Below are positions 1 through 64,000 of a stretch of 64,000 nt of DNA, one piece after another. Below the pieces are notes generated by a model. The model ran no database searches. It saw only the letters and a program-made list of their open reading frames with translations, and was not told the origin of the DNA. The stretch comes from Candidatus Kuenenia stuttgartensis (GTDB lineage Bacteria; Planctomycetota; Phycisphaerae; Phycisphaerales; SM1A02), in NCBI GenBank assembly GCA_945902075.1, contig CAMDMA010000004.1, positions 62,001-126,000 of the forward strand, in the 5' to 3' direction. Position 1 is the stretch's first letter. Each line of letters starts with the position of its first letter. The translations under genes were made by a program, and so were the position numbers.

Positions 1-213
1 AAAGGGAAAGAACGAACGCGACAATACCGAGTGTGTTCGTCGGACGCGGTGGGAGCGGTTCGAGCGGCGCCACTTGGTCGGAGAACATGGGCGGCGTGCC
101 GCGCGGCGATGGGCCGATTTCTTCGCTGTTGCTCGTACTATCACTGTGCATGAGGTGGACTCCGCATGGCATTCGAGTAATGGGCGTGCGAGAGGAACGT
201 GCCCACCGCGTGA
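1..213. other. Window edge, no gene seen
   Basis: No open frame here has convincing coding character. The only Met-initiated frame on the plus strand runs on into the amidase region in another frame and resembles no known protein. An AGAGGAA element at 191-197 lies 17 nt before the upstream amidase start. Confidence 0.5.
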
Positions 214-1971
214 ATGAATCGTACCTCTGGTTACGCTTCACAGCCTATGGAGCACTCTACTTCAGAATCGCCGATTCCTTCACGCCGTGACTTCTTCGCC
301 ACACTCGCGGCGACGAGTGCTGCCGCCAGTGCGAGCGCGTTGGCCATCGCTGACGCAACCATCGGACCGAGCGCGCAACCTGATGGCTCCATTACCGAGT
401 CCAGCATCGCGGAAGCGGAAAAGTTTGCGGGCATCGCGTTCACCCAATCGGAGCGCACACAGATTGCTCGAACCGTTGAGGAGCAACTCGCTCGATTTCG
501 CGCGCGTTTGTCGTTCGGCGCGCTGAATGGGCAAGTCGCACCTGCGCAGGTCTTCCGCGCACTCTTACCCGGCGAGACGATGCGCGTGCGCGTGCTTGAC
601 GCGCAGCCCACGCACATCTCGCGCACGCAGGCCGCTGGGCCCACCACAGACGCTGACCTCGATTTCGCGACAATTGAGCAACTTGCGGCTTGGATCGCCA
701 ACGGTACGCTCACCTCACGAAGACTCGTCGAGCGTTCACTCGCGCGGCTCAAGCAGGCGAATCCAACGCTCTTTTGCGTCATCACATTTTGTGAGTCGAC
801 CGCACTAGTGGAGGCCGACGCACGCGACGCTGAGCAAAAAGCTGGAAAGTCGCGCGGGATCCTGCATGGCATCCCGTACGGTTTGAAGGATCTCTTTGAC
901 ACTGCCGGCATCCGTACGACCTGGGGCGCAGAACCGTGGCGCGATCGCGTGCCAACGACGGATGCCCCAATTGTTGCGCGACTTCGCGACGCTGGCGCGG
1001 TGCTCGTCGCGAAGACTGCTGTCGGTGCACTCGCGTACGGCGATATCTGGTTCGGCGGAACCTGCCGAAATCCTTGGAATCCGACGAAGGGTTCGTCAGG
1101 GTCAAGTGCCGGAAGTGCAGCGGCGGTCGCAGCGGGATGTGTGCCGTTTGCCATCGGTACGGAAACGCTCGGCTCCATCGTCTCACCGTGCACTGTGTGC
1201 GGGACGACTGGCCTGCGACCGACTTTCGGTCGGGTGCCACGCGACGGCGCGATGACGCTGTGCTGGTCGTGGGATAAGGTCGGTGCCATTACGCGGAGTG
1301 TGGTCGATACTGGGCTCGTCCTCGCGGCGATCAACGGTGCGACCGACCTCGATCCATCGAGCGTGTCGATGCCATTTCACGCCCCAAGGCTTCCGAACGC
1401 GCGCGGGGTTCGACTCGCCTACGACCCAGCGTGGTTCGAAGGGCCGATGGCGAGCCACCGCGATGTGCTCGACGCTGCGCGCAGCTGTGGCGCGGAGCTC
1501 GTCGAACGCACCTTCGAACTTCCGTGTGATCCTGGCACGCTCCTCACCGGCCTGCTCGCCGAGGCTGCGGCGGCATTCGAGGACATGACTCGCACCAACG
1601 CCGATGATCAGCTGTCGTGGCAGGCGGACGAGGCGTGGCCAAACTCATTCCGGCAGGCGTGGTTCGTGCCCGCGATCGAAATGATCCAGTCCGAACGCAT
1701 CCGCCGCGTCTTCATGGGTTGGATGCGCACCGCGCTCGATGGGGTGGATGCGTTGATTCTGCCCCCGTTCGCTGGCGGATTCCTAGTTGTGACCAACGCG
1801 ACCGGCCATCCAACTCTCTGCCTTCGCAGCGGCTTTGACGCCCCCAATGCGCCGCGCTCCATCACGCTGATCGGCCATCCGTTCGACGAAGCCACGTTGG
1901 TTGCCGCCGGTGCCGCGCTCGAATCGCAACTCGCGGTCGCCGAAAAGCGCCCGGAAACCCCTTGGATGTGA
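214..1971 (+). CDS. Tat-exported amidase-signature family hydrolase
   Basis: Amidase-signature enzymes hydrolyse C-N amide bonds with a Ser-cisSer-Lys triad. The N-terminus carries a twin-arginine motif (SRRDFF) followed by an Ala-rich hydrophobic stretch, so periplasmic export is inferred. The family core is clear: the catalytic Lys is in GLKDLF (about residue 225), a Ser/Gly-rich signature GSSGSSAGSAAA follows, and the nucleophile Ser is in TLGSIVSP. At 585 residues it is slightly longer than typical members because of the signal region and a linker of about 100 residues before the core. Starts at 214 and 247 are both possible; 247 places the RR motif closer to the N-terminus. The substrate cannot be told from sequence. 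Confidence 0.85.
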   Translation: MNRTSGYASQPMEHSTSESPIPSRRDFFATLAATSAAASASALAIADATIGPSAQPDGSITESSIAEAEKFAGIAFTQSERTQIARTVEEQLARFRARLSFGALNGQVAPAQVFRALLPGETMRVRVLDAQPTHISRTQAAGPTTDADLDFATIEQLAAWIANGTLTSRRLVERSLARLKQANPTLFCVITFCESTALVEADARDAEQKAGKSRGILHGIPYGLKDLFDTAGIRTTWGAEPWRDRVPTTDAPIVARLRDAGAVLVAKTAVGALAYGDIWFGGTCRNPWNPTKGSSGSSAGSAAAVAAGCVPFAIGTETLGSIVSPCTVCGTTGLRPTFGRVPRDGAMTLCWSWDKVGAITRSVVDTGLVLAAINGATDLDPSSVSMPFHAPRLPNARGVRLAYDPAWFEGPMASHRDVLDAARSCGAELVERTFELPCDPGTLLTGLLAEAAAAFEDMTRTNADDQLSWQADEAWPNSFRQAWFVPAIEMIQSERIRRVFMGWMRTALDGVDALILPPFAGGFLVVTNATGHPTLCLRSGFDAPNAPRSITLIGHPFDEATLVAAGAALESQLAVAEKRPETPWM

Positions 1972-1988
1972 GCCGCGCGACGCTGTGC

Positions 1989-1994
1989 TATCTT
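1989..1994 (+). promoter_or_regulatory. -10-like box of nuoA
   Basis: TATCTT ends 9 nt before the ATG at 2004. It belongs to a recurrent class in this window in which a TA-N-N-N-T box sits immediately upstream of the start codon, suggesting a leaderless transcript. Confidence 0.4.
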
Positions 1995-2003
1995 GCGGCC
2001 CCG

Positions 2004-2393
2004 ATGTTGGCCGAAAACGACCTCCTCAACTACCTCCCCGTCGCAGTGGTCGCGATCATGGCGATCATTTTCGTCATCGCGAACATTGTGCTCAGCGCGG
2101 TCCTTGGCCCGCGCGCCGAGGGTGCTATCAAGGGCACCACCTACGAAGCAGGCATGGATCCGATCGGCAGCACGAGGAAGCGCTTCAATGTGCGCTTCTA
2201 CATGATGGCGGTCACCTTCCTCCTCTTTGATGTTGAAATCATCTTCCTCTACCCGTGGGCCGTGAGTTACTCGCAGCTCGAGCCAGGTAGCCCGGATGCG
2301 CAGCTGTACCTCGGACGAATTCTCTTCTTCCTCGCGACGAGCGTCATTGCCTACGTCTATGCGTGGAAGAAGGGCGTCTTCAAGTGGGACTGA
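2004..2393 (+). CDS. nuoA: NADH-quinone oxidoreductase subunit A
   Basis: NuoA is a small membrane subunit of respiratory complex I, located in the proton-pumping arm. The 129-residue product shows the family pattern: an N-terminal membrane helix, the conserved YEAGMDPIG loop, RFNVRFYMMAVTFLLFDVE with its acidic residue inside a helix, and a third helix ending in AWKKGVFKW. I chose ATG 2004 rather than the in-frame ATG at 1962 (which overlaps the amidase) because it gives normal family length and is preceded by a -10-like box. No other nuo gene is adjacent: the next genes leftward and rightward are an amidase and an opposite-strand methyltransferase. The subunit is therefore encoded away from the rest of complex I. 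Confidence 0.92.
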   Translation: MLAENDLLNYLPVAVVAIMAIIFVIANIVLSAVLGPRAEGAIKGTTYEAGMDPIGSTRKRFNVRFYMMAVTFLLFDVEIIFLYPWAVSYSQLEPGSPDAQLYLGRILFFLATSVIAYVYAWKKGVFKWD

Positions 2394-2424
2394 CTTGCGT
2401 GATCGCAGCCGAGAAAAACTCGCG

Positions 2425-3228
2425 TCAACGCTCGGGGGAAACTTTGAAGACGAGGATGTGCTGCTGCGGTAGCGTCGCGATGTTCTCGACAAACTCGAGT
2501 CCGACGGCCTCCATCTCGCGTCGCGCTTGAGCCTCTGTCATTTTGTGTCGCTCTTTGATGCGGACCTCGGGATCCTCCGCGCGATACTCAACAAGTACTA
2601 CCCGACCGCCAGGCTTCAGTGCCGCGGCGATACTCCGCATCATCTCGCGCGGATGCGAGAACTCGTGATATGCATCGACGAAGAGCACGACATCAACGCT
2701 CTTCGGCTCAAGGCCGCAGTGGTCAATTCTCCCAAGAACAGGCATCACGTTGAGTGCGCCAACTTCGAGCGCGCGCTCAGTGACGATGTCGAGCATCTCC
2801 GACTGAATGTCGGTTGCGTAGACGACGCCCTCCGGTACGAGGGGCGAGATGCGCATCGTGAAGTAACCGCTCCCTGCGCCGATATCGGCAACCGCGTCGG
2901 TTGGCTTCAACGTCATCGCGGCGACGAGGAGGTCGGTGCGTTCCTCGCGCTCGCGCTCCGGACGCTCAAGCCAACCCACGCCGAAGTGGCCCATGACCTC
3001 TGCAATCTCGCGGCCCATGTAGGTCTTGCCGCTTCCACCTTCACCGGGTTCGCAGTTGCCGTAAAGGTTTGAGTCCTCTGCGAGCGGCTGCGTGGTTGGC
3101 GCATCCGCGGTGGCGGTCGCGAGCGGTACTGCCTCGTTCGCAGAAGGCTCGCGCGCAACGTCACAGGCCGAAAGAAACGCCGCGCCCACAAGGAGCGCGG
3201 CGAAGCGTGGTGTTTGTATTAGACGCAT
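2425..3228 (-). CDS. Lipobox-bearing SAM-dependent methyltransferase-like protein
   Basis: The 267-residue product starts with a signal peptide ending in the lipobox LSAC (Cys at about residue 22), so membrane lipidation is predicted. After a Thr/Ala/Pro-rich linker comes a class I methyltransferase fold: motif I DIGAGSGYFT, an acidic residue after strand 2 (ATDIQSEM), motif IV-like VVLFVDAYHEF, and LKPGGRVVLVEY. The methyl donor SAM is cytoplasmic, so an exported methyltransferase is unexpected. The fold may have been reused, or export may not occur. The acceptor is unknown. It lies 17 nt downstream of the M28 peptidase gene on the same strand and may be co-transcribed. Confidence 0.8.
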   Translation of the reverse strand: MRLIQTPRFAALLVGAAFLSACDVAREPSANEAVPLATATADAPTTQPLAEDSNLYGNCEPGEGGSGKTYMGREIAEVMGHFGVGWLERPEREREERTDLLVAAMTLKPTDAVADIGAGSGYFTMRISPLVPEGVVYATDIQSEMLDIVTERALEVGALNVMPVLGRIDHCGLEPKSVDVVLFVDAYHEFSHPREMMRSIAAALKPGGRVVLVEYRAEDPEVRIKERHKMTEAQARREMEAVGLEFVENIATLPQQHILVFKVSPER

Positions 3229-3245
3229 AAGTTTCTCGTACCAAC

Positions 3246-5642
3246 TCAGTCGTTCTGTGGCCGACGCGGCGCGCTTGATGCTTTGAGCGTGACATCGATC
3301 TCAACTTCTTTCCCATCGCGGAGCACACGAATCTTCGCGATATCCCCAGGTTTCGACGCACGCAACTTCGCCATCATGTCGGCGGTTGAGCCGAGTGAGT
3401 CACCGTTCCAAGAGAGCATCACATCACCGGCCTTGATGCCCGCGTCTGCAGCGCTTGTATCCGCGCTCACACTCTCGACCATCACGCCGGACTCGCCATC
3501 CTCAGTCATGCCCGGTTGGATACCGAGCCGAACCGGCGCATAGCCGCGATCGTTGCCAGCGGCTGCCGCAGCAGGCGAGGCCCTCGTGCCGAACTCAAGC
3601 CGCTCAGCGCTTGAAGCGCGCCACATCGCAATGTCTTGCACAAGATCGAGAATCGCGGGGACGCCACGCGGATCGACGGTGTAACCCTGATCGCCGGGCT
3701 GGTGGTAGATGTCATGCACGCCACTGAAGAAGAAGAGCACGGGAATTCCCGCACCGTAAAAACTCGCGTGGTCGCTTGGACCGCGGCCACTCGGATCCGC
3801 GTAGATCGTGAGACCGCTCTTCCGAAAGAATGGCGCGAGCGCATCACTGAAACCCTTCGCGCTCTCGACACCACCAACAACGAGTTCGCCCGCGCGCATG
3901 CGGCCGATCATGTCCATATTGAGCATGATGTCGACCTTGTCTGCTGGGATCGACGGACTCTTCACATAGGCCCGCGAACCGTTGAGCCCCATTTCCTCGG
4001 CACTAAACGCAAGAAACAGCACGCTGCGAAGGTTCGCCTCAGGCGCAGCATCGGTGTAAGCCTTCACAAGTCGTCGCGCGAGGACCAGCATCCCGCCTGT
4101 GCCGCTTGCGTTGTCGTCGGCTCCTGGGTGAACCTTGCCGCGATTCCGCGGTTCAGAGCCGAAAGCACCGTATCCAACGTGGTCGTAATGCGCGCCAACA
4201 ACGATCCACTCGTTTGCCAGCGCGCCGCGGCCTGGAAGAATTCCACCGACGTTGTGGGTGATGAACTCGCCGGTATCGGTCTCGACCTTCATCGTCACGA
4301 GGGCGTCATCCTTGAACGCGATCGTGCGGGCAGGCGCATCCTTCGTGCCAGCATCCGCGATGGCGCGAAGCATGGCGAGGTCGCGGCTTTCGGCGTCACA
4401 CGCTTTCACAACTGCGTCGGCAGTTGCGGTGTCGGCAAAGAAGCAAGGAATACCGAGTTGCCCGCCGAGGCTTTCAACACTCATCGCGGTGAGATCAGCC
4501 TTTTTCCCGGCATATCCTGGCGGTTCGGTCACAATAATCGCGGTCGCGCCGCGCGACTTGATCGCACTAAGTTTGGCAGCGAGACTCGACGCGCTTGTGA
4601 ACTTGTCACCGCCCCAAAGGGACTTACCCTCGGGGGTGAGTGGTTCGCCGCGCATCACCAGCACGATGCGGCCATCGAAACGCTCATCGGGCACAAAGCT
4701 CGCATAGCCGTCCTTGCCCGACTCGATTCCATAGCCCACAAACGACACCGGCATTTCCGCGGTGCCGCCACCAGAGTTCCGCATGGCGCGTGTCGATTCG
4801 GGCGCGGTCATGCCGGCGAAAACGAGGGCGCTCGAAGAAATGCTGCGCTCGCGACCCGGAAGCGCAAACGGCTGACGCCATGGATCTTTGGCATTCGCCT
4901 GAGAGCCACTTGCAAACCCTGGCTCAAGCCCGGCCTTTTGCATCCAAAATTCGCAGTACTTCGCCGCGCGCTCAATTCCGTCGCTTCCGGGCACACGCCC
5001 CTCAAACCACGGGTTCGAAAGCGTCTGCACGTGTTGATACCACTCGATCGCATCAGGCCCGAGATCTGCAAGAACCTGCGCGAGTGACGTTGAATTTGGG
5101 TTCACCGCGATGAACGCCTCGTTCGGATTGAAGGTGTAGACATTGACGGAGCCGGGGATGATTTTGCCTTCTGCAGCCGCGGCAGCAGTGGTGCGCTCGC
5201 GGGGCTTCGGGGTGCCCTTCCCAGGCTGCGTCACATCAGAGAAGAGCGCGGAGCCAGTCTTTACTGAGGGCTTTCCCGTGGACTTCGCTGTGGAAGTTGC
5301 TGTGGAAGTTGCTGCGGAAGTTGCCGTGGAAGTTGCTGCGGTCGCGGTGCTCGCCGTCGCGCCTGTGGCGGAGCTTGCGGTCGAATCCGTCGGCGTGGCT
5401 GGCTTCGTGGCTCGCTTCGTGGCCGCCGTCCCGGTCGCAATGGTTGTGGTTGCTGTCGACCCCGACTCGGACGCGGAAACCGCGGGCGACGAAGCGCCGA
5501 CCACGTTCGCCGGTGGGGGCGAATTGAGGGCGCAGGCGGAAAGGACCGCGGCGGCGGCGAGGCCGAGCGCAGAGTGAAACGACGCGCTGAGTCGGCGGGT
5601 CGGAAGAGAGTCGTCACGCAGCGGATCGTTCGCGGTGGGCAT
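3246..5642 (-). CDS. M28-family zinc metallopeptidase lipoprotein with PA and PDZ domains
   Basis: The 798-residue product has a signal peptide ending in LSAC (lipobox), then an Ala/Thr/Ser/Lys low-complexity linker of about 130 residues. A protease-associated-like insert follows (DGRIVLVMRGEPL to IIVTEPPG). The M28 core shows metal ligands in GAHYDHVG, the catalytic glutamates in FLAFSAEEMG, NMDMIG, and the last histidine in HDIYHQPGD. A C-terminal PDZ domain ends the protein (about 90 residues, VMLSWNGDSLGS). M28 enzymes are amino- or carboxypeptidases with two zinc ions; an outer-surface or periplasmic location is inferred. Start 5642 was preferred over an upstream frame opening because it leads straight into the signal peptide and follows a -10-like box. 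Confidence 0.88.
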   Translation of the reverse strand: MPTANDPLRDDSLPTRRLSASFHSALGLAAAAVLSACALNSPPPANVVGASSPAVSASESGSTATTTIATGTAATKRATKPATPTDSTASSATGATASTATAATSTATSAATSTATSTAKSTGKPSVKTGSALFSDVTQPGKGTPKPRERTTAAAAAEGKIIPGSVNVYTFNPNEAFIAVNPNSTSLAQVLADLGPDAIEWYQHVQTLSNPWFEGRVPGSDGIERAAKYCEFWMQKAGLEPGFASGSQANAKDPWRQPFALPGRERSISSSALVFAGMTAPESTRAMRNSGGGTAEMPVSFVGYGIESGKDGYASFVPDERFDGRIVLVMRGEPLTPEGKSLWGGDKFTSASSLAAKLSAIKSRGATAIIVTEPPGYAGKKADLTAMSVESLGGQLGIPCFFADTATADAVVKACDAESRDLAMLRAIADAGTKDAPARTIAFKDDALVTMKVETDTGEFITHNVGGILPGRGALANEWIVVGAHYDHVGYGAFGSEPRNRGKVHPGADDNASGTGGMLVLARRLVKAYTDAAPEANLRSVLFLAFSAEEMGLNGSRAYVKSPSIPADKVDIMLNMDMIGRMRAGELVVGGVESAKGFSDALAPFFRKSGLTIYADPSGRGPSDHASFYGAGIPVLFFFSGVHDIYHQPGDQGYTVDPRGVPAILDLVQDIAMWRASSAERLEFGTRASPAAAAAGNDRGYAPVRLGIQPGMTEDGESGVMVESVSADTSAADAGIKAGDVMLSWNGDSLGSTADMMAKLRASKPGDIAKIRVLRDGKEVEIDVTLKASSAPRRPQND

Positions 5643-5650
5643 AGGTCGAA

Positions 5651-5656
5651 AGCGTA
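5651..5656 (-). promoter_or_regulatory. -10-like box of the M28 peptidase gene
   Basis: On the minus strand, TACGCT preceded by G ends 8 nt before the ATG at 5642. It is one of the recurrent start-proximal boxes of this window. Confidence 0.4.
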
Positions 5657-5779
5657 CCACTCTACGACTGAAACGCTGCGGATTCCCGCATTGGGTTCCT
5701 ATACTCGTCACCTTGCGGAAGACCGCGTCGGTCACCGCGCCCTGCGTCCGCCAGACGCGCCACTTTTGACGAAACCGCG

Positions 5780-8722
5780 ATGCACACCGTGACGACCGCC
5801 CCGACCTCGACCGCCGCCGCCACCACCCTCGGCCCAACCGACACCTTTTACCGGCGTCACATTCCGCACACCGCGACTGAGACAGCGGCGATGCTCGGAA
5901 CCTGCGGCTACACGACGCTCTCTGCGTTCATCTCAGCCGCGATCCCTGCGTCGATCCGCCTCGGCCGTGAACTCGACATCGACGATCCAACGAGGACGGG
6001 CAACTTCGCCGAACGCGGCGAAGCTGAGACGCTCGCAGCGCTCAAAGCTCTCGCGCAACGCAACATCGTAAACCGCTCGTTCATCGGTATGGGCTACACC
6101 GACACGATCGTCCCGGGAGTCATCCTCCGCAATATCCTTGAGAATCCTGCGTGGTACACGGCCTATACGCCCTACCAGGCAGAGGTCGCGCAGGGCCGAC
6201 TTGAGGCGCTCCTCAACTTTCAAACGATGATTTCGGAACTCACGGGCCTTCCGCTCGCCGGCGCGTCGCTCCTCGACGAAGGCACCGCTGCTGCCGAGGC
6301 CATGAATATGTGCAACGCGATTGCCGGCGAATCGCGGGTGAAGTTTTTCGTAGCGGAAGACTGCCATCCGCAGACGATCGCCGTTGTTGAGATGCGGGCG
6401 AAGTGGCTCGGTTTCCAGGTGGTCGTCGGGAACCCGCTCGCGTTTGAGCCGACCGCTGACTACTGCGGCGCGCTCGTTCAGTATCCAACGACTGATGGGC
6501 GCATCGAGTGCTACAAGTCGCTCGCCGCGAAGGCGCATGCACACGGCGCGCTCGTCGTCGCCGCGTGCGACCCACTCGCGCTCGTCGCACTCGCAACACC
6601 CGCCTCTTGGGGCGCGGATATCGCGGTCGGCAGTTCACAGCGCTTCGGTGTGCCCATGGGCTTTGGTGGCCCGCACGCAGCGTTTATCGCGACGAGCGAG
6701 GCCTATGTGCGCAAGCTTCCGGGCCGAATCATCGGCGTTTCCCGCGATTCCCACGGAAATCGTGCGCTGCGCATGGCGATCCAGACGCGAGAGCAGCACA
6801 TCCGCCGCGACAAGGCAACATCCAACATCTGCACCGCGCAAGTGCTGCTTGCCGTGATGGCAGGTATGTATGGCGTGTACCACGGGCCCGAGGGCCTGAC
6901 GAAGATTGCTGATCGCGTTCACCGACTCACGCTGACCCTCGCGCGCGGGCTCGCAAAGCTTGGGCATGATTGCGGCGAAAGCAGCGGAAAGTCCGCGTTC
7001 TTTGACACGCTGCGCATCAAACTCGGTGGAGGCGTCACAACCGCCGCGGTACTCACTGCCGCGGCTGCGCATCGCGTCAATCTTCGCGTTTTCGGCGACG
7101 GAACGCTTGGAGTCACCTTCGATGAAGCAACGACGCTCGCTGAAGTGGATGCACTACTCAAGGTGTTTGCCGGTGGCGGAAAGGCAGTCTCCGCTGCGAG
7201 CGTCGAGGCGACAACCGGCTGCATCCCGAGCGGCTTTGCGCGCACCGCGCCGTTTATGCAGCACGAGGTCTTCAATCGCTACCACGGCGAACACGAGATG
7301 CTTCGCTACATCAATCGGTTGGTGTCGAAAGACCTCAGCCTCGTGCATTCGATGATCACGCTCGGCTCGTGCACCATGAAGCTCAACTCGACAAGCGAGA
7401 TGATCCCGGTGACATGGCCTGAGTTTGGACAAATCCACCCGTTCGCCCCGCGCGAGCAGTGGCAGGGCTACGCGGAGATGTTCCGTACGCTTGAGGCGTG
7501 GCTCTGCGAGGCCACGGGTTTCGCTGCAATGAGTTTGCAGCCGAACGCTGGTTCCCAGGGCGAATACGCAGGAATGCTCGTGATTCGCGCCTACCACGAG
7601 CATCGTGGAGAGGCGCATCGCGATATCTGTCTTATCCCAACCTCTGCGCACGGCACAAATCCTGCGACGGCCGTGGTTGCCGGCATGAAAGTTGTTGCGA
7701 TCGAGTGCGATGCAGAAGGCAACATCGATCTCGCTGATCTCGCGCGCAAGGCCGAGGAGCACTCGAAGAATCTAGGCGCGCTCATGATCACCTACCCGTC
7801 GACGCATGGCGTCTTCGAAGAGGGCATCAAAGATGCGTGCGCAATCATTCATAAGCACGGTGGACAGGTCTACATGGATGGCGCGAATATGAACGCGCAG
7901 GTTGGGCTCACGAGTCCTGGCCACATCGGTGCAGACGTGTGCCATCTCAATCTTCATAAGACCTTCTGCATTCCGCACGGTGGTGGCGGTCCCGGCATGG
8001 GTCCGATTGGAGTCGCTGCACATCTCAAGGACTTCCTTCCCGGCCACCCGGTCGAGCGTCCACTGAGCGCAGGTCGACACGCGATCGGGCCGGTGTCAGC
8101 AGCACCGTACGGCAGTGCGTCGATTCTCGTCATCTCTTGGATGTACATCGCAATGATGGGCGCGAAGGGGCTGCGGCAGTCGACTGAGATCGCGATCCTG
8201 AATGCGAACTACATGGCGACGCGGCTGAAGGGGCACTACAACGTGCTCTACACCAATGCGCACGGCCTGTGCGCGCACGAGTTCATCCTCGACTTCCGCC
8301 CCTTCGACAAGTCGGCGGGCCTCAAGATCGACGACATCGCGAAGCGCATGATGGACTACGGCTTTCACGCGCCAACCATGTCGTGGCCAGTGCCGGGCAC
8401 GCTCATGATCGAGCCAACCGAGAGCGAGTCAAAGGCTGAACTCGACCGCTTCTGCGATGCGCTGATCGCAATCCGTGGCGAGATTCGCGCGATTGAAGAT
8501 GGCAGCGCCGATCGCACCGACAACGTGCTCAAGAACGCGCCGCACACGGTTGGTGCGGTGTCGGGTGATGAGTGGAACCACAAGTACACGCGCACCGAGG
8601 CGGCCTTCCCGGCACCATGGCTGCGCGAGTTCAAGTTCTGGCCGACCGTCGGTCGCGTCGACAACCCATACGGTGATCGCAATCTGGTCTGTGCGTGCGA
8701 GCCGATGAGTTCGTATCGCTGA
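5780..8722 (+). CDS. gcvP: Glycine dehydrogenase (decarboxylating), glycine cleavage P-protein
   Basis: This PLP-dependent P-protein decarboxylates glycine and passes the aminomethyl group to lipoylated H-protein. At 980 residues it is the fused single-chain form, with an N-terminal half from about residue 20 to 450 and a C-terminal half after it. The PLP-binding lysine is in [18 protein letters not shown] (about K727), followed by the usual C-terminal ATRLKGHY and AHEFILD regions. It is transcribed divergently from the M28 gene with 137 nt between starts. Neither gcvT nor gcvH is adjacent, so the partners must be elsewhere. A TATACT sequence at 5700-5705 could be a -10 element giving a leader of about 70 nt; I see no glycine riboswitch fold. 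Confidence 0.95.
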
Positions 8723-8786
8723 AAGACGCTCGGTTTCTGTTTGATACGACCGCCCGAGACTTATCGACGGCTGTCGCACAATTCCG

Positions 8787-8792
8787 TACCCT
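8787..8792 (+). promoter_or_regulatory. -10-like box of the first ABC exporter operon
   Basis: TACCCT preceded by G ends 9 nt before the GTG at 8802. A weak -35 candidate (TCGACG at 8764-8769) lies exactly 17 nt upstream. Confidence 0.4.
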
Positions 8793-8801
8793 GTCCCCTT
8801 C

Positions 8802-9641
8802 GTGCTTGCGATCCGCGACATCCACAAAAGGTTCGGCCACACCGTTGCCGTCGATGGGCTCACGCTTGAAGTCCGCGCGGGTGAGGTCTTCGGGCTGCTC
8901 GGCCCCAACGGTGCAGGAAAGTCGACGACGATCGCGATCACGACCGGGCTGCTTGCACCGGATTCTGGAACCGTCGATCTCTTCGGTCTTGGTTCGCCAA
9001 CGAATCCTGCCGTGCGGATGCACCTCGGTCTCGCGCCGCAAGAGATCACGCTGTACGACCAGCTCACCGCTCGGGAAAACCTCGTGTTTCTTGCGCGACT
9101 TTCTCGAGTCGCCGCGCCTCGGCATCGCGCCGATGAGCTGCTTGAACTCGTCGAACTCGACGCGCGTGCCAATGACCGCGTTGCCACATTTTCCGGCGGC
9201 ATGAAGCGCCGCCTCAACCTCGCCGCTGCGCTCGTGCATGACCCGAAACTCGTCCTCCTCGATGAGCCGACCGCGGGCGTTGATCCGCAGTCGCGCAATC
9301 GCATTCTTGACCTTGTGCGACAGCTCGCCGCCGCTGGCAAGACAATCGTCTACACCACCCACTACATGGAAGAGGCTGCGAAAATGTGCGACCGTGTCGG
9401 TATCGTCGACCACGGCCGCATGCTCGACGCGGGCACAGTGTCAGAATTGATCGCTCGTCACGGCGGGAAATCGTCGGTCACGATTGAGCGCGAAGGAACT
9501 GAGCACCGCGTGCGCACCGACGATCCAGTTGCAGAAGTCGCGCGTCACTTCGCGTCAGGCGGCGTAACCGCCGTACGCGTCGAGCGACCAGACCTCGAAA
9601 CTGTCTTTCTCGCACTCACAGGAAGGAGCCTGCGCGAATGA
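8802..9641 (+). CDS. ABC exporter ATP-binding protein (NatA/CcmA-like)
   Basis: The 279-residue nucleotide-binding protein is of the ABC-2 type. It shows Walker A GPNGAGKST, Q-loop APQEITLY, signature FSGGMKRR, Walker B LVLLDEPTAG, and the switch His in TTHYMEE, then a C-terminal extension of about 60 residues typical of this group. The start is GTG. It overlaps the next gene (permease) by ATGA, so the two are translationally coupled and form a half-transporter pair driving efflux. The cargo is unknown. Confidence 0.9.
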   Translation: MLAIRDIHKRFGHTVAVDGLTLEVRAGEVFGLLGPNGAGKSTTIAITTGLLAPDSGTVDLFGLGSPTNPAVRMHLGLAPQEITLYDQLTARENLVFLARLSRVAAPRHRADELLELVELDARANDRVATFSGGMKRRLNLAAALVHDPKLVLLDEPTAGVDPQSRNRILDLVRQLAAAGKTIVYTTHYMEEAAKMCDRVGIVDHGRMLDAGTVSELIARHGGKSSVTIEREGTEHRVRTDDPVAEVARHFASGGVTAVRVERPDLETVFLALTGRSLRE

Positions 9642-10918
9642 ACGCTATCTTCGCCATCGCGCACAAAGATCTGCGCTTGATGTTTCGCGATCGCGGCGAT
9701 GTCTTTTTCACCTTCGTATTCCCGGTGATTCTCGCGATCTTCTTCGGTTTCGTTTTCGGCGGGAATGGCAAGAGCAGCACGATCGAACTCGCGCTCACAG
9801 TCGAAAGCGACTCGCGACTCGCCGCTGGAATCGCAGCAGATCTCGCGCGCGATGCGTCGTTCGACGTGACTCGCTTTGACACGCGCGCGCAGGCCGTGGA
9901 CGCTGTTCGGCGAGGAAAGGCCAGTGCAGCGGTCATTCTTCCTGCATCGATGCAGGATGGTCTCGACGGCATCTTTGCGGGTAAAAGTATTCCGATTGAT
10001 GCGATTGTCGATCCCGCGCGGCGCGCGGAAGCTGGACTGATTCAGGGCAAACTCAACGAGTTGGCGTTCCGGCAGTTTCCCGACATGCTGACTGATGGCC
10101 CGCAAATGACGAAGTTTTTCGCCGGCGCGCGCGCTTCGCTCATCCAAGCAGAGCAACTCACACCCACACAGCGCCTCGCCATCAGCGGGCTTCTTGCCGC
10201 GGGCGACACCTTCACGAAATCGCTCGGAAAATCGACCGCGACCACCACGCAGCCCGCGTCCACGTGGTCGCCGATTGCCGTGACCGTTGCCGAACTTCCT
10301 GCACGTACTGGGCTTCCTCGCTCCTCGTTCGACGTGACTTTTCCGCAGGGCACCGTCTGGGGCCTCGCTGGCTGCATTGGCGCGTTCGCCTCTTCGATTG
10401 TGCTTGAGCGTTCGCGTGGCACGCTCAACCGACTCCGACTCGCGCCAATCGGGCGCGTGCACCTGTTGGCAGGAAAGGGACTTGCCTGCTTCACCACCGC
10501 ATTGCTTGTGCAGGCGCTTCTCGTCGGACTCGCGGTCGTCGGCTTTGGCTCGTCGATCGCACAGCCCGTGATGCTCCTCGTTGCCTGTTGCGCCGCAGCA
10601 TTTGCTTTCTCGGGCCTCGCGATGATGCTCGCCGGGTTCTGCCGAACGGAGGCTGAGGCCAACGGTGCGGGCCGGGGCGCGATTCTCATTCTCGCGATGA
10701 TCGGCGGCGGAACCATCCCGCTCTTTTTCATGCCGCCACTGCTCAAGACCCTGAGTTTCGGCAGCCCGTTCCGCTGGGCAATTGCTGCGATGGAGGGGCC
10801 GTTCTGGCGCGACACACCGATTGCCGAACAGACCACGCCACTCTTGGTGCTTCTGGCGATTGGAGTTGGAGGATTTGTGGTCGGCTGCCGTGCCATCGGT
10901 CGACCATTTGCTGGATAA
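9638..10918 (+). CDS. ABC-2 type permease (NatB-like)
   Basis: The 426-residue integral membrane partner of the preceding ATPase overlaps it by four bases. It has one N-terminal membrane helix (VFFTFVFPVILAIFFGFVF), a large extracytoplasmic domain of about 200 residues, and five or so further helices from about residue 235 to the end. This is the usual layout of the ABC-2 membrane family with a big external loop. It probably exports a small molecule or lipid; the substrate is not predictable. The stop lies about 100 nt before the second ATPase gene, which may be read from the same transcript. Confidence 0.85.
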   Translation: MNAIFAIAHKDLRLMFRDRGDVFFTFVFPVILAIFFGFVFGGNGKSSTIELALTVESDSRLAAGIAADLARDASFDVTRFDTRAQAVDAVRRGKASAAVILPASMQDGLDGIFAGKSIPIDAIVDPARRAEAGLIQGKLNELAFRQFPDMLTDGPQMTKFFAGARASLIQAEQLTPTQRLAISGLLAAGDTFTKSLGKSTATTTQPASTWSPIAVTVAELPARTGLPRSSFDVTFPQGTVWGLAGCIGAFASSIVLERSRGTLNRLRLAPIGRVHLLAGKGLACFTTALLVQALLVGLAVVGFGSSIAQPVMLLVACCAAAFAFSGLAMMLAGFCRTEAEANGAGRGAILILAMIGGGTIPLFFMPPLLKTLSFGSPFRWAIAAMEGPFWRDTPIAEQTTPLLVLLAIGVGGFVVGCRAIGRPFAG

Positions 10919-11015
10919 TGACGGATGGGCATCACAGTTGATCGTCCGCGGGAGATGCGCATCGCGTTGCTGCGCGCTGTCTCTTCGCAGCCCTGCCCGT
11001 CCGTTCGGAGTCGCT

Positions 11016-11786
11016 ATGGCCACTCGCATCGTCGCGCGAAAGCTCGAAAAGAGATTCGGACACATCCACGCCGTGCGCGGGATCGACCTTGAGGTGCCTG
11101 CGGGACAAGTCCTGGGATTTCTCGGGCCGAATGGCGCTGGCAAATCGACCACGATGCGCATGATCACCGGGTTTCTGGAGCCATCCGCAGGCACCATTCA
11201 TCTCGAAGGAATTGACCTCGCGGAGGACCCCATTCGTGCCAAGCGCACATTCGGCTATCTCCCTGAAGGTGCGCCGGCGTATCCCGACATGACGGTTGAG
11301 GAGTTCCTCGGATTCATCGCGAACGCCCGTGGATTTCGCGGTCGCGACGCGAAAGATCGGGTGGAGCGCGCCATCGGTCGCGTGAATCTGCAGAGCGTGC
11401 GTCGACAAGCGTTCGAGACGCTGTCGAAGGGATACAAGCGTCGCACCGGACTCGCACAAGCACTGCTGCACGAGCCAGGCATTCTCATCCTCGATGAACC
11501 AACCGATGGGCTCGACCCAAACCAAAAGTTTGAAGTGCGCGAACTCATCAAGGAACTCGGTGGCGACCGCGCGATTGTGCTGTCAACGCACATTCTTGAA
11601 GAGGTCGAGGCTGTCTGCACGCGCGCCATCGTCATCAATATGGGCGCGATCGTTTTCGACGGAACACCCGCAGAGATGGAGTCGCGCGCATCACGGGAGA
11701 CTACGAAAAACCGTATGGACGCGGCATTCCGCGCGATGACCACCGGAGACGTTGATGCGCGGACATCGAAAGGAACTCGCCGATGA
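11016..11786 (+). CDS. Gld-like ABC transporter ATP-binding protein
   Basis: The 256-residue ATPase has Walker A GPNGAGKST, signature LSKGYKRRTGLAQAL, Walker B LILDEPTDGLDPNQ, and the switch His in STHILEEVE. The signature LSKG instead of LSGG is common in the GldA/YxlF group. I placed the start at ATG 11016, which gives normal family length; an upstream in-frame extension overlaps the previous gene and encodes nothing recognisable. It overlaps the next gene by ATGA. With the permease, GldG-like and DUF4340 genes that follow it makes the four-gene set widespread in planctomycetes and Bacteroidetes. In gliding Bacteroidetes the relatives GldA, GldF and GldG are needed for motility, but the role here is unknown. 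Confidence 0.88.
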   Translation: MATRIVARKLEKRFGHIHAVRGIDLEVPAGQVLGFLGPNGAGKSTTMRMITGFLEPSAGTIHLEGIDLAEDPIRAKRTFGYLPEGAPAYPDMTVEEFLGFIANARGFRGRDAKDRVERAIGRVNLQSVRRQAFETLSKGYKRRTGLAQALLHEPGILILDEPTDGLDPNQKFEVRELIKELGGDRAIVLSTHILEEVEAVCTRAIVINMGAIVFDGTPAEMESRASRETTKNRMDAAFRAMTTGDVDARTSKGTRR

Positions 11787-12526
11787 ACGCTCTACAGCGC
11801 ACCGCCGTCGTCTTTCGTCGTGAGTTCCGCTCATACTTTCAAACGCCGCTTGCCGCGGTTTTTCTCGTGATATTCCTGTTCCTTGCCGGACTCTTCGCCT
11901 TCAACATCGGCGGATTCTACGACCGCAACCAGTCGGATCTGCGGCCGTTCTTTCAGTTCCATCCGTGGCTCTACGTGTTTCTTGTGCCCGCCGTTTCCAT
12001 GCGACTCTGGGCAGAAGAGCGACGTAACGGCACGATCGAACTCATCATGACACTCCCGTTCGGCGTCGCTGACCTTGTGATCGGCAAGTTTCTTGCAGCG
12101 TGGGCCTTCACCACGGTCGCACTCGCGCTGACCTTTCCTATGTGGATCACAGTCTCGTGGCTCGGCACTCCGGATCACGGAACCATCTTCGTTGCGTACC
12201 TCGCGAGCGCACTACTTGGCGGAGCCTTTCTCGCCGTTGGCGCCTTTCTCTCTTCGCTGACGAAGAATCAAGTGATTGCCTTCGTCCTGTGCGCAGTCGC
12301 ATGCTTTGTGCTGCTTCTCGCGGGTTTTCCCGCAGTTCTCGACTTTCTTCGTGGCTGGGCGCCGCGCGGCGTGGTCGAAGGACTCGCGTCAACCAGCGCC
12401 CTCACACACTATGAATCGATGATGCGCGGCGTGATCGATCTTCGCGACATCCTCTACTTCCTTCTCGTCATCGCTGCGTTTCTCGTGCTCAACATTTTCG
12501 CGATCGACTGGAAGAAGTCGGACTGA
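11783..12526 (+). CDS. Gld-like ABC-2 permease (GldF-like)
   Basis: The 247-residue protein has six predicted membrane helices and no large external domain. Family-typical features are FRREFRSYFQTPLAAVF near the N-terminus and RLWAEERRNGTIELIMTLP after helix 2. It overlaps the ATPase gene by four bases, and the GldG-like gene follows 21 nt later. It is the inner-membrane channel of the exporter. Confidence 0.88.
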   Translation: MNALQRTAVVFRREFRSYFQTPLAAVFLVIFLFLAGLFAFNIGGFYDRNQSDLRPFFQFHPWLYVFLVPAVSMRLWAEERRNGTIELIMTLPFGVADLVIGKFLAAWAFTTVALALTFPMWITVSWLGTPDHGTIFVAYLASALLGGAFLAVGAFLSSLTKNQVIAFVLCAVACFVLLLAGFPAVLDFLRGWAPRGVVEGLASTSALTHYESMMRGVIDLRDILYFLLVIAAFLVLNIFAIDWKKSD

Positions 12527-12547
12527 CAGAACCAACGGAGTTCAAGC

Positions 12548-14437
12548 ATGGCTGTTGCCGACAAGCGCCGTTCCACGCTCCTCGCCACCCTAGGCGTTCT
12601 CATCGCACTCGTTGCGGCGAATACGACTGCGTGGTTTATTCTCCGCGGTGCCCGAATCGATGTCACCGAGGAGAAGCTGTATACGGTTTCGCCCGGCGTC
12701 AACGCCATCGCGGCATCGCTGCCCGAGCCTGTTCGCCTCGAGTTCTATTGGACACGCGAGCAAGGTGCCGATCTTCCGACGGTGCGGGCGTATGCGCAGC
12801 GCGTACAGGAATTTCTCGAGGAAATCGCTGCGTCGAGCGGTGGAAAACTCGAGCTTCGCGTCATCGATCCCGAGCCATTCAGCGAAACAGAAGACATGGC
12901 GCGCGCAGCAGGAATCACGCCGCGAACCCTCGACGCAACCGGCCGCGTGCTGATGTTTGGCCTCGCTATCCGAAGCGCGACCGACAAGATTGAGTCGATC
13001 CCGTTTCTTGACCCCTCGCAAGAAGCGTTCTTGGAATACGAGATTGCGCGACGTATTCTCTCGGTCGGCCGCGACCGTAAATCGATCATCGCGATGCTCT
13101 CAACGATTCCCGAGGAGCGCGCGTTCGATCCGCGCGACCCCACCGCGCGACCAGGAAAGTCAGCGCTCTTTTCGCAACTTGATCTGCTCTATGACGTGAG
13201 ACGCGTCGATCGCGCGAATCCCGTCATTCCGCCCGATGCGAGTGCGCTGCTCGTGATTCAACCGAGAGAACTCGGTGACGCGGCGCTCCGTGCCATCGAC
13301 GCGTGGGCGGTTGAGGGTAAACCGCTTATTGTCTTTGCTGATCCGTGGTGTGAAGCTGATCCAGAGGCGCGCAAACTCGATTACGGTTCGACCGGCGCAG
13401 GGACGACCTACGACCTCGGGCCGCTGCTTGCGCAGTGGGGCGTCGAGATCGATAAGCAGAACGCCGTCGCCGACCTCGGATTTTCAACGCGCATCATGTA
13501 CCGCACGCAGGGCGGGCAAACCATGGAGATGTCGCATCCGGCGTGGCTTTCTATGCGCAAAGAAGCTTTTTCCGCTGACGATCCCGTCACATCGCCCATC
13601 TCACAGATGAACCTCAAAGGCACCGGCGCGATCGGAACCATCCCCGGCAGGAAGACCGAAGTTTCGACGCTGATCTCAAGCACCAAGGACGTGCAGATGA
13701 TTCAGACGCTCAAACTCGGTTTCTTCGGAGAGGTGGATCGACTTGTGCGTGACTTCAAAAGCCTCGGTGTACCAGTGGCCATTGGTGTTCGCATTGGCGG
13801 CGAGATTGAAAGTGCCTACCCCGCTACCGACGGAACGCGTAGCAAAGGACGTGCAAACATCATTCTGATCGCCGATGCCGACATGCTCGACGATATGACA
13901 TGGCTGCAGATCGATCCACAAACTGGCGAATACCGCACGATCGCCGACAATGGCCTCTTCGTTTTCAACGCGTTGGAGCAGGCAACTGGTGACACCAAAC
14001 TGTCGAGCCTCAAGTCGCGCGGCCGATACCAACGGCCGTTTGATCGTGTCGAACAGCTGCGCAAGGACGCGGAGTCGCGCTATCTCGTCCAAGAGCAGGA
14101 GCTTCAAGATCAGATCAAAAAATCGGAGATGCGAATCAACGAATTGCAGCGCGAGCGCGGCGGTGCGGGTGCGGGTGTCGATGCGACTGGCGTACTCGTA
14201 CTGACCCCAGAACAAACGGCAGAGCTCTCGAAGCTCGAAACCACACAGATCGACGCGCGACGCAAGTTGCGTGAAGTGCAGCGCTCACTCCGCGCTGATA
14301 TCGAAAAAACAGGCACGATGCTCATGGTGCTCAATGTGGTGATTTGGCCGCTCGTTGTCGCGTGTATCGCAACGCTCTGGATCTCGATTCGGTACGGCCG
14401 TCAGCGTTCGGCCCCGACAATTTCTGCCGTGAAGTGA
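12548..14437 (+). CDS. GldG-like ABC transporter auxiliary protein
   Basis: The 629-residue protein is of the GldG/ABC-type_uncharacterised group. An N-terminal membrane helix (about residues 12-35) is followed by a periplasmic domain opening with DVTEEKLYTVSPG and VRLEFYWT. A Ser/Gly-poor central region comes next, then a C-terminal coiled coil (about 500-600, with DQIKKSEMRINELQRERG and RKLREVQRSLRADIEK) and a last membrane helix near 605-625. It lies between the permease and the DUF4340 gene in one operon. It is assumed to be an extracytoplasmic partner of the transporter; no catalytic motif is seen. Confidence 0.85.
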   Translation: MAVADKRRSTLLATLGVLIALVAANTTAWFILRGARIDVTEEKLYTVSPGVNAIAASLPEPVRLEFYWTREQGADLPTVRAYAQRVQEFLEEIAASSGGKLELRVIDPEPFSETEDMARAAGITPRTLDATGRVLMFGLAIRSATDKIESIPFLDPSQEAFLEYEIARRILSVGRDRKSIIAMLSTIPEERAFDPRDPTARPGKSALFSQLDLLYDVRRVDRANPVIPPDASALLVIQPRELGDAALRAIDAWAVEGKPLIVFADPWCEADPEARKLDYGSTGAGTTYDLGPLLAQWGVEIDKQNAVADLGFSTRIMYRTQGGQTMEMSHPAWLSMRKEAFSADDPVTSPISQMNLKGTGAIGTIPGRKTEVSTLISSTKDVQMIQTLKLGFFGEVDRLVRDFKSLGVPVAIGVRIGGEIESAYPATDGTRSKGRANIILIADADMLDDMTWLQIDPQTGEYRTIADNGLFVFNALEQATGDTKLSSLKSRGRYQRPFDRVEQLRKDAESRYLVQEQELQDQIKKSEMRINELQRERGGAGAGVDATGVLVLTPEQTAELSKLETTQIDARRKLREVQRSLRADIEKTGTMLMVLNVVIWPLVVACIATLWISIRYGRQRSAPTISAVK

Positions 14438-14446
14438 GGATGCTGC

Positions 14447-15556
14447 ATGAAATCGAAGACCCTCATCGTGGTGCTTGGCATTTCCGCTGCTTCGGTCGCG
14501 GGCGCTTACATGGCGCTTTCACAATCGAAAACCTCGTCGGAAATTGCACGCGGTGCGCAATTTCTCCCTCGAATCGGTGAAATCGCGGCGCAACTCACGC
14601 GTGTCGAGATTGAGCGCGGCATGCAGAAAATATCGCTTGTGCGCGACGGTACGTCGTGGATGCTCGCCTCGAGTGATGGCTATCCGGTGCGCTTCGAAGA
14701 GGTGAAGGGACTTGTCGCCGGTCTTGATGCACTGAAGCTCGATGACCGTATGACTTCGCGCACCGATCGTCATGGAGAACTCGGGCTCGCATGGCCCGAC
14801 GACTCGGGTCGTGGTGCGCGCATTCGGCTTTTCGCGGACAGCGACAAACCTGCGATCGATGTCATTCTCGGCTCGGAACGAGCAAATCCCCGCGGACAGT
14901 TTGTGCGTCGCGCCGACGAGGACCAGTGCTGGCGCGTGTTGGGATCCGTCTCAGTCGATGTCGAGCCACGGCGCTGGGTTGAGGCCGAACTCCTTGCGAT
15001 TCCCGATGGCGAAGTACGTAGTGTCACCTTCGACGGGCTCACGCTTCTCAGTACCGAAAGCGCGGATGGTCGCGTGAGCTACGCGGCGGTCGAGCCGGCG
15101 GCACCGCTTGCAGCACCGGCTTCTATCGACTGGACCGATGCTCGCAAAGCGATTGCAACGCGCACGCTTCCGAACTGGCTTTCGCGGCTTGAACTCGACG
15201 ACGCACGCCGCGCAAAGGGCATCGCACCCGACCCGGCGCTCAGCCTGTCGTACGACATGGTGCGCGGAACGCTCAGGGTGAACGCCGTCCGCGACGGCGA
15301 CAGCGTGTGGATCTCGTTCGAGGCCGCGCCCAAGGAAGGCGCCCCGAGCGCCGACGAGATCAACGCGAAGAAGAAGTACCCCGGCGATCCGTTCATCCCC
15401 GACTGGAAGACGTTCGCTGCCATGCATGCAGGTTGGGAGTACAAGCTCCCCGCGTGGAAGCTGAACTCTCTTGAGGAGGCACGAAACATGCCCGATCCGA
15501 ACGAAGCCTCATCCGCTCCGGCAGAGCCTACGCAACTCCCGAGCGCGCGGGACTGA
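14447..15556 (+). CDS. DUF4340-domain protein, last gene of the Gld-like operon
   Basis: The 369-residue protein has an N-terminal signal anchor and a repeated beta-rich pattern (ARGAQFLPRIGEIAAQLTRVE, then a region with RFFADSDKP-like and FVRRADEDQCWRV segments). This is the DUF4340 arrangement usually encoded next to GldG-like proteins. It follows the GldG-like stop by 9 nt. The tail is Pro/Ala/Ser-rich. Its function is unknown; a periplasmic accessory role to the ABC exporter is inferred from the conserved gene order only. Confidence 0.75.
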   Translation: MKSKTLIVVLGISAASVAGAYMALSQSKTSSEIARGAQFLPRIGEIAAQLTRVEIERGMQKISLVRDGTSWMLASSDGYPVRFEEVKGLVAGLDALKLDDRMTSRTDRHGELGLAWPDDSGRGARIRLFADSDKPAIDVILGSERANPRGQFVRRADEDQCWRVLGSVSVDVEPRRWVEAELLAIPDGEVRSVTFDGLTLLSTESADGRVSYAAVEPAAPLAAPASIDWTDARKAIATRTLPNWLSRLELDDARRAKGIAPDPALSLSYDMVRGTLRVNAVRDGDSVWISFEAAPKEGAPSADEINAKKKYPGDPFIPDWKTFAAMHAGWEYKLPAWKLNSLEEARNMPDPNEASSAPAEPTQLPSARD

Positions 15557-15558
15557 GT

Positions 15559-15909
15559 GTGAGAAGTGCGACTCCTCAGCTCACTTGGATCGACCTTGCA
15601 CGACGCGGGCGGGGCGCCGCGACCACCTCCGCGTCTCCACTGAGCGACACACAAGCCATCACGCTCGGTCGCCTGCTCAGCACGTGGAGTGTGGAGCCCG
15701 ATCTGCCCCTCGTTCGCGTGCACCACGCCCGTCCTACACCGAACGAACGCGCAGGCAGGCACCGATCTCGCTGCGCTATAGCGGCGCTCGGTCTGCTCAT
15801 CGCGACAATTCTCACGGTTTCCACCCATGAGCCGCCGTCTCGCGGATCTCTGCGCGCCCGCGATATGTTCGCGGCGTTTAAGTCGTCCCGAAGCACAGGA
15901 GTTGTTGCG
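15559..15909 (+). other. In-frame membrane-spanning extension upstream of dockerin protein 1
   Basis: A GTG at 15559, 3 nt after the DUF4340 stop, opens 117 codons that run in frame and without a stop into the dockerin gene. The translation gives a charged N-terminal part of about 70 residues, one hydrophobic helix (about residues 72-88, AIAALGLLIATILTV) and a short basic spacer before the ATG at 15910. The same architecture occurs at 33469-33720. It could be a real N-terminal domain (long isoform) that anchors the dockerin protein, or a separately used anti-sigma-like region. Whether it is translated is not proven. Confidence 0.4.
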
Positions 15910-16749
15910 ATGCGCAGTTCTGTCGTTACTGGTGTGTTGTCCGCAGGTCTCGTCGCCGGAGGCGCGCTCGCGCAGGACGCGGTCCAGTGGCGCGTCGAAG
16001 ACGGCGGGAATGGACATTGGTATCGCGGAATCACAAATCAGTCAGGTTGGACATGGACGATTGCTTTCCAAGATGCTCAGACCTACGGCGGTCAACTTGT
16101 CAGTTGTGAAACTGCAGGCGAGTTGAGCTTTGTGATCCAGACGTTTTCCTACAGCCAAGCCCCCTTGCTCTGGCAAGTTCAATCGATCAATCCCGCAGCC
16201 AAGATGGGACCGTGGATTGGTGCCTTGCAAGTGAAAGAGGCAATCGAACCCAACGGAGGCTGGACCTGGCTGACGGGCCTGACTTTCGATCCGCAAGACA
16301 ACGTGAACTGTTGTGGAAACGACTGTTCTGGCGTTCAGGAAGATCGCCTGCACCTTTACGCACAGCAGAGCACTGGATGGACTGTTGCGCTGAATGACCT
16401 CACCGATGATCCGAGCGCCTGTAGTGCGCCGCTTCGCGGTGCAGTTATCGAATGGTCCGCCGACTGCAACTCCGACGGCATCGTCGACTTCGGCCAGATC
16501 CGCGCGGGCGAACTCGAAGACGCCAACACCAACAACATTCCCGACTGCTGCGAACAGGGCGTCGCGTGCAACTGTCCCGCCGACCTTGATGGCAATGGAA
16601 ATGTCGACGCCGTCGACCTTGCTGTCATCCTGAGTAAGTGGGGAACGAACGGCGGCAAGGACTACCCGCAGGCGGATGTCGACGGTTCTGGCGAAATCGA
16701 TGGCGCCGATCTCGCGACCGTCCTCAGCAACTGGGGCCCGTGCCTTTGA
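15910..16749 (+). CDS. Secreted dockerin-type calcium-binding protein 1
   Basis: From ATG 15910 (AGGAG at 15897-15901, 8 nt spacer) the product has 279 residues: a signal peptide ending near ALAQ, an unrecognised beta-rich domain of about 180 residues (WRVEDGGNGHWYRG, NCCGNDCSGVQEDR), and a C-terminal dockerin-like pair of calcium loops (DLDGNGNVDAVDLAVIL and DVDGSGEIDGADLATVL), each closed by a WG motif. Such dockerin tails are common in Phycisphaerae secreted proteins; their partner is unclear because classical cohesins are not seen here. The stop codon lies inside the start of the sigma-like gene, so both are translationally coupled. Confidence 0.8.
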   Translation: MRSSVVTGVLSAGLVAGGALAQDAVQWRVEDGGNGHWYRGITNQSGWTWTIAFQDAQTYGGQLVSCETAGELSFVIQTFSYSQAPLLWQVQSINPAAKMGPWIGALQVKEAIEPNGGWTWLTGLTFDPQDNVNCCGNDCSGVQEDRLHLYAQQSTGWTVALNDLTDDPSACSAPLRGAVIEWSADCNSDGIVDFGQIRAGELEDANTNNIPDCCEQGVACNCPADLDGNGNVDAVDLAVILSKWGTNGGKDYPQADVDGSGEIDGADLATVLSNWGPCL

Positions 16750-17480
16750 CCGACGACCCGTCGCGAGCCGCCGCCGCACGCACGCAGCACTTCCCGACGA
16801 CGTACGCGACGACCCTCATCGATGGCCTGCGAGGCGGAGACGAAGCACTCGCTGATCTCGCGGCGCGAATCATCGAGCGTTACGCGCAGCCGCTCGAGGC
16901 GTACGCGCAAGGTTCGTCACTGCGGGAGATCGCAGAGCCACGCGAACTCGTGCACGGATTCCTCGTCGCGAGGTTCGCCACGCCCACTACGACGCGCGCG
17001 TATCTCGCCGCGTGGAACGCGTCCGGGCTCTCGCTGCGGCGCTGGATGATGAACGGGCTACTTCTCTATGTGCGCGGCCTCGTCCGCGACATGCAGCGCT
17101 CGCGCGAGAAGTCGCTCGATGCCCTGAAAAGTGAAGCAGCCGTGGCAGCGCTCGCGAGCGCCGGACCCAACCCGAGTGCGGCGTTCGAGCAAGCGTGGGC
17201 GCGCGCGATCCTTGCCGAGGCGTGTGCGCAGGTCGAACAATCGCTGCTCGCCGAGGGTCGCGACCGCGCGTGGGAGGTATTCCGCCGCCACACACTCGAT
17301 GGCGTTGCCTACGGCGACCTTTCGGATGACTTCGGCCTCTCACGCCAACAGATGGCCGATCTCGTGCGCGGCGTGACCACACGCCTTCGGACGCGCGTGC
17401 GCGAACTGCTCGACGAAGAAGGCCGCTTTGATGGCGACGAAGGCATCGACGAAATCGTGCGAGTCCTCACCGAACGGTAA
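16740..17480 (+). CDS. Divergent ECF-type sigma-like protein 1
   Basis: This protein of about 246 residues starts at GTG 16740 (or TTG 16746, which forms TTGA with the dockerin stop). The N-terminal half resembles planctomycete ECF region 2 (ELVHGFLVARFA, LSLRRWMMNGLLLYVR). The C-terminal part looks like a region 4 helix-turn-helix (WEVFRRHTLDGVAYGDLSDD, then FGLSRQQMADLVRGV). It is clearly paralogous to the protein at 32793-33485 (shared SSLR.IA..EDLV.GFL..RFA and RRW..NGLLLY patterns). The pairing with a dockerin protein in both places suggests a regulator plus envelope sensor or target. DNA binding and sigma activity are inferred only. Confidence 0.6.
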   Translation: MPLTDDPSRAAAARTQHFPTTYATTLIDGLRGGDEALADLAARIIERYAQPLEAYAQGSSLREIAEPRELVHGFLVARFATPTTTRAYLAAWNASGLSLRRWMMNGLLLYVRGLVRDMQRSREKSLDALKSEAAVAALASAGPNPSAAFEQAWARAILAEACAQVEQSLLAEGRDRAWEVFRRHTLDGVAYGDLSDDFGLSRQQMADLVRGVTTRLRTRVRELLDEEGRFDGDEGIDEIVRVLTER

Positions 17481-17519
17481 ATGCGCTCACTGCCATCAAT
17501 GCTGTCACGATCAACGTTG

Positions 17520-19022
17520 TCAACCGCCGAGACCGAGCCATTGACTGAGCGCACTGGCGAGACCAAGAAACACAAGGAAACTCATCGCATCGGTCACCAT
17601 CGTGAGAAAGATGGTCGATGCTGTCGCCGGGTCCGCGCCGCAACGTCGCACCACCAGTGGAAGCGACGAGCCGACAAGCGTGCCAACGGTCAGCGCGAGC
17701 GTCATCGCAATTCCAACTACAAATCCGAGCCTCCACAACTCAGTTTCTGGATTTGCGATCCACTGGATCATGCCGACCACAAAGCCAACCAAGATTCCGC
17801 AGATCGCACCGTTCACAACGCCCACGATGCCCTCACGACGCACAAGCCTCAATGCTGATCCCTCTCGGACCTCGTCGAGCACAATGCCGCGCATGGTGAC
17901 TGCAAGCGACTGCTGCCCAGCGTTTCCGGCCTGATTTGCGATCACCGGCATGATGACCGCGAGTATCGCGATCTCTTGAATCAGTCCATCGAACTGGAGC
18001 ACCACGAAGGCCGCGATCGAACTTGTAAAGAGATTGACGAAGAGCCATGGAAGCCGCCCGCGCAATTTGTCGGCGACGCTTGAAAACACGGCCTCTTCGC
18101 GACCCGCACCGACCATCGCCTGCGCGCTCTCTGTGCCCTCTTGGCGGATGGCATCAACAACATCGTCAACGGTAATGACGCCGAGCATGCGGTCTTCGTC
18201 ATCGACCACCGGCAGCACGAGGTAATCGTATTTTTCGAACTCGCGTGCAACATCCTCGCGATCAATATCCGGCTTAACCGCGTCGACCTGTCGCTCACAA
18301 ATGTCGGTCACCCGCTGCGCAGGGTCAGCAAGCAAAAGCGCGCGCATCGTCGCCCGGCCTTGCAGTCGACCGCGCCAATCAACAACAAAGACGTACAGCC
18401 AATCTTCGCCAAGCGACTCCGCGCGCCGGATCGCCTCAGTCGCCTCGCGCACGGTCATCGTGTCGCGCACCGCGAGGTAATCGGTGGTCATCATGCCGCC
18501 AGCACTGCGCTCCGAGTATTCGAGAAGCCGACGAAACTTCACCGCTTCCACCTTGCCAAGCGTGCCAAGCAGGCGATCGCGCGAAGCATCAGGAAGATTC
18601 TGCAAAAGGTCGGTCGCGTCGTCCGGCTCCATTTGCTCGATGAGTTGGCCCGCGTATACCGGATCCTCTTCGACAAGATCCTCGAGCACACTCACGGCAA
18701 GCGACGGATGCATGTGCGCGAGCGCGTCAGCTGCGCTCTCCGTTTCCATCTCCTCAATGACCTCGACCGCAGCTGCCTCGCCGATCTGCTCGAGAGTCTC
18801 AGCGGCGTCGGGTGCCTCCTGCTGCTCAACGGCATCGGCGAGCTCAGGAAAGTCAAACGTGTCTTTCTCAAGCAGTTCTTCAACGCGCTCATCTTCGGGC
18901 GTCGGCTCGAGTGCCTCGACGACAGAATCGTTCTCCGGCACGTCCGTGAGCGGCGATCGCGCAGCACCGGAATGATGGCGCTCCTCGTCGTGCTCGTGGT
19001 TGTCCGGGCCGGAATCCTGCAT
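17520..19022 (-). CDS. mgtE: Magnesium transporter MgtE
   Basis: MgtE is a homodimeric Mg2+ channel gated by cytosolic Mg2+. The 500-residue product has an acidic MgtE N-domain (superhelical, with repeated EQ/EEM/MEPDDATDLLQNLPD motifs). A CBS pair follows (about residues 200-320, GGMMTTDYLAVR and VLPVVDDEDRMLGVITVDDVVD). The C-terminal channel has five helices with family residues PVIANQAGNAGQQSLAV and GSSLPLVVRRCGADPATAS. Start 19022 was chosen because a -10-like box lies right upstream and longer in-frame starts add nothing conserved; the N-terminus has an unusual His/Asp/Glu-rich stretch. It is transcribed divergently from the SpoU gene, 60 nt apart. Confidence 0.93.
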   Translation of the reverse strand: MQDSGPDNHEHDEERHHSGAARSPLTDVPENDSVVEALEPTPEDERVEELLEKDTFDFPELADAVEQQEAPDAAETLEQIGEAAAVEVIEEMETESAADALAHMHPSLAVSVLEDLVEEDPVYAGQLIEQMEPDDATDLLQNLPDASRDRLLGTLGKVEAVKFRRLLEYSERSAGGMMTTDYLAVRDTMTVREATEAIRRAESLGEDWLYVFVVDWRGRLQGRATMRALLLADPAQRVTDICERQVDAVKPDIDREDVAREFEKYDYLVLPVVDDEDRMLGVITVDDVVDAIRQEGTESAQAMVGAGREEAVFSSVADKLRGRLPWLFVNLFTSSIAAFVVLQFDGLIQEIAILAVIMPVIANQAGNAGQQSLAVTMRGIVLDEVREGSALRLVRREGIVGVVNGAICGILVGFVVGMIQWIANPETELWRLGFVVGIAMTLALTVGTLVGSSLPLVVRRCGADPATASTIFLTMVTDAMSFLVFLGLASALSQWLGLGG

Positions 19023-19028
19023 GAATTG

Positions 19029-19034
19029 AGTGTA
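19029..19034 (-). promoter_or_regulatory. -10-like box of mgtE
   Basis: On the minus strand TACACT preceded by GG ends 6 nt before the ATG at 19022; a leaderless transcript is likely. It supports the chosen mgtE start. Confidence 0.45.
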
Positions 19035-19082
19035 CCGAATCGTCCCTTCGCACATCGATAGCAATTCAGCGAGAATCGTTGC

Positions 19083-19898
19083 GTGACCGATTCGATCAAC
19101 ATTGAGCATGCAGCCGATCCGCGCGTGGCCGCGTTTCAAGATATGCGAGAGCGCGAGCTTGCCGCGCGCGAAGGATTGTTCGTGGGCGAAACGCTTGTCG
19201 TACTCGAGGCGATGCTCCTACGACCCGACGCAGTCTCTGCTGTACTTACGAATTCGCGGATGCTCGAACGTGCGCGCGCCATGCTTGATGCTGCGCACTG
19301 CAGGGCACCGCTGTACACCGCGAGTGACGAAGTCATCGAAAAACTCACCGGAATCGATCTGCATCGAGGCGTGCTCGCGACTGGTTTTCGAGCACCGTTT
19401 GAACCAATGTCGATTGATGCCTTCACTCCCACCGCTGCGCCACGCACGGTACTTGTTGCTGAAGACATCACCAACATCGACAACATCGGGCAGTTGTTCC
19501 GTATCGCCGCTGCCTTCGCGGTCGACGCGGTCCTTCTTAGCCCGATCTGTCACGATCCGCTGTACCGCAAGAGCCTGCGCGTCTCGACCGGAAACGCGCT
19601 GAAAATCGCAGCTGTGCGCGCACAATCATGGCCGGAAGACCTCATGCGATTCTGCGCAAAATTTGACCTTACCCTCGTCGCCACCGCGATTCAGTCGAGT
19701 GTTCCGATTGCGTCGATTGATCCGCCCATACGCGTCGCAATTGTCGTCGGACACGAGTCAAAGGGCGTTTCGGCAGAGGTTCGCACGCTCGCGCAGCACA
19801 TCGTGCGCATTCCGATGGCACCGAACGTCGACAGCCTGAACGTCGCGGTCAGCGCAGCAATTGCACTCGATCGACTCTCACAAGGCGTGCGAACCTAG
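19083..19898 (+). CDS. TrmH/SpoU-family RNA 2'-O-methyltransferase
   Basis: The 271-residue protein contains all three SPOUT-knot motifs: NIDNIGQLFRIAAAF (motif 1, with the catalytic Arg), VVGHESKGVS (motif 2) and IPMAPNVDSLNVAVSAAIAL (motif 3, SAM pocket). The first 110 residues form the substrate-binding part common to RlmB/TsnR-like enzymes. The start is GTG. It probably methylates a ribose in rRNA or tRNA; the exact nucleotide cannot be assigned. Confidence 0.88.
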   Translation: MTDSINIEHAADPRVAAFQDMRERELAAREGLFVGETLVVLEAMLLRPDAVSAVLTNSRMLERARAMLDAAHCRAPLYTASDEVIEKLTGIDLHRGVLATGFRAPFEPMSIDAFTPTAAPRTVLVAEDITNIDNIGQLFRIAAAFAVDAVLLSPICHDPLYRKSLRVSTGNALKIAAVRAQSWPEDLMRFCAKFDLTLVATAIQSSVPIASIDPPIRVAIVVGHESKGVSAEVRTLAQHIVRIPMAPNVDSLNVAVSAAIALDRLSQGVRT

Positions 19899-20135
19899 CT
19901 CCGAGCAAACTCGGCTCCCCCGCGACATTCCAGTGAATTCTGTTCACTTCCAGAATTTGCGAACCCGCTCCGACGAGCGCCGTATGCCTCCATGCCAAGC
20001 GCGCGCCGCTCCGTCCTCCCGACGGAGATCTGGAACTGCGGGCAGGCTCAACGAAAGTCGAACGGACAGTCTTCCGCACGGGGTGCGTGTGGTGTCTATC
20101 GACGTTCGTCGGCCGTCAGAACTGGAAGGAATCAC

Positions 20136-21659
20136 ATGTCGCAACTTCAACGAATCAACCAAATCGCAAACTGCTCTGCTCTCGCCACTGTTGGCGCGCT
20201 TTTCGTATGTGCGCCCGTCTTCGCGCTCTCGCCGGCAACGGAGGGTGTCGCCGCCGCATCGGCCACGAGTCCTTCGAGCGTCGAAAGGAACGACGGTGCG
20301 AAAAGCGAGGCCCGTGGACTCTCGCGCGCTTTCCGTGGAGCTGCCAAGCGTCTGTCACCAAGCGTCGTCACGATCAACACGATCTCTCACGCACAAGCGT
20401 CGGCATCATCGAGTCCGAATGGGAGGCGCATGATGCCGCCGGGAATGCAGTCGCCGTCGCAAGGCCCAGCACGTGGAACCGGAACCGGTGCCGTCATCTC
20501 AAAGGATGGCTTCATCGTCACTGCAAATCATGTCGTTGCAGACGCGGACGAGATTGAACTGCTTTTCCACGACGGTCGAACCGCGAAGGCAACTGTGGTT
20601 GGGCTCGATCCCGGAACCGATATCGCTGTGCTTCACACCGATGCTCGAGATCTTGTCGCTGCGAGCTTTGGCGAAAGTTCCGAGCTTGAGATCGGCGACT
20701 GGGTTGTCGCGATCGGCGCTCCATTTGGACTTGAGCAGACGGTGACGGCTGGCATTGTCAGCGCGAAGAGCCGCAGCGACGTTGGACTCGCAACCTTCGA
20801 GAACTACATCCAAACCGACGCCGCAATCAACCCTGGCAACTCCGGTGGACCACTCGCAAACCTCGATGGCGAGATCATCGGCATCAACTCATGTATCTCG
20901 AGTAAGGGCGGCGGGAACGATGGGATCGGCTTCGCGGTTCCGAGTGCTGTGGCGCGTCGTGTGGTCGAAGCGATCATCGCCGACGGACGCGTCGCCCGTG
21001 GATGGCTCGGTATCGGCGTGCAGCCGGTCGACGAGGACATGATCGCAAGCCTCGGCGCCAACGCCTCGACCGGCGTACTCGTCAACAGCGTTTCATCAGG
21101 ATCGCCCGCTCAAGCTGCCGGAATCGAACCAGGCGACTTGATCACAAGCATCGGTGGTCGAACTATCCGCACCCCCGGCGAACTCGTCGCCTCAATCGGC
21201 GAGAATTCGCCAGGCGCGAAACTTGCAATCCGCGCCATTCGCGATGGCCGCGAGCAGTCGATCGAGGCAACACTCGGCGAGCGCGACGACGAACCAGGAG
21301 CAAAGGCACGACGTGCTGCGCCGAAGCAGCAGCATGTCCCCTCCGCGTTCGAGAAAATGGGACTCACCTTGACCGAGCTTTCGAGCGGCGACGCTGCGAG
21401 TCTCGGATTGACGGCGGAGGATGGCGCGCTTGTGGTCGAGCGCGTCGAGGAAGAGGGTCCTGCGGCAGCCGCGGGAATTCAGCCGGGCGACATGATCCGT
21501 CGCATCGGCTCGCGTGCCGCCCGCACGCTCGACGAGGCAACAGCCGCAATTGGTGCTCTGAGAGAGGGTTCTCCGGTGCCGGTTCTCGTCGAGCGTGAGG
21601 GGCGCGCACGATTCGTGCTCATCCGCCCAGGCAACGAGTCGTCCGATACCCGCAGGTAA
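20136..21659 (+). CDS. Periplasmic serine endoprotease of the HtrA/DegP family
   Basis: HtrA proteases degrade misfolded envelope proteins. The product of about 507 residues has a signal peptide (MSQLQRINQ... to VFA), a trypsin-like domain with triad H132 (TANHVV), D162 (PGTDIAVL) and S236 (NPGNSGGP), then two PDZ domains (about 290-370 and 410-500). GGAAGGA at 20124-20130 is the ribosome-binding site and decides for ATG 20136 over an upstream in-frame ATG. The 237 nt before the start hold no gene. It is followed by two strong hairpins and then the ebo cluster. Confidence 0.93.
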   Translation: MSQLQRINQIANCSALATVGALFVCAPVFALSPATEGVAAASATSPSSVERNDGAKSEARGLSRAFRGAAKRLSPSVVTINTISHAQASASSSPNGRRMMPPGMQSPSQGPARGTGTGAVISKDGFIVTANHVVADADEIELLFHDGRTAKATVVGLDPGTDIAVLHTDARDLVAASFGESSELEIGDWVVAIGAPFGLEQTVTAGIVSAKSRSDVGLATFENYIQTDAAINPGNSGGPLANLDGEIIGINSCISSKGGGNDGIGFAVPSAVARRVVEAIIADGRVARGWLGIGVQPVDEDMIASLGANASTGVLVNSVSSGSPAQAAGIEPGDLITSIGGRTIRTPGELVASIGENSPGAKLAIRAIRDGREQSIEATLGERDDEPGAKARRAAPKQQHVPSAFEKMGLTLTELSSGDAASLGLTAEDGALVVERVEEEGPAAAAGIQPGDMIRRIGSRAARTLDEATAAIGALREGSPVPVLVEREGRARFVLIRPGNESSDTRR

Positions 21660-21681
21660 CGCGACTCTCCACGACTCCATT

Positions 21682-21704
21682 CCGCATGCTGTGTTGGCAT
21701 GCGG
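21682..21704. repeat. Small inverted repeat after htrA
   Basis: CCGCATGC and GCATGCGG form a perfect 8-bp stem with a 7-nt loop, 23 nt after the htrA stop. No T-run follows. With the larger hairpin at 21738 it forms a tandem structure that may protect or end the htrA transcript. Confidence 0.5.
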
Positions 21705-21737
21705 GCCTCGGCGCGGTGCCCCCCACGCATCGAGGTT

Positions 21738-21773
21738 GAACCGCCCCGGCATCCTTCCATGCCGGGGCGGTTC
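21738..21773 (+). terminator. Strong 15-bp hairpin between htrA and eboD
   Basis: GAACCGCCCCGGCAT and ATGCCGGGGCGGTTC form a perfect 15-bp stem with a 6-nt loop, followed only by a short GTTTGC. This is the likely transcript end of htrA. The stem is very stable, but the weak T-tract means Rho-independent termination is not certain. Confidence 0.6.
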
Positions 21774-21849
21774 GTTTGCATCCACCGCACACGCAGCAGC
21801 GCATGAACGACTACCCTTTCGTTTTCTCGCTTTCGAAAGAGCTCTTCTC

Positions 21850-23037
21850 GTGAACAACGACACAGCATCTGCGCACGACTCGACCTGCAACGCGGCACCG
21901 AAACTGGTGCTCGACGAGCGTGTCCAGCTCTCGTTTGCGCATCGCGTACGCTTCACGCGTGGCGCGTTTGACGCTGAAAATGCTGCCCTTCGCGATGTCT
22001 TTGCCTCCGACGCCGCGATCCGCTCGCGACGTGCGCTGATCGTGGTCGACCGCGGAGTCGCAGCAGCACATGGCGCGATGTTCGAATCGCGCGTGCGAGC
22101 GTATTTCGAGGCGCATGCAGCATCGATGCCCACAATCGTCGAGTTTGTTGTTGTCGCGGGAGGCGAGGCGGCGAAGCAAGATTCAACGCTGCCCGACCTG
22201 ATCGTTGAACTGGTCGAAAAGCACCGCATCTGCCGCAAAAGTTTCGTGATTGCCATCGGTGGTGGCGCCGTTCTCGATGCTGTCGGCTACGGCGCTGCAA
22301 TTGCCCACCGCGGTGTAAGACTCGTTCGTCTTCCGACCACTGTCCTCGCACAAGACGATGCGGCAATGGGCGTCAAGAATGGCATGAACCGATTCGGAAA
22401 GAAAAACTTTGTCGGCTCTTTCGCTGTGCCATTCGCAGTCGTCTGCGACGAACTCCTTCTTGACACGCTTCCTGATGCCGTATTTCGCGCGGGTTTCAGC
22501 GAGGCCGTCAAGATCGCGTTATTGAAGGATCCTGCACTTTTCGCCCTGATTGAGCGCGATGCCGCCGCCATCGCCGCACGTGTACTTGATGCTGCAAGCC
22601 CCGTGATTCGTCGCTCTGCAGAGCTCCACCTGCGCCACATCGTCGATGGAGGCGATCCATTCGAGGCAAACGAAGCGCGCCCGCTCGACTTCGGTCACTG
22701 GGCTGCACACCGACTCGAATCGATGAGTGGGCACGCGATATCTCATGGTGATGCCGTCGCACTTGGTCTTCTTCTCGACTGCCGCTACGCGCAGCTCAAG
22801 GGTTGGCTTTCTGACGCCGACTACACCCGTATCCACTCCTGTATTGCCATGCTCGGACTCCCGACTCGTCACCCGATGCTCGGCAACCACACCGCACTCC
22901 TTCATGGCCTCGATGAGTTCCGTGAGCATCTCGGCGGAACGCTCACCATCACGATGCTCCGCGGTCTTGGCAACAGCTTTGAGGTTCATGAAGTCGACTC
23001 TGTACTGATGCGCCGTGCGGCCGAAGAACTCGCGTAG
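21850..23037 (+). CDS. eboD: EboD-like protein of the 3-dehydroquinate synthase family
   Basis: The 395-residue product is of the dehydroquinate synthase fold (NAD-binding N-half with GGEAAKQD and AIGGGAVLDAVGYGAA; metal-binding C-half with AGFSEAVKIALLKD, DFGHWAAHRLE and SGHAISHGDAVALG). In the ebo cluster this family is EboD, thought to make a cyclitol-like precursor rather than dehydroquinate. I started at GTG 21850, as a longer in-frame opening overlaps htrA. Neighbours eboB, eboE, eboC and eboF, rather than aro genes, support the EboD assignment over AroB. It leads a tightly packed five-gene run. Confidence 0.82.
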   Translation: MNNDTASAHDSTCNAAPKLVLDERVQLSFAHRVRFTRGAFDAENAALRDVFASDAAIRSRRALIVVDRGVAAAHGAMFESRVRAYFEAHAASMPTIVEFVVVAGGEAAKQDSTLPDLIVELVEKHRICRKSFVIAIGGGAVLDAVGYGAAIAHRGVRLVRLPTTVLAQDDAAMGVKNGMNRFGKKNFVGSFAVPFAVVCDELLLDTLPDAVFRAGFSEAVKIALLKDPALFALIERDAAAIAARVLDAASPVIRRSAELHLRHIVDGGDPFEANEARPLDFGHWAAHRLESMSGHAISHGDAVALGLLLDCRYAQLKGWLSDADYTRIHSCIAMLGLPTRHPMLGNHTALLHGLDEFREHLGGTLTITMLRGLGNSFEVHEVDSVLMRRAAEELA

Positions 23038-23051
23038 CACCGCGGCGCGCG

Positions 23052-23057
23052 TACCAT
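23052..23057 (+). promoter_or_regulatory. -10-like box before the small ebo-cluster gene
   Basis: TACCAT preceded by G ends 7 nt before ATG 23065. It suggests an internal leaderless start inside the ebo run and favours 23065 over the in-frame ATG at 23056. Confidence 0.35.
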
Positions 23058-23064
23058 GCGACCT

Positions 23065-23376
23065 ATGTCCAGCACGCCTCCCCCGCTCAGTAAGCGCGCG
23101 GTCGCCGACCGCTATTTCCTTGAACACCGCGCAAAAGCGATCGACATCGCTGCGTTTCTTGATCGCGTTGATCGGGCGACAGGCGACGGCGCCGACGATG
23201 TTCGGGTCAGGGCGCTCGAAGCATGCTGCCGCGTACTCGTCGATGGGAAGCCCGATCGCGCGCGGCGCATCCTTGAACTGCTCAGCGACCACACGACCGA
23301 ACCGATTCCGCATGCGCCGACCAAAGGCGCAACCGGCGCGTGCGCGGCGAATCTCCACGAAGGGACGGTTCGCTGA
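23065..23376 (+). CDS. Small helical protein in the eboA position
   Basis: This product of about 103 residues is encoded between eboD and eboB. I do not recognise it with certainty. It looks alpha-helical (FLDRVDRATGDGADDVRVRALE, CCRVLVDGKPDRARRILELLSD) and ends in a Gly/Ala-rich tail. It occupies the position where other ebo clusters carry eboA, but EboA proteins are about twice as long, so it is either a reduced EboA or an unrelated filler. The stop overlaps the eboB start (TGATG), indicating coupling. Confidence 0.6.
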   Translation: MSSTPPPLSKRAVADRYFLEHRAKAIDIAAFLDRVDRATGDGADDVRVRALEACCRVLVDGKPDRARRILELLSDHTTEPIPHAPTKGATGACAANLHEGTVR

Positions 23377-24176
23377 TGTACATCGATCCGCACGTGCACA
23401 TGGTGTCGCGCACGACTGATGACTACCAACGCATGGCGCTGGCCGGATGCGTCGCCATCACCGAGCCCGCGTTTTGGGCCGGTTACGACCGCTCAAGCCC
23501 GCAAGGGTTTTTCGACTACTTCCGCCAACTCACAGACTTTGAACCGAAGCGCGCAGCGCAGTACGGAATACGCCACCACACTTGGCTCTGCATCAATCCG
23601 AAAGAAGCTGAAGACCCGGTGTTTGCGCGGGAGGTCATCGCGCTCATCCCGCAGTTCTTGAAGTGCGAGAACGTGTTGGGAATCGGCGAGATTGGTCTCA
23701 ACAAGAACTCGCGCAACGAACTCGAGATCCTTGATGCGCATCTCGCGCTCGCCGCCGAGCACGACTTGATGGTGCTGGTCCACACGCCGCACCTCGAAGA
23801 CAAACTCAAGGGCACAAAACTCATCATGGATGCGATTCGCAATCACACACGGCTTGATCCTGGACGTGTGCTCATCGATCATGTCGAAGAGCACACGGTG
23901 CGACATGTCCTCGACCGCGGATTTTGGGCCGGAATGACGCTCTATCCCGACACGAAGTGCACGCCGCAACGCGCAGTCGACATCTTCGAGATGCACGGCA
24001 CCGAGCGGCTCTGGATCAACTCCGCAGGAGACTGGGGCCAGAGCGATCCGCTTGCGGTTCCAAAGACACAGATCGAGATGAAGTCGCGTGGACACACACT
24101 CGAGAGCGTGCAAAAAGTCAGCTTCGACAACCCACTCCAATTCCTTTCACAGTCTGGAAAGTTCAGGATCGCATGA
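23376..24176 (+). CDS. eboB: EboB, TatD-family metal-dependent hydrolase
   Basis: The 266-residue TIM-barrel hydrolase has metal-site residues in DPHVHM (H6, H8), a Glu in GIGEIGLNKN, His in VLVHTPH and LIDHVEEHT, and a late Asp in NSAGDWGQSD. These follow TatD order but the last motif differs from TatD nucleases, as is usual for EboB. It is not expected to be a DNase; a metabolite hydrolase role in the ebo pathway is inferred. ATG 23376 follows the previous stop by overlap, and the gene's own stop overlaps the next start (ATGA). Confidence 0.85.
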   Translation: MYIDPHVHMVSRTTDDYQRMALAGCVAITEPAFWAGYDRSSPQGFFDYFRQLTDFEPKRAAQYGIRHHTWLCINPKEAEDPVFAREVIALIPQFLKCENVLGIGEIGLNKNSRNELEILDAHLALAAEHDLMVLVHTPHLEDKLKGTKLIMDAIRNHTRLDPGRVLIDHVEEHTVRHVLDRGFWAGMTLYPDTKCTPQRAVDIFEMHGTERLWINSAGDWGQSDPLAVPKTQIEMKSRGHTLESVQKVSFDNPLQFLSQSGKFRIA

Positions 24177-24838
24177 ACGCGACGAAGCGCCCCCTCATCG
24201 GCATCACCGCAGATCTTGTTGGCGACTATGCCCGCAACCGTCGTACCTATCTTGACATGGTTGCGGCTGCGGGCGGCATCCCGGTCATACTTCCACCGAA
24301 CGCTGTCCTGTGCGAGGAAATGCTTGATCGCGTCGACGGAGTCATCATCACAGGCGGCGATGACATCGATGTGTCGAAGTTCGGCATCCCGTTGCATCCG
24401 AAGGCTGAATGCATGCCCGCCGAGCGCCAAGACGCCGAGTTCGCGCTCTTGCGCGCGCTCGACGCGCGGCCCGACAAGGCGGTGCTCGGTATTTGTCTTG
24501 GCATGCAATTGATGGGCGTCCATCGCGGCTGCACGCTCATCCAGCATCTCGGAGATGTGATCGCAGACGGCGAGCGTCATCGCAACGATTCGATTCATCC
24601 CGTCGAGGCCGTGAAGGGCTCGCCGCTTTCGTCTGGACTCGTGAAATCGTGGCACCACCAGGCGCTCGCCGATGCGAATACGTTCGAAGTCATCGCACGC
24701 TCGGACGACGGCGTCCTCGAGGGAATCATTGATCCGAAGCGCCGCTTCTATCTCGGTGTGCAATGGCATCCCGAGCGCACCGAGGCACCCGAAACAGGAC
24801 TTGCTGTTGTCAAGAAACTTGTCGATCATGCACGATGA
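24173..24838 (+). CDS. Class I glutamine amidotransferase-like hydrolase (peptidase C26)
   Basis: The 221-residue protein resembles gamma-glutamyl-GABA hydrolase (PuuD). The nucleophile Cys is in LGICLGMQLMG, and the His-Glu pair is in GVQWHPERTE. The oxyanion and substrate loop GVIITGGDDIDVSKFG is present. It is coupled by ATGA to eboB and by ATGA to the next gene, so it belongs to this operon even though it is not one of the six standard ebo genes. It may cleave a gamma-glutamyl group from the cluster's product or supply ammonia; this is inference. Confidence 0.85.
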   Translation: MNATKRPLIGITADLVGDYARNRRTYLDMVAAAGGIPVILPPNAVLCEEMLDRVDGVIITGGDDIDVSKFGIPLHPKAECMPAERQDAEFALLRALDARPDKAVLGICLGMQLMGVHRGCTLIQHLGDVIADGERHRNDSIHPVEAVKGSPLSSGLVKSWHHQALADANTFEVIARSDDGVLEGIIDPKRRFYLGVQWHPERTEAPETGLAVVKKLVDHAR

Positions 24839-25950
24839 GCATGCAGCACGAGATCTTGCCGCAACAGACGAAGTCGTCGCAACCGCCGCCATCGCTTGAA
24901 TGTCCGCGCTGCGGGCATCACCTCGACGGCAACGCCGACGCCGCCGAGGCGCGTGGCGAAATGCGCGGCGTTTGCACCGAATGCGCGCTCCCCGTCGAGT
25001 GGGCGAAGCTCCGCGCCGATGCGATCGCGCCGAAGTGGTTCATTGAGGCGCAGCACTCGAAGTACTGGTGGCCGCGACGTCTCGCCAGCACGCTGCTCCG
25101 CTGTGTCCGGCCGTTCCACTTCTGGAGTGCCATCGATCTCGCGATTCCATTCTCGCGCCGCGGCGCGATCGTCTTCCTCATCGGTGTCGCGGCGCTCCTG
25201 CATGTCGTCGCCGTCGGACAGCGGCTCGCCTACGTCGGTCCGGTCTGCCTCGATCGATTTCGCTGGAAGATGTGGAACGCGGAGACTGAGAGCGCAGCCG
25301 ACCTCACGCTCGCGATCATCGCGCCGATGTCCTGCTTCGCGGGTTCTGAGATTCTGCATTACTCCCGATCCGAAGTTGGGCCGGGAAACGAGTTCGAGGT
25401 CGCGATGCGCACCACGGCGCGCTTTGCGATGATCGCGATCTACCCGATGCGCAGCCAGATGGTTTTCGGGTACGCACCGACTCCGTGGAGTCCACGTGGT
25501 ACCGTCACGAACACCGGAAAAGCTCCGAGTATCTTCTGGCCTGATCAATCGGACTCGACGATCGCCTCGTCGATCGCCGCGGTCTCGGCACCCTTCGCGA
25601 TGCTGCTACTCCCAACGTCGCTCCGTCGCGCGCGGATCCGACAGCGACACTTCTTGCGTGTCAGTCTCTATGCATCGGTACTCATCGTGCCGATCATGGC
25701 AACCTCGCTTGCGCTTCCCCACTTTGGTGCGATGTACGGGGGCTCGGCGCTCAGTTTCATCAATCTCTATGGCAAGCCGAACGCCGACGCGATTCTCCTC
25801 GCCTCCGCAACGCTGTTCATCTCGATCTGGATGACGGCGGCTGCAGGTCGCTACCTTCGGCTTCCACACGCGGCAGGCGTAGGACTCTCATGCGGCCTCA
25901 TCGCGGTGCTCACGAGCATGCTCGTCCTGCAGTGGCGCTCGGTGCTGTGA
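24835..25950 (+). CDS. Zinc-ribbon multi-pass membrane protein
   Basis: The 371-residue protein has a cytosolic zinc ribbon (C23xxC26 and C47xxC50, in ECPRCGHH and GVCTECALP), followed by about six membrane helices between residues 110 and 370. No catalytic motif is seen. Such CPRCG-headed membrane proteins are frequent in planctomycetes with no known role. It is the last gene of the eboD-led run, coupled by ATGA to the C26 gene, and stops 22 nt before the convergent DUF3500 gene. Confidence 0.8.
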   Translation: MSMQHEILPQQTKSSQPPPSLECPRCGHHLDGNADAAEARGEMRGVCTECALPVEWAKLRADAIAPKWFIEAQHSKYWWPRRLASTLLRCVRPFHFWSAIDLAIPFSRRGAIVFLIGVAALLHVVAVGQRLAYVGPVCLDRFRWKMWNAETESAADLTLAIIAPMSCFAGSEILHYSRSEVGPGNEFEVAMRTTARFAMIAIYPMRSQMVFGYAPTPWSPRGTVTNTGKAPSIFWPDQSDSTIASSIAAVSAPFAMLLLPTSLRRARIRQRHFLRVSLYASVLIVPIMATSLALPHFGAMYGGSALSFINLYGKPNADAILLASATLFISIWMTAAAGRYLRLPHAAGVGLSCGLIAVLTSMLVLQWRSVL

Positions 25951-25971
25951 AACGGACGTTGCGCTTCGGCC

Positions 25972-27024
25972 TCAACGCGTCGGACTCGACGCGCCATGCT
26001 CCGCCTGCAGATGGGCGCGCAACGCATCGCCGCCGAAGTTGGTTGTCGGGTCGCTCCACACGCAATGAACATGCGATGCATCGGCGTTCGTCGAGTCGTA
26101 TTCGATCGTGAAGAACTCGGTCGCCAGACGGTAGTAGTGAGGCTTGTGGAGATCGGGTTCGCCGACGAATACGAAGAAGAGTTCGCTCCCCGGCTTCGCG
26201 CGCCACGCACGCAGTTGCGCCTCAGCAACGCGTGCATCAAGAAGCCCCGCGTGTTCCGCGAGTAGTCGATCAACAAGCACTTTTTGTGCATTGTTCATCT
26301 CACTACGCGCGACACCACGCGGTTCCGATGCCTTCGAATCAGCACCGACCGCCCACAGCACATCCGCAGGCGGCTTGTCCATGATGCGCGCTCTCATGCG
26401 TTGTGCATCGTCGAAAGTACGCGCAAGTTCGAACGCGACTTCCACCGCCGCGCCAAGCGGACGCGTGCCCTTGTCGGCTCCTTCACCAATCTCAGCAGGA
26501 AACGAACCTGTGAACATCGGTGTCGCTGTGGCAATTCCATCAACGACGGCCGCATGGAGCACAAAGTGATGCCCCTCGATTTCAAACGCCCAAGCCCGTG
26601 CTTCCGGAGATCCAAAAACACGCGCAACATAGAGATCGTCGCCATAGGTTGGCGGGGTCACACCTGATTCACGCTCGCGGGCCGCGTTGATCGCTTCCAC
26701 CTCACGAATAAGCCGCCACTGTTCTCGACCCGCGTCCGAGAGCATCGAGTCAACGAGCGCAAGCGCTGCTTGACGCGTGTCGCTATCCATGTCGCGAAGA
26801 AAAAGCCCCTCACGCTCGCCGCGTGCGAAAAACCATTTGGTGCGCTCGGGATGATCGAGAGGGAGTAGCGCTTTCGAGCGTTCTGCATCTGAGAGTGATT
26901 TCACAAAGAGCCGTGCGGCATCAACTTTGCCGCCGTTTGGCAGCGGTTCCGGCGCAAACAACGCTGGCATCGTGAGACCGGAAACCACTGCGAGACCGAT
27001 GACGAATGATGTTCCCATGCGCAT
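25972..27024 (-). CDS. Secreted DUF3500-domain protein
   Basis: The 350-residue product has a cleavable signal peptide (VIGLAVVSGLTMPALFA) and the DUF3500 pattern: WAFEIEGHHFVLH, ATPMFTGSFPAEI, and near the C-terminus FFTIEYDSTNADASHVHCVW and TTNFGGDALRAH. DUF3500 function is unknown. It is on the minus strand inside the ebo cluster, so it breaks the ebo genes into two rightward units; it shares a divergent start region (83 nt) with eboE. ATG 27024 or 27018 are equally likely. Confidence 0.8.
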   Translation of the reverse strand: MRMGTSFVIGLAVVSGLTMPALFAPEPLPNGGKVDAARLFVKSLSDAERSKALLPLDHPERTKWFFARGEREGLFLRDMDSDTRQAALALVDSMLSDAGREQWRLIREVEAINAARERESGVTPPTYGDDLYVARVFGSPEARAWAFEIEGHHFVLHAAVVDGIATATPMFTGSFPAEIGEGADKGTRPLGAAVEVAFELARTFDDAQRMRARIMDKPPADVLWAVGADSKASEPRGVARSEMNNAQKVLVDRLLAEHAGLLDARVAEAQLRAWRAKPGSELFFVFVGEPDLHKPHYYRLATEFFTIEYDSTNADASHVHCVWSDPTTNFGGDALRAHLQAEHGASSPTR

Positions 27025-27107
27025 GGCTCCAATACTCGCAGGAACTGTGCCACAATGGAAGCGTGGCATCGACGCCACCACCAACCCTCTCTGATTGATC
27101 ACCGTTC

Positions 27108-28259
27108 ATGAAGCCTATCGCCGAACTCGCGTATTGCACCAACGTCCATCCAGGCGAGACGCTCGCACGCACGAAGGCGATGCTCGATCAGCACGCAGTG
27201 CGTGTCCGTGCATTGTCACGACCTGGTGCCACGCTCGGAATTGGATTGTGGCTCTCGGCACAGAGCGCGCGCGAACTTCTCACAGAACACGAGGGAATCG
27301 TGCGCTTTCGCGCGTGGCTCGAAGATCGCGGCCTCGCAGTCCGCACGATCAACGGCTTTCCCTACGGCGACTTCCACGGCGAAACCGTGAAAACACGCGT
27401 CTATCACCCGCACTGGGCGGATCCGAACCGCTCCATGTTTACCCTCGACCTCGCGAAGATTCTCGCAGCGCTCGTCGAGCCAGGCACGCGTACTGCGTCG
27501 ATCTCAACAGTTCCCCTCGGTTGGCGCACCGATTTCACCAACGAGGGCTGCGGAGCGAGTGCAGGCCTCGCAGCGGCGCAACTCGAGTGGATCGCGGGAA
27601 AGTTGTCCGAGATCGAAGATGCAACCGGCATTCGCGTCACTATCGATCTTGAGCCGGAGCCGGGTTGCATCCTCGATCGAGCCGAACATGTTGTTGCGCT
27701 GTTCGACCAATGCCTGAACACCGACGAAACCCGTACCCACATCGGTGTCTGTCATGACATTTGCCACAGCGCTGTGATGTTCGAAGAGCAGGATGAAGCA
27801 CTCGCGCTTTACGCACGCCACGCGATTCGCGTTGGAAAAATGCAAGTAAGTGCGGCTCTTTCCTGTCACGGATCGCCGAAGGAAATTGCGGAGCTCGCGC
27901 AGTTTTCGGAATCTCGATACATGCACCAGACCTGCGTACTCGCTGGAACTGGCGACATTCGCTTCTTTGAAGATCTTGATCCCGCGCTTGAGAGCATGCC
28001 CGATGGATTCTGGCGCACACACTTTCATGTTCCGGTTCACCTCGACACCATCGGCCGCCTCGGTACGACTGCACGCGAGATCCCCTCAGCTCTCATTGCC
28101 GCCTCACACATTGATCCTCCATGCTTCGAGGTTGAGACATACGCATGGACGGTGCTACCACCACATTTGCGCGAACTTGATCTTGCGTCTGGAATCGCAA
28201 AGGAACTTGCGTGGACGCGCGCTGCGCTCGCGAATGCTGGCTTCGAGGTTGACGGTTGA
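27108..28259 (+). CDS. eboE: EboE, xylose-isomerase-like TIM-barrel protein
   Basis: The 383-residue protein has the AP-endonuclease-2/xylose-isomerase-like fold, starting with AELAYCTNVHPGE, as in the EboE family. Metal-site candidates are the acidic and His residues in TIDLEPEPGCIL, IGVCHDICHSAVMFE, KMQVSAALSC and HFHVPVHLD. Family members accompany EboB, EboC and EboF and have been linked to the transport or maturation of secondary metabolite precursors (scytonemin in cyanobacteria). The stop overlaps the eboC start by TTGA. Confidence 0.86.
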   Translation: MKPIAELAYCTNVHPGETLARTKAMLDQHAVRVRALSRPGATLGIGLWLSAQSARELLTEHEGIVRFRAWLEDRGLAVRTINGFPYGDFHGETVKTRVYHPHWADPNRSMFTLDLAKILAALVEPGTRTASISTVPLGWRTDFTNEGCGASAGLAAAQLEWIAGKLSEIEDATGIRVTIDLEPEPGCILDRAEHVVALFDQCLNTDETRTHIGVCHDICHSAVMFEEQDEALALYARHAIRVGKMQVSAALSCHGSPKEIAELAQFSESRYMHQTCVLAGTGDIRFFEDLDPALESMPDGFWRTHFHVPVHLDTIGRLGTTAREIPSALIAASHIDPPCFEVETYAWTVLPPHLRELDLASGIAKELAWTRAALANAGFEVDG

Positions 28260-29383
28260 GCCGCGCGCGCGCATGGCTCGAGATCACGCGAATCTCGAAT
28301 CTCCCAACAGTCGTCTCGAATGCAATCGCTGGCGCTGCCATTGGTTCGATTGCGATACTTCAGCGTGATTTCAGCACGATCGGCGGAAGCATCACAACGA
28401 TTGGTGGTGCACTGATTGTCCGGAGCGTCGAGCCCTCAGTGGCGCAGTTCGCACTCTTGGTGCCACCCTTTGCCTACATCGGCGGCATGGTGCTCAACGA
28501 TGCGTTTGACGCGAAGGTCGACGCGCGTGAGCGACCAGGACGGCCAATTCCGAGTGGTCGCATCACCCAGCGCTCTGCCTTTTTTATTGGGTTCTTGTTT
28601 CTGTTCACCGCACTCTGTTTCGGCTGGCTCGCTGATTCCATGAGCACATTTGTCGCAAGCACACTGCTTGTCGGCGCGGTAACCCTGTACGACTTCGTGC
28701 ACACACGTTCTGCGGCCAGCGCTTTCTTGCTCGCATTGTGTCGTGCACTTGCCGCATTGGTGCCGATGATCGCATTCACGGAAGGCGACCTGCGCCTCAT
28801 CGCGACATCAGGCGCATTTGCACTTCCCCTCACGCTCGCCCTGTGGACACTCGGACTCTCTATCGTCGCAAGGCATGAAGTTTCAAGTCTTGAGGATCTT
28901 CGAAGTGTCCGCTGCCGAACGTGCGACTCTCTCATCCGATCTGGCGCGACCCTCTGTGTGGAGTGCGGAAATCGGATTGAGTCGTCCGCGCAGCCGCCGC
29001 GCGCGCGTTGGCCTCAGATTTTCGAGCCTGCGCGACTCATGACCGTCGCGCCACTTTTAATCGCTGGTGTCTTTCTTGTTGTACTTCCCAGCGCTGCCTT
29101 CGCCAACAGAGACGGGATCTCCGACAGCGAACTCGGCCGTTGGCTTCGCATCGGCATTCCGTTGGCATTTGCCATTGTCGCAAGCTGGTTTGCATTTCGT
29201 GCACGACTGCGACTTGAGCGCGATCGTCGCACGACTCCGTCCGTCGTTGCCTTGTGGATTGCGCTCCTCGCGCTCATCGACGCAATTGCGCTCGCCGCGG
29301 TTGGCCAGTTTCTTCTCGCGACGATTGCGATCGGCTTCTCTGCCTTGACGAGACGCATGCAGCGATCAATTTCGGGAAGTTAA
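28256..29383 (+). CDS. eboC: EboC, UbiA-family prenyltransferase with an inserted zinc ribbon
   Basis: The 375-residue membrane protein has the first UbiA Asp motif (NDAFDAKVD at 81-89, followed by ERPGRPIPSGRI) and about eight helices. UbiA enzymes prenylate or transfer isoprenoids to acceptors in the membrane. Between the helices ending near 205 and starting near 258 lies a cytosolic loop with four cysteines (C220xxC223 and C234xxC237), a zinc ribbon of rubredoxin or RanBP type. I know of no UbiA enzyme where this is standard. The start is TTG 28256, overlapping the eboE stop. Confidence 0.8.
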   Translation: MSRARAWLEITRISNLPTVVSNAIAGAAIGSIAILQRDFSTIGGSITTIGGALIVRSVEPSVAQFALLVPPFAYIGGMVLNDAFDAKVDARERPGRPIPSGRITQRSAFFIGFLFLFTALCFGWLADSMSTFVASTLLVGAVTLYDFVHTRSAASAFLLALCRALAALVPMIAFTEGDLRLIATSGAFALPLTLALWTLGLSIVARHEVSSLEDLRSVRCRTCDSLIRSGATLCVECGNRIESSAQPPRARWPQIFEPARLMTVAPLLIAGVFLVVLPSAAFANRDGISDSELGRWLRIGIPLAFAIVASWFAFRARLRLERDRRTTPSVVALWIALLALIDAIALAAVGQFLLATIAIGFSALTRRMQRSISGS

Positions 29384-29512
29384 AAAGCTTCCCGTAAAAG
29401 TGTCGGCAATTGGCGATTCTCTATTTTCGAAGTTCATGATGCGCCCATCGACGGTTGCGCTGTGCAACCACGCCAACATTCAAGCCGGATTTGTCCGGGA
29501 ATTGAGGGACTC

Positions 29513-30280
29513 ATGTTTCAATGCGTCACGTTGTTTTCACGTCGCCGTCTTATTGCCGGAGCGTTGGCAGCGACAATCGGTTCAGGAGCGATCGGTCTCG
29601 GCACCGGCTGTCAAGCTGTCCCCGCGCTGGTGGGCGTGGGGGTCCAACTTTGTATTGAAACTATCAAGACGCTTCTTGATGCTCCGCGACAAGAGCCTCC
29701 ACCAAACTCAGAACCGTGCGGTCGGATTGAATGGTGGGTCAGAGGCTATCTGCTGAAGTTCTGCTTCACTTGCGATCCAACTCAGCCGGGCGAGATCTTC
29801 GTCCAGTTCGATTGTGCCGGCGACTTCTTCCCCATGAAGCTCCGGCGTATCCGTGAAGCCCCCTCAGACATCCTTGAGAACGGTATTCACATCAAAAAGA
29901 TCGATTGCGACCAACGACTTCTCGCCGCTGGGGCTGCAGCGATGGACATTGCCCGACAACTTGGTGAATTGCAACTCTCCGCGCCAAACCAAAGAGTATT
30001 TCCGGATCGATCAAAGTATCAGCAACTTGATGTCTTTATCGACGGGCTTCCGGCGCCGCGGCGTGGCGACTTCTCCGTTGATGCTGGCGCGAATATCTCC
30101 CTCGCGGGCGACCTTGATGAGCTGGCGCACTACGCGATGACCATCGGTGTGACCGAGCTCTCCTACACAGATGGTTCCGATCTCTGGGAAATCCACACCA
30201 ATCCCGAGGTAAGCGCGATCATGGTGTTGAAAAATGACGCGTACTACGACGGACGATTTCTTTTCGCTCCGAAGGAGTAG
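29513..30280 (+). CDS. Tat-exported putative lipoprotein of unknown function
   Basis: The 255-residue protein starts MFQCVTLFSRRRLIAG, a twin-arginine leader ending in a GTGC lipobox-like site. The mature part is mostly beta-rich with no recognised domain; it contains CFTCDPTQPGE and a Cys pair early on. It sits between eboC and eboF on the same strand, separated from eboF by a strong hairpin, so it is probably its own unit or the end of the eboE-eboC unit. I do not recognise the family. The 129 nt before its start show no clear promoter. Confidence 0.6.
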   Translation: MFQCVTLFSRRRLIAGALAATIGSGAIGLGTGCQAVPALVGVGVQLCIETIKTLLDAPRQEPPPNSEPCGRIEWWVRGYLLKFCFTCDPTQPGEIFVQFDCAGDFFPMKLRRIREAPSDILENGIHIKKIDCDQRLLAAGAAAMDIARQLGELQLSAPNQRVFPDRSKYQQLDVFIDGLPAPRRGDFSVDAGANISLAGDLDELAHYAMTIGVTELSYTDGSDLWEIHTNPEVSAIMVLKNDAYYDGRFLFAPKE

Positions 30281-30356
30281 GTTGGCACCGCGATATACGT
30301 GATCGCCCGCACCATGAGGGCGAATCACGAAGGCAAGCACTTCTAGCCTCCGATCG

Positions 30357-30389
30357 GCCCCGCGCGTGTCGCCGACGCACGCGCGGGGC
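30357..30389 (+). terminator. GC-rich hairpin before eboF
   Basis: GCCCCGCGCGTG and CACGCGCGGGGC form a perfect 12-bp stem with a 9-nt loop. A TTCCCC follows, so there is no real T-tract. It lies just upstream of the eboF -10-like box and probably separates the two units. Confidence 0.5.
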
Positions 30390-30400
30390 TTCCCCGCCCG

Positions 30401-30406
30401 TACTAT
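30401..30406 (+). promoter_or_regulatory. -10-like box of eboF
   Basis: TACTAT preceded by G ends 6 nt before the GTG at 30413, so a leaderless transcript is likely. It indicates that eboF starts a separate transcript from eboE-eboC. Confidence 0.45.
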
Positions 30407-30412
30407 TCACGA

Positions 30413-31864
30413 GTGCCCCAGCGAGTCTGCCTGCTGAACATTGTCGCGCTCTCACCGCACCTGATCGGCGATGCAACTCCGCGGATCAAGGAGTTTGCCC
30501 GTGCCTGTGGCGGGGTACGCACGCTTCGCCCACCGCTGCCGGCTGTCACCTGCACTGCGCAATCAACCATGCTGACGGGATTGCCTCCCTCCGGCCACGG
30601 AGTCGTCGGAAACGGCTGGCACGATCGAACACTCGGCGAGGTTCAATTTTGGAAGCAGTCGAATCACCTCGTCGCTGGCGAAAAAGTCTGGGAAACAGCG
30701 CGTCGTATCGATCCAAGCTTTACCTGCGCAAACGCGTTTTGGTGGTACGCAATGCATGCATCCACCAATGTCATGGTGACACCGCGCCCCATTTATAAAG
30801 CCGACGGTCGAAAAATCCCTGACTGCCTCACTACGCCAGCATCGCTCCGTGACGAACTGCAAACAAAGTTTGGACGCTTTCCGCTCTTCAAGTTCTGGGG
30901 GCCGATGGCAGGTATCGAGTCAACCGAGTGGATCGCACTCGCCGCGCTTCACCTTCTTGAACACTGCCCGGCAACGCTCACCCTCGCATATCTCCCCCAT
31001 CTCGACTACGCGCTCCAAAAAGTTGGTCCTGAGCATCCGTCGATACGAGCTGAACTCCGCGAGGTCGATCGTGTCGTCGGTGGCATGATCGACCGCTGTC
31101 AAGCCCTCGGTGTGCGACCGATCATTGTGAGTGAATACGGGATTGTGCCGGTGCGCGACGCAATCTGGCTCAACCGCGCACTCCGCGATGCTGGATACCT
31201 TGCGGTCCGGACTGAAGATGGGCGTGAGGTGCTCGATCTCGAACATAGTCGGGCCTTTGCAGTTGCCGACCATCAGATCGCACATGTTTCCGTGCGCGAT
31301 CCTGCCGACATCGCCGCAGTGGAAAATGTGCTTCGGTCCATCGACGGAGTGGAACGCACGCTCTCCGGAGCGGACCGTCGGGCTTCGCACCTCGATCACG
31401 CCCGCGCGGGTGACATCGTCTGTGTCTCCGCCACCGACCGTTGGTTCGCCTACGGATGGTGGTTCGACGACCGCGCTGCGCCTGACTTCGCACGCATCGT
31501 TGATATTCATAAGAAGCCGGGCTACGACCCGTGCGAATTGTTTCTCGACCCCAAGCTCATCTGGGCAAAGGGTCGCGTCCTCCGCAAACTCGCGATGCGG
31601 AAGCTTGGTCTTCGCACCCTGCTCGATGTCATCCCGCTCGATACATCACTCGTACGTGGTTCCCATGGGCGCGCGGAGCAACCGATGGGGTTCGACCCCG
31701 TGCTCATCGGGGAACTTCCGGATCCGTTTCTCGAGCCGTCACTTCCGATGGAGTGCGTGCGCGACGCGATCCTCGCCGCGACGCTCGGCGCAACCCATGC
31801 GAAGTCTGTTGAGACGGAGTTCCGCGACGCAACACGCGCCTTGCTTCGCAAGGGGCGACGTTGA
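30413..31864 (+). CDS. eboF: EboF, alkaline-phosphatase-superfamily hydrolase
   Basis: The 483-residue protein is a phosphodiesterase/nucleotide-pyrophosphatase-like member of the alkaline phosphatase superfamily. It has PAVTCTAQSTMLTGLPPSGHG with the nucleophile Thr, and metal-site residues in LPHLDYALQKVGP, VSEYG and ADHQIAHVSV. It lacks a signal peptide, so a cytosolic location is likely. In other bacteria this is the last core gene of the ebo cluster. The start is GTG 30413, and the stop overlaps the next gene by TGATG. Confidence 0.84.
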   Translation: MPQRVCLLNIVALSPHLIGDATPRIKEFARACGGVRTLRPPLPAVTCTAQSTMLTGLPPSGHGVVGNGWHDRTLGEVQFWKQSNHLVAGEKVWETARRIDPSFTCANAFWWYAMHASTNVMVTPRPIYKADGRKIPDCLTTPASLRDELQTKFGRFPLFKFWGPMAGIESTEWIALAALHLLEHCPATLTLAYLPHLDYALQKVGPEHPSIRAELREVDRVVGGMIDRCQALGVRPIIVSEYGIVPVRDAIWLNRALRDAGYLAVRTEDGREVLDLEHSRAFAVADHQIAHVSVRDPADIAAVENVLRSIDGVERTLSGADRRASHLDHARAGDIVCVSATDRWFAYGWWFDDRAAPDFARIVDIHKKPGYDPCELFLDPKLIWAKGRVLRKLAMRKLGLRTLLDVIPLDTSLVRGSHGRAEQPMGFDPVLIGELPDPFLEPSLPMECVRDAILAATLGATHAKSVETEFRDATRALLRKGRR

Positions 31865-32679
31865 TGCGACTCTTTTGGTCGTCGGTTTTTCTCTTGTGTG
31901 TGCTCGGTGCGTGGGTCACGTTCGCCGCCAAGCCAACGTCGAATCGCGCCCCGGACACCGTCCTCGCCCTTGATTCACCCTCGAGCGACTCTAGCCCAAA
32001 GCCTGAGCTCCGAAGTCCTGAAATCTCAGGTCCTCAAATCTCAGGTCCTCAAATCTCAGGTCCTCAAATCTCAGGGTACGGAAGTCCCGAGCCATCGGCG
32101 CCTACGTCAAATCCACCCTCGCCCGACATCGACCTTCTTGGCGAGAGCGGCGTCGTCATACCCCAACTCGGTGCAGCGATTCGCACCCTTCGCATCGACC
32201 CACGCGCGCCAACCGACGTCGTCCGTCGTATCGATGATCGGACACTTGAACTTGACGGCCGCTTCCGGGTCACCGGTAACGGAAGCGAGGCCGATCCCTA
32301 CGTGATTTCGTGGGAGTTGCTGACCTCAGCGTCAGACTTCCTCGACCCGGCCCAAGGCGCTCGAATGCCGCCACCATGGATAAGGCTCCTCGACGGGACC
32401 TCCATCCAAATCTCGGGCTACTACTCGACGCCCGTCCGCGTGACCGTCGCCAAGAACCTCCTCCTCACGCTCGATCGTTGGGATGGCTGTTGCATCGGTG
32501 TCCCACCGACTCCATTCGATGCGATCGATATCACGATGCGCGAGCCGCTCCTCATGCGCGGCATGCATCTCACGCGGTTCGGAACGTTCCGCGGGCGCTT
32601 CGCCGTCGAGTGCGTGGACGCTGCGGGCTTCCTCCTCGGCCTCTATCGCCTTGAAGACGCGACCTTCGAGACGCGATAG
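31864..32679 (+). CDS. Exported DUF3299-like protein with a tandem repeat linker
   Basis: The 271-residue product has an N-terminal signal or anchor helix (MRLFWSSVFLLCVLGAWVTF), a Ser/Pro linker with four 5-residue units of the type SGPQI, and a C-terminal domain of about 150 residues. That domain resembles DUF3299 (LLDGTSIQISGYYSTPVRV, then LTLDRWDGCCIGVPPTP and a strand-rich end). Its function is unknown. It is translationally coupled to eboF, which suggests a periplasmic partner in the same process. The linker repeat is exact at the DNA level and could vary in length between strains. Confidence 0.7.
   Translation: MRLFWSSVFLLCVLGAWVTFAAKPTSNRAPDTVLALDSPSSDSSPKPELRSPEISGPQISGPQISGPQISGYGSPEPSAPTSNPPSPDIDLLGESGVVIPQLGAAIRTLRIDPRAPTDVVRRIDDRTLELDGRFRVTGNGSEADPYVISWELLTSASDFLDPAQGARMPPPWIRLLDGTSIQISGYYSTPVRVTVAKNLLLTLDRWDGCCIGVPPTPFDAIDITMREPLLMRGMHLTRFGTFRGRFAVECVDAAGFLLGLYRLEDATFETR
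32016..32075 (+). repeat. Four 15-nt tandem repeats in the DUF3299-like gene
   Basis: Units of TCCTCAAATCTCAGG occur four times back to back (the first with one substitution), in phase with the reading frame, and encode repeated SGPQI. Confidence 0.95.
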
Positions 32680-32779
32680 TCGAGACGAAACATCAAAACG
32701 GAGTTCCCAGGCCGTGGCAACCGCGCGAGAATCTGTACGAAATCCATCATCGCCGCGGCATAACGGCGGCGTGACTTTC

Positions 32780-32785
32780 TATCGT
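32780..32785 (+). promoter_or_regulatory. -10-like box of sigma-like gene 2
   Basis: TATCGT ends 7 nt before the GTG at 32793; the second module therefore has its own start and is not simply read from the ebo genes. Confidence 0.35.
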
Positions 32786-32792
32786 TCGCACC

Positions 32793-33485
32793 GTGGTGCT
32801 TCTCGATAATTTTCTAACGACACATCGTACTCGCATCGAAGAGTCGATCGCGCAGGGCGATCACACTGGCGCCGCACGGCATGTCATGGAGCGTGCATAC
32901 GAGCCACTGCTTGTCTATGCACGGCAGTCGAGCCTACGGGGTATCGCTCCTGCTGAAGATCTCGTCAACGGGTTCCTTGCTTCGCGATTCGCGCAGCGCG
33001 ACGACTACCTCGCGCGATGGCTTGCGGCAGAACCGCGCGTTCAACTGCGGCGTTGGCTCGTGAACGGACTTTTGTTGTACGCGCATGAACGCGTCACCGA
33101 AGAGCGTCGCGCGCGCCGCGCCCCTGAACTGGCACAACTGAACGCACAGGTTGAGCCTGCGCCGTGGCGTGCGCTCGAGATCGCATGGCGTGACGGCGTC
33201 TTACAGGCAGCGTGCGATCGCGTGAGTGAGCAGTACGCGCGCGAGGGTCGCCCAGACGCATGGAGACTCTTCACGCGCCATATTTTGGATAGTCGGCCGT
33301 ACCCCGAACTTGAACGGGAGCTTGGGATCCCTGCGCTCTCCGCGCCATCGATGACCCGCACCGTCCTGCGGCGGTTACGCGCTGAGATCGACGCGATCCT
33401 TGCTGAAGAGTTCCGTGATCCTCATGATCGGGCCCGAGAACTCGACGCGATTCTCTTCGACGATGGCCATGACGAACGCGAGTGA
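32793..33485 (+). CDS. Divergent ECF-type sigma-like protein 2
   Basis: The 230-residue paralogue of the protein at 16740-17480 keeps the same core. ARQSSLRGIAPAEDLVNGFL and VQLRRWLVNGLLLYAH lie in the region-2-like half. The C-terminal region-4-like helix-turn-helix is RLFTRHILDSRPYPELERE, then MTRTVLRRLRAEIDAIL. It starts with GTG and ends 17 nt inside the next frame, which codes for the membrane extension of dockerin protein 2. The gene order is reversed relative to module 1, where the dockerin gene comes first. Sigma activity is inferred, not shown. Confidence 0.6.
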   Translation: MVLLDNFLTTHRTRIEESIAQGDHTGAARHVMERAYEPLLVYARQSSLRGIAPAEDLVNGFLASRFAQRDDYLARWLAAEPRVQLRRWLVNGLLLYAHERVTEERRARRAPELAQLNAQVEPAPWRALEIAWRDGVLQAACDRVSEQYAREGRPDAWRLFTRHILDSRPYPELERELGIPALSAPSMTRTVLRRLRAEIDAILAEEFRDPHDRARELDAILFDDGHDERE

Positions 33486-34695
33486 CATACGGCTCAACGC
33501 CCTGTATCGGCGGCGTTTGCGACGTGCGCTGACTGCGGAAGACACAGTACAGCCGCGCGCGCGCACGGTGGCACTCTCTGCTTTTGCCACACTGTTTGTC
33601 GGAACCGCGGGGTTTGCGTGGCATGGCGCGCGGGGTTCGGTTCTTTCGACTGTCACACAGTCCGCTGCGCGCACAACTCGGTTTGTTTCCCTGGCGGAGC
33701 GCGCGGTACATGAGGAGTCGATGAAGATGCAACGAATGGCAACGATTCAGGCGGCCTTGTTCGGCGCCGCAGTGCTCGCATCGGGGGCGCAGGCTCAGAA
33801 CAGTGGCTACGCACGGTTTGACGAAGTGAGTGACACCATTCGAATTCAGGGAAACACGGTGTTTCCGGGAACGGACTGGACCTACGAAGCACGAATTCGC
33901 CTCGATGCGGCGATGCTTGAAAATGGCGTTTTGGGACACATCATTTCCGAGCAGCGGGACTCATCCGAAGACAAGAGTTTCTACATCGCGGATTTGAACC
34001 TTCGAAAAGCGACGATCCGAGGCTTCAACTGCGGAGACCTCGCCAGTCGCCCCATCGATGCTTCACTCGCCGCCGCATGGAGTCACCTCGCCTGGGTTCG
34101 AAGCGGCGCAGTGCTGTCGCTGTATGTCGACGGAACTCTCGTCCAGTCATGGGCAAATCGGCCGAGTTGCTCGACCGACCGGGCAGACTCGTGGATGTCG
34201 ATCGGCATGTTCCGCAACGGGGCTGGCTACATCCCCGGCCCCGTGTTGCCCTCCTTCCTCGGCGACCTCGACTGGATCCGAGTGAGCGCCGGCGCCCGCT
34301 ACATCGCCAACTTCACGCCACCGTACGAGTGTGAAGTCAACGCCGACGCGAACACGCAGCTGCTCCTCAAGTTCAACGAGCCTGCGGGCACCACGACACT
34401 GATCGATGAAAGTCCCAGTCTCTTTGTCTGCGACCTTGGCGTGCCTGTCGCGCCAGGCGTGAAGGCCACGAGCCCCACTCTCGGCAACACGGCCGACGGC
34501 TTTCTCGCGTGCACGCCACCCTGCCTCGGCGACATCGATGAAAACACGCTCGTCGACGGTGTCGATCTTGCGATCGTCCTCGGACGCTGGGGCACGAACC
34601 CGAAGGACTACCCCCGCGCGGACACCAACGGCGACAGCGTCGTCGACGGCGCCGACCTCGCGCAAGTGCTGAGCAACTGGGGCGCGTGTCCGTAA
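33469..34695 (+). CDS. LamG and dockerin protein 2 with membrane-spanning N-terminal extension
   Basis: The full frame gives 408 residues: a basic cytosolic segment (LYRRRLRRAL), one membrane helix (about 34-52), a spacer, and then a second start. ATG 33721 or 33727 follows an AGGAG at 33712-33717 and begins a normal signal peptide (IQAALFGAAVLASGAQAQ). After it come a laminin-G/concanavalin-like domain of about 180 residues (WTYEARIRLDAAM, WSHLAWVRSGAVLSLYVDG) and two dockerin calcium loops ending in NWGACP. The short form of 324 residues is certainly plausible as a secreted protein. The long form would be membrane-anchored with a cytosolic tail able to contact the overlapping sigma-like protein. 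Confidence 0.65.
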   Translation: MTNASDIRLNALYRRRLRRALTAEDTVQPRARTVALSAFATLFVGTAGFAWHGARGSVLSTVTQSAARTTRFVSLAERAVHEESMKMQRMATIQAALFGAAVLASGAQAQNSGYARFDEVSDTIRIQGNTVFPGTDWTYEARIRLDAAMLENGVLGHIISEQRDSSEDKSFYIADLNLRKATIRGFNCGDLASRPIDASLAAAWSHLAWVRSGAVLSLYVDGTLVQSWANRPSCSTDRADSWMSIGMFRNGAGYIPGPVLPSFLGDLDWIRVSAGARYIANFTPPYECEVNADANTQLLLKFNEPAGTTTLIDESPSLFVCDLGVPVAPGVKATSPTLGNTADGFLACTPPCLGDIDENTLVDGVDLAIVLGRWGTNPKDYPRADTNGDSVVDGADLAQVLSNWGACP

Positions 34696-35002
34696 CGCGC
34701 ACAACGCACGCACGTCGCGGAACACACCTCGCAACAACAACGCCTGATCCCGAGCTTTGTGGAAAAACATGCGGGCGGCGCGTGAATCACGCGCCGCCCG
34801 GCATGCTCACCAAGACAACGATCTCTTTTCCCCCGCGCAAAATCGCACAGCGCCTCGCTCGCGTGCCAATCGCAGCGCGAACTCGCCGAACGCTCGCCGA
34901 AGAAGACTTCGCTCGATCAAAGCGCGGTCACTTCACGCAGCCCTCCCCCGAAGGCTCCTCCCCACTTTTCCACCATGGGGCACCAAGTGACGAACGTGAT
35001 GA
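34696..35002. other. Convergent intergenic region with one hairpin
   Basis: About 307 nt between dockerin protein 2 and the outer-membrane protein gene. It contains the hairpin listed at 34763-34799; otherwise I see no gene or RNA. Confidence 0.6.
34763..34799 (-). terminator. Rho-independent terminator of the outer-membrane protein gene
   Basis: GGGCGGCGCGTG and CACGCGCCGCCC form a perfect 12-bp stem with a 3-nt loop. Read on the minus strand, it is followed by a TTTTT run (A-run at 34763-34767). It lies about 200 nt past the stop at 35003. Confidence 0.7.
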
Positions 35003-35830
35003 TCAGAACTCAAACGAGATCCGGGCCTGCACGGCCTGTGTGAGTACGGTCTCAGTTTCGATATCAGCGATGCCGACTAGGCTCGGATCACTGAACGTCG
35101 CTGTGCCGAAGTTCGCGCCACTCACCGCCATGAGGCGATACTCCATGCCGAGCTCGATCGAGTGCGTGAGTTGCCACGACAATCCGATCTTGAACTGACC
35201 ACCGAATTCCCAGCTGCTTCCGTCGACGGTGGCGAAGACTCCAGGCAATTCCGCCGCGCCGATCGAGTCGATATCGGCTGCAACACTCACGACGCCGATA
35301 CCACCACCAACCTTCAAACTCAGCCCACCCGCCGATGCTGGCGTTTCCGACTTCAGGAGCGGAATATCAAACGCGCCGTTCACAAAGACCGGAATCTGCG
35401 TGAAGCTTCCGTCGCCACCAACAACAAGCGTCGACAGCCCAACGTCGGTCGTGAATTCACCCGACGAAAATCCGCCGAAACTATTGCTGTAGTAGCCGCT
35501 CTCAAGTTCAATCGAGAACATGTCGTTGAACTTGAAACCGAAGTCAATGTTCCATGCGACACCAGCATCTGCGTCTGCCTCAACATCGGAGATGCCAAAA
35601 TCAAACGACCCAGGAGTCGGTGTGTAATCCTTGATCTTGACGTTCGACAAAATCGACACACCGATATCAGTCCCAACGTAGAACCGATTGTCAAAGGTGG
35701 CTGTTCCACCGGTCGTTGACGAATCGCTGCCGTCATCGGCCGTGGAGATGCTTGTGAGCGCCACGGATGCCACGGTTGCGGCGGCAAACGTCGCCAAATG
35801 AGCCAATTTCTGAGTTTTCAACACCAACAT
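35003..35830 (-). CDS. Outer-membrane beta-barrel protein
   Basis: The 275-residue product has a signal peptide (HLATFAAATVASVALTSISTA) and a mature part of amphipathic strands with Gly/aromatic alternation, ending in ARISFEF, the terminal-Phe signature of outer-membrane barrels. It resembles the OmpA/OmpW-like 8-stranded barrels. A perfect AGGAGG lies 5 nt upstream of ATG 35830 and fixes the start. An additional upstream in-frame stretch encodes only a repeated SGV-GGS motif and is taken as leader. The exact function is unknown. Confidence 0.8.
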   Translation of the reverse strand: MLVLKTQKLAHLATFAAATVASVALTSISTADDGSDSSTTGGTATFDNRFYVGTDIGVSILSNVKIKDYTPTPGSFDFGISDVEADADAGVAWNIDFGFKFNDMFSIELESGYYSNSFGGFSSGEFTTDVGLSTLVVGGDGSFTQIPVFVNGAFDIPLLKSETPASAGGLSLKVGGGIGVVSVAADIDSIGAAELPGVFATVDGSSWEFGGQFKIGLSWQLTHSIELGMEYRLMAVSGANFGTATFSDPSLVGIADIETETVLTQAVQARISFEF

Positions 35831-35833
35831 ACT

Positions 35834-35884
35834 GCCTCCTATTGTGGGGACTCCGCTCAGAGAGCCTCCTTTGGTGGAGACTCC
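35834..35884 (-). repeat. Duplicated 21-nt leader element including the ribosome-binding site
   Basis: Two 21-nt copies (35834-35854 and 35864-35884) are identical at 18 positions and spaced 30 nt apart. Each contains AGGAGGC on the minus strand. Only the copy nearer the ATG serves as the Shine-Dalgarno. Confidence 0.8.
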
Positions 35885-35995
35885 TGACACCCCCTTCCGC
35901 GAAGGCTGCGTCGACTCGGACCAAAGATTAGAGAAACTTTCCTACTTTCTCCGTCGAGTTCCGCCGCGCGCCCAAGGGGTCTTCACCATGGCAGA

Positions 35996-36745
35996 ATGAC
36001 TTCCATGGCGGGAAACGAAGAGCGAGGTCGATCTCAGTCACGCACTGAAGTTCCGACCGATCTTCCAAACGAGCTCGATTCGACCAAACCCGGCGAGGAC
36101 GCCGAACGCACACAGCGTCCGCACGACCCGCGCGTGCCAGAGAGTGGCAATGACTATCTGCGCGCGTTGGACCCTGACCTCTACGCAGAACTTCGGGCGA
36201 TCGCGGCCCGCGCACTGCGTGGCGAACCGCGCGCGCACGCTCCAGGCACCACATCACTGGTGCATGATGTTTGGCTTCGACTCGCGCGAAGCGATCGGAA
36301 CCCGGTTAACGACCAGCAACATCTGCTCGCACTTGCGTCGCTCGTTGCCCGTCGTGCACTGATCGATGACGCCCGCGTTCGTATGGCCGACCGACGCGGA
36401 GGCGGCGTACCTCACGCAGTGCTTTCCGAAGACCTCGCCGGGGCACCAATGGAACCGTCGTCCATTCTCTCAATCGATGAACTCCTCACCCGACTCGCTG
36501 AACGACATCCGCGCCAAGCGAAAGCATTGGAAATGCGAATCTTCGGCGCAATCTCCCCAGAGCACATCGGCGTTGCTCTCGGAGTGTCCGCGACGCAAGC
36601 GAAACGTGATGTCGCGTTTGCACGCGCATGGCTCGTGAAACATACCGTCCTCGATGATGAAAAAAGTGCAGGTGCTGAGCCAGACGCCAATGCTGAAACC
36701 AACGCACGCGCGCGGCTCGACGACTCGAAAGTAGATGGCGTATGA
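35996..36745 (+). CDS. ECF-type RNA polymerase sigma factor
   Basis: This sigma factor of about 249 residues is of the planctomycete ECF group (Sigma70_ECF, pfam07638-like). Region 2 is AELRAIAARAL, then TSLVHDVWLRLARSD and LASLVARRALIDDARVRMADRR. Region 4 is LAERHPRQAKALEMRIFGAIS and IGVALGVSATQAKRDVAFARAWL. A variable acidic/Ala-rich tail follows. Start codons at 35996 and 36005 are both possible. It is coupled by ATGA to a Ser/Thr kinase gene, a pairing typical for planctomycetes, where the kinase is assumed to control the sigma factor. Confidence 0.88.
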   Translation: MTSMAGNEERGRSQSRTEVPTDLPNELDSTKPGEDAERTQRPHDPRVPESGNDYLRALDPDLYAELRAIAARALRGEPRAHAPGTTSLVHDVWLRLARSDRNPVNDQQHLLALASLVARRALIDDARVRMADRRGGGVPHAVLSEDLAGAPMEPSSILSIDELLTRLAERHPRQAKALEMRIFGAISPEHIGVALGVSATQAKRDVAFARAWLVKHTVLDDEKSAGAEPDANAETNARARLDDSKVDGV

Positions 36746-39429
36746 ATCAACACGATCACAGTGGTGCTTCACGCGACGACGCATCGCGCGAACGCGCCAT
36801 GGTCAGCGTCACGCGTACACAAACTCAAGCTCATAACGACGAATACCTCCGTCTCTCTCGACACGACACGGTCGAACTATTCTCGACGCTCTGCGAGCTC
36901 TCTGCGGAAGATCGGCCGCGTCACATCGCCGATATCGCAAAGGAGAACGTCGAACTCGCGACGCTTCTTGAGGGGCTACTCGCTGCCACACACGAAACGC
37001 GCATTCCGACACGCATCATCACCAACCTCTCGACCGCGCTCAATGAGCCCAGAACTACTGCGCCACTTGAAAAAGGAATGATGCTCGGCGACTTCGAACT
37101 CATCGAGCCCATTGGTCGTGGAGGAATGGGCGAGGTGTGGCGTGCAGAGCAACACAATCCGCGTCGCTCGGTCGCTCTCAAAGTTGTCGCGACGAATGCG
37201 CGGCGCTTCTCATTCCTCGCAGGCCAGCGCGAACGCGAGGCACTCGCTGCGATCCGACATCCGGCAATCGCGACTATTCACGCCGCTGGTGATACAAACG
37301 GATACTCGTGGTTTGCTGTTGAATTGGTGGAAGACGCGCGAGACATCGTGACGGCATCACATGCGTTAACACTTCCGCAGCGCATCGCACTCATCGCCGA
37401 TGTTGCCGACGCAGTTGCGCACGCACACGCTGTTGGTTTCATTCATCGTGATCTCAAGCCCTCGAATGTCCTCATCAGTCGCGATGGACTTCCAAAAGTC
37501 ATCGACTTCGGTATTGCAACACTCGCCACCACATCGAGAACGACTACAGCAACGCGCGACCCACTCGCGCGACTCGGAACACCCGCGTACCTTCCACCAG
37601 AAGCGCTCAGTGATTTCGATGGCAAAACGCAACACGCCGTCATCGACGCACGTGCGGACGTGCGTGCACTCGGTGTCTTGCTGTATCAATGCGTGCATGG
37701 TGTGCTGCCTGCGCCGCTCACCTCAGACAACGCCACGCTCGTCCTCCAGGCACTGCCATCGACGCAGTTCGATCCACCGCCACATGCACCGCGCGCGACG
37801 CGAGGTGACCTCGCTCAGATCATTCTGCGCGCAACCGAGGCTGATCCTGAACGACGCTATCGCACTATGGCTGCCTTCTCGGATGACCTTCGCGCATTTC
37901 TCGCGTCTCGCCCCGTGCAAGCTGCGCCTCGCAGCACCACCGGAAAATTGCTCCTCGCGATGCGCCGCAATCCTCGCGGTTCCACGCTCGCGATCGCGAC
38001 TGCGTTTTCGCTCGTCGCCGCAACTGCAATCAGTACTTGGTATGCCAACTACGCGCGCACCGCAGCGCTCGATGCGACAGCACTCGTCGATCAAACTTCG
38101 GAGACCTACAACGCGTTCCTCGATATCTTTTTTCCAAAGGACTTCAATCCGATCGAAGCGCGTGAACTCACGTTCGCTGAATTGCTCTATCTACGCATTT
38201 CGACCCTAGAAAGACGTGTAGCCCTCACAGCGCCGACGAACATGATCCAGAGCCTCGACGCGCCTGCTCGCATGATGCAATCGGTCTGCCTGACGCTTGG
38301 CTTGCATGAGGGCGCACAACGTTGCGCGCTCGCCCGTGAAATCATCGCCGCACGCGTGGAAGACCCAAGGGGCACTCAATCCTCCACGCGCCATTTTGAA
38401 GAAGCGCTCACGGCGCTTGCCATTGATCGCACTGATCCAGCGGCGCTCGCGACCATCGAACGCGTCATTCCCACAATCCTGTCCGAACGCCGTATCGTTC
38501 GCGCTGCAGGACTCTCGGCGATCGGAACAGTGGACTATCTCTCCGATGTCACGCTCACGGAAAAAGTTGCCGACCTCGTTCTCCAGCAAGATCCATCCAA
38601 TCCTGAGTTTGCGCTAAGTGCCGTATCTCGGCTTGCGCTCAATATGATTCGAACGCTTGCAGCCGGACAGCCGATTGACGCACGAGCGCGCCCGCGCCTC
38701 GCGCGCGTGAACACCATTCTTCGACAGTTTGCTGAAGGAAGTGACCCCGCGATTTCGAGCGAGGCGATTCTCATCGCCAACGCTATCGACCTTGAATTCT
38801 GTCGAATTGACGCCGTCTTGCGCGCCCCCGAACTGTTGCCAGAGTTCATCGAATGCGCCCTCATCGCGGGAATGCCGTTGAGAAAATCTCACGGCACAAG
38901 GGAACAAGGCGAGGTCGGACTCGGCTGGTCTGAAACTATGCCGCTCCGATTGTTACGTGCGGGTCATGTTGAACTCTGCCGCGCGGCGCTTCGTGAGATC
39001 GATCGTCGCGATCCTGTGCTTCGTGCGTCCGATCGCCGAATCGTCGAGTGGAGCCGTGCGGAACTTTTACTCTCAGATGCACAGCAACTCGAAGGCTCGG
39101 CGCGAATCACTGCACTACAGAAGGCGATGCAGATACTCACCGATGCCACTGCACTTGACGTTCTGAACGACATGCGCGTGATCGAAGAAGCAGCGGCGAT
39201 CTATCTGCTTCTAGGACGGTGTGCCTGTGAGCTCGGCGATTTCACTCGCGCCCGCGCGGTTGCGAATCAGCTGCGCGAACTTGCCGTCCACGCCCGATCG
39301 GACCATAGCGATGCCGATCGCGCGCTCATCTTCGAACGCCACGCGGAGTTGGTCGACGGACTCATCGAGGTGACGAGTTCGCATCTTCAACCTTTCAAAC
39401 AATCCCCATCTACGTCATCGCGGCAGTAG
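36742..39429 (+). CDS. Membrane-anchored Ser/Thr protein kinase
   Basis: The 895-residue PknB-type kinase has a Gly loop GRGGMGEVW (about 126-133), catalytic Lys147, HRDLKPSN (235-242), DFG (255-257) and GTPAYLPPEAL in the activation segment. A membrane helix lies at about 413-433, after which a 460-residue extracytoplasmic helical region follows (TPR-like by eye, no clear repeat). The first 110 residues include a sigma-kinase typical helical segment. It is coupled to the preceding ECF sigma factor by ATGA, so the pair probably makes a signalling unit. Confidence 0.9.
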   Translation: MNQHDHSGASRDDASRERAMVSVTRTQTQAHNDEYLRLSRHDTVELFSTLCELSAEDRPRHIADIAKENVELATLLEGLLAATHETRIPTRIITNLSTALNEPRTTAPLEKGMMLGDFELIEPIGRGGMGEVWRAEQHNPRRSVALKVVATNARRFSFLAGQREREALAAIRHPAIATIHAAGDTNGYSWFAVELVEDARDIVTASHALTLPQRIALIADVADAVAHAHAVGFIHRDLKPSNVLISRDGLPKVIDFGIATLATTSRTTTATRDPLARLGTPAYLPPEALSDFDGKTQHAVIDARADVRALGVLLYQCVHGVLPAPLTSDNATLVLQALPSTQFDPPPHAPRATRGDLAQIILRATEADPERRYRTMAAFSDDLRAFLASRPVQAAPRSTTGKLLLAMRRNPRGSTLAIATAFSLVAATAISTWYANYARTAALDATALVDQTSETYNAFLDIFFPKDFNPIEARELTFAELLYLRISTLERRVALTAPTNMIQSLDAPARMMQSVCLTLGLHEGAQRCALAREIIAARVEDPRGTQSSTRHFEEALTALAIDRTDPAALATIERVIPTILSERRIVRAAGLSAIGTVDYLSDVTLTEKVADLVLQQDPSNPEFALSAVSRLALNMIRTLAAGQPIDARARPRLARVNTILRQFAEGSDPAISSEAILIANAIDLEFCRIDAVLRAPELLPEFIECALIAGMPLRKSHGTREQGEVGLGWSETMPLRLLRAGHVELCRAALREIDRRDPVLRASDRRIVEWSRAELLLSDAQQLEGSARITALQKAMQILTDATALDVLNDMRVIEEAAAIYLLLGRCACELGDFTRARAVANQLRELAVHARSDHSDADRALIFERHAELVDGLIEVTSSHLQPFKQSPSTSSRQ

Positions 39430-39549
39430 CTGCGTTCTGCGGGCGCAGGTACCACAAGCTCATCGGGGTTTCACTGCGATTTCGCCGCATGTATCTGCAC
39501 TCCGACGCACGGCCAAGCATTGCGTCCGCTACTCTCCGTGCGAGAAGTC

Positions 39550-40650
39550 GTGCTCAAAATCGGCCCCGTCCAACTTTCATCGAACCTGCTTCTCGCGCCG
39601 ATCGCGGGTCACACCGACATTGCGTTCCGCATTCTGTGTCGTGAACTAGGCGGAGTCGGCGTCGCGTACACCGATCTCCTGAATTGTCGCGCGATCCTCA
39701 AGGAAACGTCGCGCACACTCGACCTCGCGCGCACGAATGAGTTTGACCAACCCGCGGGCATGCAGCTCTACGGAAACTCTGAGGATCCGCTTCCTGAAGC
39801 AGCTCTCTGGGCATGTGACCACGGCGCCCGGGTAATCGACATCAACATGGGTTGCCCCGTCGACAAAGTTGCGAAAAAGAGCGGCGGAAGCCTGCTCTTG
39901 CGCGATTGCGCGAACACCACACTCCTCGCCCAACGCATCGTCCGCGCGGTCGAACGTCATACCAACGGTCGCGTGCCGGTCACTGCGAAAATGCGTCTTG
40001 GTTGGGATCCCGAACACATGGTTGCGCCGCAACTCGCGCGGCAACTCGCAGACGTAGGTATCGCAGCAGTCACAGTCCACGGTCGCTACACCGTGCAGTT
40101 TTTTTCTGGGCACGCTGACTGGAGTGCGATCGGACGCGTTGTCGAAGCGGTCCCGAACATTCCTGTTATCGGCAATGGCGACGTCACGCTGCCTGAACAC
40201 GTACCCGCCCTCATCCGCGAGGCGGGATGCGCTGGCGTCATGATCGGCCGCGGCGCACTGCGCACTCCATGGATGTTTCGTCAGGCCCACGCACTTCTAC
40301 AAACCGGCACGGCGTCGGCAGAGCCCCTGCTTGAAGAAAAGATCCGGGTCGTGCTGCGTCACCTTGAACTTTCCGCCCTGTATGACGGCGAGGAGCGCGC
40401 AGCAACGCGGCTTCGCCAACACATCTCGTGGTACGGAAAATCGATGGGACACATCAAGCCACTGAAGGAAACGATCCGCCTCGCGACTGGCTTCGAACAA
40501 ATCAAGCGCGCACTTCTTGCCGCGGAAACAGCCTTCCAGGGCGCTGGAACCTCCTATTCCGACTCTTCTCGGACGCTCGGAACAGTGCTCATTGAGGCGG
40601 GTTTCAATGAATTTTCGAAAGTGACTTGCCTCAATCCAACAACGGAGTAG
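39550..40650 (+). CDS. tRNA-dihydrouridine synthase (Dus family)
   Basis: This FMN enzyme reduces uridines in tRNA D-loops. The product is about 366 residues, a TIM-barrel with [14 protein letters not shown] at the start, the active-site Cys in [18 protein letters not shown], and [11 protein letters not shown] and [11 protein letters not shown] at the end. The C-terminal helical domain fits DusB/NifR3. Starts at TTG 39520, GTG 39538 and GTG 39550 are all in frame; I prefer 39550 because [16 protein letters not shown] is the usual beginning of the family. A TACTCT at 39530-39535 could be the promoter -10. Confidence 0.9.
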
Positions 40651-40693
40651 ATTCACCGGACTGGGACGCGCTCATCGCGCGGAACAAAGGGAT

Positions 40694-40721
40694 GGTCTTG
40701 TCGGCGGGAACCGACGAGACC
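40694..40721 (+). promoter_or_regulatory. Hairpin in the leader of the PEP-CTERM gene
   Basis: GGTCTTGTCGG pairs with CCGACGAGACC (11 bp, one G-U) around a 6-nt loop, 75 nt before the start codon. It could be an mRNA stabiliser or translational control element. It does not match a riboswitch I recognise. Confidence 0.4.
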
Positions 40722-40796
40722 TTGTGAGAGGGAGGAACTTCTAGTTCAACTTGGTTTCAAGTGGGCTGTCGTTCCGCAACAGGGAGGGAGTACAAG

Positions 40797-41540
40797 ATGC
40801 TGTCTTATGCAAGCAGTGCGCGGCTGGCCGCGGCTGCGGTGGTCTGCGCTGTATCAGCGCCGGCCTTCGCGGGCGCCCCGGACATGTCACTCACGGTAAA
40901 CGCCGGATCGATCGCAAAGAATCAGACTCTGGTTGCCGTGGATCCGACGAGTGCCGTCGGGATCTACAACGGGACTCTGACGGGTGCGGAAGGCATCTGG
41001 AGCGCGTTCTACAACTTGAACGCATCGAGTTCCGTCACCATGAGCAGCTCGGAGCAATCCGGCGCGAATTCGTGGATGTCGGGATCGTTCTCGATCTCGA
41101 ACACAACTCAAAGTGAGGTCACCTACTTCATCACGTTGTCGCTGCCCACAGCAGTGACCTCCGCGATGTCCGGCCTCTTCAATGGATCGATCTCCGGCAC
41201 GCTTGTCACCGGAGGCGCAGGCTACCTTCGCACCGTCGGAGACACGTCGCTTTGGACCGCAAGTTCTGGCGGAATGACCGTCAAAACGCTGTTCGATGCG
41301 CCTGTCAATGTCAACCGCAGCTCGGCTGGCGCCACCAGCCTCGGATCGCAGTCATTCACCGCGACGTCATCGCCGATGTTTGGCGACAACCTCGCAACCA
41401 TCCTCAGCTTCAAGCTCTCCGCAGGAGCGACAGCGTCTTTCACAACGTCCTTCAGCGGAATTGGAACGCCAGTACCAGCACCCGGAGCCGTTGCGCTCCT
41501 CGGTTGCGCGGGCCTCGCCCTCCGACGTCGGCGCCGCTGA
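40797..41540 (+). CDS. Secreted PEP-CTERM-type protein
   Basis: The 247-residue product has a signal peptide (LAAAAVVCAVSAPAFA), a Ser/Thr/Gly-rich beta domain, and a C-terminal sorting tail VPAPGAVALLG followed by a short hydrophobic stretch and RRRRR. This matches the PEP-CTERM variant of Phycisphaerae, processed by an exosortase. GGGAGGGAG at 40782-40790 gives a strong ribosome-binding site for ATG 40797. It is probably an abundant extracellular protein. Confidence 0.85.
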   Translation: MLSYASSARLAAAAVVCAVSAPAFAGAPDMSLTVNAGSIAKNQTLVAVDPTSAVGIYNGTLTGAEGIWSAFYNLNASSSVTMSSSEQSGANSWMSGSFSISNTTQSEVTYFITLSLPTAVTSAMSGLFNGSISGTLVTGGAGYLRTVGDTSLWTASSGGMTVKTLFDAPVNVNRSSAGATSLGSQSFTATSSPMFGDNLATILSFKLSAGATASFTTSFSGIGTPVPAPGAVALLGCAGLALRRRRR

Positions 41541-41670
41541 GCGCTGACGAGACAGACAACCCCCCGAGCGTCCGGACACAGACGCAAAGAGTGGGTTCCC
41601 GCGGGGTGTTCGCGGGGTGTTCGCGAGATGTATCTCGGTCGCAAACGAATCAACTGTGTCCCTTTCCGCC

Positions 41671-41711
41671 CGCCGCCCGACGGCTTGAACGCTCGGGCGG
41701 CGTCTTTTTTT
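41671..41711 (+). terminator. Rho-independent terminator of the PEP-CTERM gene
   Basis: CGCCGCCCGA and TCGGGCGGCG form a perfect 10-bp stem around a 12-nt loop, followed directly by TCTTTTTTT. Confidence 0.88.
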
Positions 41712-41827
41712 GTCTCGCCCTCCCTCTGAGGCCCGCGCGAAACCCGGTGAGAACTCGTTCACAGGGCCGAAGGACCGAACGCGGCACGTAGATGCACAAT
41801 CGACTTGAGGCGACGGCGCGTGTGGCG

Positions 41828-41833
41828 TACGAT
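41828..41833 (+). promoter_or_regulatory. Promoter of atpC
   Basis: TACGAT preceded by G ends 9 nt before ATG 41843. A -35-like TTGAGG at 41805-41810 lies exactly 17 nt upstream. This is the best promoter in the window. Confidence 0.6.
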
Positions 41834-41842
41834 CGTCGCCCC

Positions 41843-42256
41843 ATGGCCGGTCTCCGCTGCAACGTCGTCACTCCCACCGAAAGCGTCCTCGAGAGCGAGG
41901 CAACCTATGTCGAGTTCCCCGCGTGGGACGGACAGAAGGGCGTTGCTCAAGGCGCAGCTCCGTTCCTTGTGCGCCTTGGCGAAGGTCGCCTCCGAGTGGA
42001 GAAGTCCCTCGGAAATGCGGACATCTTCCTCCTCGACGGCGGCTTCGCACAAATGAACGGCGGAACCCTGACGATTCTCGCTGACTCCATCACGCCGATT
42101 GCCTCACTGAATGCGGCAGAGGCCGAGAAGGAACTCGCCGCGGCAAACGCGGACGCAGGGAAGCGCGGCGCGATCGAGGCACGCGATCAAGCCGAACACC
42201 GCCAGCGCCTCGCCGGTGCGCGCGTCGCGCTTGCTCGCAGTGCTTCGCGCCGCTAA
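41843..42256 (+). CDS. atpC: F-type ATP synthase epsilon subunit
   Basis: The 137-residue protein has the epsilon beta-sandwich (CNVVTPTESVLESEATYVEFPAWDGQKGVAQGAAPFLVRLGEG, here quoted in part as TPTESVLESEATYVEFP) and a C-terminal Ala/Glu-rich helical hairpin (AEAEKELAAANADAG). It is a rotor-stalk subunit with a regulatory helix pair. No other atp gene is present; its neighbours are a PEP-CTERM gene and scpB. The subunit is therefore encoded away from the ATP synthase operon, as an orphan. The in-frame ATG at 41792 would add 17 residues not seen in the family. Confidence 0.85.
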   Translation: MAGLRCNVVTPTESVLESEATYVEFPAWDGQKGVAQGAAPFLVRLGEGRLRVEKSLGNADIFLLDGGFAQMNGGTLTILADSITPIASLNAAEAEKELAAANADAGKRGAIEARDQAEHRQRLAGARVALARSASRR

Positions 42257-42273
42257 CCACGCGGGTCGAATGC

Positions 42274-42333
42274 AACAACCCTGTTGTGAACGACCCTGCT
42301 CCTCAAGACCCTGATCTCAACAACCTTGAACTC
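42274..42333 (+). repeat. Four imperfect 15-nt repeats before scpB
   Basis: Four consecutive 15-nt units share the core AACAACCCTG with 3-6 changes each. They lie in the non-coding gap between atpC and scpB and end 58 nt before the scpB box. Confidence 0.7.
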
Positions 42334-42391
42334 AGAGGCTTTGACGATTTTCACTGTCGCCCCTGGCGGCGATGATTCCTCGTTCCTGTGG

Positions 42392-42397
42392 TACTCT
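42392..42397 (+). promoter_or_regulatory. -10-like box of scpB
   Basis: TACTCT preceded by G ends 7 nt before ATG 42405. Confidence 0.45.
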
Positions 42398-42404
42398 TCG
42401 ACCC

Positions 42405-43262
42405 ATGACGGAGCATGAAGTGATCGCAGTCGCCCCGCAACCGCCAGCATCGGACGAGCAAATCACGGTCGATGCGGTGACCGACTCGACAACCGATGCG
42501 GTAACGGACGCGCGGACCACCGCGACAAGCGACGCGATCAACCCCACCGACGGCACACCGGCCGCAGCGCCATCGAAGCGCCGACGAAAGTCCGCGGATG
42601 CTGCCGCCGCAAGCCAACCGCTCCTTTTCGAGATCAACCTCACCGACCCCGAATTGCCCTCATCGACGATGCCGTTCGAGCTTCGCGTTGAGGCCGCAAT
42701 CCTCCTTGCCGACCGTCCCATTTCTGATGGCCGCATTGCCGAAGTCCTCGGTCTTGTTCCATCAACCGTCCGTACCGCGAAAGACATCGATCCCGACACC
42801 GCGGACTCCGACTCCGCTGCTGTTGCCGGTCGCCGCCGCGAGGCTGTTCGGTTGGTTCGCGAAGCATGCGACACCCTCAACCAGCAATACGCTGCCACAA
42901 ACCGCGCCTTTCGTATCGAGAACGTTTCCGGCGGACGGCAGATGCTCACGATCGCTGTTTTCGGGCCAATTCTTGCGAAGATGAAGGGTGCGCGCGCGCA
43001 AACGCGACTCTCGCAAGCCGCCCTCGAGACACTTGCGATCATCGCGTACCGACAACCGATGCTACGCGCACAGCTCGAAGCAATCCGTGGCGTTGCCTGT
43101 GGCGAGGTACTGAAGAGCCTCATGGAACGACGCTTGGTCAAGATCGTCGGACGCGCTGAGGAAGTCGGCCGCCCAATGCTGTACGGAACTACGCCGGAGT
43201 TTCTTCGCGTATTCGGCATCGCCAATCTCAGCGACTTGCCGCAGGCGAAAGATCTTCGTTAA
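42405..43262 (+). CDS. scpB: Segregation and condensation protein B
   Basis: ScpB is the winged-helix dimer that works with ScpA and SMC in chromosome segregation. The 285-residue product has a low-complexity Thr/Asp/Ala N-terminus of about 85 residues. Two winged helices follow (FELRVEAAILLADRPISDGRIAEVLGL and TRLSQAALETLAIIAYRQPMLRAQLEAIRGV), ending in GRAEEVGRPMLYGTTPEFLRVF. scpA is not adjacent. It converges with the CYTH gene; the two stops overlap by four bases. Confidence 0.9.
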   Translation: MTEHEVIAVAPQPPASDEQITVDAVTDSTTDAVTDARTTATSDAINPTDGTPAAAPSKRRRKSADAAAASQPLLFEINLTDPELPSSTMPFELRVEAAILLADRPISDGRIAEVLGLVPSTVRTAKDIDPDTADSDSAAVAGRRREAVRLVREACDTLNQQYAATNRAFRIENVSGGRQMLTIAVFGPILAKMKGARAQTRLSQAALETLAIIAYRQPMLRAQLEAIRGVACGEVLKSLMERRLVKIVGRAEEVGRPMLYGTTPEFLRVFGIANLSDLPQAKDLR

Positions 43263-43834
43263 TCCTCACGCTCGATTGACTCGCTTGGCAATCCGATCGT
43301 CGCAAGCGCGAAATTGCGATAGCGCGGGTTCATCGTCACTTCTCGAATGACTTCTTGCGAGATCCAGACTGGCATCGGCACATCTTGCGACTCACTCGCG
43401 AGTTCGACCTCGGCCAACACAAGCGGAAGATCGCGGAAAACATCGATCTCCCAGATGAGCCCGCCGTGTTCATGTACGCGGTGGCGTATCTTCGCAAGTC
43501 GTCGACCAAGTGTGCGCGGCCACAGTGCTTCAAACTCTGCGCGCGTCAAAATCCGCTCGTGCTCGATGCGCACCAGTCCGGTTCCAGATTTCACGGTGTG
43601 AAAATATCGCTGCGTACCGTCAGGCTCCGTGACCCGTCGAAGCCGACCCTCGGGATACCCGCTACGCGCGAGCGATTGCTCGTTTGCAGATGGTGGCGCG
43701 AGGTAGCCCTGCTCGATATCCCAGATCTCGACGCGTGCAATCGTTTCTTGATCGTGCGGAATCATCGGCTTTGCGCGCAAGACCCAGACGCGCTCAATCT
43801 CACGTGCATCGGATCCACTCACGCGCCGCTCCAT
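43259..43834 (-). CDS. CYTH-domain protein
   Basis: The 191-residue protein contains the CYTH tunnel-fold signature EIERVWVLRAKP (ExExK-like, here EIER), then basic/acidic strand residues RLRRVTEPDG, HTVKSGTG and WEIDVFRDLPLVLAEVELAS. Family members bind triphosphates or polyphosphate using a metal (adenylate cyclase, thiamine-triphosphatase); the precise activity is unknown. The start overlaps the holB end by 16 nt, so it is translated from the same message. Confidence 0.8.
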   Translation of the reverse strand: MERRVSGSDAREIERVWVLRAKPMIPHDQETIARVEIWDIEQGYLAPPSANEQSLARSGYPEGRLRRVTEPDGTQRYFHTVKSGTGLVRIEHERILTRAEFEALWPRTLGRRLAKIRHRVHEHGGLIWEIDVFRDLPLVLAEVELASESQDVPMPVWISQEVIREVTMNPRYRNFALATIGLPSESIERED

Positions 43835-45024
43835 TGCGCGACAAGGTTGGCGAACGCGTGTTTGAGATTGACGTTCGCACGCACTTCACGCTCGAGCCTT
43901 GCGATCAATTCAATCCGATGCGTGATTTCCGCGATCTCGCCCAACTCGGCGCGACGCGCGGCTCCAGCGAGTTGCATGCGCAACTGCGATGCGAGCGTGA
44001 GTAGTGCACAACGCGTTCCGAGCCTATTCGCAGACTCTTTCGACGCTTTCGGATTCTCCTTGACAACGCGCTCGGCAAATTCATTGACCAACTCGCCGAG
44101 CCTCTCTGCGAGGGTCACATCGAATCGTCCGCTCTCGATCGCAGCGAATCGTGGCAGAAGTTCCTCGCTCCACAGACGCAATCCATGCTTCTCCGCAAGA
44201 GCAGCTGTTCCAGGAGCACCTTCGGAAAAGTCTGAGAGCCAGGCGCGCGCACTTTCTGGGATCGCATGTCGCGTAAACCATGCGTCCATTGCCGAGGGCT
44301 CCAATGTGCGAAACGCAACACGTTGGCAACGGCTTCGGATCGTGGGAAGTAAGCGTTCCTCCTGCGTGGTGACCAGGAAGATGTAGGTCCCGGGCGGCGG
44401 CTCCTCAAGCGTCTTGAGGAGCGCATTCTGGCCGTAGGTATCGAGCAATTCAGCCTCGTCGATCACGAAGACCTTGTTGTGCCCAAGATAGGCGCCGCGC
44501 CAAACAGGCGAATCAAAGCTCTTTCCATCACTGACCGTGCCGCCGATCATTAACTCGCGCAACAGATCAAGCGGAATATTCGTCTGCTTTCGATCGCGCA
44601 TCTCTTTGATCGAGGATTCTTCTGCACGCTCTTTCGCGATCACGTGGATATCAGGGTGCGAACCAGCGTCGATCAGCTCCGCCGTGCGGGAGTCGCGAGG
44701 TGCGCGAAATGCTTCGATCCCCGCATCAGAAATCTCGGGTTCGAGAAGGAGCCGCGCACATTCCATCGCGGCAGTGCACTTTCCGACACCAGGTGGACCG
44801 AACAAAATCCATGCGTGATGCATGTGCCCAGAGCGAATCGCACGCGCGAGTTGCGCGCACGCCGCATCCTGCCCAAAGAGCACAGGACCGTCGTAATGAA
44901 TCGGTCGCGCGCGCATCTCGGGCGGTTGATCGCCCGCACGCATGCGTGGGGACCTCGATGTCGTCCGCGACGCAGCGGAGGTTGCAGTTGATGATGCAGT
45001 CGAGGTTGTCGCGCGCTTTGCCAT
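43819..45024 (-). CDS. holB: DNA polymerase III delta prime subunit
   Basis: This 401-residue clamp-loader AAA+ protein has Walker A GPPGVGKCTAA, Walker B-like FVIDEAELLD, GQNALLKTLEEPPPGTYIFLVTT and RSRCQRV, the usual delta prime pattern. The zinc-finger cysteines found in many delta prime or tau subunits are missing. The Ser/Thr/Ala-rich N-terminus of about 30 residues is unusual but follows from start 45024, which has a TACCAT box 8 nt upstream. An upstream in-frame opening of 45 residues is not supported. Confidence 0.85.
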   Translation of the reverse strand: MAKRATTSTASSTATSAASRTTSRSPRMRAGDQPPEMRARPIHYDGPVLFGQDAACAQLARAIRSGHMHHAWILFGPPGVGKCTAAMECARLLLEPEISDAGIEAFRAPRDSRTAELIDAGSHPDIHVIAKERAEESSIKEMRDRKQTNIPLDLLRELMIGGTVSDGKSFDSPVWRGAYLGHNKVFVIDEAELLDTYGQNALLKTLEEPPPGTYIFLVTTQEERLLPTIRSRCQRVAFRTLEPSAMDAWFTRHAIPESARAWLSDFSEGAPGTAALAEKHGLRLWSEELLPRFAAIESGRFDVTLAERLGELVNEFAERVVKENPKASKESANRLGTRCALLTLASQLRMQLAGAARRAELGEIAEITHRIELIARLEREVRANVNLKHAFANLVAQWSGA

Positions 45025-45032
45025 CGGCGTCA

Positions 45033-45038
45033 ATGGTA
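45033..45038 (-). promoter_or_regulatory. -10-like box of holB
   Basis: On the minus strand TACCAT ends 8 nt before ATG 45024. Confidence 0.4.
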
Positions 45039-45088
45039 GAACGGATGACCGTCGGCGCACGAGTGCCGGACGCATCACCCCGTGTGAC

Positions 45089-46078
45089 TTAAGTCTCTGG
45101 CACCTCAACAAGTCGGCAGGGCTGCGGCTTGGCCCTCCCCTTCGGGTTCGATGGATCAATAGGAACCATCAGCGGCTCGCCGTTGAGAAGGTGCGCAGGA
45201 AATCGGCGCATCTGATCCTCAACCTCAGGCGCGAAAAGCGTTGTGCGAGCGTCGTAGGCGCGGCGGTCAAAGTTTCCGACCGTCACGATGCTCGTTTCAC
45301 TGTCTTCATCGTGGTGGAACCACGCATCCTCGCCCTTCGCACGGAGTTCCGCGCAATAGCGTTCAGCAGCCTTTCTCATCGCGGCGTAGTCGGCGTCACT
45401 CTCGCCAAAGGTCGACCACGCGGCGATCTGCAGCGTGAACAGTGGACGCACCTTCGGGTACTTCGCGCGCAGATTCCGAAGATCGTGGGCCTTCACAGCG
45501 GCAGAAGCATCGTCGGTCGATGTTCGAAGCAGCATCGCCCCGGAGAATGGCTTTCGTCCGTTGCGCTCGATTGACTTGACGCGCTTGAGCTCTGCCTGCG
45601 CACCTTTATCCTGCGGCCCCTCAAACCGACCGATCACAATCGCTGATCCCTTTCCCAACCGACGCACCGTTGCCTGCGCGAGCTCTGGGTACCCGCGCAC
45701 CAGTTCGATACGAAACGCATTCGCGCGCGCGACATGGTCGGTCTCCGAGAAAGTCGCCAGCATCACCGCCCAGCGCCCCTTGCCTCCCTCGGCGTCAGTT
45801 TGTTTCCCGGTGGCGATTGAATTCGCGCTTCCTGAAGACCGCTCGGGAAAACTCTTCCCGACCGGCACCGAACCCATCACGTCATCACCAGGATCCATGA
45901 GTTCGAGCCCGTCGCCGGGCGTCGACGACCCCACGCTCGTCAGGCGTTTCTGCTGGGTCTTCGTCGCCCCCTCCCCGCAGCCGACCAGTTGCGCGAGCAG
46001 GACACTCACCAAGATCCATGCCACCTCGGATCGGCGACTTTTGCGGAAGTGAAGAGTTTGTTGCGGATCACGAAGCAT
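45089..46078 (-). CDS. Lipoprotein with SPOR-like repeats
   Basis: The 329-residue product has a signal peptide ending in the lipobox LVGC (Cys at about 34), an acidic/Gly linker, and two SPOR-like regions (RWAVMLATFSETDHVARANAF... and FTLQIAAWSTFGESDADYAAM to SIVTVGNFDRRAYD). SPOR domains bind denuded peptidoglycan, so a cell-wall or division role is possible. It lies 64 nt upstream of holB on the same strand. The confidence in SPOR is moderate since the match is by eye. Confidence 0.65.
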   Translation of the reverse strand: MLRDPQQTLHFRKSRRSEVAWILVSVLLAQLVGCGEGATKTQQKRLTSVGSSTPGDGLELMDPGDDVMGSVPVGKSFPERSSGSANSIATGKQTDAEGGKGRWAVMLATFSETDHVARANAFRIELVRGYPELAQATVRRLGKGSAIVIGRFEGPQDKGAQAELKRVKSIERNGRKPFSGAMLLRTSTDDASAAVKAHDLRNLRAKYPKVRPLFTLQIAAWSTFGESDADYAAMRKAAERYCAELRAKGEDAWFHHDEDSETSIVTVGNFDRRAYDARTTLFAPEVEDQMRRFPAHLLNGEPLMVPIDPSNPKGRAKPQPCRLVEVPET

Positions 46079-46419
46079 CGTTTGCGTGACTCTTTTTTGA
46101 ACAAGCGCATAATGAATGCGTAGACTGCGTCAGGAACGCTCATTTACCGCACCTATGAAAGTGGCGGGAAAGTTTGCAAAGTTCCACGGGAAGAATCGCA
46201 GGGAAGTCCCTTCAAGTCAAGCACTTAGCCGAAAGGTTCGGTTGTGCTGGTTGTTCAAGTTGTGCGCTTTGTCTGGTCGATGACGGTACGGGCAGGATGC
46301 AGGGCTCGGCATCGCGTGGTTCGAGCCCTGAACCCACGGTCTAGAACCAGGATGGTTTGGCCTCGTGACGGACGGGCGTAGTCGTAGGAATCGCTACGCT
46401 CATCCAAAGGAGTTTTGCA
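46079..46419. other. 341-nt intergenic region between a lipoprotein gene and a flgM-like gene
   Basis: No gene seen. A hairpin is listed separately at 46300-46330. GCCGAAAG at 46228-46235 resembles the -10 half of sigma-28 flagellar promoters, but no TAAA element stands at the right distance, so this is weak. The ribosome-binding site AAGGAG at 46407-46412 serves the next gene. Confidence 0.4.
46300..46330 (+). repeat. Inverted repeat upstream of the flgM-like gene
   Basis: CAGGGCTCG and CGAGCCCTG form a perfect 9-bp stem with a 13-nt loop, 90 nt before the start. No T-run follows. Confidence 0.55.
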
Positions 46420-46725
46420 ATGCGGGATATCGGCAATATTGGCTCATCGGGCTCTTTGGGCGCAGCCGGAATTACTCCAAGCGCTCGGTCGACGGGCGAG
46501 GCGCACACGCGTCGAGTCGCCGACGCAACCTCCGCAACCGCTCGGCCAACCGGCGATCGGGTTGAGGTGTCTGAAGTCGCTCGCTGGCTTGGGGAGATGA
46601 ATCGTCTTCCTGCAGTCCGCGAGGACAAAGTGGCTGCGGCCCGTGCCGCAATCGCAAACGGCTCGCTCGACTCTGACGAGAAGCTCGCGATCGCTGTGCA
46701 GCGCATGATCGATGACGTCATGTGA
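46420..46725 (+). CDS. FlgM-like anti-sigma-28 factor
   Basis: The 101-residue protein has a disordered Ser/Thr/Gly N-terminus and a C-terminal half with the FlgM pattern: DRVEVSEVARWLGEMN, then RLPAVREDKVAAARAAIANG and AVQRMIDD. FlgM holds back the flagellar sigma factor FliA until the hook is finished. No flagellar gene is close by, so it is an orphan copy. An AAGGAG at 46407-46412 precedes ATG 46420. It is followed by a 10-nt repeat array and a terminator. Confidence 0.75.
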   Translation: MRDIGNIGSSGSLGAAGITPSARSTGEAHTRRVADATSATARPTGDRVEVSEVARWLGEMNRLPAVREDKVAAARAAIANGSLDSDEKLAIAVQRMIDDVM

Positions 46726-46800
46726 GGACATGATGTGACGACATGTGAGGTCACGTGATGACATGTGATGACATGTGATGACATGTGGCGTGACATGACC
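46719..46800 (+). repeat. 10-nt periodic array overlapping the end of the flgM-like gene
   Basis: Up to seven units of ACATGTGATG or close variants follow each other from the stop codon region to 46800, including the palindromes ACATGT and TCACGTGA. The period equals about one helical turn. Confidence 0.85.
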
Positions 46801-46843
46801 GATCAAACTCGGTGAGGGAGTTGGCACTCCACAACCGACACTC

Positions 46844-46881
46844 AAGCCCCGCTTTGGCTCACAGGCCAAGCGGGGCTTTTC
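46844..46881 (+). terminator. Rho-independent terminator of the flgM-like gene
   Basis: AAGCCCCGCTTTGGC pairs with GCCAAGCGGGGCTT with one bulged T and a 5-nt loop; TTTTC follows. Confidence 0.85.
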
Positions 46882-46947
46882 ATTTGACACGCGCGCAATC
46901 CTGATTTCCGCTCGGCCCCCGGCGAACGAGATGCGTACGAAAACGCG

Positions 46948-46953
46948 TACGAT
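46948..46953 (+). promoter_or_regulatory. -10-like box of the large amidohydrolase gene
   Basis: TACGAT preceded by G ends 7 nt before ATG 46961; this argues against the longer start at 46931. Confidence 0.45.
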
Positions 46954-46960
46954 TTGCTCC

Positions 46961-49900
46961 ATGCCCTCGATTCGCGTTCCGGCGCTCCTCGCGCTCGCCA
47001 TCGGTACCGCCACCCACGCCCAACAACCGCCGACGAACGGCATGCGCCCGAGCGATCCCGCGCGTCTTGCGCTCGTCGGGGCGAAGGTGCTCATCGCACC
47101 TGGTAACACCATTGAAAAGGCCACAATTTTGGTGCGCGACGGCGTGATCGAGACCGTGGGCGCGGAGGTCGTTGTTCCCGCTGGCTATCGCGTTTTTGAC
47201 GTCCATGGAAAGACAATCGTCGCTGCGTTCATTGAGCCTGCGTTGGTTGTCGATTCATCGACCCACGCCGCGACCGCATCCGCCTCTCTTGGTGCCCACT
47301 GGAATCCGCAGATTACGCCTGAGGTTTCCGCTGTTGCGCTCGCGATTCCAGATGCGACCCTCGACGCGCTGCGTGCGCAAGGTTTCGCCGTCGCACGCGT
47401 GCTGCCGGAAGATGGGATCTTCCGCGGAACTTCGGACATGCGACTGCTCGCGCGTTCATCTGAGCGGGTGAATCCACGCGAACTCGGCGGGCAGATCGTG
47501 CAGGCGATGGGGCCGCGCACAGTCGATTTCAGCCAGTTTCTTGGCCCACAGACACCCGGCGCGCCGCGAGGCGAGCGGGAGAGCCGCTACCCCGCAAGTT
47601 TAATGGGGTCGTACGCGCTCATGCGCCAAACATTCCAAGACGCCGCGTGGCGCACTGTCTGCCTTGATGCAAAGAGCAGCGATGCGTTGCCTCCAGAAGA
47701 TATGAATGCCCTCGATGCTTTGCAGCCAATGCTCGCGGGAACGCATGGCATCATCGTCGACGCGAGCGACGAACTTGAGTTCGCGCGTCTGGTGCGGCTC
47801 GTTGGTGATTGTTCACCGCGCACCCCACTTTCCGTACTCGGCAGCGGACTTGAGTTCCGCGCCCAGTCTGAGATCGTCGCACTTTCTCTTGCTACAAAAA
47901 TTCCACTCATCCTCCCGATCGACTTCCCGCAAGCACCTGATCTTGTCTCGCCGGTCGCAGCGGATAGCGTCTCGTTGCGCGATCTCATGACGTGGCAGTA
48001 TGCGCCGACCAATCCAAAGCGCTTCATCGAGGCTGGCATTGATGTGGCACTCACCACGCACCGAATGCAAGACCGCACCGTGTTCCGTAAACGGCTCGCA
48101 GATGCGATCACCCACGGACTGTCGCCAGACGATGCGCTCGCCGCGCTCACAACGAAGCCAGCTGCGATGCTCGGAATCGAAACACGCGTCGGCACACTTG
48201 AACAAGGAAAAATCGCAAACTTCATCGTGGCGTCCGGCGAACCGTTCGATCCAGACACCAAGTTCGAGGGAATGTTCATCGCCGGAACGCCCGTCGTCGC
48301 GCTGCCGGATGCGCCGGTGCTTGCCGCAGGATCGTTTGCGGTGACAACGCTCGATGAAACACCAAGGCCGCTTGCGAAGGCACTCTCCATCGCGATCGAC
48401 CCAAAAGCCGGCTCCATCAAAGCCTCGTGGGAACCAGACCCACTGACGGAAGAAGCGAAAAAAACCGAGCCGACAACAAGCGAACCGGATGCTGCTGCGC
48501 CCACGGAGAGTGAGCCGCGCGGCGTTGACGATGGTCAGAGTGCTTCACGCAGAAGCGCCGCTGCGAAGCGCTCGAGCGTCGTCGATGGCCGCGCGTCCGG
48601 GATCTTCGATGGGCGCCCATTCGGTTTCGATGGCGAGATCCGAGCATCCATCGCAGGCGCTGGTGACCGCGCGACGATGCTCATCGAATCCGCCGACGGT
48701 ACCCGGACTTCGTTCACTCTCACACGCATTGCCCTCGACGACGCGAAGGACGAGAAGAAGGACGACGCCAAGAAGGAGGAGAAGAAGGACGAGAAGAAGG
48801 AGGAAAACGGCTCTGAAAAAGCGGAGGGACGCGAATCGCTTTGGAGAGATCAGCTTCCCTTTCCCTTCGGTGAGTTCGGACGAATGGAGCCGCCGTCGAG
48901 CGGAACCGTCGTGGTAAAGGATGCAACGGTCTGGACCCTCGGTACGCAGGGGACACTCACAAACGGCGACATGCTCGTGCGCGATGGCAAGATTGTGGAG
49001 GTTGCGGCCGAAATCCCGCTGCCAGAGGGGGCAATTCTGATCGATGGTCGCGGAATGCATGTCACTCCCGGTCTCATCGACTGTCACAGCCACACGGGAA
49101 TCTCTGGCGGTGTGAACGAAGGCACGCAATCGTCGACGGCCGAAGTTTGGATCGGTGATGTCATCGACCCAACCGATATCGGGTGGTATCGGCAACTCGC
49201 GGGCGGACTTGTCGCCGTCAACCAATTGCACGGCTCTGCGAATCCGATCGGCGGGCGAAACTCCGTCGTCAAGATCCGCTGGGGCGAAGGTGCAGATGCG
49301 TTCCGATTCGCAGATGCGCCATCCGGTATCAAGTTTGCGCTTGGCGAAAATGTTGTGCGTTCAAAGTCGCGCTATCCGAGTTCGCGTATGGGAGTCGCTG
49401 CGTTTCTTGATGATTCATTCGCCGCCGCTCGCGAATATCGTGCGCGACAGAAGCTGCATTCCTCGATTAAATCAGAGGTCGACGCAAGGCCGATGCCACC
49501 ACGACCGGATCTCGAGCTCGAAACCCTCGCGGAGATTCTGGAGGGCACGCGTCTCGTGCACTGCCACAGCTACCGACAAGATGAGATTCTCATGCTGCTG
49601 CGCACAGCTGAGAAATTCGGTTTCCGTGTCGCCACACTCCAGCATGTGCTTGAGGGTTACAAGGTCGCAGGCGAAATCGCCGCGCACGGCGCTGGCGCGT
49701 CGAGTTTCAGCGACTGGTGGGCGTACAAGATTGAAGTGATGGACGCGATTCCGTGGAATGGCGCGATCATGCACAGAGCGGGTGTTGTCGTGAGTTTCAA
49801 CAGTGATTCCGACGAACTCGCACGACGCATGAACATGGAAGCCGCGAAGGCGATGCGCTACGGCGGACTCTCACCGGAAGATGCGCTCAAACTCGTCACC

Positions 49901-50362
49901 CTCAATCCGGCACGCCAACTGCGCATTGACGCACGAACCGGTTCACTCGAGGTCGGGAAAGATGCGGACTTCGCGCTCTGGAACGGGAACCCACTTTCCG
50001 CATTTTCGCGCTGCGAGGAAACTTGGATCGATGGTGTGCGCCGATACTCTCGCAGCGAAGAAACTGCGATGCACGCGAAGATCATCGCCGCGCGTGGTGC
50101 GCTGCTTGCGAAGGCAACAAGTGCAACTGATATGCAGCGCGAAAATGGCGCGGATGCGACGACACGCAACGAAAGCGCTGGTCGTGGGCGTGGGCGCGGT
50201 GGCCGACCGCCGACGCTGATGGAGCGCATGCTCGACGACCGCGAAGATGCCATTTGGTTGCGAATTGCGCGCGGTCAGGACCCATTTCCGCGGCGGCCTG
50301 GCGACTGTGGATGCGACGAGTCATCACCCGCAATCGTTCCAACGACGATCGATACCAACTAA
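46961..50362 (+). CDS. Secreted tandem amidohydrolase protein
   Basis: The 1133-residue product begins with a signal peptide (VPALLALAIGTATHAQ). The N-terminal half (about 30-480) has the amidohydrolase entry and exit motifs (ILVRDGVIETVGAEVVVPAGY, LEQGKIANFIVASGEPFD) but the HxH metal site is replaced by FIEPALVVD. A Glu/Lys-rich linker follows (about 585-625, DDAKDEKKDDAKKEE). The C-terminal half (about 650-1030) keeps an intact HSH in GLIDCHSHTG, plus LVHCHSYRQDE, LQHVLEG and FNSDSDELARRM, and GKDADFALWNG at its end. It is probably an imidazolonepropionase-like hydrolase in the periplasm, substrate unknown. A degenerate third copy follows in the next gene. Confidence 0.82.
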   Translation: MPSIRVPALLALAIGTATHAQQPPTNGMRPSDPARLALVGAKVLIAPGNTIEKATILVRDGVIETVGAEVVVPAGYRVFDVHGKTIVAAFIEPALVVDSSTHAATASASLGAHWNPQITPEVSAVALAIPDATLDALRAQGFAVARVLPEDGIFRGTSDMRLLARSSERVNPRELGGQIVQAMGPRTVDFSQFLGPQTPGAPRGERESRYPASLMGSYALMRQTFQDAAWRTVCLDAKSSDALPPEDMNALDALQPMLAGTHGIIVDASDELEFARLVRLVGDCSPRTPLSVLGSGLEFRAQSEIVALSLATKIPLILPIDFPQAPDLVSPVAADSVSLRDLMTWQYAPTNPKRFIEAGIDVALTTHRMQDRTVFRKRLADAITHGLSPDDALAALTTKPAAMLGIETRVGTLEQGKIANFIVASGEPFDPDTKFEGMFIAGTPVVALPDAPVLAAGSFAVTTLDETPRPLAKALSIAIDPKAGSIKASWEPDPLTEEAKKTEPTTSEPDAAAPTESEPRGVDDGQSASRRSAAAKRSSVVDGRASGIFDGRPFGFDGEIRASIAGAGDRATMLIESADGTRTSFTLTRIALDDAKDEKKDDAKKEEKKDEKKEENGSEKAEGRESLWRDQLPFPFGEFGRMEPPSSGTVVVKDATVWTLGTQGTLTNGDMLVRDGKIVEVAAEIPLPEGAILIDGRGMHVTPGLIDCHSHTGISGGVNEGTQSSTAEVWIGDVIDPTDIGWYRQLAGGLVAVNQLHGSANPIGGRNSVVKIRWGEGADAFRFADAPSGIKFALGENVVRSKSRYPSSRMGVAAFLDDSFAAAREYRARQKLHSSIKSEVDARPMPPRPDLELETLAEILEGTRLVHCHSYRQDEILMLLRTAEKFGFRVATLQHVLEGYKVAGEIAAHGAGASSFSDWWAYKIEVMDAIPWNGAIMHRAGVVVSFNSDSDELARRMNMEAAKAMRYGGLSPEDALKLVTLNPARQLRIDARTGSLEVGKDADFALWNGNPLSAFSRCEETWIDGVRRYSRSEETAMHAKIIAARGALLAKATSATDMQRENGADATTRNESAGRGRGRGGRPPTLMERMLDDREDAIWLRIARGQDPFPRRPGDCGCDESSPAIVPTTIDTN

Positions 50363-50441
50363 GTCACGCTCATCCTTGCGACAAGTAACCGCATCAAGAA
50401 ATCAAGTGTCATCCTCAATCATCACGACGGTCACCACCTCC

Positions 50442-51782
50442 ATGATGCACAACGCCAACATCTCTTCGAACACCATTGCTGCATTGTGCAGCTTCGCCAT
50501 CATTGCAAGCGCCTACGCACAGAGCGATGTTGTTCCTGCGCCTAAACAATCGCGGCCTCTTGCTATCGTGCATGCCATCGTTCACACCGCAACCCTTGCG
50601 CAACCTGTGATCGAGGATGGTCATGTTCTATTCGACGGCGGGCGTATTGTGTCGGTCGGCGCGGGCGTACCGGAGCTTCCGTCAAACTGCGAGATATTCG
50701 ACGCAAAGGGCATGCATGTTTCGCCGGGTTTTTGCGCGTTTCCAACCACACTTGGTCTCGTGGAGACGCTCTCCGTTGAATCCACTGACGACCGCCGTGA
50801 GTTTGGCGAGTTGCACCCTGAATCTACACCAAGCGTTGCGATTAACCCTGACAGCGACCTTCTCACTGTCGCGCGCGCTGCGGGAATTCTCCTCGCCGTG
50901 ACAGTGCCGGGGAGCGGTCTCGTCGCGGGTAGCGCGTCGGCAATCCGCCTCGATGGATGGACCCCCGCAGAGCTCACTGTCGATCCATCTGTCGGACTCG
51001 TACTCACGTGGCCGATGGTCGAACCGACGCGAAGTTTTGCGTCGCGCCGTTCGCCGGAGGATCAGAAGAAGCGCGCGAAGGAAGACTTGGAAAAGATCGG
51101 GCGATTCTTCGATGAAATGGCCGCGATCAATGCCGCGCGTGCAGCCGATCCAACGGTCGCACACGACGAGCGTGCGGAAGCGATGCGGGATGTCCTCAGC
51201 GGTAAGGATCCAGTTTTTGTGGAAGTTGGAAGTGCCTCGCAGATCGAAAGTGCCGTGACCTGGATGAAGGCACGCGGGCTCCGCACGGTCATCGTCGGTG
51301 CCGAAGGTGTCGAAAGTGCCATCCCTCTTCTCAAGGCGGAGGGAATTCCCGTCATCGTGCGCGGAGTTCATCGTGTGCCCGGCCAGCGGCACGCGCGGAC
51401 GGACGCTGCGTACACCCTTCCGAAAAAACTCGCTGATGCCGACATTTTCTTTTCGATCGCGACCGGCGATGAACCCGCGCATGAACGCAATCTTCCGCAC
51501 CACGCAGCGACCGCTGCTGCGTTCGGGCTCGATCCTGAAGCCGCACTTCGCGCCGTCACCGCGAACCCGTGCGTGATTGCCGGGCTTGCAACGCGTTACG
51601 GCACACTTGCGCCGCTCCAGAGCGCGTCGATCATCGTGACCCGTGGGCATCCGCTCGAACTCACAAGCGATGTCGCCGCGGCGTGGATCGACGGTAGATC
51701 CATCGATCTCACTTCGCATCAGAGTCAGATGAAGTCGAAGTACGAAACGAAGCTCAAACAACAAGGCTCGTTATCGAAGTGA
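50442..51782 (+). CDS. Secreted amidohydrolase-like protein lacking the metal motif
   Basis: The 446-residue product has a signal peptide (IAALCSFAIIASAYAQ), then the amidohydrolase start pattern VLFDGGRIVSVGAGVPELP and the end pattern GLATRYGTLAPLQSASIIVTRG. The HxH site is replaced by SPGFCAFPTTLG, so metal-dependent catalysis is not expected. It is encoded 79 nt after the large amidohydrolase gene and may be a non-catalytic partner. ATG 50442 or 50445 are equal choices; an upstream in-frame stretch overlaps the previous gene. Confidence 0.78.
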   Translation: MMHNANISSNTIAALCSFAIIASAYAQSDVVPAPKQSRPLAIVHAIVHTATLAQPVIEDGHVLFDGGRIVSVGAGVPELPSNCEIFDAKGMHVSPGFCAFPTTLGLVETLSVESTDDRREFGELHPESTPSVAINPDSDLLTVARAAGILLAVTVPGSGLVAGSASAIRLDGWTPAELTVDPSVGLVLTWPMVEPTRSFASRRSPEDQKKRAKEDLEKIGRFFDEMAAINAARAADPTVAHDERAEAMRDVLSGKDPVFVEVGSASQIESAVTWMKARGLRTVIVGAEGVESAIPLLKAEGIPVIVRGVHRVPGQRHARTDAAYTLPKKLADADIFFSIATGDEPAHERNLPHHAATAAAFGLDPEAALRAVTANPCVIAGLATRYGTLAPLQSASIIVTRGHPLELTSDVAAAWIDGRSIDLTSHQSQMKSKYETKLKQQGSLSK

Positions 51783-51805
51783 TCAGCGCGAAACGCGACT
51801 CGCAC

Positions 51806-52363
51806 TCACCAACGGACGGTCCCTGACGCCTCAAGCACGCTGCCCATCGGTGTCGTCAGGTTGAGCGAAACCTCAAGCGGTGCGCCTGCAGAGGGTGGTT
51901 TGATGAATTTCAGGTCGACGCGCACGACGTAAATCCCAAGCGTCTCATCGAAGTGCCGCACCTGCTGCGGCTCTGTCACCATTGCGACATCAAAGGCGCT
52001 GTGCTCCGGATCGCCTCCGGGAGCGCGGACGACAACGCGCAATTCGCCCGCCATCCGCGACGCCCCGCCACTTGCGTCGAGAGCCTCAATGCGAAGGTCG
52101 AGCGATGGCTGTGGTTGCCCCTCCCGCCGAACCCTCGACAACGGCGTGAGCGCAATACGGGTTGCGGCGTGGGTTGCACGAACCTCAGCGGGGACAATCG
52201 ATGGTGCAGGCTGGATCGCGGCAGGCGGTATCTGTCCTGCGCCGCTGGTCTCACTCGCCTGGACGGGTTTCTGAACCGATGGATCGCGGGCCACCTTTTC
52301 GCAGGCGGTCACGCCGGCAATGGTGATTCCGAGGATGAACGCGGTCGGCGCGTGGAAAGTCAT
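51806..52363 (-). CDS. Small lipoprotein of unknown function
   Basis: The 185-residue product has a signal peptide with lipobox VTAC (FILGITIAGVTACEK), a Pro/Ser/Ala linker and a beta-rich domain of about 120 residues (LRIEALDASGGASRMAGELRV, IYVVRVDLKFIKPP, SLNLTTPMGSVLEASGTV). I do not recognise the fold. The start at 52363 is supported by a TACGCT box 6 nt upstream. It is convergent with the amidohydrolase-like gene and divergent from the PDZ gene. Confidence 0.7.
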   Translation of the reverse strand: MTFHAPTAFILGITIAGVTACEKVARDPSVQKPVQASETSGAGQIPPAAIQPAPSIVPAEVRATHAATRIALTPLSRVRREGQPQPSLDLRIEALDASGGASRMAGELRVVVRAPGGDPEHSAFDVAMVTEPQQVRHFDETLGIYVVRVDLKFIKPPSAGAPLEVSLNLTTPMGSVLEASGTVRW

Positions 52364-52369
52364 GGCTGG

Positions 52370-52375
52370 AGCGTA
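52370..52375 (-). promoter_or_regulatory. -10-like box of the small lipoprotein gene
   Basis: On the minus strand TACGCT preceded by G ends 6 nt before ATG 52363. Confidence 0.45.
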
Positions 52376-52437
52376 CGCGACTGCCCGAAGCGCCGCGCTT
52401 TTGCAGACCACAGCGTCTGTCTGCCGATTTCCCCCGC

Positions 52438-53232
52438 ATGAGCTGCCCCACGACCCGTCACACGATCCGTTTCGCCCTCTGTTGCACTGCGTCCCTCGCC
52501 TCGGTCCTGTTGCTTGCCGCTTGCGAGACATCCTCCTCAAACTCCGGCCGGCCGAAGTCGTCGAAGTCATCGGGCGACCCACGGAACAGCTCCACCAAGA
52601 GTCCGGCACAGTGGACCATGATTGAGGATGAGGACGATGACGGCACTATTCGCGAAGTGATCGTCGAAGTAGACGTCGTCCGCGAAGGCGACGACGACGA
52701 CCAAGACGACGACGACCAAGACGACGACAACCAGGTCGAACGCGGCTCGCAGCGACAGGTGATTCGTCGTCGCATGATCATGCATGGCGGTCCTGGCATG
52801 GGTGGTCCCGACATGGGTGGTCCCGGCATGGGAGCTCCTGGCATGAGCCAGCCACTCCCCGGGAGCGCGCCGCAGGAACTCCCCCCCGCGCCCGCACCGG
52901 TGATGCTTGGCGTTCGCATGCGCGAATTGGACCCGATCCTCGCGACCCATCTCGGCCTCAATCCTCGTCAAGCTTCTGTCCTTGAGGATGTTGCTGAAGA
53001 GCTGAACGGTCATGAATCCGGCCTCCGCGACCACGATGTGATCGTTGCCGTCAATGGCGTCGCACAAGCAGGCCCAGCCGACATCCGCAAGATCCTCCGC
53101 ACGAAAAATCCGGGCGACACCATCGTCTTCACCGTCGTCCGGCCCTCCGGAAAAAGTGACGTGACGGTGAAGCTGCACGCTTGGGACCACGCGAAGTTCA
53201 TGTCAGCCACGCCAGCCCGCATCGGCGGTTAA
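52438..53232 (+). CDS. PDZ-domain lipoprotein
   Basis: The 264-residue product has a lipobox LLAAC (Cys at about 28), an acidic linker with runs of Asp (REGDDDDQDDDDQDDD), a Met/Gly/Pro repeat (MGGPGMGAPGM type, four units) and one PDZ domain at about 150-250 (GLRDHDVIVAVNGVAQAGP, GDTIVFTVVRPSG). There is no protease domain, so it is a stand-alone substrate- or partner-binding module in the envelope. The start ATG 52438 is divergent from the small lipoprotein (74 nt apart). Confidence 0.8.
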   Translation: MSCPTTRHTIRFALCCTASLASVLLLAACETSSSNSGRPKSSKSSGDPRNSSTKSPAQWTMIEDEDDDGTIREVIVEVDVVREGDDDDQDDDDQDDDNQVERGSQRQVIRRRMIMHGGPGMGGPDMGGPGMGAPGMSQPLPGSAPQELPPAPAPVMLGVRMRELDPILATHLGLNPRQASVLEDVAEELNGHESGLRDHDVIVAVNGVAQAGPADIRKILRTKNPGDTIVFTVVRPSGKSDVTVKLHAWDHAKFMSATPARIGG

Positions 53233-53247
53233 GCGTGGCAGACGCTG

Positions 53248-53253
53248 TATACT
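53248..53253 (+). promoter_or_regulatory. -10 box of the 82-residue protein gene
   Basis: TATACT preceded by G ends 9 nt before ATG 53263, so the message is leaderless or nearly so. Confidence 0.55.
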
Positions 53254-53262
53254 CCGCGCCCC

Positions 53263-53511
53263 ATGCTTGAAATCGCCGCTTTCGAACCCGGTACCCGCGT
53301 CCGTGTGACGCAGCAGTTGCCGCAGACCCACACCGTCTGGACCACCACGGTCGAGGGAACAGTGTGCCGCTATCGCCAGGCGAAGACCGGGTCATGGTTT
53401 GCCCATGGCAAATCCGACAAGTTGTGGCTCGATCGGCTTGAGCTCAAGAAGGACGACGGAGAGATGGTGACGCTCAACCTTGACCGCTACAGCGTTGTCG
53501 AAACGGCCTGA
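53263..53511 (+). CDS. Small conserved-looking cytosolic protein
   Basis: The 82-residue protein starts with FEPGTRVRVTQQLPQT and continues with VEGTVCRYRQAKTGSWFAHGKSDKLW-like (quoted in part) and DRLELKKDDGEMVTLNLDRY. The high density of charged and aromatic residues and the SH3-like beta pattern suggest a small nucleic-acid or ribosome-associated barrel. I believe similar short proteins occur in other planctomycetes but no function is known to me. It has its own -10-like box. Confidence 0.7.
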   Translation: MLEIAAFEPGTRVRVTQQLPQTHTVWTTTVEGTVCRYRQAKTGSWFAHGKSDKLWLDRLELKKDDGEMVTLNLDRYSVVETA

Positions 53512-53571
53512 CACGGACGCCGCTCACGCAGTCGTGCCGCGCGGCCTTGCAGAACAACGAGATATTCGCAA

Positions 53572-54852
53572 CTAGAAGCCGCCGCTCTGAAGCGCACTCT
53601 TGCCAACGGTGCAGAGCGTGCGTGTTGTTCGCCACGACTTCCCCATCGACTCCGCGATCCACGCATTGAGTCCATCGAGCGTCACCGCTTCGACCTCTGC
53701 TGAAAGTTCGCCAAGCGATCGGCATCGGCCGAGTCGATACCAGTCGCTTCCGAGTGCCGCGGCGCGCGCAGCCGTGCTTTCACCCTGCATCACCAGTCGA
53801 CTCTTCATTCCGATGATCGCGCGACGGAACTCGCCCTCGCCGACACCACGCTCGAACTTTTCGAGTTCGCCGCGAATGGTGTCGAGAGTCTCCTGCGCGC
53901 GTTCCGGGGTGCTGCCTGCGTAGACCGCAACCATGCCCCGATCTCGCCCGCCGGCGTAGCCTGCGTTGACGGAGTAACAAAGGCTGCGGCGCTCACGGAC
54001 TTCTGTAAAGAGCCGGCTCGAAGTCTCGCCGCCGAGAATGTTCGTCGCAAGGCGGCAGAGCAGCGATTCGGGCTCGCGCTCGCTCGGCGCATGGAGCCCG
54101 ATGGCGATGTGTGTCTGATTCGACTCGTCCTCTTCATGGACGTCACCTCCCACCGGTGGGCCAAGCGTCGCGACATCCGCGACCGTACCGTGCCAACCCT
54201 TCAGAAGACCGTCGAGTGTGCGCGCAAGTTCGTCCGCATCCACGGCGCCCGCGACCGACAAAATCGACCCGATCGGCCGCACACGCCGCGACCAGTCGGC
54301 CCGGAGTGAATCGATGTCCGCGCGCTCATACGCGACCTTGTTGCCGTAGCCAGATCGATTGAAGGGCGCTGGAAGATGTCGCTCACGAAGATGAAGGGTG
54401 ACGCGATGCTGCGGGTCGTCTTGGAGACTCTCAAGCGACTGAATCGCGAGACTGCGAACAGCATCAAGCGACCGGGGTGGAAGATGTGGGCGCACCACCA
54501 GATCAGCAAAGAGCGGCAGGGCCTCTTGGATACGGCTGCCGATCGTCGTAGCCGACAGGACGATGTGCACAGCCGCTGGCGTCACTGAACGCTGCACGCC
54601 CGCGCGATCAAGCGCGTCGGAATACGCGCGGCTGTCGCGGTCGCCAGCACCGCGCTGTGAAAGTTCAGCGAGAAGACTTGACCAACCATCTCCCGCCTCG
54701 CCTTCCGGGTCCGACGAGTTTCCCGCGGGCACAAGCCAGCTGACTGCAGCAGTTCGCACACCTGCCATTTCCTCGACGAGAAGCGGCATACCGCACTCGA
54801 GCATGCGCACGCGGATCGGGTTCTTACGAAGGGCAACTTCTGCAACAGACAT
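53572..54852 (-). CDS. M16-family peptidase-like protein without the zinc motif
   Basis: The 426-residue protein has the M16 two-domain layout: MPLLVEEMAGVRTAAVSWLVPAG at the start, then the position of HxxEH is occupied by SSLLAEL (all three key residues lost), the third ligand region LESLQDDP keeps its Glu, and the second half contains NILGGETSSRLFTEVRERRSLCYSV, a strong M16 match. It should be an inactive subunit like mitochondrial processing peptidase alpha or the inactive partners of bacterial M16 heterodimers. No active M16 partner is visible in this window. The start at 54852 is supported by a -10-like box. Confidence 0.85.
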   Translation of the reverse strand: MSVAEVALRKNPIRVRMLECGMPLLVEEMAGVRTAAVSWLVPAGNSSDPEGEAGDGWSSLLAELSQRGAGDRDSRAYSDALDRAGVQRSVTPAAVHIVLSATTIGSRIQEALPLFADLVVRPHLPPRSLDAVRSLAIQSLESLQDDPQHRVTLHLRERHLPAPFNRSGYGNKVAYERADIDSLRADWSRRVRPIGSILSVAGAVDADELARTLDGLLKGWHGTVADVATLGPPVGGDVHEEDESNQTHIAIGLHAPSEREPESLLCRLATNILGGETSSRLFTEVRERRSLCYSVNAGYAGGRDRGMVAVYAGSTPERAQETLDTIRGELEKFERGVGEGEFRRAIIGMKSRLVMQGESTAARAAALGSDWYRLGRCRSLGELSAEVEAVTLDGLNAWIAESMGKSWRTTRTLCTVGKSALQSGGF

Positions 54853-54859
54853 TTTCGCG

Positions 54860-54865
54860 ATCCTA
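54860..54865 (-). promoter_or_regulatory. -10-like box of the M16-like gene
   Basis: On the minus strand TAGGAT ends 7 nt before ATG 54852. Confidence 0.4.
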
Positions 54866-55024
54866 TCAGGCTCGCCGAGGGCCGCACCAATCCCTGACAG
54901 CCCTCCCAATGCTCAAAGGTGGACCTCCGAGATTGAGAAATCACGGCCCTCGGTAAAGCGCGATTCCGACTCCGTCGATCTCTCACGGTGGTTCGGGCGG
55001 AAGGCCCGCACCACCCCAAAGCCC

Positions 55025-55489
55025 ATGCGACCCATTCGTGTCTGCATCGACATCCTCGTAGTTGGCTCCGCTACGGCGGCGCTTGTACTTGCGCTTCGGC
55101 TCTACGAGTCGAAACTCGACGAGGTATCAGCCATCGACAGCACCAAAGCATCGCTCTCGCAAATTGAGGCTGAGATCGGCATCCGCAGCGCGCTTGGGGA
55201 CACATCATTGAATGAGTTTGGCCATCCGTCAGCGATCGATCGGGCGTGGTTCATCGACCATGATCCGACGAACGCTCTTGCCTCCGACCGCGCCCCATGG
55301 ATCGAATGCGCCCTTCCGGGCGAATTCTCCCGTGACCACCCGCGCGACCCCACGTTTCGCGGCGGTCGGGGCGCGATGTTTTGGTACAACCCGATTCGAG
55401 GTGTGATTCGAGCCCGTGTTCCTGAGTCCGCCAGCGACGAATCGGCGCGAATCCTCTACGAAACGGTCAACGGGGATGCCTGGCGGTAG
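55025..55489 (+). CDS. Small membrane-anchored protein of unknown function
   Basis: The 154-residue product has one N-terminal membrane helix (CIDILVVGSATAALVLAL) followed by an extracytoplasmic domain with a short helix (KASLSQIEAEIG) and a beta-rich region (RGGRGAMFWYNPIRGVIRARV). The arrangement recalls pseudopilins (a helix running out of the membrane plus a globular end), but no prepilin cleavage motif is present. I do not recognise the family. Confidence 0.6.
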   Translation: MRPIRVCIDILVVGSATAALVLALRLYESKLDEVSAIDSTKASLSQIEAEIGIRSALGDTSLNEFGHPSAIDRAWFIDHDPTNALASDRAPWIECALPGEFSRDHPRDPTFRGGRGAMFWYNPIRGVIRARVPESASDESARILYETVNGDAWR

Positions 55490-55544
55490 CTGCTTCGCCG
55501 CGTGACCCATCGCACCTGAAACCGCACCTCCCAAAGACGCGACC

Positions 55545-55805
55545 CTACTTCTTGAAGTGGTCGGCGTTGATCTGGATGTACTTCTTCCACTCCGAGGGAA
55601 CATCGTCCTGAGGGAAGATCGCCTGCACGGGGCACTCGTCGACACAGAGCCCGCAATCAATGCAGGTATCCGGGTCGATATAGAGCTGCTGCTGCACGCC
55701 ATAGTCGCCCTCCTTCTTCGTCGGGTGAATGCAATCGACAGGGCACACCTCGACGCATGCAGTGTCCTTTGTACCGATGCAAGGTTCCGTAATGACGTGG
55801 GCCAT
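55545..55805 (-). CDS. 7Fe-type ferredoxin
   Basis: The 86-residue electron carrier has cysteines 9, 17, 21 and 25 (CxxxxxxxCxxxC, then a fourth Cys) and 48, 51, 54 and 58 (CIDCGLCVDECP), consistent with one 3Fe-4S or 4Fe-4S and one 4Fe-4S cluster, as in FdxA. The start at 55805 (MAHVITEP) is the family start; the longer frame adds nothing conserved. GGAG at minus-strand position 55816-55819 acts as ribosome-binding site. Its redox partner is not identifiable. Confidence 0.9.
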   Translation of the reverse strand: MAHVITEPCIGTKDTACVEVCPVDCIHPTKKEGDYGVQQQLYIDPDTCIDCGLCVDECPVQAIFPQDDVPSEWKKYIQINADHFKK

Positions 55806-55990
55806 GAGACATTGACTCCGTGACGTGTGATGCGTGCGTCGCGTACGACGCGGAAATTTCCGATGATGCCGGGACACAAGTGACGCTTCAATACGCGTCG
55901 GTTCCTGCACCGGGCGCGCGATGATAGCGCGAGAGCAAGGAATGCATGTGCATCGAATCAGCAGAGAAATGCTGTGGAAAAAGGCTTAAA

Positions 55991-56018
55991 ACGACAACGA
56001 CCACCGATAGGTGGTCGT
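55991..56018 (-). terminator. Second terminator downstream of the AAKK peptide gene
   Basis: ACGACCACC and GGTGGTCGT form a perfect 9-bp stem with a GATA loop; on the minus strand TTTTAAG follows shortly. It lies 18 nt beyond the first hairpin. Confidence 0.6.
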
Positions 56019-56035
56019 CAACCATTGTGAACCAT

Positions 56036-56071
56036 CGGAAAAATGCCGGAGGCCGCCTATCGGCGGCCTCC
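56036..56071 (-). terminator. First terminator downstream of the AAKK peptide gene
   Basis: GGAGGCCGCC and GGCGGCCTCC form a perfect 10-bp stem with a 4-nt loop; on the minus strand GGCATTTTTCC follows. Confidence 0.8.
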
Positions 56072-56144
56072 AAGCATCTGTATTTCAGATCGTTGCTTCA
56101 CGCGATGCATAAGCGTTGCATGAGCCGCGATCAGAGCGAGAGGC

Positions 56145-56249
56145 TCACTTCTTGGCAGTCTTCTTGCCGGCCTTCTTCGCAGTCTTCTTCGCGGTCTTCT
56201 TAGCAACCTTCTTCGCGGCCTTCTTTGCGGCCTTCTTCTTTGCAGCCAT
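56145..56249 (-). CDS. Lys/Ala-rich histone H1-like peptide
   Basis: A 34-residue peptide made of repeated AAKK, TAKK and GKK units (MAAKKKAAKKAAKKV then similar). It has a clear ribosome-binding site (AGGGAG, 8 nt before the ATG) and two good terminators behind it, so it is very likely a real gene. Lys/Ala tails of this type occur in histone-H1-like and HU-like nucleoid proteins; here the tail stands alone, without a globular domain. DNA or RNA binding by charge is inferred. Use of AAG for every Lys is notable. Confidence 0.75.
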   Translation of the reverse strand: MAAKKKAAKKAAKKVAKKTAKKTAKKAGKKTAKK

Positions 56250-56441
56250 GGTGGGCTCCCTTTGCGTTGGTTACGCTCTTGGTGTCGGAGTGAGGCTGCA
56301 GCCGGCGTAACTGAGCTGCAACCTGTTGGAGTTATACACACATCGGCCACACAGTAAAAGCGGCTTGACAGAAATATGCGACATCAATCGCTTTCACTGT
56401 CCGCGACCGTGTCTCGGCGACCCTTGGAAGGATGGACTGGG

Positions 56442-57125
56442 ATGGCTGTGAAACTCGCTCTTGTCGGTGCTGGTGGACGCATGGGGACGCGTATCGACGC
56501 GCTTGCGGCAACCTCTGTTGGTGTCATGGTGGTTGCGCGTTTTCATCGAGAAAACATGGACCAATATGCACTTGCTGGCAACGCGGAAGTCATCATCGAC
56601 TTTTCCTCTGAGCACGGCACGCGCGCTGCGATAGAGATCGCACGAAAGAGTGGCGCTGCACTCCTCGTCGGGACGACAGGGCTGTCGAACGAGGTCATAG
56701 AAAATTTGCGCGCACTTTCGGCCTCGAACGCCGTCATCGTGTCACCGAACACCTCGCTTGGTGTCGCAGTCACACGACGACTCGCCCGCCTCGCTGCTGA
56801 ATTGCTTGGGCCGTCAGACTGGTCGGTAGACATCGTTGAAAGTCACCACGATCGCAAGAAAGACGCGCCATCGGGTACCGCGCTCGCAATCGCGCAATCG
56901 CTCGGGAGCGGCGGAATGACTGTCGCTGCCGACCGTATCCATGCCATTCGCGCGGGAGACACTGTTGGTGAACATGAGATTCGCTTCGCGGGCCCCTCGG
57001 AGCGCATTCATCTGATGCACCAAGCGGTTTCGCGCGACCTGTTTGCTGCCGGAGCCGTTCGTGCGGCAAAATGGCTCGCCGGAAAGCCTGCGGGCTCATA
57101 CACCATGGAAGATGTGCTCGGCTAA
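56442..57125 (+). CDS. dapB: 4-hydroxy-tetrahydrodipicolinate reductase
   Basis: DapB makes tetrahydrodipicolinate in the lysine/diaminopimelate pathway. The 227-residue enzyme has the NAD(P)H site VGAGGRMG, the VGTTGLS and SPNTSLGVAV loops and the catalytic SHHDRKKDAPSGTA. It is shorter than the E. coli enzyme (273), like many DapB proteins of other phyla. The ATG at 56442 was preferred over upstream in-frame starts because the nucleotide site follows it at once. No other dap gene is adjacent. Confidence 0.93.
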   Translation: MAVKLALVGAGGRMGTRIDALAATSVGVMVVARFHRENMDQYALAGNAEVIIDFSSEHGTRAAIEIARKSGAALLVGTTGLSNEVIENLRALSASNAVIVSPNTSLGVAVTRRLARLAAELLGPSDWSVDIVESHHDRKKDAPSGTALAIAQSLGSGGMTVAADRIHAIRAGDTVGEHEIRFAGPSERIHLMHQAVSRDLFAAGAVRAAKWLAGKPAGSYTMEDVLG

Positions 57126-57140
57126 CAGAATGCTGAAAGA

Positions 57141-57632
57141 TCAAGCGGCGCGGCGAGCGTCAGGGCCATTGCGCGCTGCTTTTCCATCCGGTGCGATTTC
57201 GCACTCGTCGGAATGGGTCGTCTTCGAGGGCGCATCGGCGCGCTCACGCCAGTCCTCAGCGCGCCCGCCGAGGTTCAATTCGCTCGCCATTGTCTTGCGA
57301 TAGCCAAGTTTACGAACGACCTCAAGTACATCGGTCCACGCTGGAAAGGTCTTGCCGTTCACACGTTTAAAGGCGTCGATGGCCATCAGGAACATGAACT
57401 GCTCCTTGCTCATCTCGCCTTCCTCGGCATCGCGCACAAAGTCACTCAAACGGCGACCCGGGCCGCGTCGGCGCTCAAGGTTTGTGGGATCGCTCGTTTC
57501 ATTCGCGCGACGATCGATGCCGAGACGTCGGTCGACGACGCTCCCCGAACGCGGATCGATTGCGTGGAGTTCTGCCTCGACGTTTGTGTTGCGTTCGGCT
57601 GAAGTTTGTTCGTTCGATCGGCTGGCGGACAT
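57141..57632 (-). CDS. Conserved-looking protein with RRxGxxRR motifs
   Basis: The 163-residue protein contains basic repeats (VDRRLGIDRRA and NLERRRGPGRRLSDF) followed by a folded helical domain (EEGEMSKEQFMFLMAIDAFKR, then FPAWTDVLEVVRKLGYRK). The last part could be a small DNA- or RNA-binding helix bundle. A purine-rich TGGAGAATTGAC serves as ribosome-binding site at 57632. I do not recognise a named family. It is convergent with dapB, 16 nt apart. Confidence 0.7.
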   Translation of the reverse strand: MSASRSNEQTSAERNTNVEAELHAIDPRSGSVVDRRLGIDRRANETSDPTNLERRRGPGRRLSDFVRDAEEGEMSKEQFMFLMAIDAFKRVNGKTFPAWTDVLEVVRKLGYRKTMASELNLGGRAEDWRERADAPSKTTHSDECEIAPDGKAARNGPDARRAA

Positions 57633-57818
57633 GTCAATTCTCCAGGCTTTTGCCGTGGGCGTGTGTGCCCGGCGTGCGCGTGCACGACCGCTACACTGTC
57701 CGCCCATCGACTTAGATAGGACCCGACTTGAGGTAATCCCCGCGAGCCGCGCGAGGCCAGCGAGTTCGGCCCGAAACCGGACCATACTCCTGCCGCGCGC
57801 CACCAGAGCAACACCGTC

Positions 57819-58325
57819 TTGACCACCGAAACCGCACACCCAGACCTTCGCGACTTCCGCCCACTTGCTGCGCTGCTCGGTTGGATCTTTCCCGGCCTCG
57901 GCCACATCGCTTCCGGCAATATTCGCCGCGGCTTTTATGCGATGGCGGGCGTGCTTACGCTGTTTTTCACCGGAGTTCTTGTTGGCGGCATCGATTGCAT
58001 CGACCGGAAAGAGGACTTTCTTTGGTTCTGTGGCCAAGCTGGTTGTGGGCCGATCACCTTCGCAACCAGCGCTGCAAATGATGCCTTTTTGAAGTCCGGT
58101 GCGGCGGCCCCGATGATCGCGCTTCCGCCGGCACAAGCCAACCCTTCGCCTGAGGCGAGTGCCTTCAAGGGTCTCGCCCACGCGAACGAGTTTGGCACGT
58201 TCCTCGTCTTTCTTGCTGGCCTCATGAACATTTGCGTTGTTCTTGATGCGCTTGTCCGCGCGCCACGCAGCGACGGAGTTTCATCCGGTCGACGTGCCGT
58301 CGATGCTGCAGGAGGTGTGGCGTGA
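57819..58325 (+). CDS. Membrane protein of the DUF6677-like type
   Basis: The 168-residue protein starts at TTG 57819. It has FPGLGHIASGNIRRGFYAMAG at the start (a P-G-G-H-type motif found in small TM2-like membrane proteins) and three to four helices. It is similar to planctomycete DUF6677 proteins. The next gene overlaps its end (GTGA), and the pair may be a complex. Its role is unknown. Confidence 0.65.
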   Translation: MTTETAHPDLRDFRPLAALLGWIFPGLGHIASGNIRRGFYAMAGVLTLFFTGVLVGGIDCIDRKEDFLWFCGQAGCGPITFATSAANDAFLKSGAAAPMIALPPAQANPSPEASAFKGLAHANEFGTFLVFLAGLMNICVVLDALVRAPRSDGVSSGRRAVDAAGGVA

Positions 58326-58573
58326 GCACAGTCCTCGCCTGGTCACCGTTCCTCCAACCCGCACCCGGAGTGCAACACTGGTGGTGGCTGCTTGTGATCC
58401 CGATGGCACTGGGCGTCTCGCTTTCCTACAAGGCGATTCGTACTGGTGATCTGCGGAAATTCCCTCGCGATGTCACGGTGATGGCAATCCAAATCGTGGC
58501 TTTAATGGTCGGTATTGCGATCGGACTCTACATCTTGGTGCTTGTGTTGCTGCCACTTTTGCCAGCGGAATGA
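58322..58573 (+). CDS. Small two-helix membrane protein
   Basis: The 83-residue protein has two membrane helices (WWWLLVIPMALGVSLSY and VALMVGIAIGLYILVLVLLP) with a basic cytosolic loop. GTG 58322 overlaps the preceding stop. The C-terminal 46 nt overlap the end of the convergent gene. It probably functions together with the DUF6677-like protein. Confidence 0.65.
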   Translation: MSTVLAWSPFLQPAPGVQHWWWLLVIPMALGVSLSYKAIRTGDLRKFPRDVTVMAIQIVALMVGIAIGLYILVLVLLPLLPAE

Positions 58574-59172
58574 CGCTCCATCGGCGCGTTTTGACCGACA
58601 CGATTTCCAGCACCGAGGCCACGAACACGTCCGGCAAACGTCAAGAGACCAAGCAGCACCACTGTGAAGATGACAACGTTCGCTCCGACACCCACCCAGA
58701 GCACCTGCCGCTCGTCGGGCCCACCGCCGCGCGATCCCGTCAGAACACTTTCTGCCGCGTAGACAATGCTGGTGTCTTGGTCGTCCAGTTCTGCGGCCAT
58801 CGGAAAGAGCCGCGTCATGCTTGAGACCGTCCAGCGATAGGCGATAGTCCGAAGCGGCCACCCTGTCGCCAGAGTTCCCACGCGAAACCACTCAACTTTC
58901 GGATACGGCGGCGCGGGCGGCTCGGCCCAGCCGGGAAGCTCGCCATCGAAAAGTGGCGTCGAGAGGGTCGTCTGCATCAACTGCAAGTTGGACCACTCAA
59001 GGCCAAACGCATGATCGCGCGCATGAAACCAACCGAATTCGCCACGATAGACCTGCCGAATTTGGGCGCCGTGGCCGCGGTCGACGAGTGTCATCGGAAG
59101 AAACGTGAGGAGCAAAGTTGCGATCGCGCCGAGAACAAGCGCGGTGAGAAGTCTGCGAAGTCGCTTCGGCAT
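58528..59172 (-). CDS. Membrane-anchored protein of unknown function
   Basis: The 214-residue protein has an N-terminal helix (LTALVLGAIATLLLTFLP) and a C-terminal helix (VGVGANVVIFTVVLLGLLTF) bracketing a domain of about 120 residues (FHARDHAFGLEWSNLQLM, WFRVGTLATGWPLRTIAYRW). It has a Ser/Gly tail. I do not recognise the fold. It is transcribed divergently from the helicase gene with 26 nt between starts. Confidence 0.65.
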   Translation of the reverse strand: MPKRLRRLLTALVLGAIATLLLTFLPMTLVDRGHGAQIRQVYRGEFGWFHARDHAFGLEWSNLQLMQTTLSTPLFDGELPGWAEPPAPPYPKVEWFRVGTLATGWPLRTIAYRWTVSSMTRLFPMAAELDDQDTSIVYAAESVLTGSRGGGPDERQVLWVGVGANVVIFTVVLLGLLTFAGRVRGLGAGNRVGQNAPMERHSAGKSGSNTSTKM

Positions 59173-59198
59173 GGCGGCCATTGTGCGATACTTCGCGG

Positions 59199-60623
59199 GT
59201 GACTGCATTTCCCGACACACTTCATCGGCTGGTTCTCCGCGGCATCGCCGACATGGGGTTCACAGCGCCGACCCCTATCCAATCTGCCTTTATCCCCGCT
59301 GCGCTCGAAGCACGCGATGGCGATGAGTTTTCGAGTCGCGACCTGATCGGCCTGGCACCGACGGGCACCGGAAAGACCCTCGCCTACGGCATCCCGCTCG
59401 CCGACATGTTGCTTCGGCACAAGCCGGTTGAGACAGGCGGGCGGCGACGCGATCCACGCAACCGCTTGCGTGCGTTGGTGCTTGTCCCGACGCGCGAACT
59501 TGCGCAACAAGTGGCTGAAGAGCTTCGTGTACTCACCCGCGGGTCGCTTCTCAGAGTCGCCGCGATCTATGGAAAGGTTGCGCTCGCTCCTCAGGTCGCC
59601 GCGATCGCGAAAGGCGTCGACATCGTGGTCGCGACCCCGGGGCGCGCGAGAGAGATGATCGAAGAAGACGCGTTGACCCTCGCGCATCTGCTTTACGTTG
59701 TGTGCGATGAGGCCGACCGCATGCTCGACATGGGCTTCCTTCCGCAAGTGGAATGGGTGCTCGCGCGCGCGCCTGCCGATCGCGCGAAGTGGCTGCTCTC
59801 CGCGACGCTCCCGCGCGAGGTCGAGGATCTCGCGCACAAACTGCTCGCAAAGCCGCGCAAACTTGAGATTGGAACCCGCAACGCCGCGGCAAGCCATCTG
59901 TCGCACCGCCGGTTACTCGTCGAAGAAGAGCAGAAAACCCCGGCGCTTCTCGCACTTCTCGCCAAGGAGGATCTCCGGCGTGGCATCGTTGTCTACTGCG
60001 CGAGCCGCCGGCGAACCGGTTGGGTCGCAGGTGCGCTGCGTCGACACGACGTTTCAACCGCGGTGGTGCACGGCGATCGATCCCAACTTCAGCGTGACAA
60101 AGCACTCGAAAGTTTCGCGCACGGCCGTTGTCGCGTGCTCGTCGCCACCGATGTCGCAGCACGTGGTTTGCACGTGCCGGGTATCAAACTGGTGTTCAAC
60201 TACGACGTTCCGATCTCACCTGAGGAGTGGATCCATCGCGTCGGCCGCGCAGGCCATGGTGGCGGTGAAGGGGCAAGCGTGACATTCGTCTCACCCGAGG
60301 AACGATCGCGTTGGGAGTCGGTTGTATCGCTCGCGCGGCCGGAGTGGACGGCGATCGAATTGCCGGAGGACGTCGAGAAGTTCATGCGCGACCAAGACAA
60401 GGTGCGTCTGAACCGCACGAAGGCGGAGGAAGCGAAAGTCATCGAAGCGTTTAACGCCAAGGAACGCGCTGAGAAGGAGAAAGCCAAGCGACTCAAGGAG
60501 GCTGCGCGACTTCGAAAGATGAAGACGCCGCGGAACGACTCCAAGCAACTGCGAGGAACACGGTCAAACACGCCGGTCGCGAAGGACACGAAGCGCGGAT
60601 CCGGAGTCAAGAAACTCGGCTAA
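59199..60623 (+). CDS. DEAD-box RNA helicase
   Basis: The 474-residue helicase has the Q-motif FTAPTPIQSA, Walker A APTGTGKT, PTRELAQQ, TPGRAREM, CDEADRM (DEAD), SAT and ATDVAARGL, and HRVGRAGH. The C-terminal 80 residues are Lys/Arg/Ala-rich and disordered, a usual RNA-binding tail. GTG 59199 begins directly before the Q-motif region and was preferred over TTG 59181, which overlaps the divergent gene. A GATACT at 59187-59192 lies 6 nt upstream. It unwinds RNA in ribosome assembly or mRNA decay; the specific role is not known. Confidence 0.92.
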   Translation: MTAFPDTLHRLVLRGIADMGFTAPTPIQSAFIPAALEARDGDEFSSRDLIGLAPTGTGKTLAYGIPLADMLLRHKPVETGGRRRDPRNRLRALVLVPTRELAQQVAEELRVLTRGSLLRVAAIYGKVALAPQVAAIAKGVDIVVATPGRAREMIEEDALTLAHLLYVVCDEADRMLDMGFLPQVEWVLARAPADRAKWLLSATLPREVEDLAHKLLAKPRKLEIGTRNAAASHLSHRRLLVEEEQKTPALLALLAKEDLRRGIVVYCASRRRTGWVAGALRRHDVSTAVVHGDRSQLQRDKALESFAHGRCRVLVATDVAARGLHVPGIKLVFNYDVPISPEEWIHRVGRAGHGGGEGASVTFVSPEERSRWESVVSLARPEWTAIELPEDVEKFMRDQDKVRLNRTKAEEAKVIEAFNAKERAEKEKAKRLKEAARLRKMKTPRNDSKQLRGTRSNTPVAKDTKRGSGVKKLG

Positions 60624-60665
60624 CACGGCGTGTTTCGCGCCGAGACAATCTTCGTCACGATTCAT

Positions 60666-60740
60666 CCCCACGACCCGCAGCCCCACGACCCGCAGCCCCA
60701 CGACCCGCAGCCACACGACCCGCAGCCACACGACTGACGC
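60666..60740 (+). repeat. 15-nt tandem repeats after the helicase gene
   Basis: Four full units of CCCCACGACCCGCAG (the last with one change) and a partial fifth follow each other without spacing, between the helicase and the caspase-like gene. Confidence 0.95.
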
Positions 60741-60743
60741 GTG

Positions 60744-61373
60744 TCAGCCACGCGGCTCGCGCAACGCCATTCGGAACGCGAGCGACCGAACCTCGCGCCC
60801 GTGGCGCAACAGAACCCGACGGCGAACCGCACGCATCCCCGCCACGGTCATCGTGTTCTGTTGGATGCTCGCAAACAGCGAAAAGTCGAGTGCTGCCGAC
60901 CGCACCCAATCAATGTCCTTCTCATACCCGCTGACCGCAAGCGCGCCGGTTTCCTCGATGAAGCGGCGCAGGCGACGCTGGCTGACGCCAAGAGTCTGAC
61001 AGCAACCGAAATGGATCACGCGACCTGCACAGCGTCCGCGCAGCGCGGCCTCCAGCTGGTCGAGCGACACGCGAGCGCCGCGACGGCGGAGATCCCCGAA
61101 CTGCACCTCGCCCTCGATCCCGTGAAACGCGAGATACAGAATCGGAAAATCGTCGTGACGCTTCTGCGTCCACTTCTTCAGGTAGTAATCCAGTGTGTCG
61201 ATCGTGACCACATTGCGGTGGACGAAAGGGATCGCCAACGGCGAGCGCTTGAGCAACTCGAGCATCGGCTCAACGCTCGCCGACACACGCACCTCGGACC
61301 AATCGGTTTCGAGGCAGAAGATGCCTCGGACTTTGGTCCGGGCGTGAGCAAGCGTGTAGTCACGTAAAAGCAT
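60744..61373 (-). CDS. Caspase/CHAT-like small protein
   Basis: The 209-residue protein has the core of a caspase-fold peptidase: ILYLAFHGIEGEV with His84 and GRVIHFGCCQTLG with Cys124 or Cys125, in the order His-Cys as in CHAT and metacaspase-like domains. I place it near the DUF6642 group, though this is from memory. There is no sensor or effector domain attached, and no signal peptide. Neighbours are a helicase and a histidine phosphatase, without an obvious defence partner. A 10-bp inverted repeat is located 31-60 nt upstream of the start. Confidence 0.7.
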   Translation of the reverse strand: MLLRDYTLAHARTKVRGIFCLETDWSEVRVSASVEPMLELLKRSPLAIPFVHRNVVTIDTLDYYLKKWTQKRHDDFPILYLAFHGIEGEVQFGDLRRRGARVSLDQLEAALRGRCAGRVIHFGCCQTLGVSQRRLRRFIEETGALAVSGYEKDIDWVRSAALDFSLFASIQQNTMTVAGMRAVRRRVLLRHGREVRSLAFRMALREPRG

Positions 61374-61403
61374 GACGGTCTTCCCTTCGATCGCAGGTTT
61401 CGG

Positions 61404-61433
61404 AGAACCGCATTGTTACCAACATGCGGTTCT
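61404..61433 (-). promoter_or_regulatory. Inverted repeat upstream of the caspase-like gene
   Basis: AGAACCGCAT and ATGCGGTTCT form a perfect 10-bp repeat with a 10-nt centre that itself can extend the stem by four pairs with one bulge. The position close to the start suggests an operator or a 5' UTR hairpin. Confidence 0.5.
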
Positions 61434-61584
61434 ACGGCAGTAAAACCAACGGAAACTCGCGATGATTGGCCCGCCTTTACGATTTCGAAGCGAGCAAGGC
61501 GACGGTTATCTGGGGATCGGCGGCCGAGGGTCCGGGGTTCCGTCCGAAAACCCCTGTCTGGTCTCGTCAACGTATTGTCAACTT

Positions 61585-62169
61585 TTATGCACGACCATTC
61601 CACATCCTAATCACACGAGTTTCCCGCTCGAATCCCAGGATCGAAATTGTCCCCGTCTCAAGGAAGAACCGCTCGCCGTCCTCGGCCGAAAGTCGAAGCC
61701 AAACTGCCGCGAGGACGCGTAGAGCGTGGCCGTGGCTAAAGATCGCAACGTCGCCTTTGGCTGCCACCGCTCGATCGATCGCGCGACGCACACGCGCCGC
61801 GACATCCTCCGCGGTTTCGCCGCCGGGAACGCCGTCATGGAAGATCGTCCAAGAAGGATCGGTTTGGCGGATTTCGGCGGTTGTTCGACCCTCATACTCG
61901 CCGTAGTCCCATTCCCGCACATCCTCGCACATCTCTGCTTGCGGGAGCAGCCCTGCGAGTTCGCATGTCCGCACGGCACGGCGACGAGGGCTTGTGAGTA
62001 CCAACCCGAAAGGGTGTTGGGCAAAGACAGGCCGAAGCAGTTCCGCGCGTCGCTCGCCCTCGGCCGTCAAGGGCACATCGGTGCACGATGTGTGACGCCC
62101 GCTCAGGCTCCATTCGGTTTCGCCGTGGCGGATGAGGAAGACGCGCTTAGCGAATGCAGAATCAGGCAT
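61585..62169 (-). CDS. Histidine phosphatase (phosphoglycerate-mutase-like)
   Basis: The 194-residue protein has the phosphohistidine motif RHGETEW (H15), the second Arg in TSPRRRAVRTC, the acid in EWDYGEYEGRT and the second His in IFSHGHALRVLAA. This is the standard bacterial GpmB/CobC-like layout. The substrate is open (sugar phosphate, cobalamin intermediate or other). The start at 62169 gives normal family length; upstream in-frame sequence is not conserved. It is divergent from the NrtR-like gene (58 nt). Confidence 0.88.
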   Translation of the reverse strand: MPDSAFAKRVFLIRHGETEWSLSGRHTSCTDVPLTAEGERRAELLRPVFAQHPFGLVLTSPRRRAVRTCELAGLLPQAEMCEDVREWDYGEYEGRTTAEIRQTDPSWTIFHDGVPGGETAEDVAARVRRAIDRAVAAKGDVAIFSHGHALRVLAAVWLRLSAEDGERFFLETGTISILGFERETRVIRMWNGRA

Positions 62170-62213
62170 AAGGAACCTGCCGCGAGCATACCCGCAACAA
62201 TCGCAAATCACCG

Positions 62214-62219
62214 TATGAT
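62214..62219 (+). promoter_or_regulatory. -10-like box of the NrtR-like gene
   Basis: TATGAT preceded by G ends 8 nt before ATG 62228. Confidence 0.45.
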
Positions 62220-62227
62220 CGCCCTCC

Positions 62228-63082
62228 ATGCAAGGTGTCGCGACTGAATCTGGAACTACTGGCGAGAGCGCACTGATCGGCGCCTCTCGTGATTTCGCGG
62301 TCACCGCCCACACGATTGTGTTTCGCGTCGTGCGCGACGAGCTCTGCGTGGGGCTGCCCTTCGCGGCGCCCGGCACATCGCTGCGGCGAATCGCGCCTTC
62401 GGCTCTTCCAGAGGCCAGCGCTGGTGATGATGGCCTCGCTGCCGCAGCGCGGCTTGCGGCAGCGCGCGTGGTCACGGCGCGAGAAATCGTTCGCATCGGC
62501 CACGGTGGCGTTCGAGTTATCGAGGTTGCAGGCGCTGGGGCACCGCTTCTCTCGATCGTCTCTTGGGCGATCGCGCGACCGATCACCATCGCCGCGGGCG
62601 CCGTGCAGTCGGTTGAGGCAGACGAGCACTTCGTTCCGCTCTCCGCGCTACCGACGCTTGAGCCCGCAACGCGCGCGGTACTCGCATGCGCCTTCGACGC
62701 CTTCCTCGACGCCACACTCGCCGACGCGCTTACCCGCCGTCTCCTTCCGAGGCACGTCCTTTTCCGGAAGACCGATGGCTTCAACGGGCGAAGTCCGTTT
62801 GAGTCGGCGCTCGGCGGAGAACCCTCCGCACCAACCGAGCCTGATCTTCCGATCTTCGTCGGCCTGCTGCCGGACCCCTTCCCGCTCTCCTCGCTGCGGA
62901 TGCTCTACGAACGCCTTCTCGGCGCGCCACTTGATCGTGGCAATTTCCGCCGCCAGTTCCACGAGATCATCGCGCATGGACCCATCAAGGCCCTTCCCAT
63001 TTTCGAGCGCGGTGTGCCGCATCGAGCTGGTCAGTTGTTCACCTTTGATCGACCGGCGTGGACTCGGTTCGCCTCGCGGTGA
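62228..63082 (+). CDS. NrtR-like regulator with degenerate Nudix domain
   Basis: The 284-residue protein resembles the NrtR family (Nudix domain plus winged helix). Its C-terminal winged helix is clear: LLPDPFPLSSLRMLYERLLG, then DRGNFRRQFHEI and HRAGQLFTFDRPAW. The N-terminal 180 residues start like a Nudix fold (AVTAHTIVFRVVRDELCVGLPF) but the Nudix box GX5EX7REUXEEXGU is not there. Nudix hydrolysis is therefore not expected; ligand sensing would be possible. NrtR proteins commonly repress NAD-salvage or sugar genes; no such target is near. Confidence 0.75.
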   Translation: MQGVATESGTTGESALIGASRDFAVTAHTIVFRVVRDELCVGLPFAAPGTSLRRIAPSALPEASAGDDGLAAAARLAAARVVTAREIVRIGHGGVRVIEVAGAGAPLLSIVSWAIARPITIAAGAVQSVEADEHFVPLSALPTLEPATRAVLACAFDAFLDATLADALTRRLLPRHVLFRKTDGFNGRSPFESALGGEPSAPTEPDLPIFVGLLPDPFPLSSLRMLYERLLGAPLDRGNFRRQFHEIIAHGPIKALPIFERGVPHRAGQLFTFDRPAWTRFASR

Positions 63083-63393
63083 TGTTGCGAACTGCTTGAA
63101 CTGTGTGCGTGAAATACGCGCGATCCGTCGAGCAAAATGACTCAAAGGTACGAAGCCGACGGATGCGGAAGAGTTACACACGACCGCGGACAAGCCATTA
63201 CGGGATCATTCTGCCGATCGAACGACGCCGGCACGCGTCGAACGGCTTCACTCTTCATCCGACACATGACATGGGTGGATCGTGTGATCTATGACGGTCC
63301 CAACGAATGCGCCGATGATGTGGACACCGTAGGTCCGGAACTCCCAGGTTTCTGAAACGGTAAACCATCATCTGCACGATCAAACAAATTCGT
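63083..63393. other. 311-nt intergenic region without a visible gene
   Basis: No convincing open frame, tRNA or strong hairpin is seen between the NrtR-like gene and the glycosyltransferase gene. Confidence 0.6.
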
Positions 63394-64000
63394 ATGCGCA
63401 TCGCCTTTCTCGTCTACTACTTTCCCCCTGATGGTGGTGCTGGTTCCCAGCGGCCAGCATCTTGGGTGCGACATTTTCCTGCGCTCGACGTTGACTGCAC
63501 CGTGTTCACCCGCGAAGTCTCTGATAGTGACCGCACGCGCTTCGATCCACGAGACCCGTCGCTCCTTCCCTGGATTGAAGGCGCACGAGTCGTGCGCACA
63601 CCATGGCATGCAGGGCAAAATGGCGTGCTCGACTGGATGAGCCGCGTCGCGACGCAAGTCGCTGAGGAGCACGAACGAAGACCGTTTGACCTTCTGCTTG
63701 TGACTTGTCCGCCCTACGAGCTTGCGCGCCCCGCCGCCGAACTCGCGGCCGCCCGACTTGGAATTCCGTGTGTGCTCGATCTCCGCGAACCTTGGGCGCT
63801 TGATGGGATCCGTGAGCATCGATCGATCATTCACAAGTGGCGTGCGCTGCGAGAAGTCCGGGCGGTGCTCGAAAAAATGCAGGGAATCATCGTGCAAACA
63901 TCAGCCGCGCGCGATGTCGTCCACTCCTTTTTGGAGAAGGCTCCGCAGATTGAGATCGTTGCGAATGGGTTCGAGCCCGGCGATTTCGATATCGCCCCTG
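63394..64000 (+). CDS. GT4-family glycosyltransferase, truncated by the window edge
   Basis: The first 202 residues of a GT-B glycosyltransferase are present: FLVYYFPPDGGAGSQRPASW at the N-terminus (GT4 donor-lobe type start), LVTCPPYELARPAAELAAARLG, VLDLREPWALDG and the beginning of the second Rossmann domain (EIVANGFEPGDFD). It continues past the window end. It probably adds a sugar to a surface polysaccharide. No other sugar gene is inside the window. ATG 63394 has no clear ribosome-binding site. Confidence 0.85.
   Translation, partial: MRIAFLVYYFPPDGGAGSQRPASWVRHFPALDVDCTVFTREVSDSDRTRFDPRDPSLLPWIEGARVVRTPWHAGQNGVLDWMSRVATQVAEEHERRPFDLLLVTCPPYELARPAAELAAARLGIPCVLDLREPWALDGIREHRSIIHKWRALREVRAVLEKMQGIIVQTSAARDVVHSFLEKAPQIEIVANGFEPGDFDIAP

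Follow-up and report, generated by a model that had tools for sequence, protein, structure and literature searches.

Divergent ECF-like sigma genes paired with a frame for a putative membrane regulator and a dockerin protein in planctomycete genomes

The window, meaning the whole analysed stretch of 64,000 nucleotides, contains two modules in which a divergent sigma-like gene overlaps a single long frame encoding a membrane extension, a signal peptide, an outer domain and a C-terminal dockerin. As judged from sequence, the chances that such a module is a pair of a sigma factor and its transmembrane regulator appear about evenly balanced. According to the best reading, which is drawn by analogy, the module would work like SigI/RsgI, with a nested product, a calcium-binding surface protein in anchored or secreted form, and an exchangeable sensor. 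Beyond the first-pass annotation, the analysis adds the lectin domain, the reversed gene order of module 2, the co-variation of sigma and extension, and domain exchange.

In the proposed mechanism, a divergent ECF sigma gene would be paired, by overlap or by adjoining it, with a one-frame partner gene for a short cytosolic part, a membrane helix, a linker, an exported domain and a C-terminal dockerin; the exported domains of the modules include lectin, LamG-like, RCC1-like and others. The upstream start would yield a membrane-linked form of the partner and the internal start a secreted form able to dock to cohesins; three cohesin matches are present in the source genome, and the module dockerins could bind them. 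The sigma factor would be held by the cytosolic part until a ligand is bound or the outer part is lost, and would then be set free, as in SigI/RsgI or FecI/FecR. This explanation fits the stop–start overlaps, the sigma–extension co-variation and the constant anchor. The two hydrophobic segments of the full-length form are awkward for it: if each of them crossed the membrane, the outer domain would end up in the cytosol, so the signal peptide would have to pass through, be cleaved or serve the internal-start product only.

Architecture of the modules and identity of the sigma-like protein

The frame of module 1 (Table 1) opens with GTG 15559 and, by direct reading, is free of stops to 16746, with the stop codon at 16747–16749; the 117-codon extension is in frame with the dockerin protein, as had been annotated. 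The AGGAG, ATG and signal peptide ascribed to the dockerin protein itself can be read directly, and the claimed overlap of the dockerin stop with the sigma-like start is found with both candidate starts. The structure model (13 sequences, mean pLDDT 61.8, mostly 77–91 in the lectin part) consists of two helices, then a lectin fold, then the dockerin. A low-confidence helix, residues 64–87, corresponds to the extension membrane helix, and helix 120–137 to the signal peptide. In Foldseek, C-type lectins, mincle among them, matched the lectin domain (best E 1.7e-5, probability 1.00). The dockerin is C-terminal and lies above the Pfam cut-off for Dockerin_1 (26.1 vs 22.9 bits); against the GC-type dockerin model NF041540, module 1 scored 18 bits, with an NCBI cut-off of 29, and module 2 gave no match. 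A paper search on ‘GC-type dockerin’ returned nothing.

Table 1. Features of the two modules in the window.
Feature	Position	Strand	Remarks
Extension, module 1	15559..15909	+	Cytosolic N-terminal part, one membrane helix, linker (predicted); open frame, 117 codons
Extension membrane helix, module 1	15772..15822	+	CAIAALGLLIATILTVS; hydropathy 2.35, 17 residues
Internal Shine–Dalgarno AGGAG, module 1	15897..15901	+	8 nt 5′ of ATG 15910
Signal peptide of putative secreted form, module 1	15910..15972	+	MRSSVVTGVLSAGLVAGGALA; ends ALA; cleavage site by eye
C-type-lectin-like domain, module 1	16012..16461	+	Model residues 152–301; Foldseek
Dockerin, module 1	16579..16722	+	PF00404 E 9.6e-6, residues 341–388
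Divergent ECF-like sigma gene, module 1	16740..17480	+	Start GTG 16740 or TTG 16746
Sigma-like gene, module 2	32793..33485	+	
Extension with membrane helix, module 2	33469..33720	+	ATG 33469 within 3′ end of sigma gene
Internal Shine–Dalgarno AGGAG, module 2	33713..33717	+	3 nt 5′ of ATG 33721, 9 nt 5′ of ATG 33727
Putative secreted part, module 2	33721..34695	+	Signal peptide, LamG-like domain, dockerin
LamG-like domain, module 2	33829..34236	+	PF13385 E 4.4e-9
Dockerin, module 2	34525..34668	+	PF00404 E 3.7e-4

The helix of module 1 is followed by H-E-PPSRGSL, resembling an H...GSL stretch in relatives. By eye, an L-P-x-I-x-W motif is common to the N-termini of the related loci L054, L058, L059 and L060 and is looser in module 1 and L062. 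Directly 5′ of the extension lie GldG-like and DUF4340 genes (window 12548–15556); DUF4340 relatives are present in loci L054, L055 and L060 too.

The same parts do recur at 32793–34695, but not in the same order, since module 2 has the sigma gene first. Its dockerin scored 21.1 bits in one search, under the Pfam cut-off, and 23.6 bits in another, over it. Elsewhere in the window (35996–39429) lies a further sigma gene, of the classical ECF kind by TIGR02999, whose cut-off it passes; it overlaps a gene judged by eye to be protein-kinase-like.

Neither of the two module sigma copies passes a curated family cut-off; that of module 1 matches TIGR02937 below the cut-off (E 0.0033). Among 37 homologues, 9 contain Sigma70_r4_2 at E ≤ 0.1, the best at 9.3e-6; TIGR02937 is matched at E ≤ 0.001 by 8 of 48. 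The AlphaFold model of the sigma (48 sequences, pLDDT 82.2) matches region 4 of E. coli sigma-E over 69 residues (Z 8.8, 2.0 Å), whole ECF sigma factors (1or7) over 162 residues (Z 8.5, 11.2 Å) and, with its region 2, SigW over 95 residues (Z 7.3, 3.5 Å), all at Z < 13, where the comparison tool advises caution for helical folds. By this model match, the protein has the ECF sigma region 4, which recognises the -35 element. Foldseek with the same model gave 187 matches at E ≤ 10 and none at E ≤ 0.001, and a PDB sequence search with the sigma found one designed protein only (E 0.28). The protein is read, on its model, as a divergent ECF sigma, with region 2 less certain than region 4.

The source genome has 14 matches to this sigma family, which was found in 24 of the 61 genomes searched: all 16 of the genus, 6 of the 21 others of the family and 2 of the 24 others of the order. 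Within the genus, each genome carries 2 to 17 copies. The titled relatives with the family are mostly lake or pond metagenome genomes.

Conservation of the extension and of the internal start

Of the distinct dockerin frames near a sigma gene, 76 can be read on the 5′ side, and in 73 of these the membrane extension is in frame with the signal peptide. Here, a sigma gene counts as ‘near’ at a distance of up to 1.8 kb 5′ of the signal peptide, and a membrane helix means 17 residues with a mean hydropathy of 1.5 or more. The exceptions are L141 (a 1-nt shift), L142 (a TAA between helix and signal peptide) and L184, which has no extension and in which sigma and dockerin may not be partners of each other. 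The expected absence of stops and frame changes from the extension fails in 2 of the 76 frames, L141 and L142. Two of the 73, the second frame of L189 and L199, have a later stop, 5′ of the dockerin. The recount covered 84 sigma-near C-terminal dockerin frames: 70 counted modules, 8 whose 5′ side is cut by a contig or locus end and that were left out (L020, L056, L061, L067, L139, L147, L150 and the first of L197) and 6 others (L141, L142, L184, the second frames of L189 and L197, and L199). The second frame of L197 is in frame to the signal peptide, and its hydropathy, 1.48, is just under the limit. The 70 modules were completed by eye with L066, L108 (the rest masked), L115, L126 and L202; L074, L112, L123, L132 and L044 stand outside the in-frame counts, though their extension and signal peptide are in frame; either the partner lies beyond the sequence taken, or the locus turned up only in the comparison with other genera. 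For 70 of 72 in frame at a chance of 1/3, the binomial P is 4.6e-31, a figure that, like the permutation figures, ignores relatedness.

Differences between extensions at codon positions 1/2/3 amount to 0.289/0.256/0.332 (P = 0.003); of 9 internal gaps in the alignments, 8 have a length divisible by 3. Both results come from 13 partly related pairs. The check for selection suggested earlier came out in favour of it, with dN/dS < 1 in 21 of 24 overlapping pairs, which were chosen by shared peptides, a choice that favours low values. By codon usage, the module 1 extension is the best of the six frames, with a score of about zero (-0.003 per codon, against 0.15–0.38 in the training genes); this near-zero score counts against the proposed explanation, and the extension evolves fast. 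A Pfam search with 44 extensions gave no family matching more than 1 of the 44 at E ≤ 0.1, with no FecR match, no RsgI N-terminal domain and no known anti-sigma family among them, and a PDB sequence search with the extension gave no match.

A Shine–Dalgarno motif of at least 4 nt stands at the internal start in 68 of the 70 intact modules (at least 5 nt in 46), compared with 98 of 942 background ATGs in any frame of the next 90–900 nt (at least 5 nt in 28). The score used for choosing starts rewards the motif, and the test was repeated blind to it: the nearest ATG before the signal peptide then has a Shine–Dalgarno in 51 of 65 modules, and 5 more have no ATG. The motif falls into codon phases 0/1/2 in 23/27/18 modules, that is, it is kept as DNA and not as protein, and for this reason the internal start is probably used.

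After the extension, each of the 70 counted modules has a second hydrophobic segment that resembles a signal peptide. This agrees with a less probable reading in which the extension is a very long signal peptide or a leftover membrane leader, so that only the secreted protein matures; the leader may itself contact the sigma, reporting on export. The two-helix N-terminus, awkward for a simple anchored receptor, speaks for the same reading, whereas the internal Shine–Dalgarno in all codon phases points to separate initiation. The second copy in L109 also speaks against it: its helix is joined straight to a domain that is RCC1-like by eye, with neither signal peptide nor dockerin, which suggests that a simple anchored form exists.

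Pairing with the sigma gene and proposed exchange of the outer domain

The loci of the genus contain 102 distinct sigma copies; loci were taken for about 90 of about 150 listed sigma places, best first, and the true copy number is above 102. An extension–dockerin gene lies downstream of 34 copies, upstream of 19 and on both sides of 4; a further 6 have an upstream dockerin cut by the contig, and for 13 a contig or locus end follows within less than 600 nt. No intact extension–dockerin neighbour accompanies 26 of the 102. Four of these are variant, broken or cut (the second copy in L109, L123, L141 and the first copy in L142), and at least 22 have no such neighbour; the sigma–dockerin pairing is therefore not obligatory. 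The first-pass annotation had tied the sigma to a dockerin neighbour and seen a possible signalling unit in the module: the association recurs across genomes, as do the in-frame extension, the internal start, the sigma-type neighbour and the dockerin, but it is not constant, and the sigma copies without a dockerin neighbour count against it. Among 41 sigma-first modules, the extension start is near the sigma stop in 32, with a 4-nt ATGA/GTGA overlap in 19 of them; 2 have no extension start nearby, and in 7 it lies at 0.7–1.3 kb.

Eight loci belong to other genera. L044 alone of these has the in-frame extension, signal peptide and dockerin, and in L043, L045 and L046 the sigma has a different kind of small protein beside it. 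These three, together with L022, L129, L143 and L146, contain another sigma branch followed by the small protein, of roughly 150–210 codons and near a protein-kinase-like gene in L022; it is perhaps an older partner. In L106, L118 and L138, a small nucleotidyltransferase-like protein (...RVYGS...FDPARSDID...) is encoded 3′ of the sigma, a neighbour that we take to be reminiscent of MNT/HEPN toxin–antitoxin pairs.

The dockerin was rejected as the defining partner of the module: 141 dockerin matches at E ≤ 10 were found in the source genome, and 17 of 18 control dockerin genes elsewhere in it have no upstream in-frame membrane helix. The controls were 20 hand-picked regions with 18 whole and 2 cut frames, one region having no C-terminal dockerin frame. 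Control L240 has a hydrophobic stretch directly 5′ of its start, and the cut control L231 begins at a signal peptide resembling that of L158.

The similarity of the sigma follows that of the extension (rho 0.35, nearest neighbour common in 26 of 63 modules) more than that of the outer domain (rho 0.23, 11 of 63); extension and outer domain, though parts of one polypeptide, give a rho of 0.12 (10 of 63). The outer domain separates extension from sigma in sigma-last modules; there, the nearest neighbours of sigma and extension coincide in 10 of 23 cases, those of sigma and domain in 1 of 23, and those of extension and domain likewise in 1 of 23. The dockerin has its nearest neighbour in common with the sigma in 26 of 63 modules, equal to the extension, and because of this the sigma–extension co-variation may partly reflect linkage and ancestry; the co-variation of the dockerin may be explained by its position. 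In the ‘all’ set of these comparisons, L156, L158, L197 and L201 each contribute the same sigma twice.

Two close pairs of loci combine constant flanks with a changed core in full, few pairs being close enough to show it. The nucleotide identity of L054/L055 is 0.95 in the sigma, 0.97 in the extension, 0.96 in the signal peptide, 0.98 in the dockerin and 0.47 in the lectin core; in L131/L133, the respective values are 0.96, 0.93, 0.98, 0.79 and 0.54, with a few better-conserved islands of the core in a window-by-window comparison. The protein identity in both pairs is 0.98 for the sigma and 0.48 for the domain. In other pairs the domain is the more similar part: 0.88 vs 0.69 for the sigma and 0.45 for the extension in L106/L117, and 0.73 vs 0.43 for the sigma in L062/L117. 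Lectin cores that are 47–54% identical between mostly 80–100% identical flanks suggest that the outer lectin domain is exchanged as a cassette.

In the source genome, a contig ends within 290 nt downstream of 5 of the 14 sigma matches, where about 0.6% would be expected by chance (70 contigs × 290/3.3 Mb). Contig ends 3′ of the sigma fit variable or repeated sequence, other assembly causes being possible. L158 (4054–7726) contains two tandem modules with a near-identical signal-peptide region (0.93–0.97 at the nucleotide level) and different extensions; contig C21 of the source genome ends exactly at a copy of the L158-type signal peptide (L231).

A tentative reading goes further and takes the modules for recombining receptors, in which sensing ectodomains would be exchanged on constant sigma-plus-anchor units and one output re-wired to new inputs. 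The conserved junctions would lie on the signal peptide/WRVEDGGNGHWY side and on the EWSADC.../dockerin side, and from each frame one sensor would arise in two copies, as a membrane receptor and as a secreted protein able to dock. If this is true, sigma families of lake planctomycetes can change their inputs by swapping an outer lectin domain, and one reading frame serves both receptor and secreted product. In that case many sigma factors and dockerin proteins of freshwater Phycisphaerae that lack an explanation would gain a testable function, and modular receptors a model found in nature.

Outer domains that differ between close loci and are common to distant ones, and the multiplicity of sigma copies in each genome of the genus (2 to 17), are also in line with a rather doubtful alternative: the sigma would mainly drive its neighbour, the module would vary an exposed domain as a defence against phage or grazers or in the service of adhesion, and the extension would be an anchor only. 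Against this, a mere anchor would not call for the observed co-variation of sigma and extension, which is closer than that of sigma and domain; moreover, the full pattern of constant flanks and changed core is seen in the two close pairs only.

It is very improbable that a diversity-generating retroelement (DGR) alters the lectin domain. DGRs usually act on the C-type-lectin fold, according to the available text of PMC10907252, and the source genome carries a DGR-like locus, with the one reverse-transcriptase (RT) match of the genome. However, among 33 stretches of the same genome, the window included, the template of this sole RT matched only its own neighbourhood, with no match to the window modules, and the differences between lectin cores extend over most of the core and include indels; the DGR is thus disfavoured as the cause of lectin variation. 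In this locus (L277, G000 contig C22:45000–54896), the RT lies at 5043–6395 on the minus strand, the template at about 4883–5006 and the variable repeat at about 7259–7382, and 19 of the 25 template/variable mismatches fall at template adenines; the target, as judged by eye, combines IPT-like repeats with formylglycine-enzyme-like domains, which have the lectin fold. As improbable is a chance origin of the extension as an untranslated stop-free stretch in G+C-rich DNA, with which its near-zero codon score would agree: the sigma overlaps, gap lengths and codon-position pattern oppose it, and the in-frame count (73 of 76) refutes it for the family.

Comparison with known systems

The combination of an in-frame extension, internal start, sigma neighbour and dockerin is not described in the searched literature, as far as the texts available to the search extend, which agrees with the first-pass statement that such a module was not known from publications. 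In systems of the FecI/FecR type, an ECF sigma stands beside a membrane-spanning anti-sigma regulator. The modules resemble them in the ECF sigma adjoining a putative membrane-spanning regulator, and differ in that no FecR match was found among the 44 extensions.

Planctomycete ECF groups with N-terminal extensions and lineage-specific types have been reported (PMC8103513, available text); the likeness lies in lineage-specific ECF types of the same phylum, whereas the extension there is on the sigma protein and here on the partner. The planctosome comprises cohesin/dockerin proteins of Nemodlikiaceae (CL500-3), freshwater Planctomycetes with a high density of sigma factors (PMC6461901, available text). 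Lake Phycisphaerae with dockerin proteins and many sigma factors are common to that account and the present one, and the MAG ZH-13MAY13-plancto44 named in it is one of the relatives analysed here; the available text of PMC6461901 describes no gene link between sigma and dockerin and no in-frame extension.

In the SigI/RsgI system of Clostridium thermocellum, the sigma gene is in an operon with that of a transmembrane regulator; RsgI has an extracytoplasmic sensor, a membrane helix and an intracellular sigma-binding part, and SigI contains a sigma-2 domain only (PMC6056542, available text). RsgI is cleaved by RseP (PMC12203970, available text). The sigma of the modules, unlike SigI, has a region 4 by its model, and the partner frame differs from RsgI in its internal start, signal peptide, dockerin and exchanged outer domains. 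No RsgI-type domain was recognised in the extensions, and membership of the RsgI family is therefore not claimed. The helix and the sigma neighbourhood of an RsgI-type layout are found in the 70 modules, where a second hydrophobic segment then follows. With operon pairing, a sensor–helix–cytosolic layout that is predicted for the modules, several paralogous pairs and a cellulosome setting as points of likeness in the available texts, SigI/RsgI appears to be the closest working analogue of the module.
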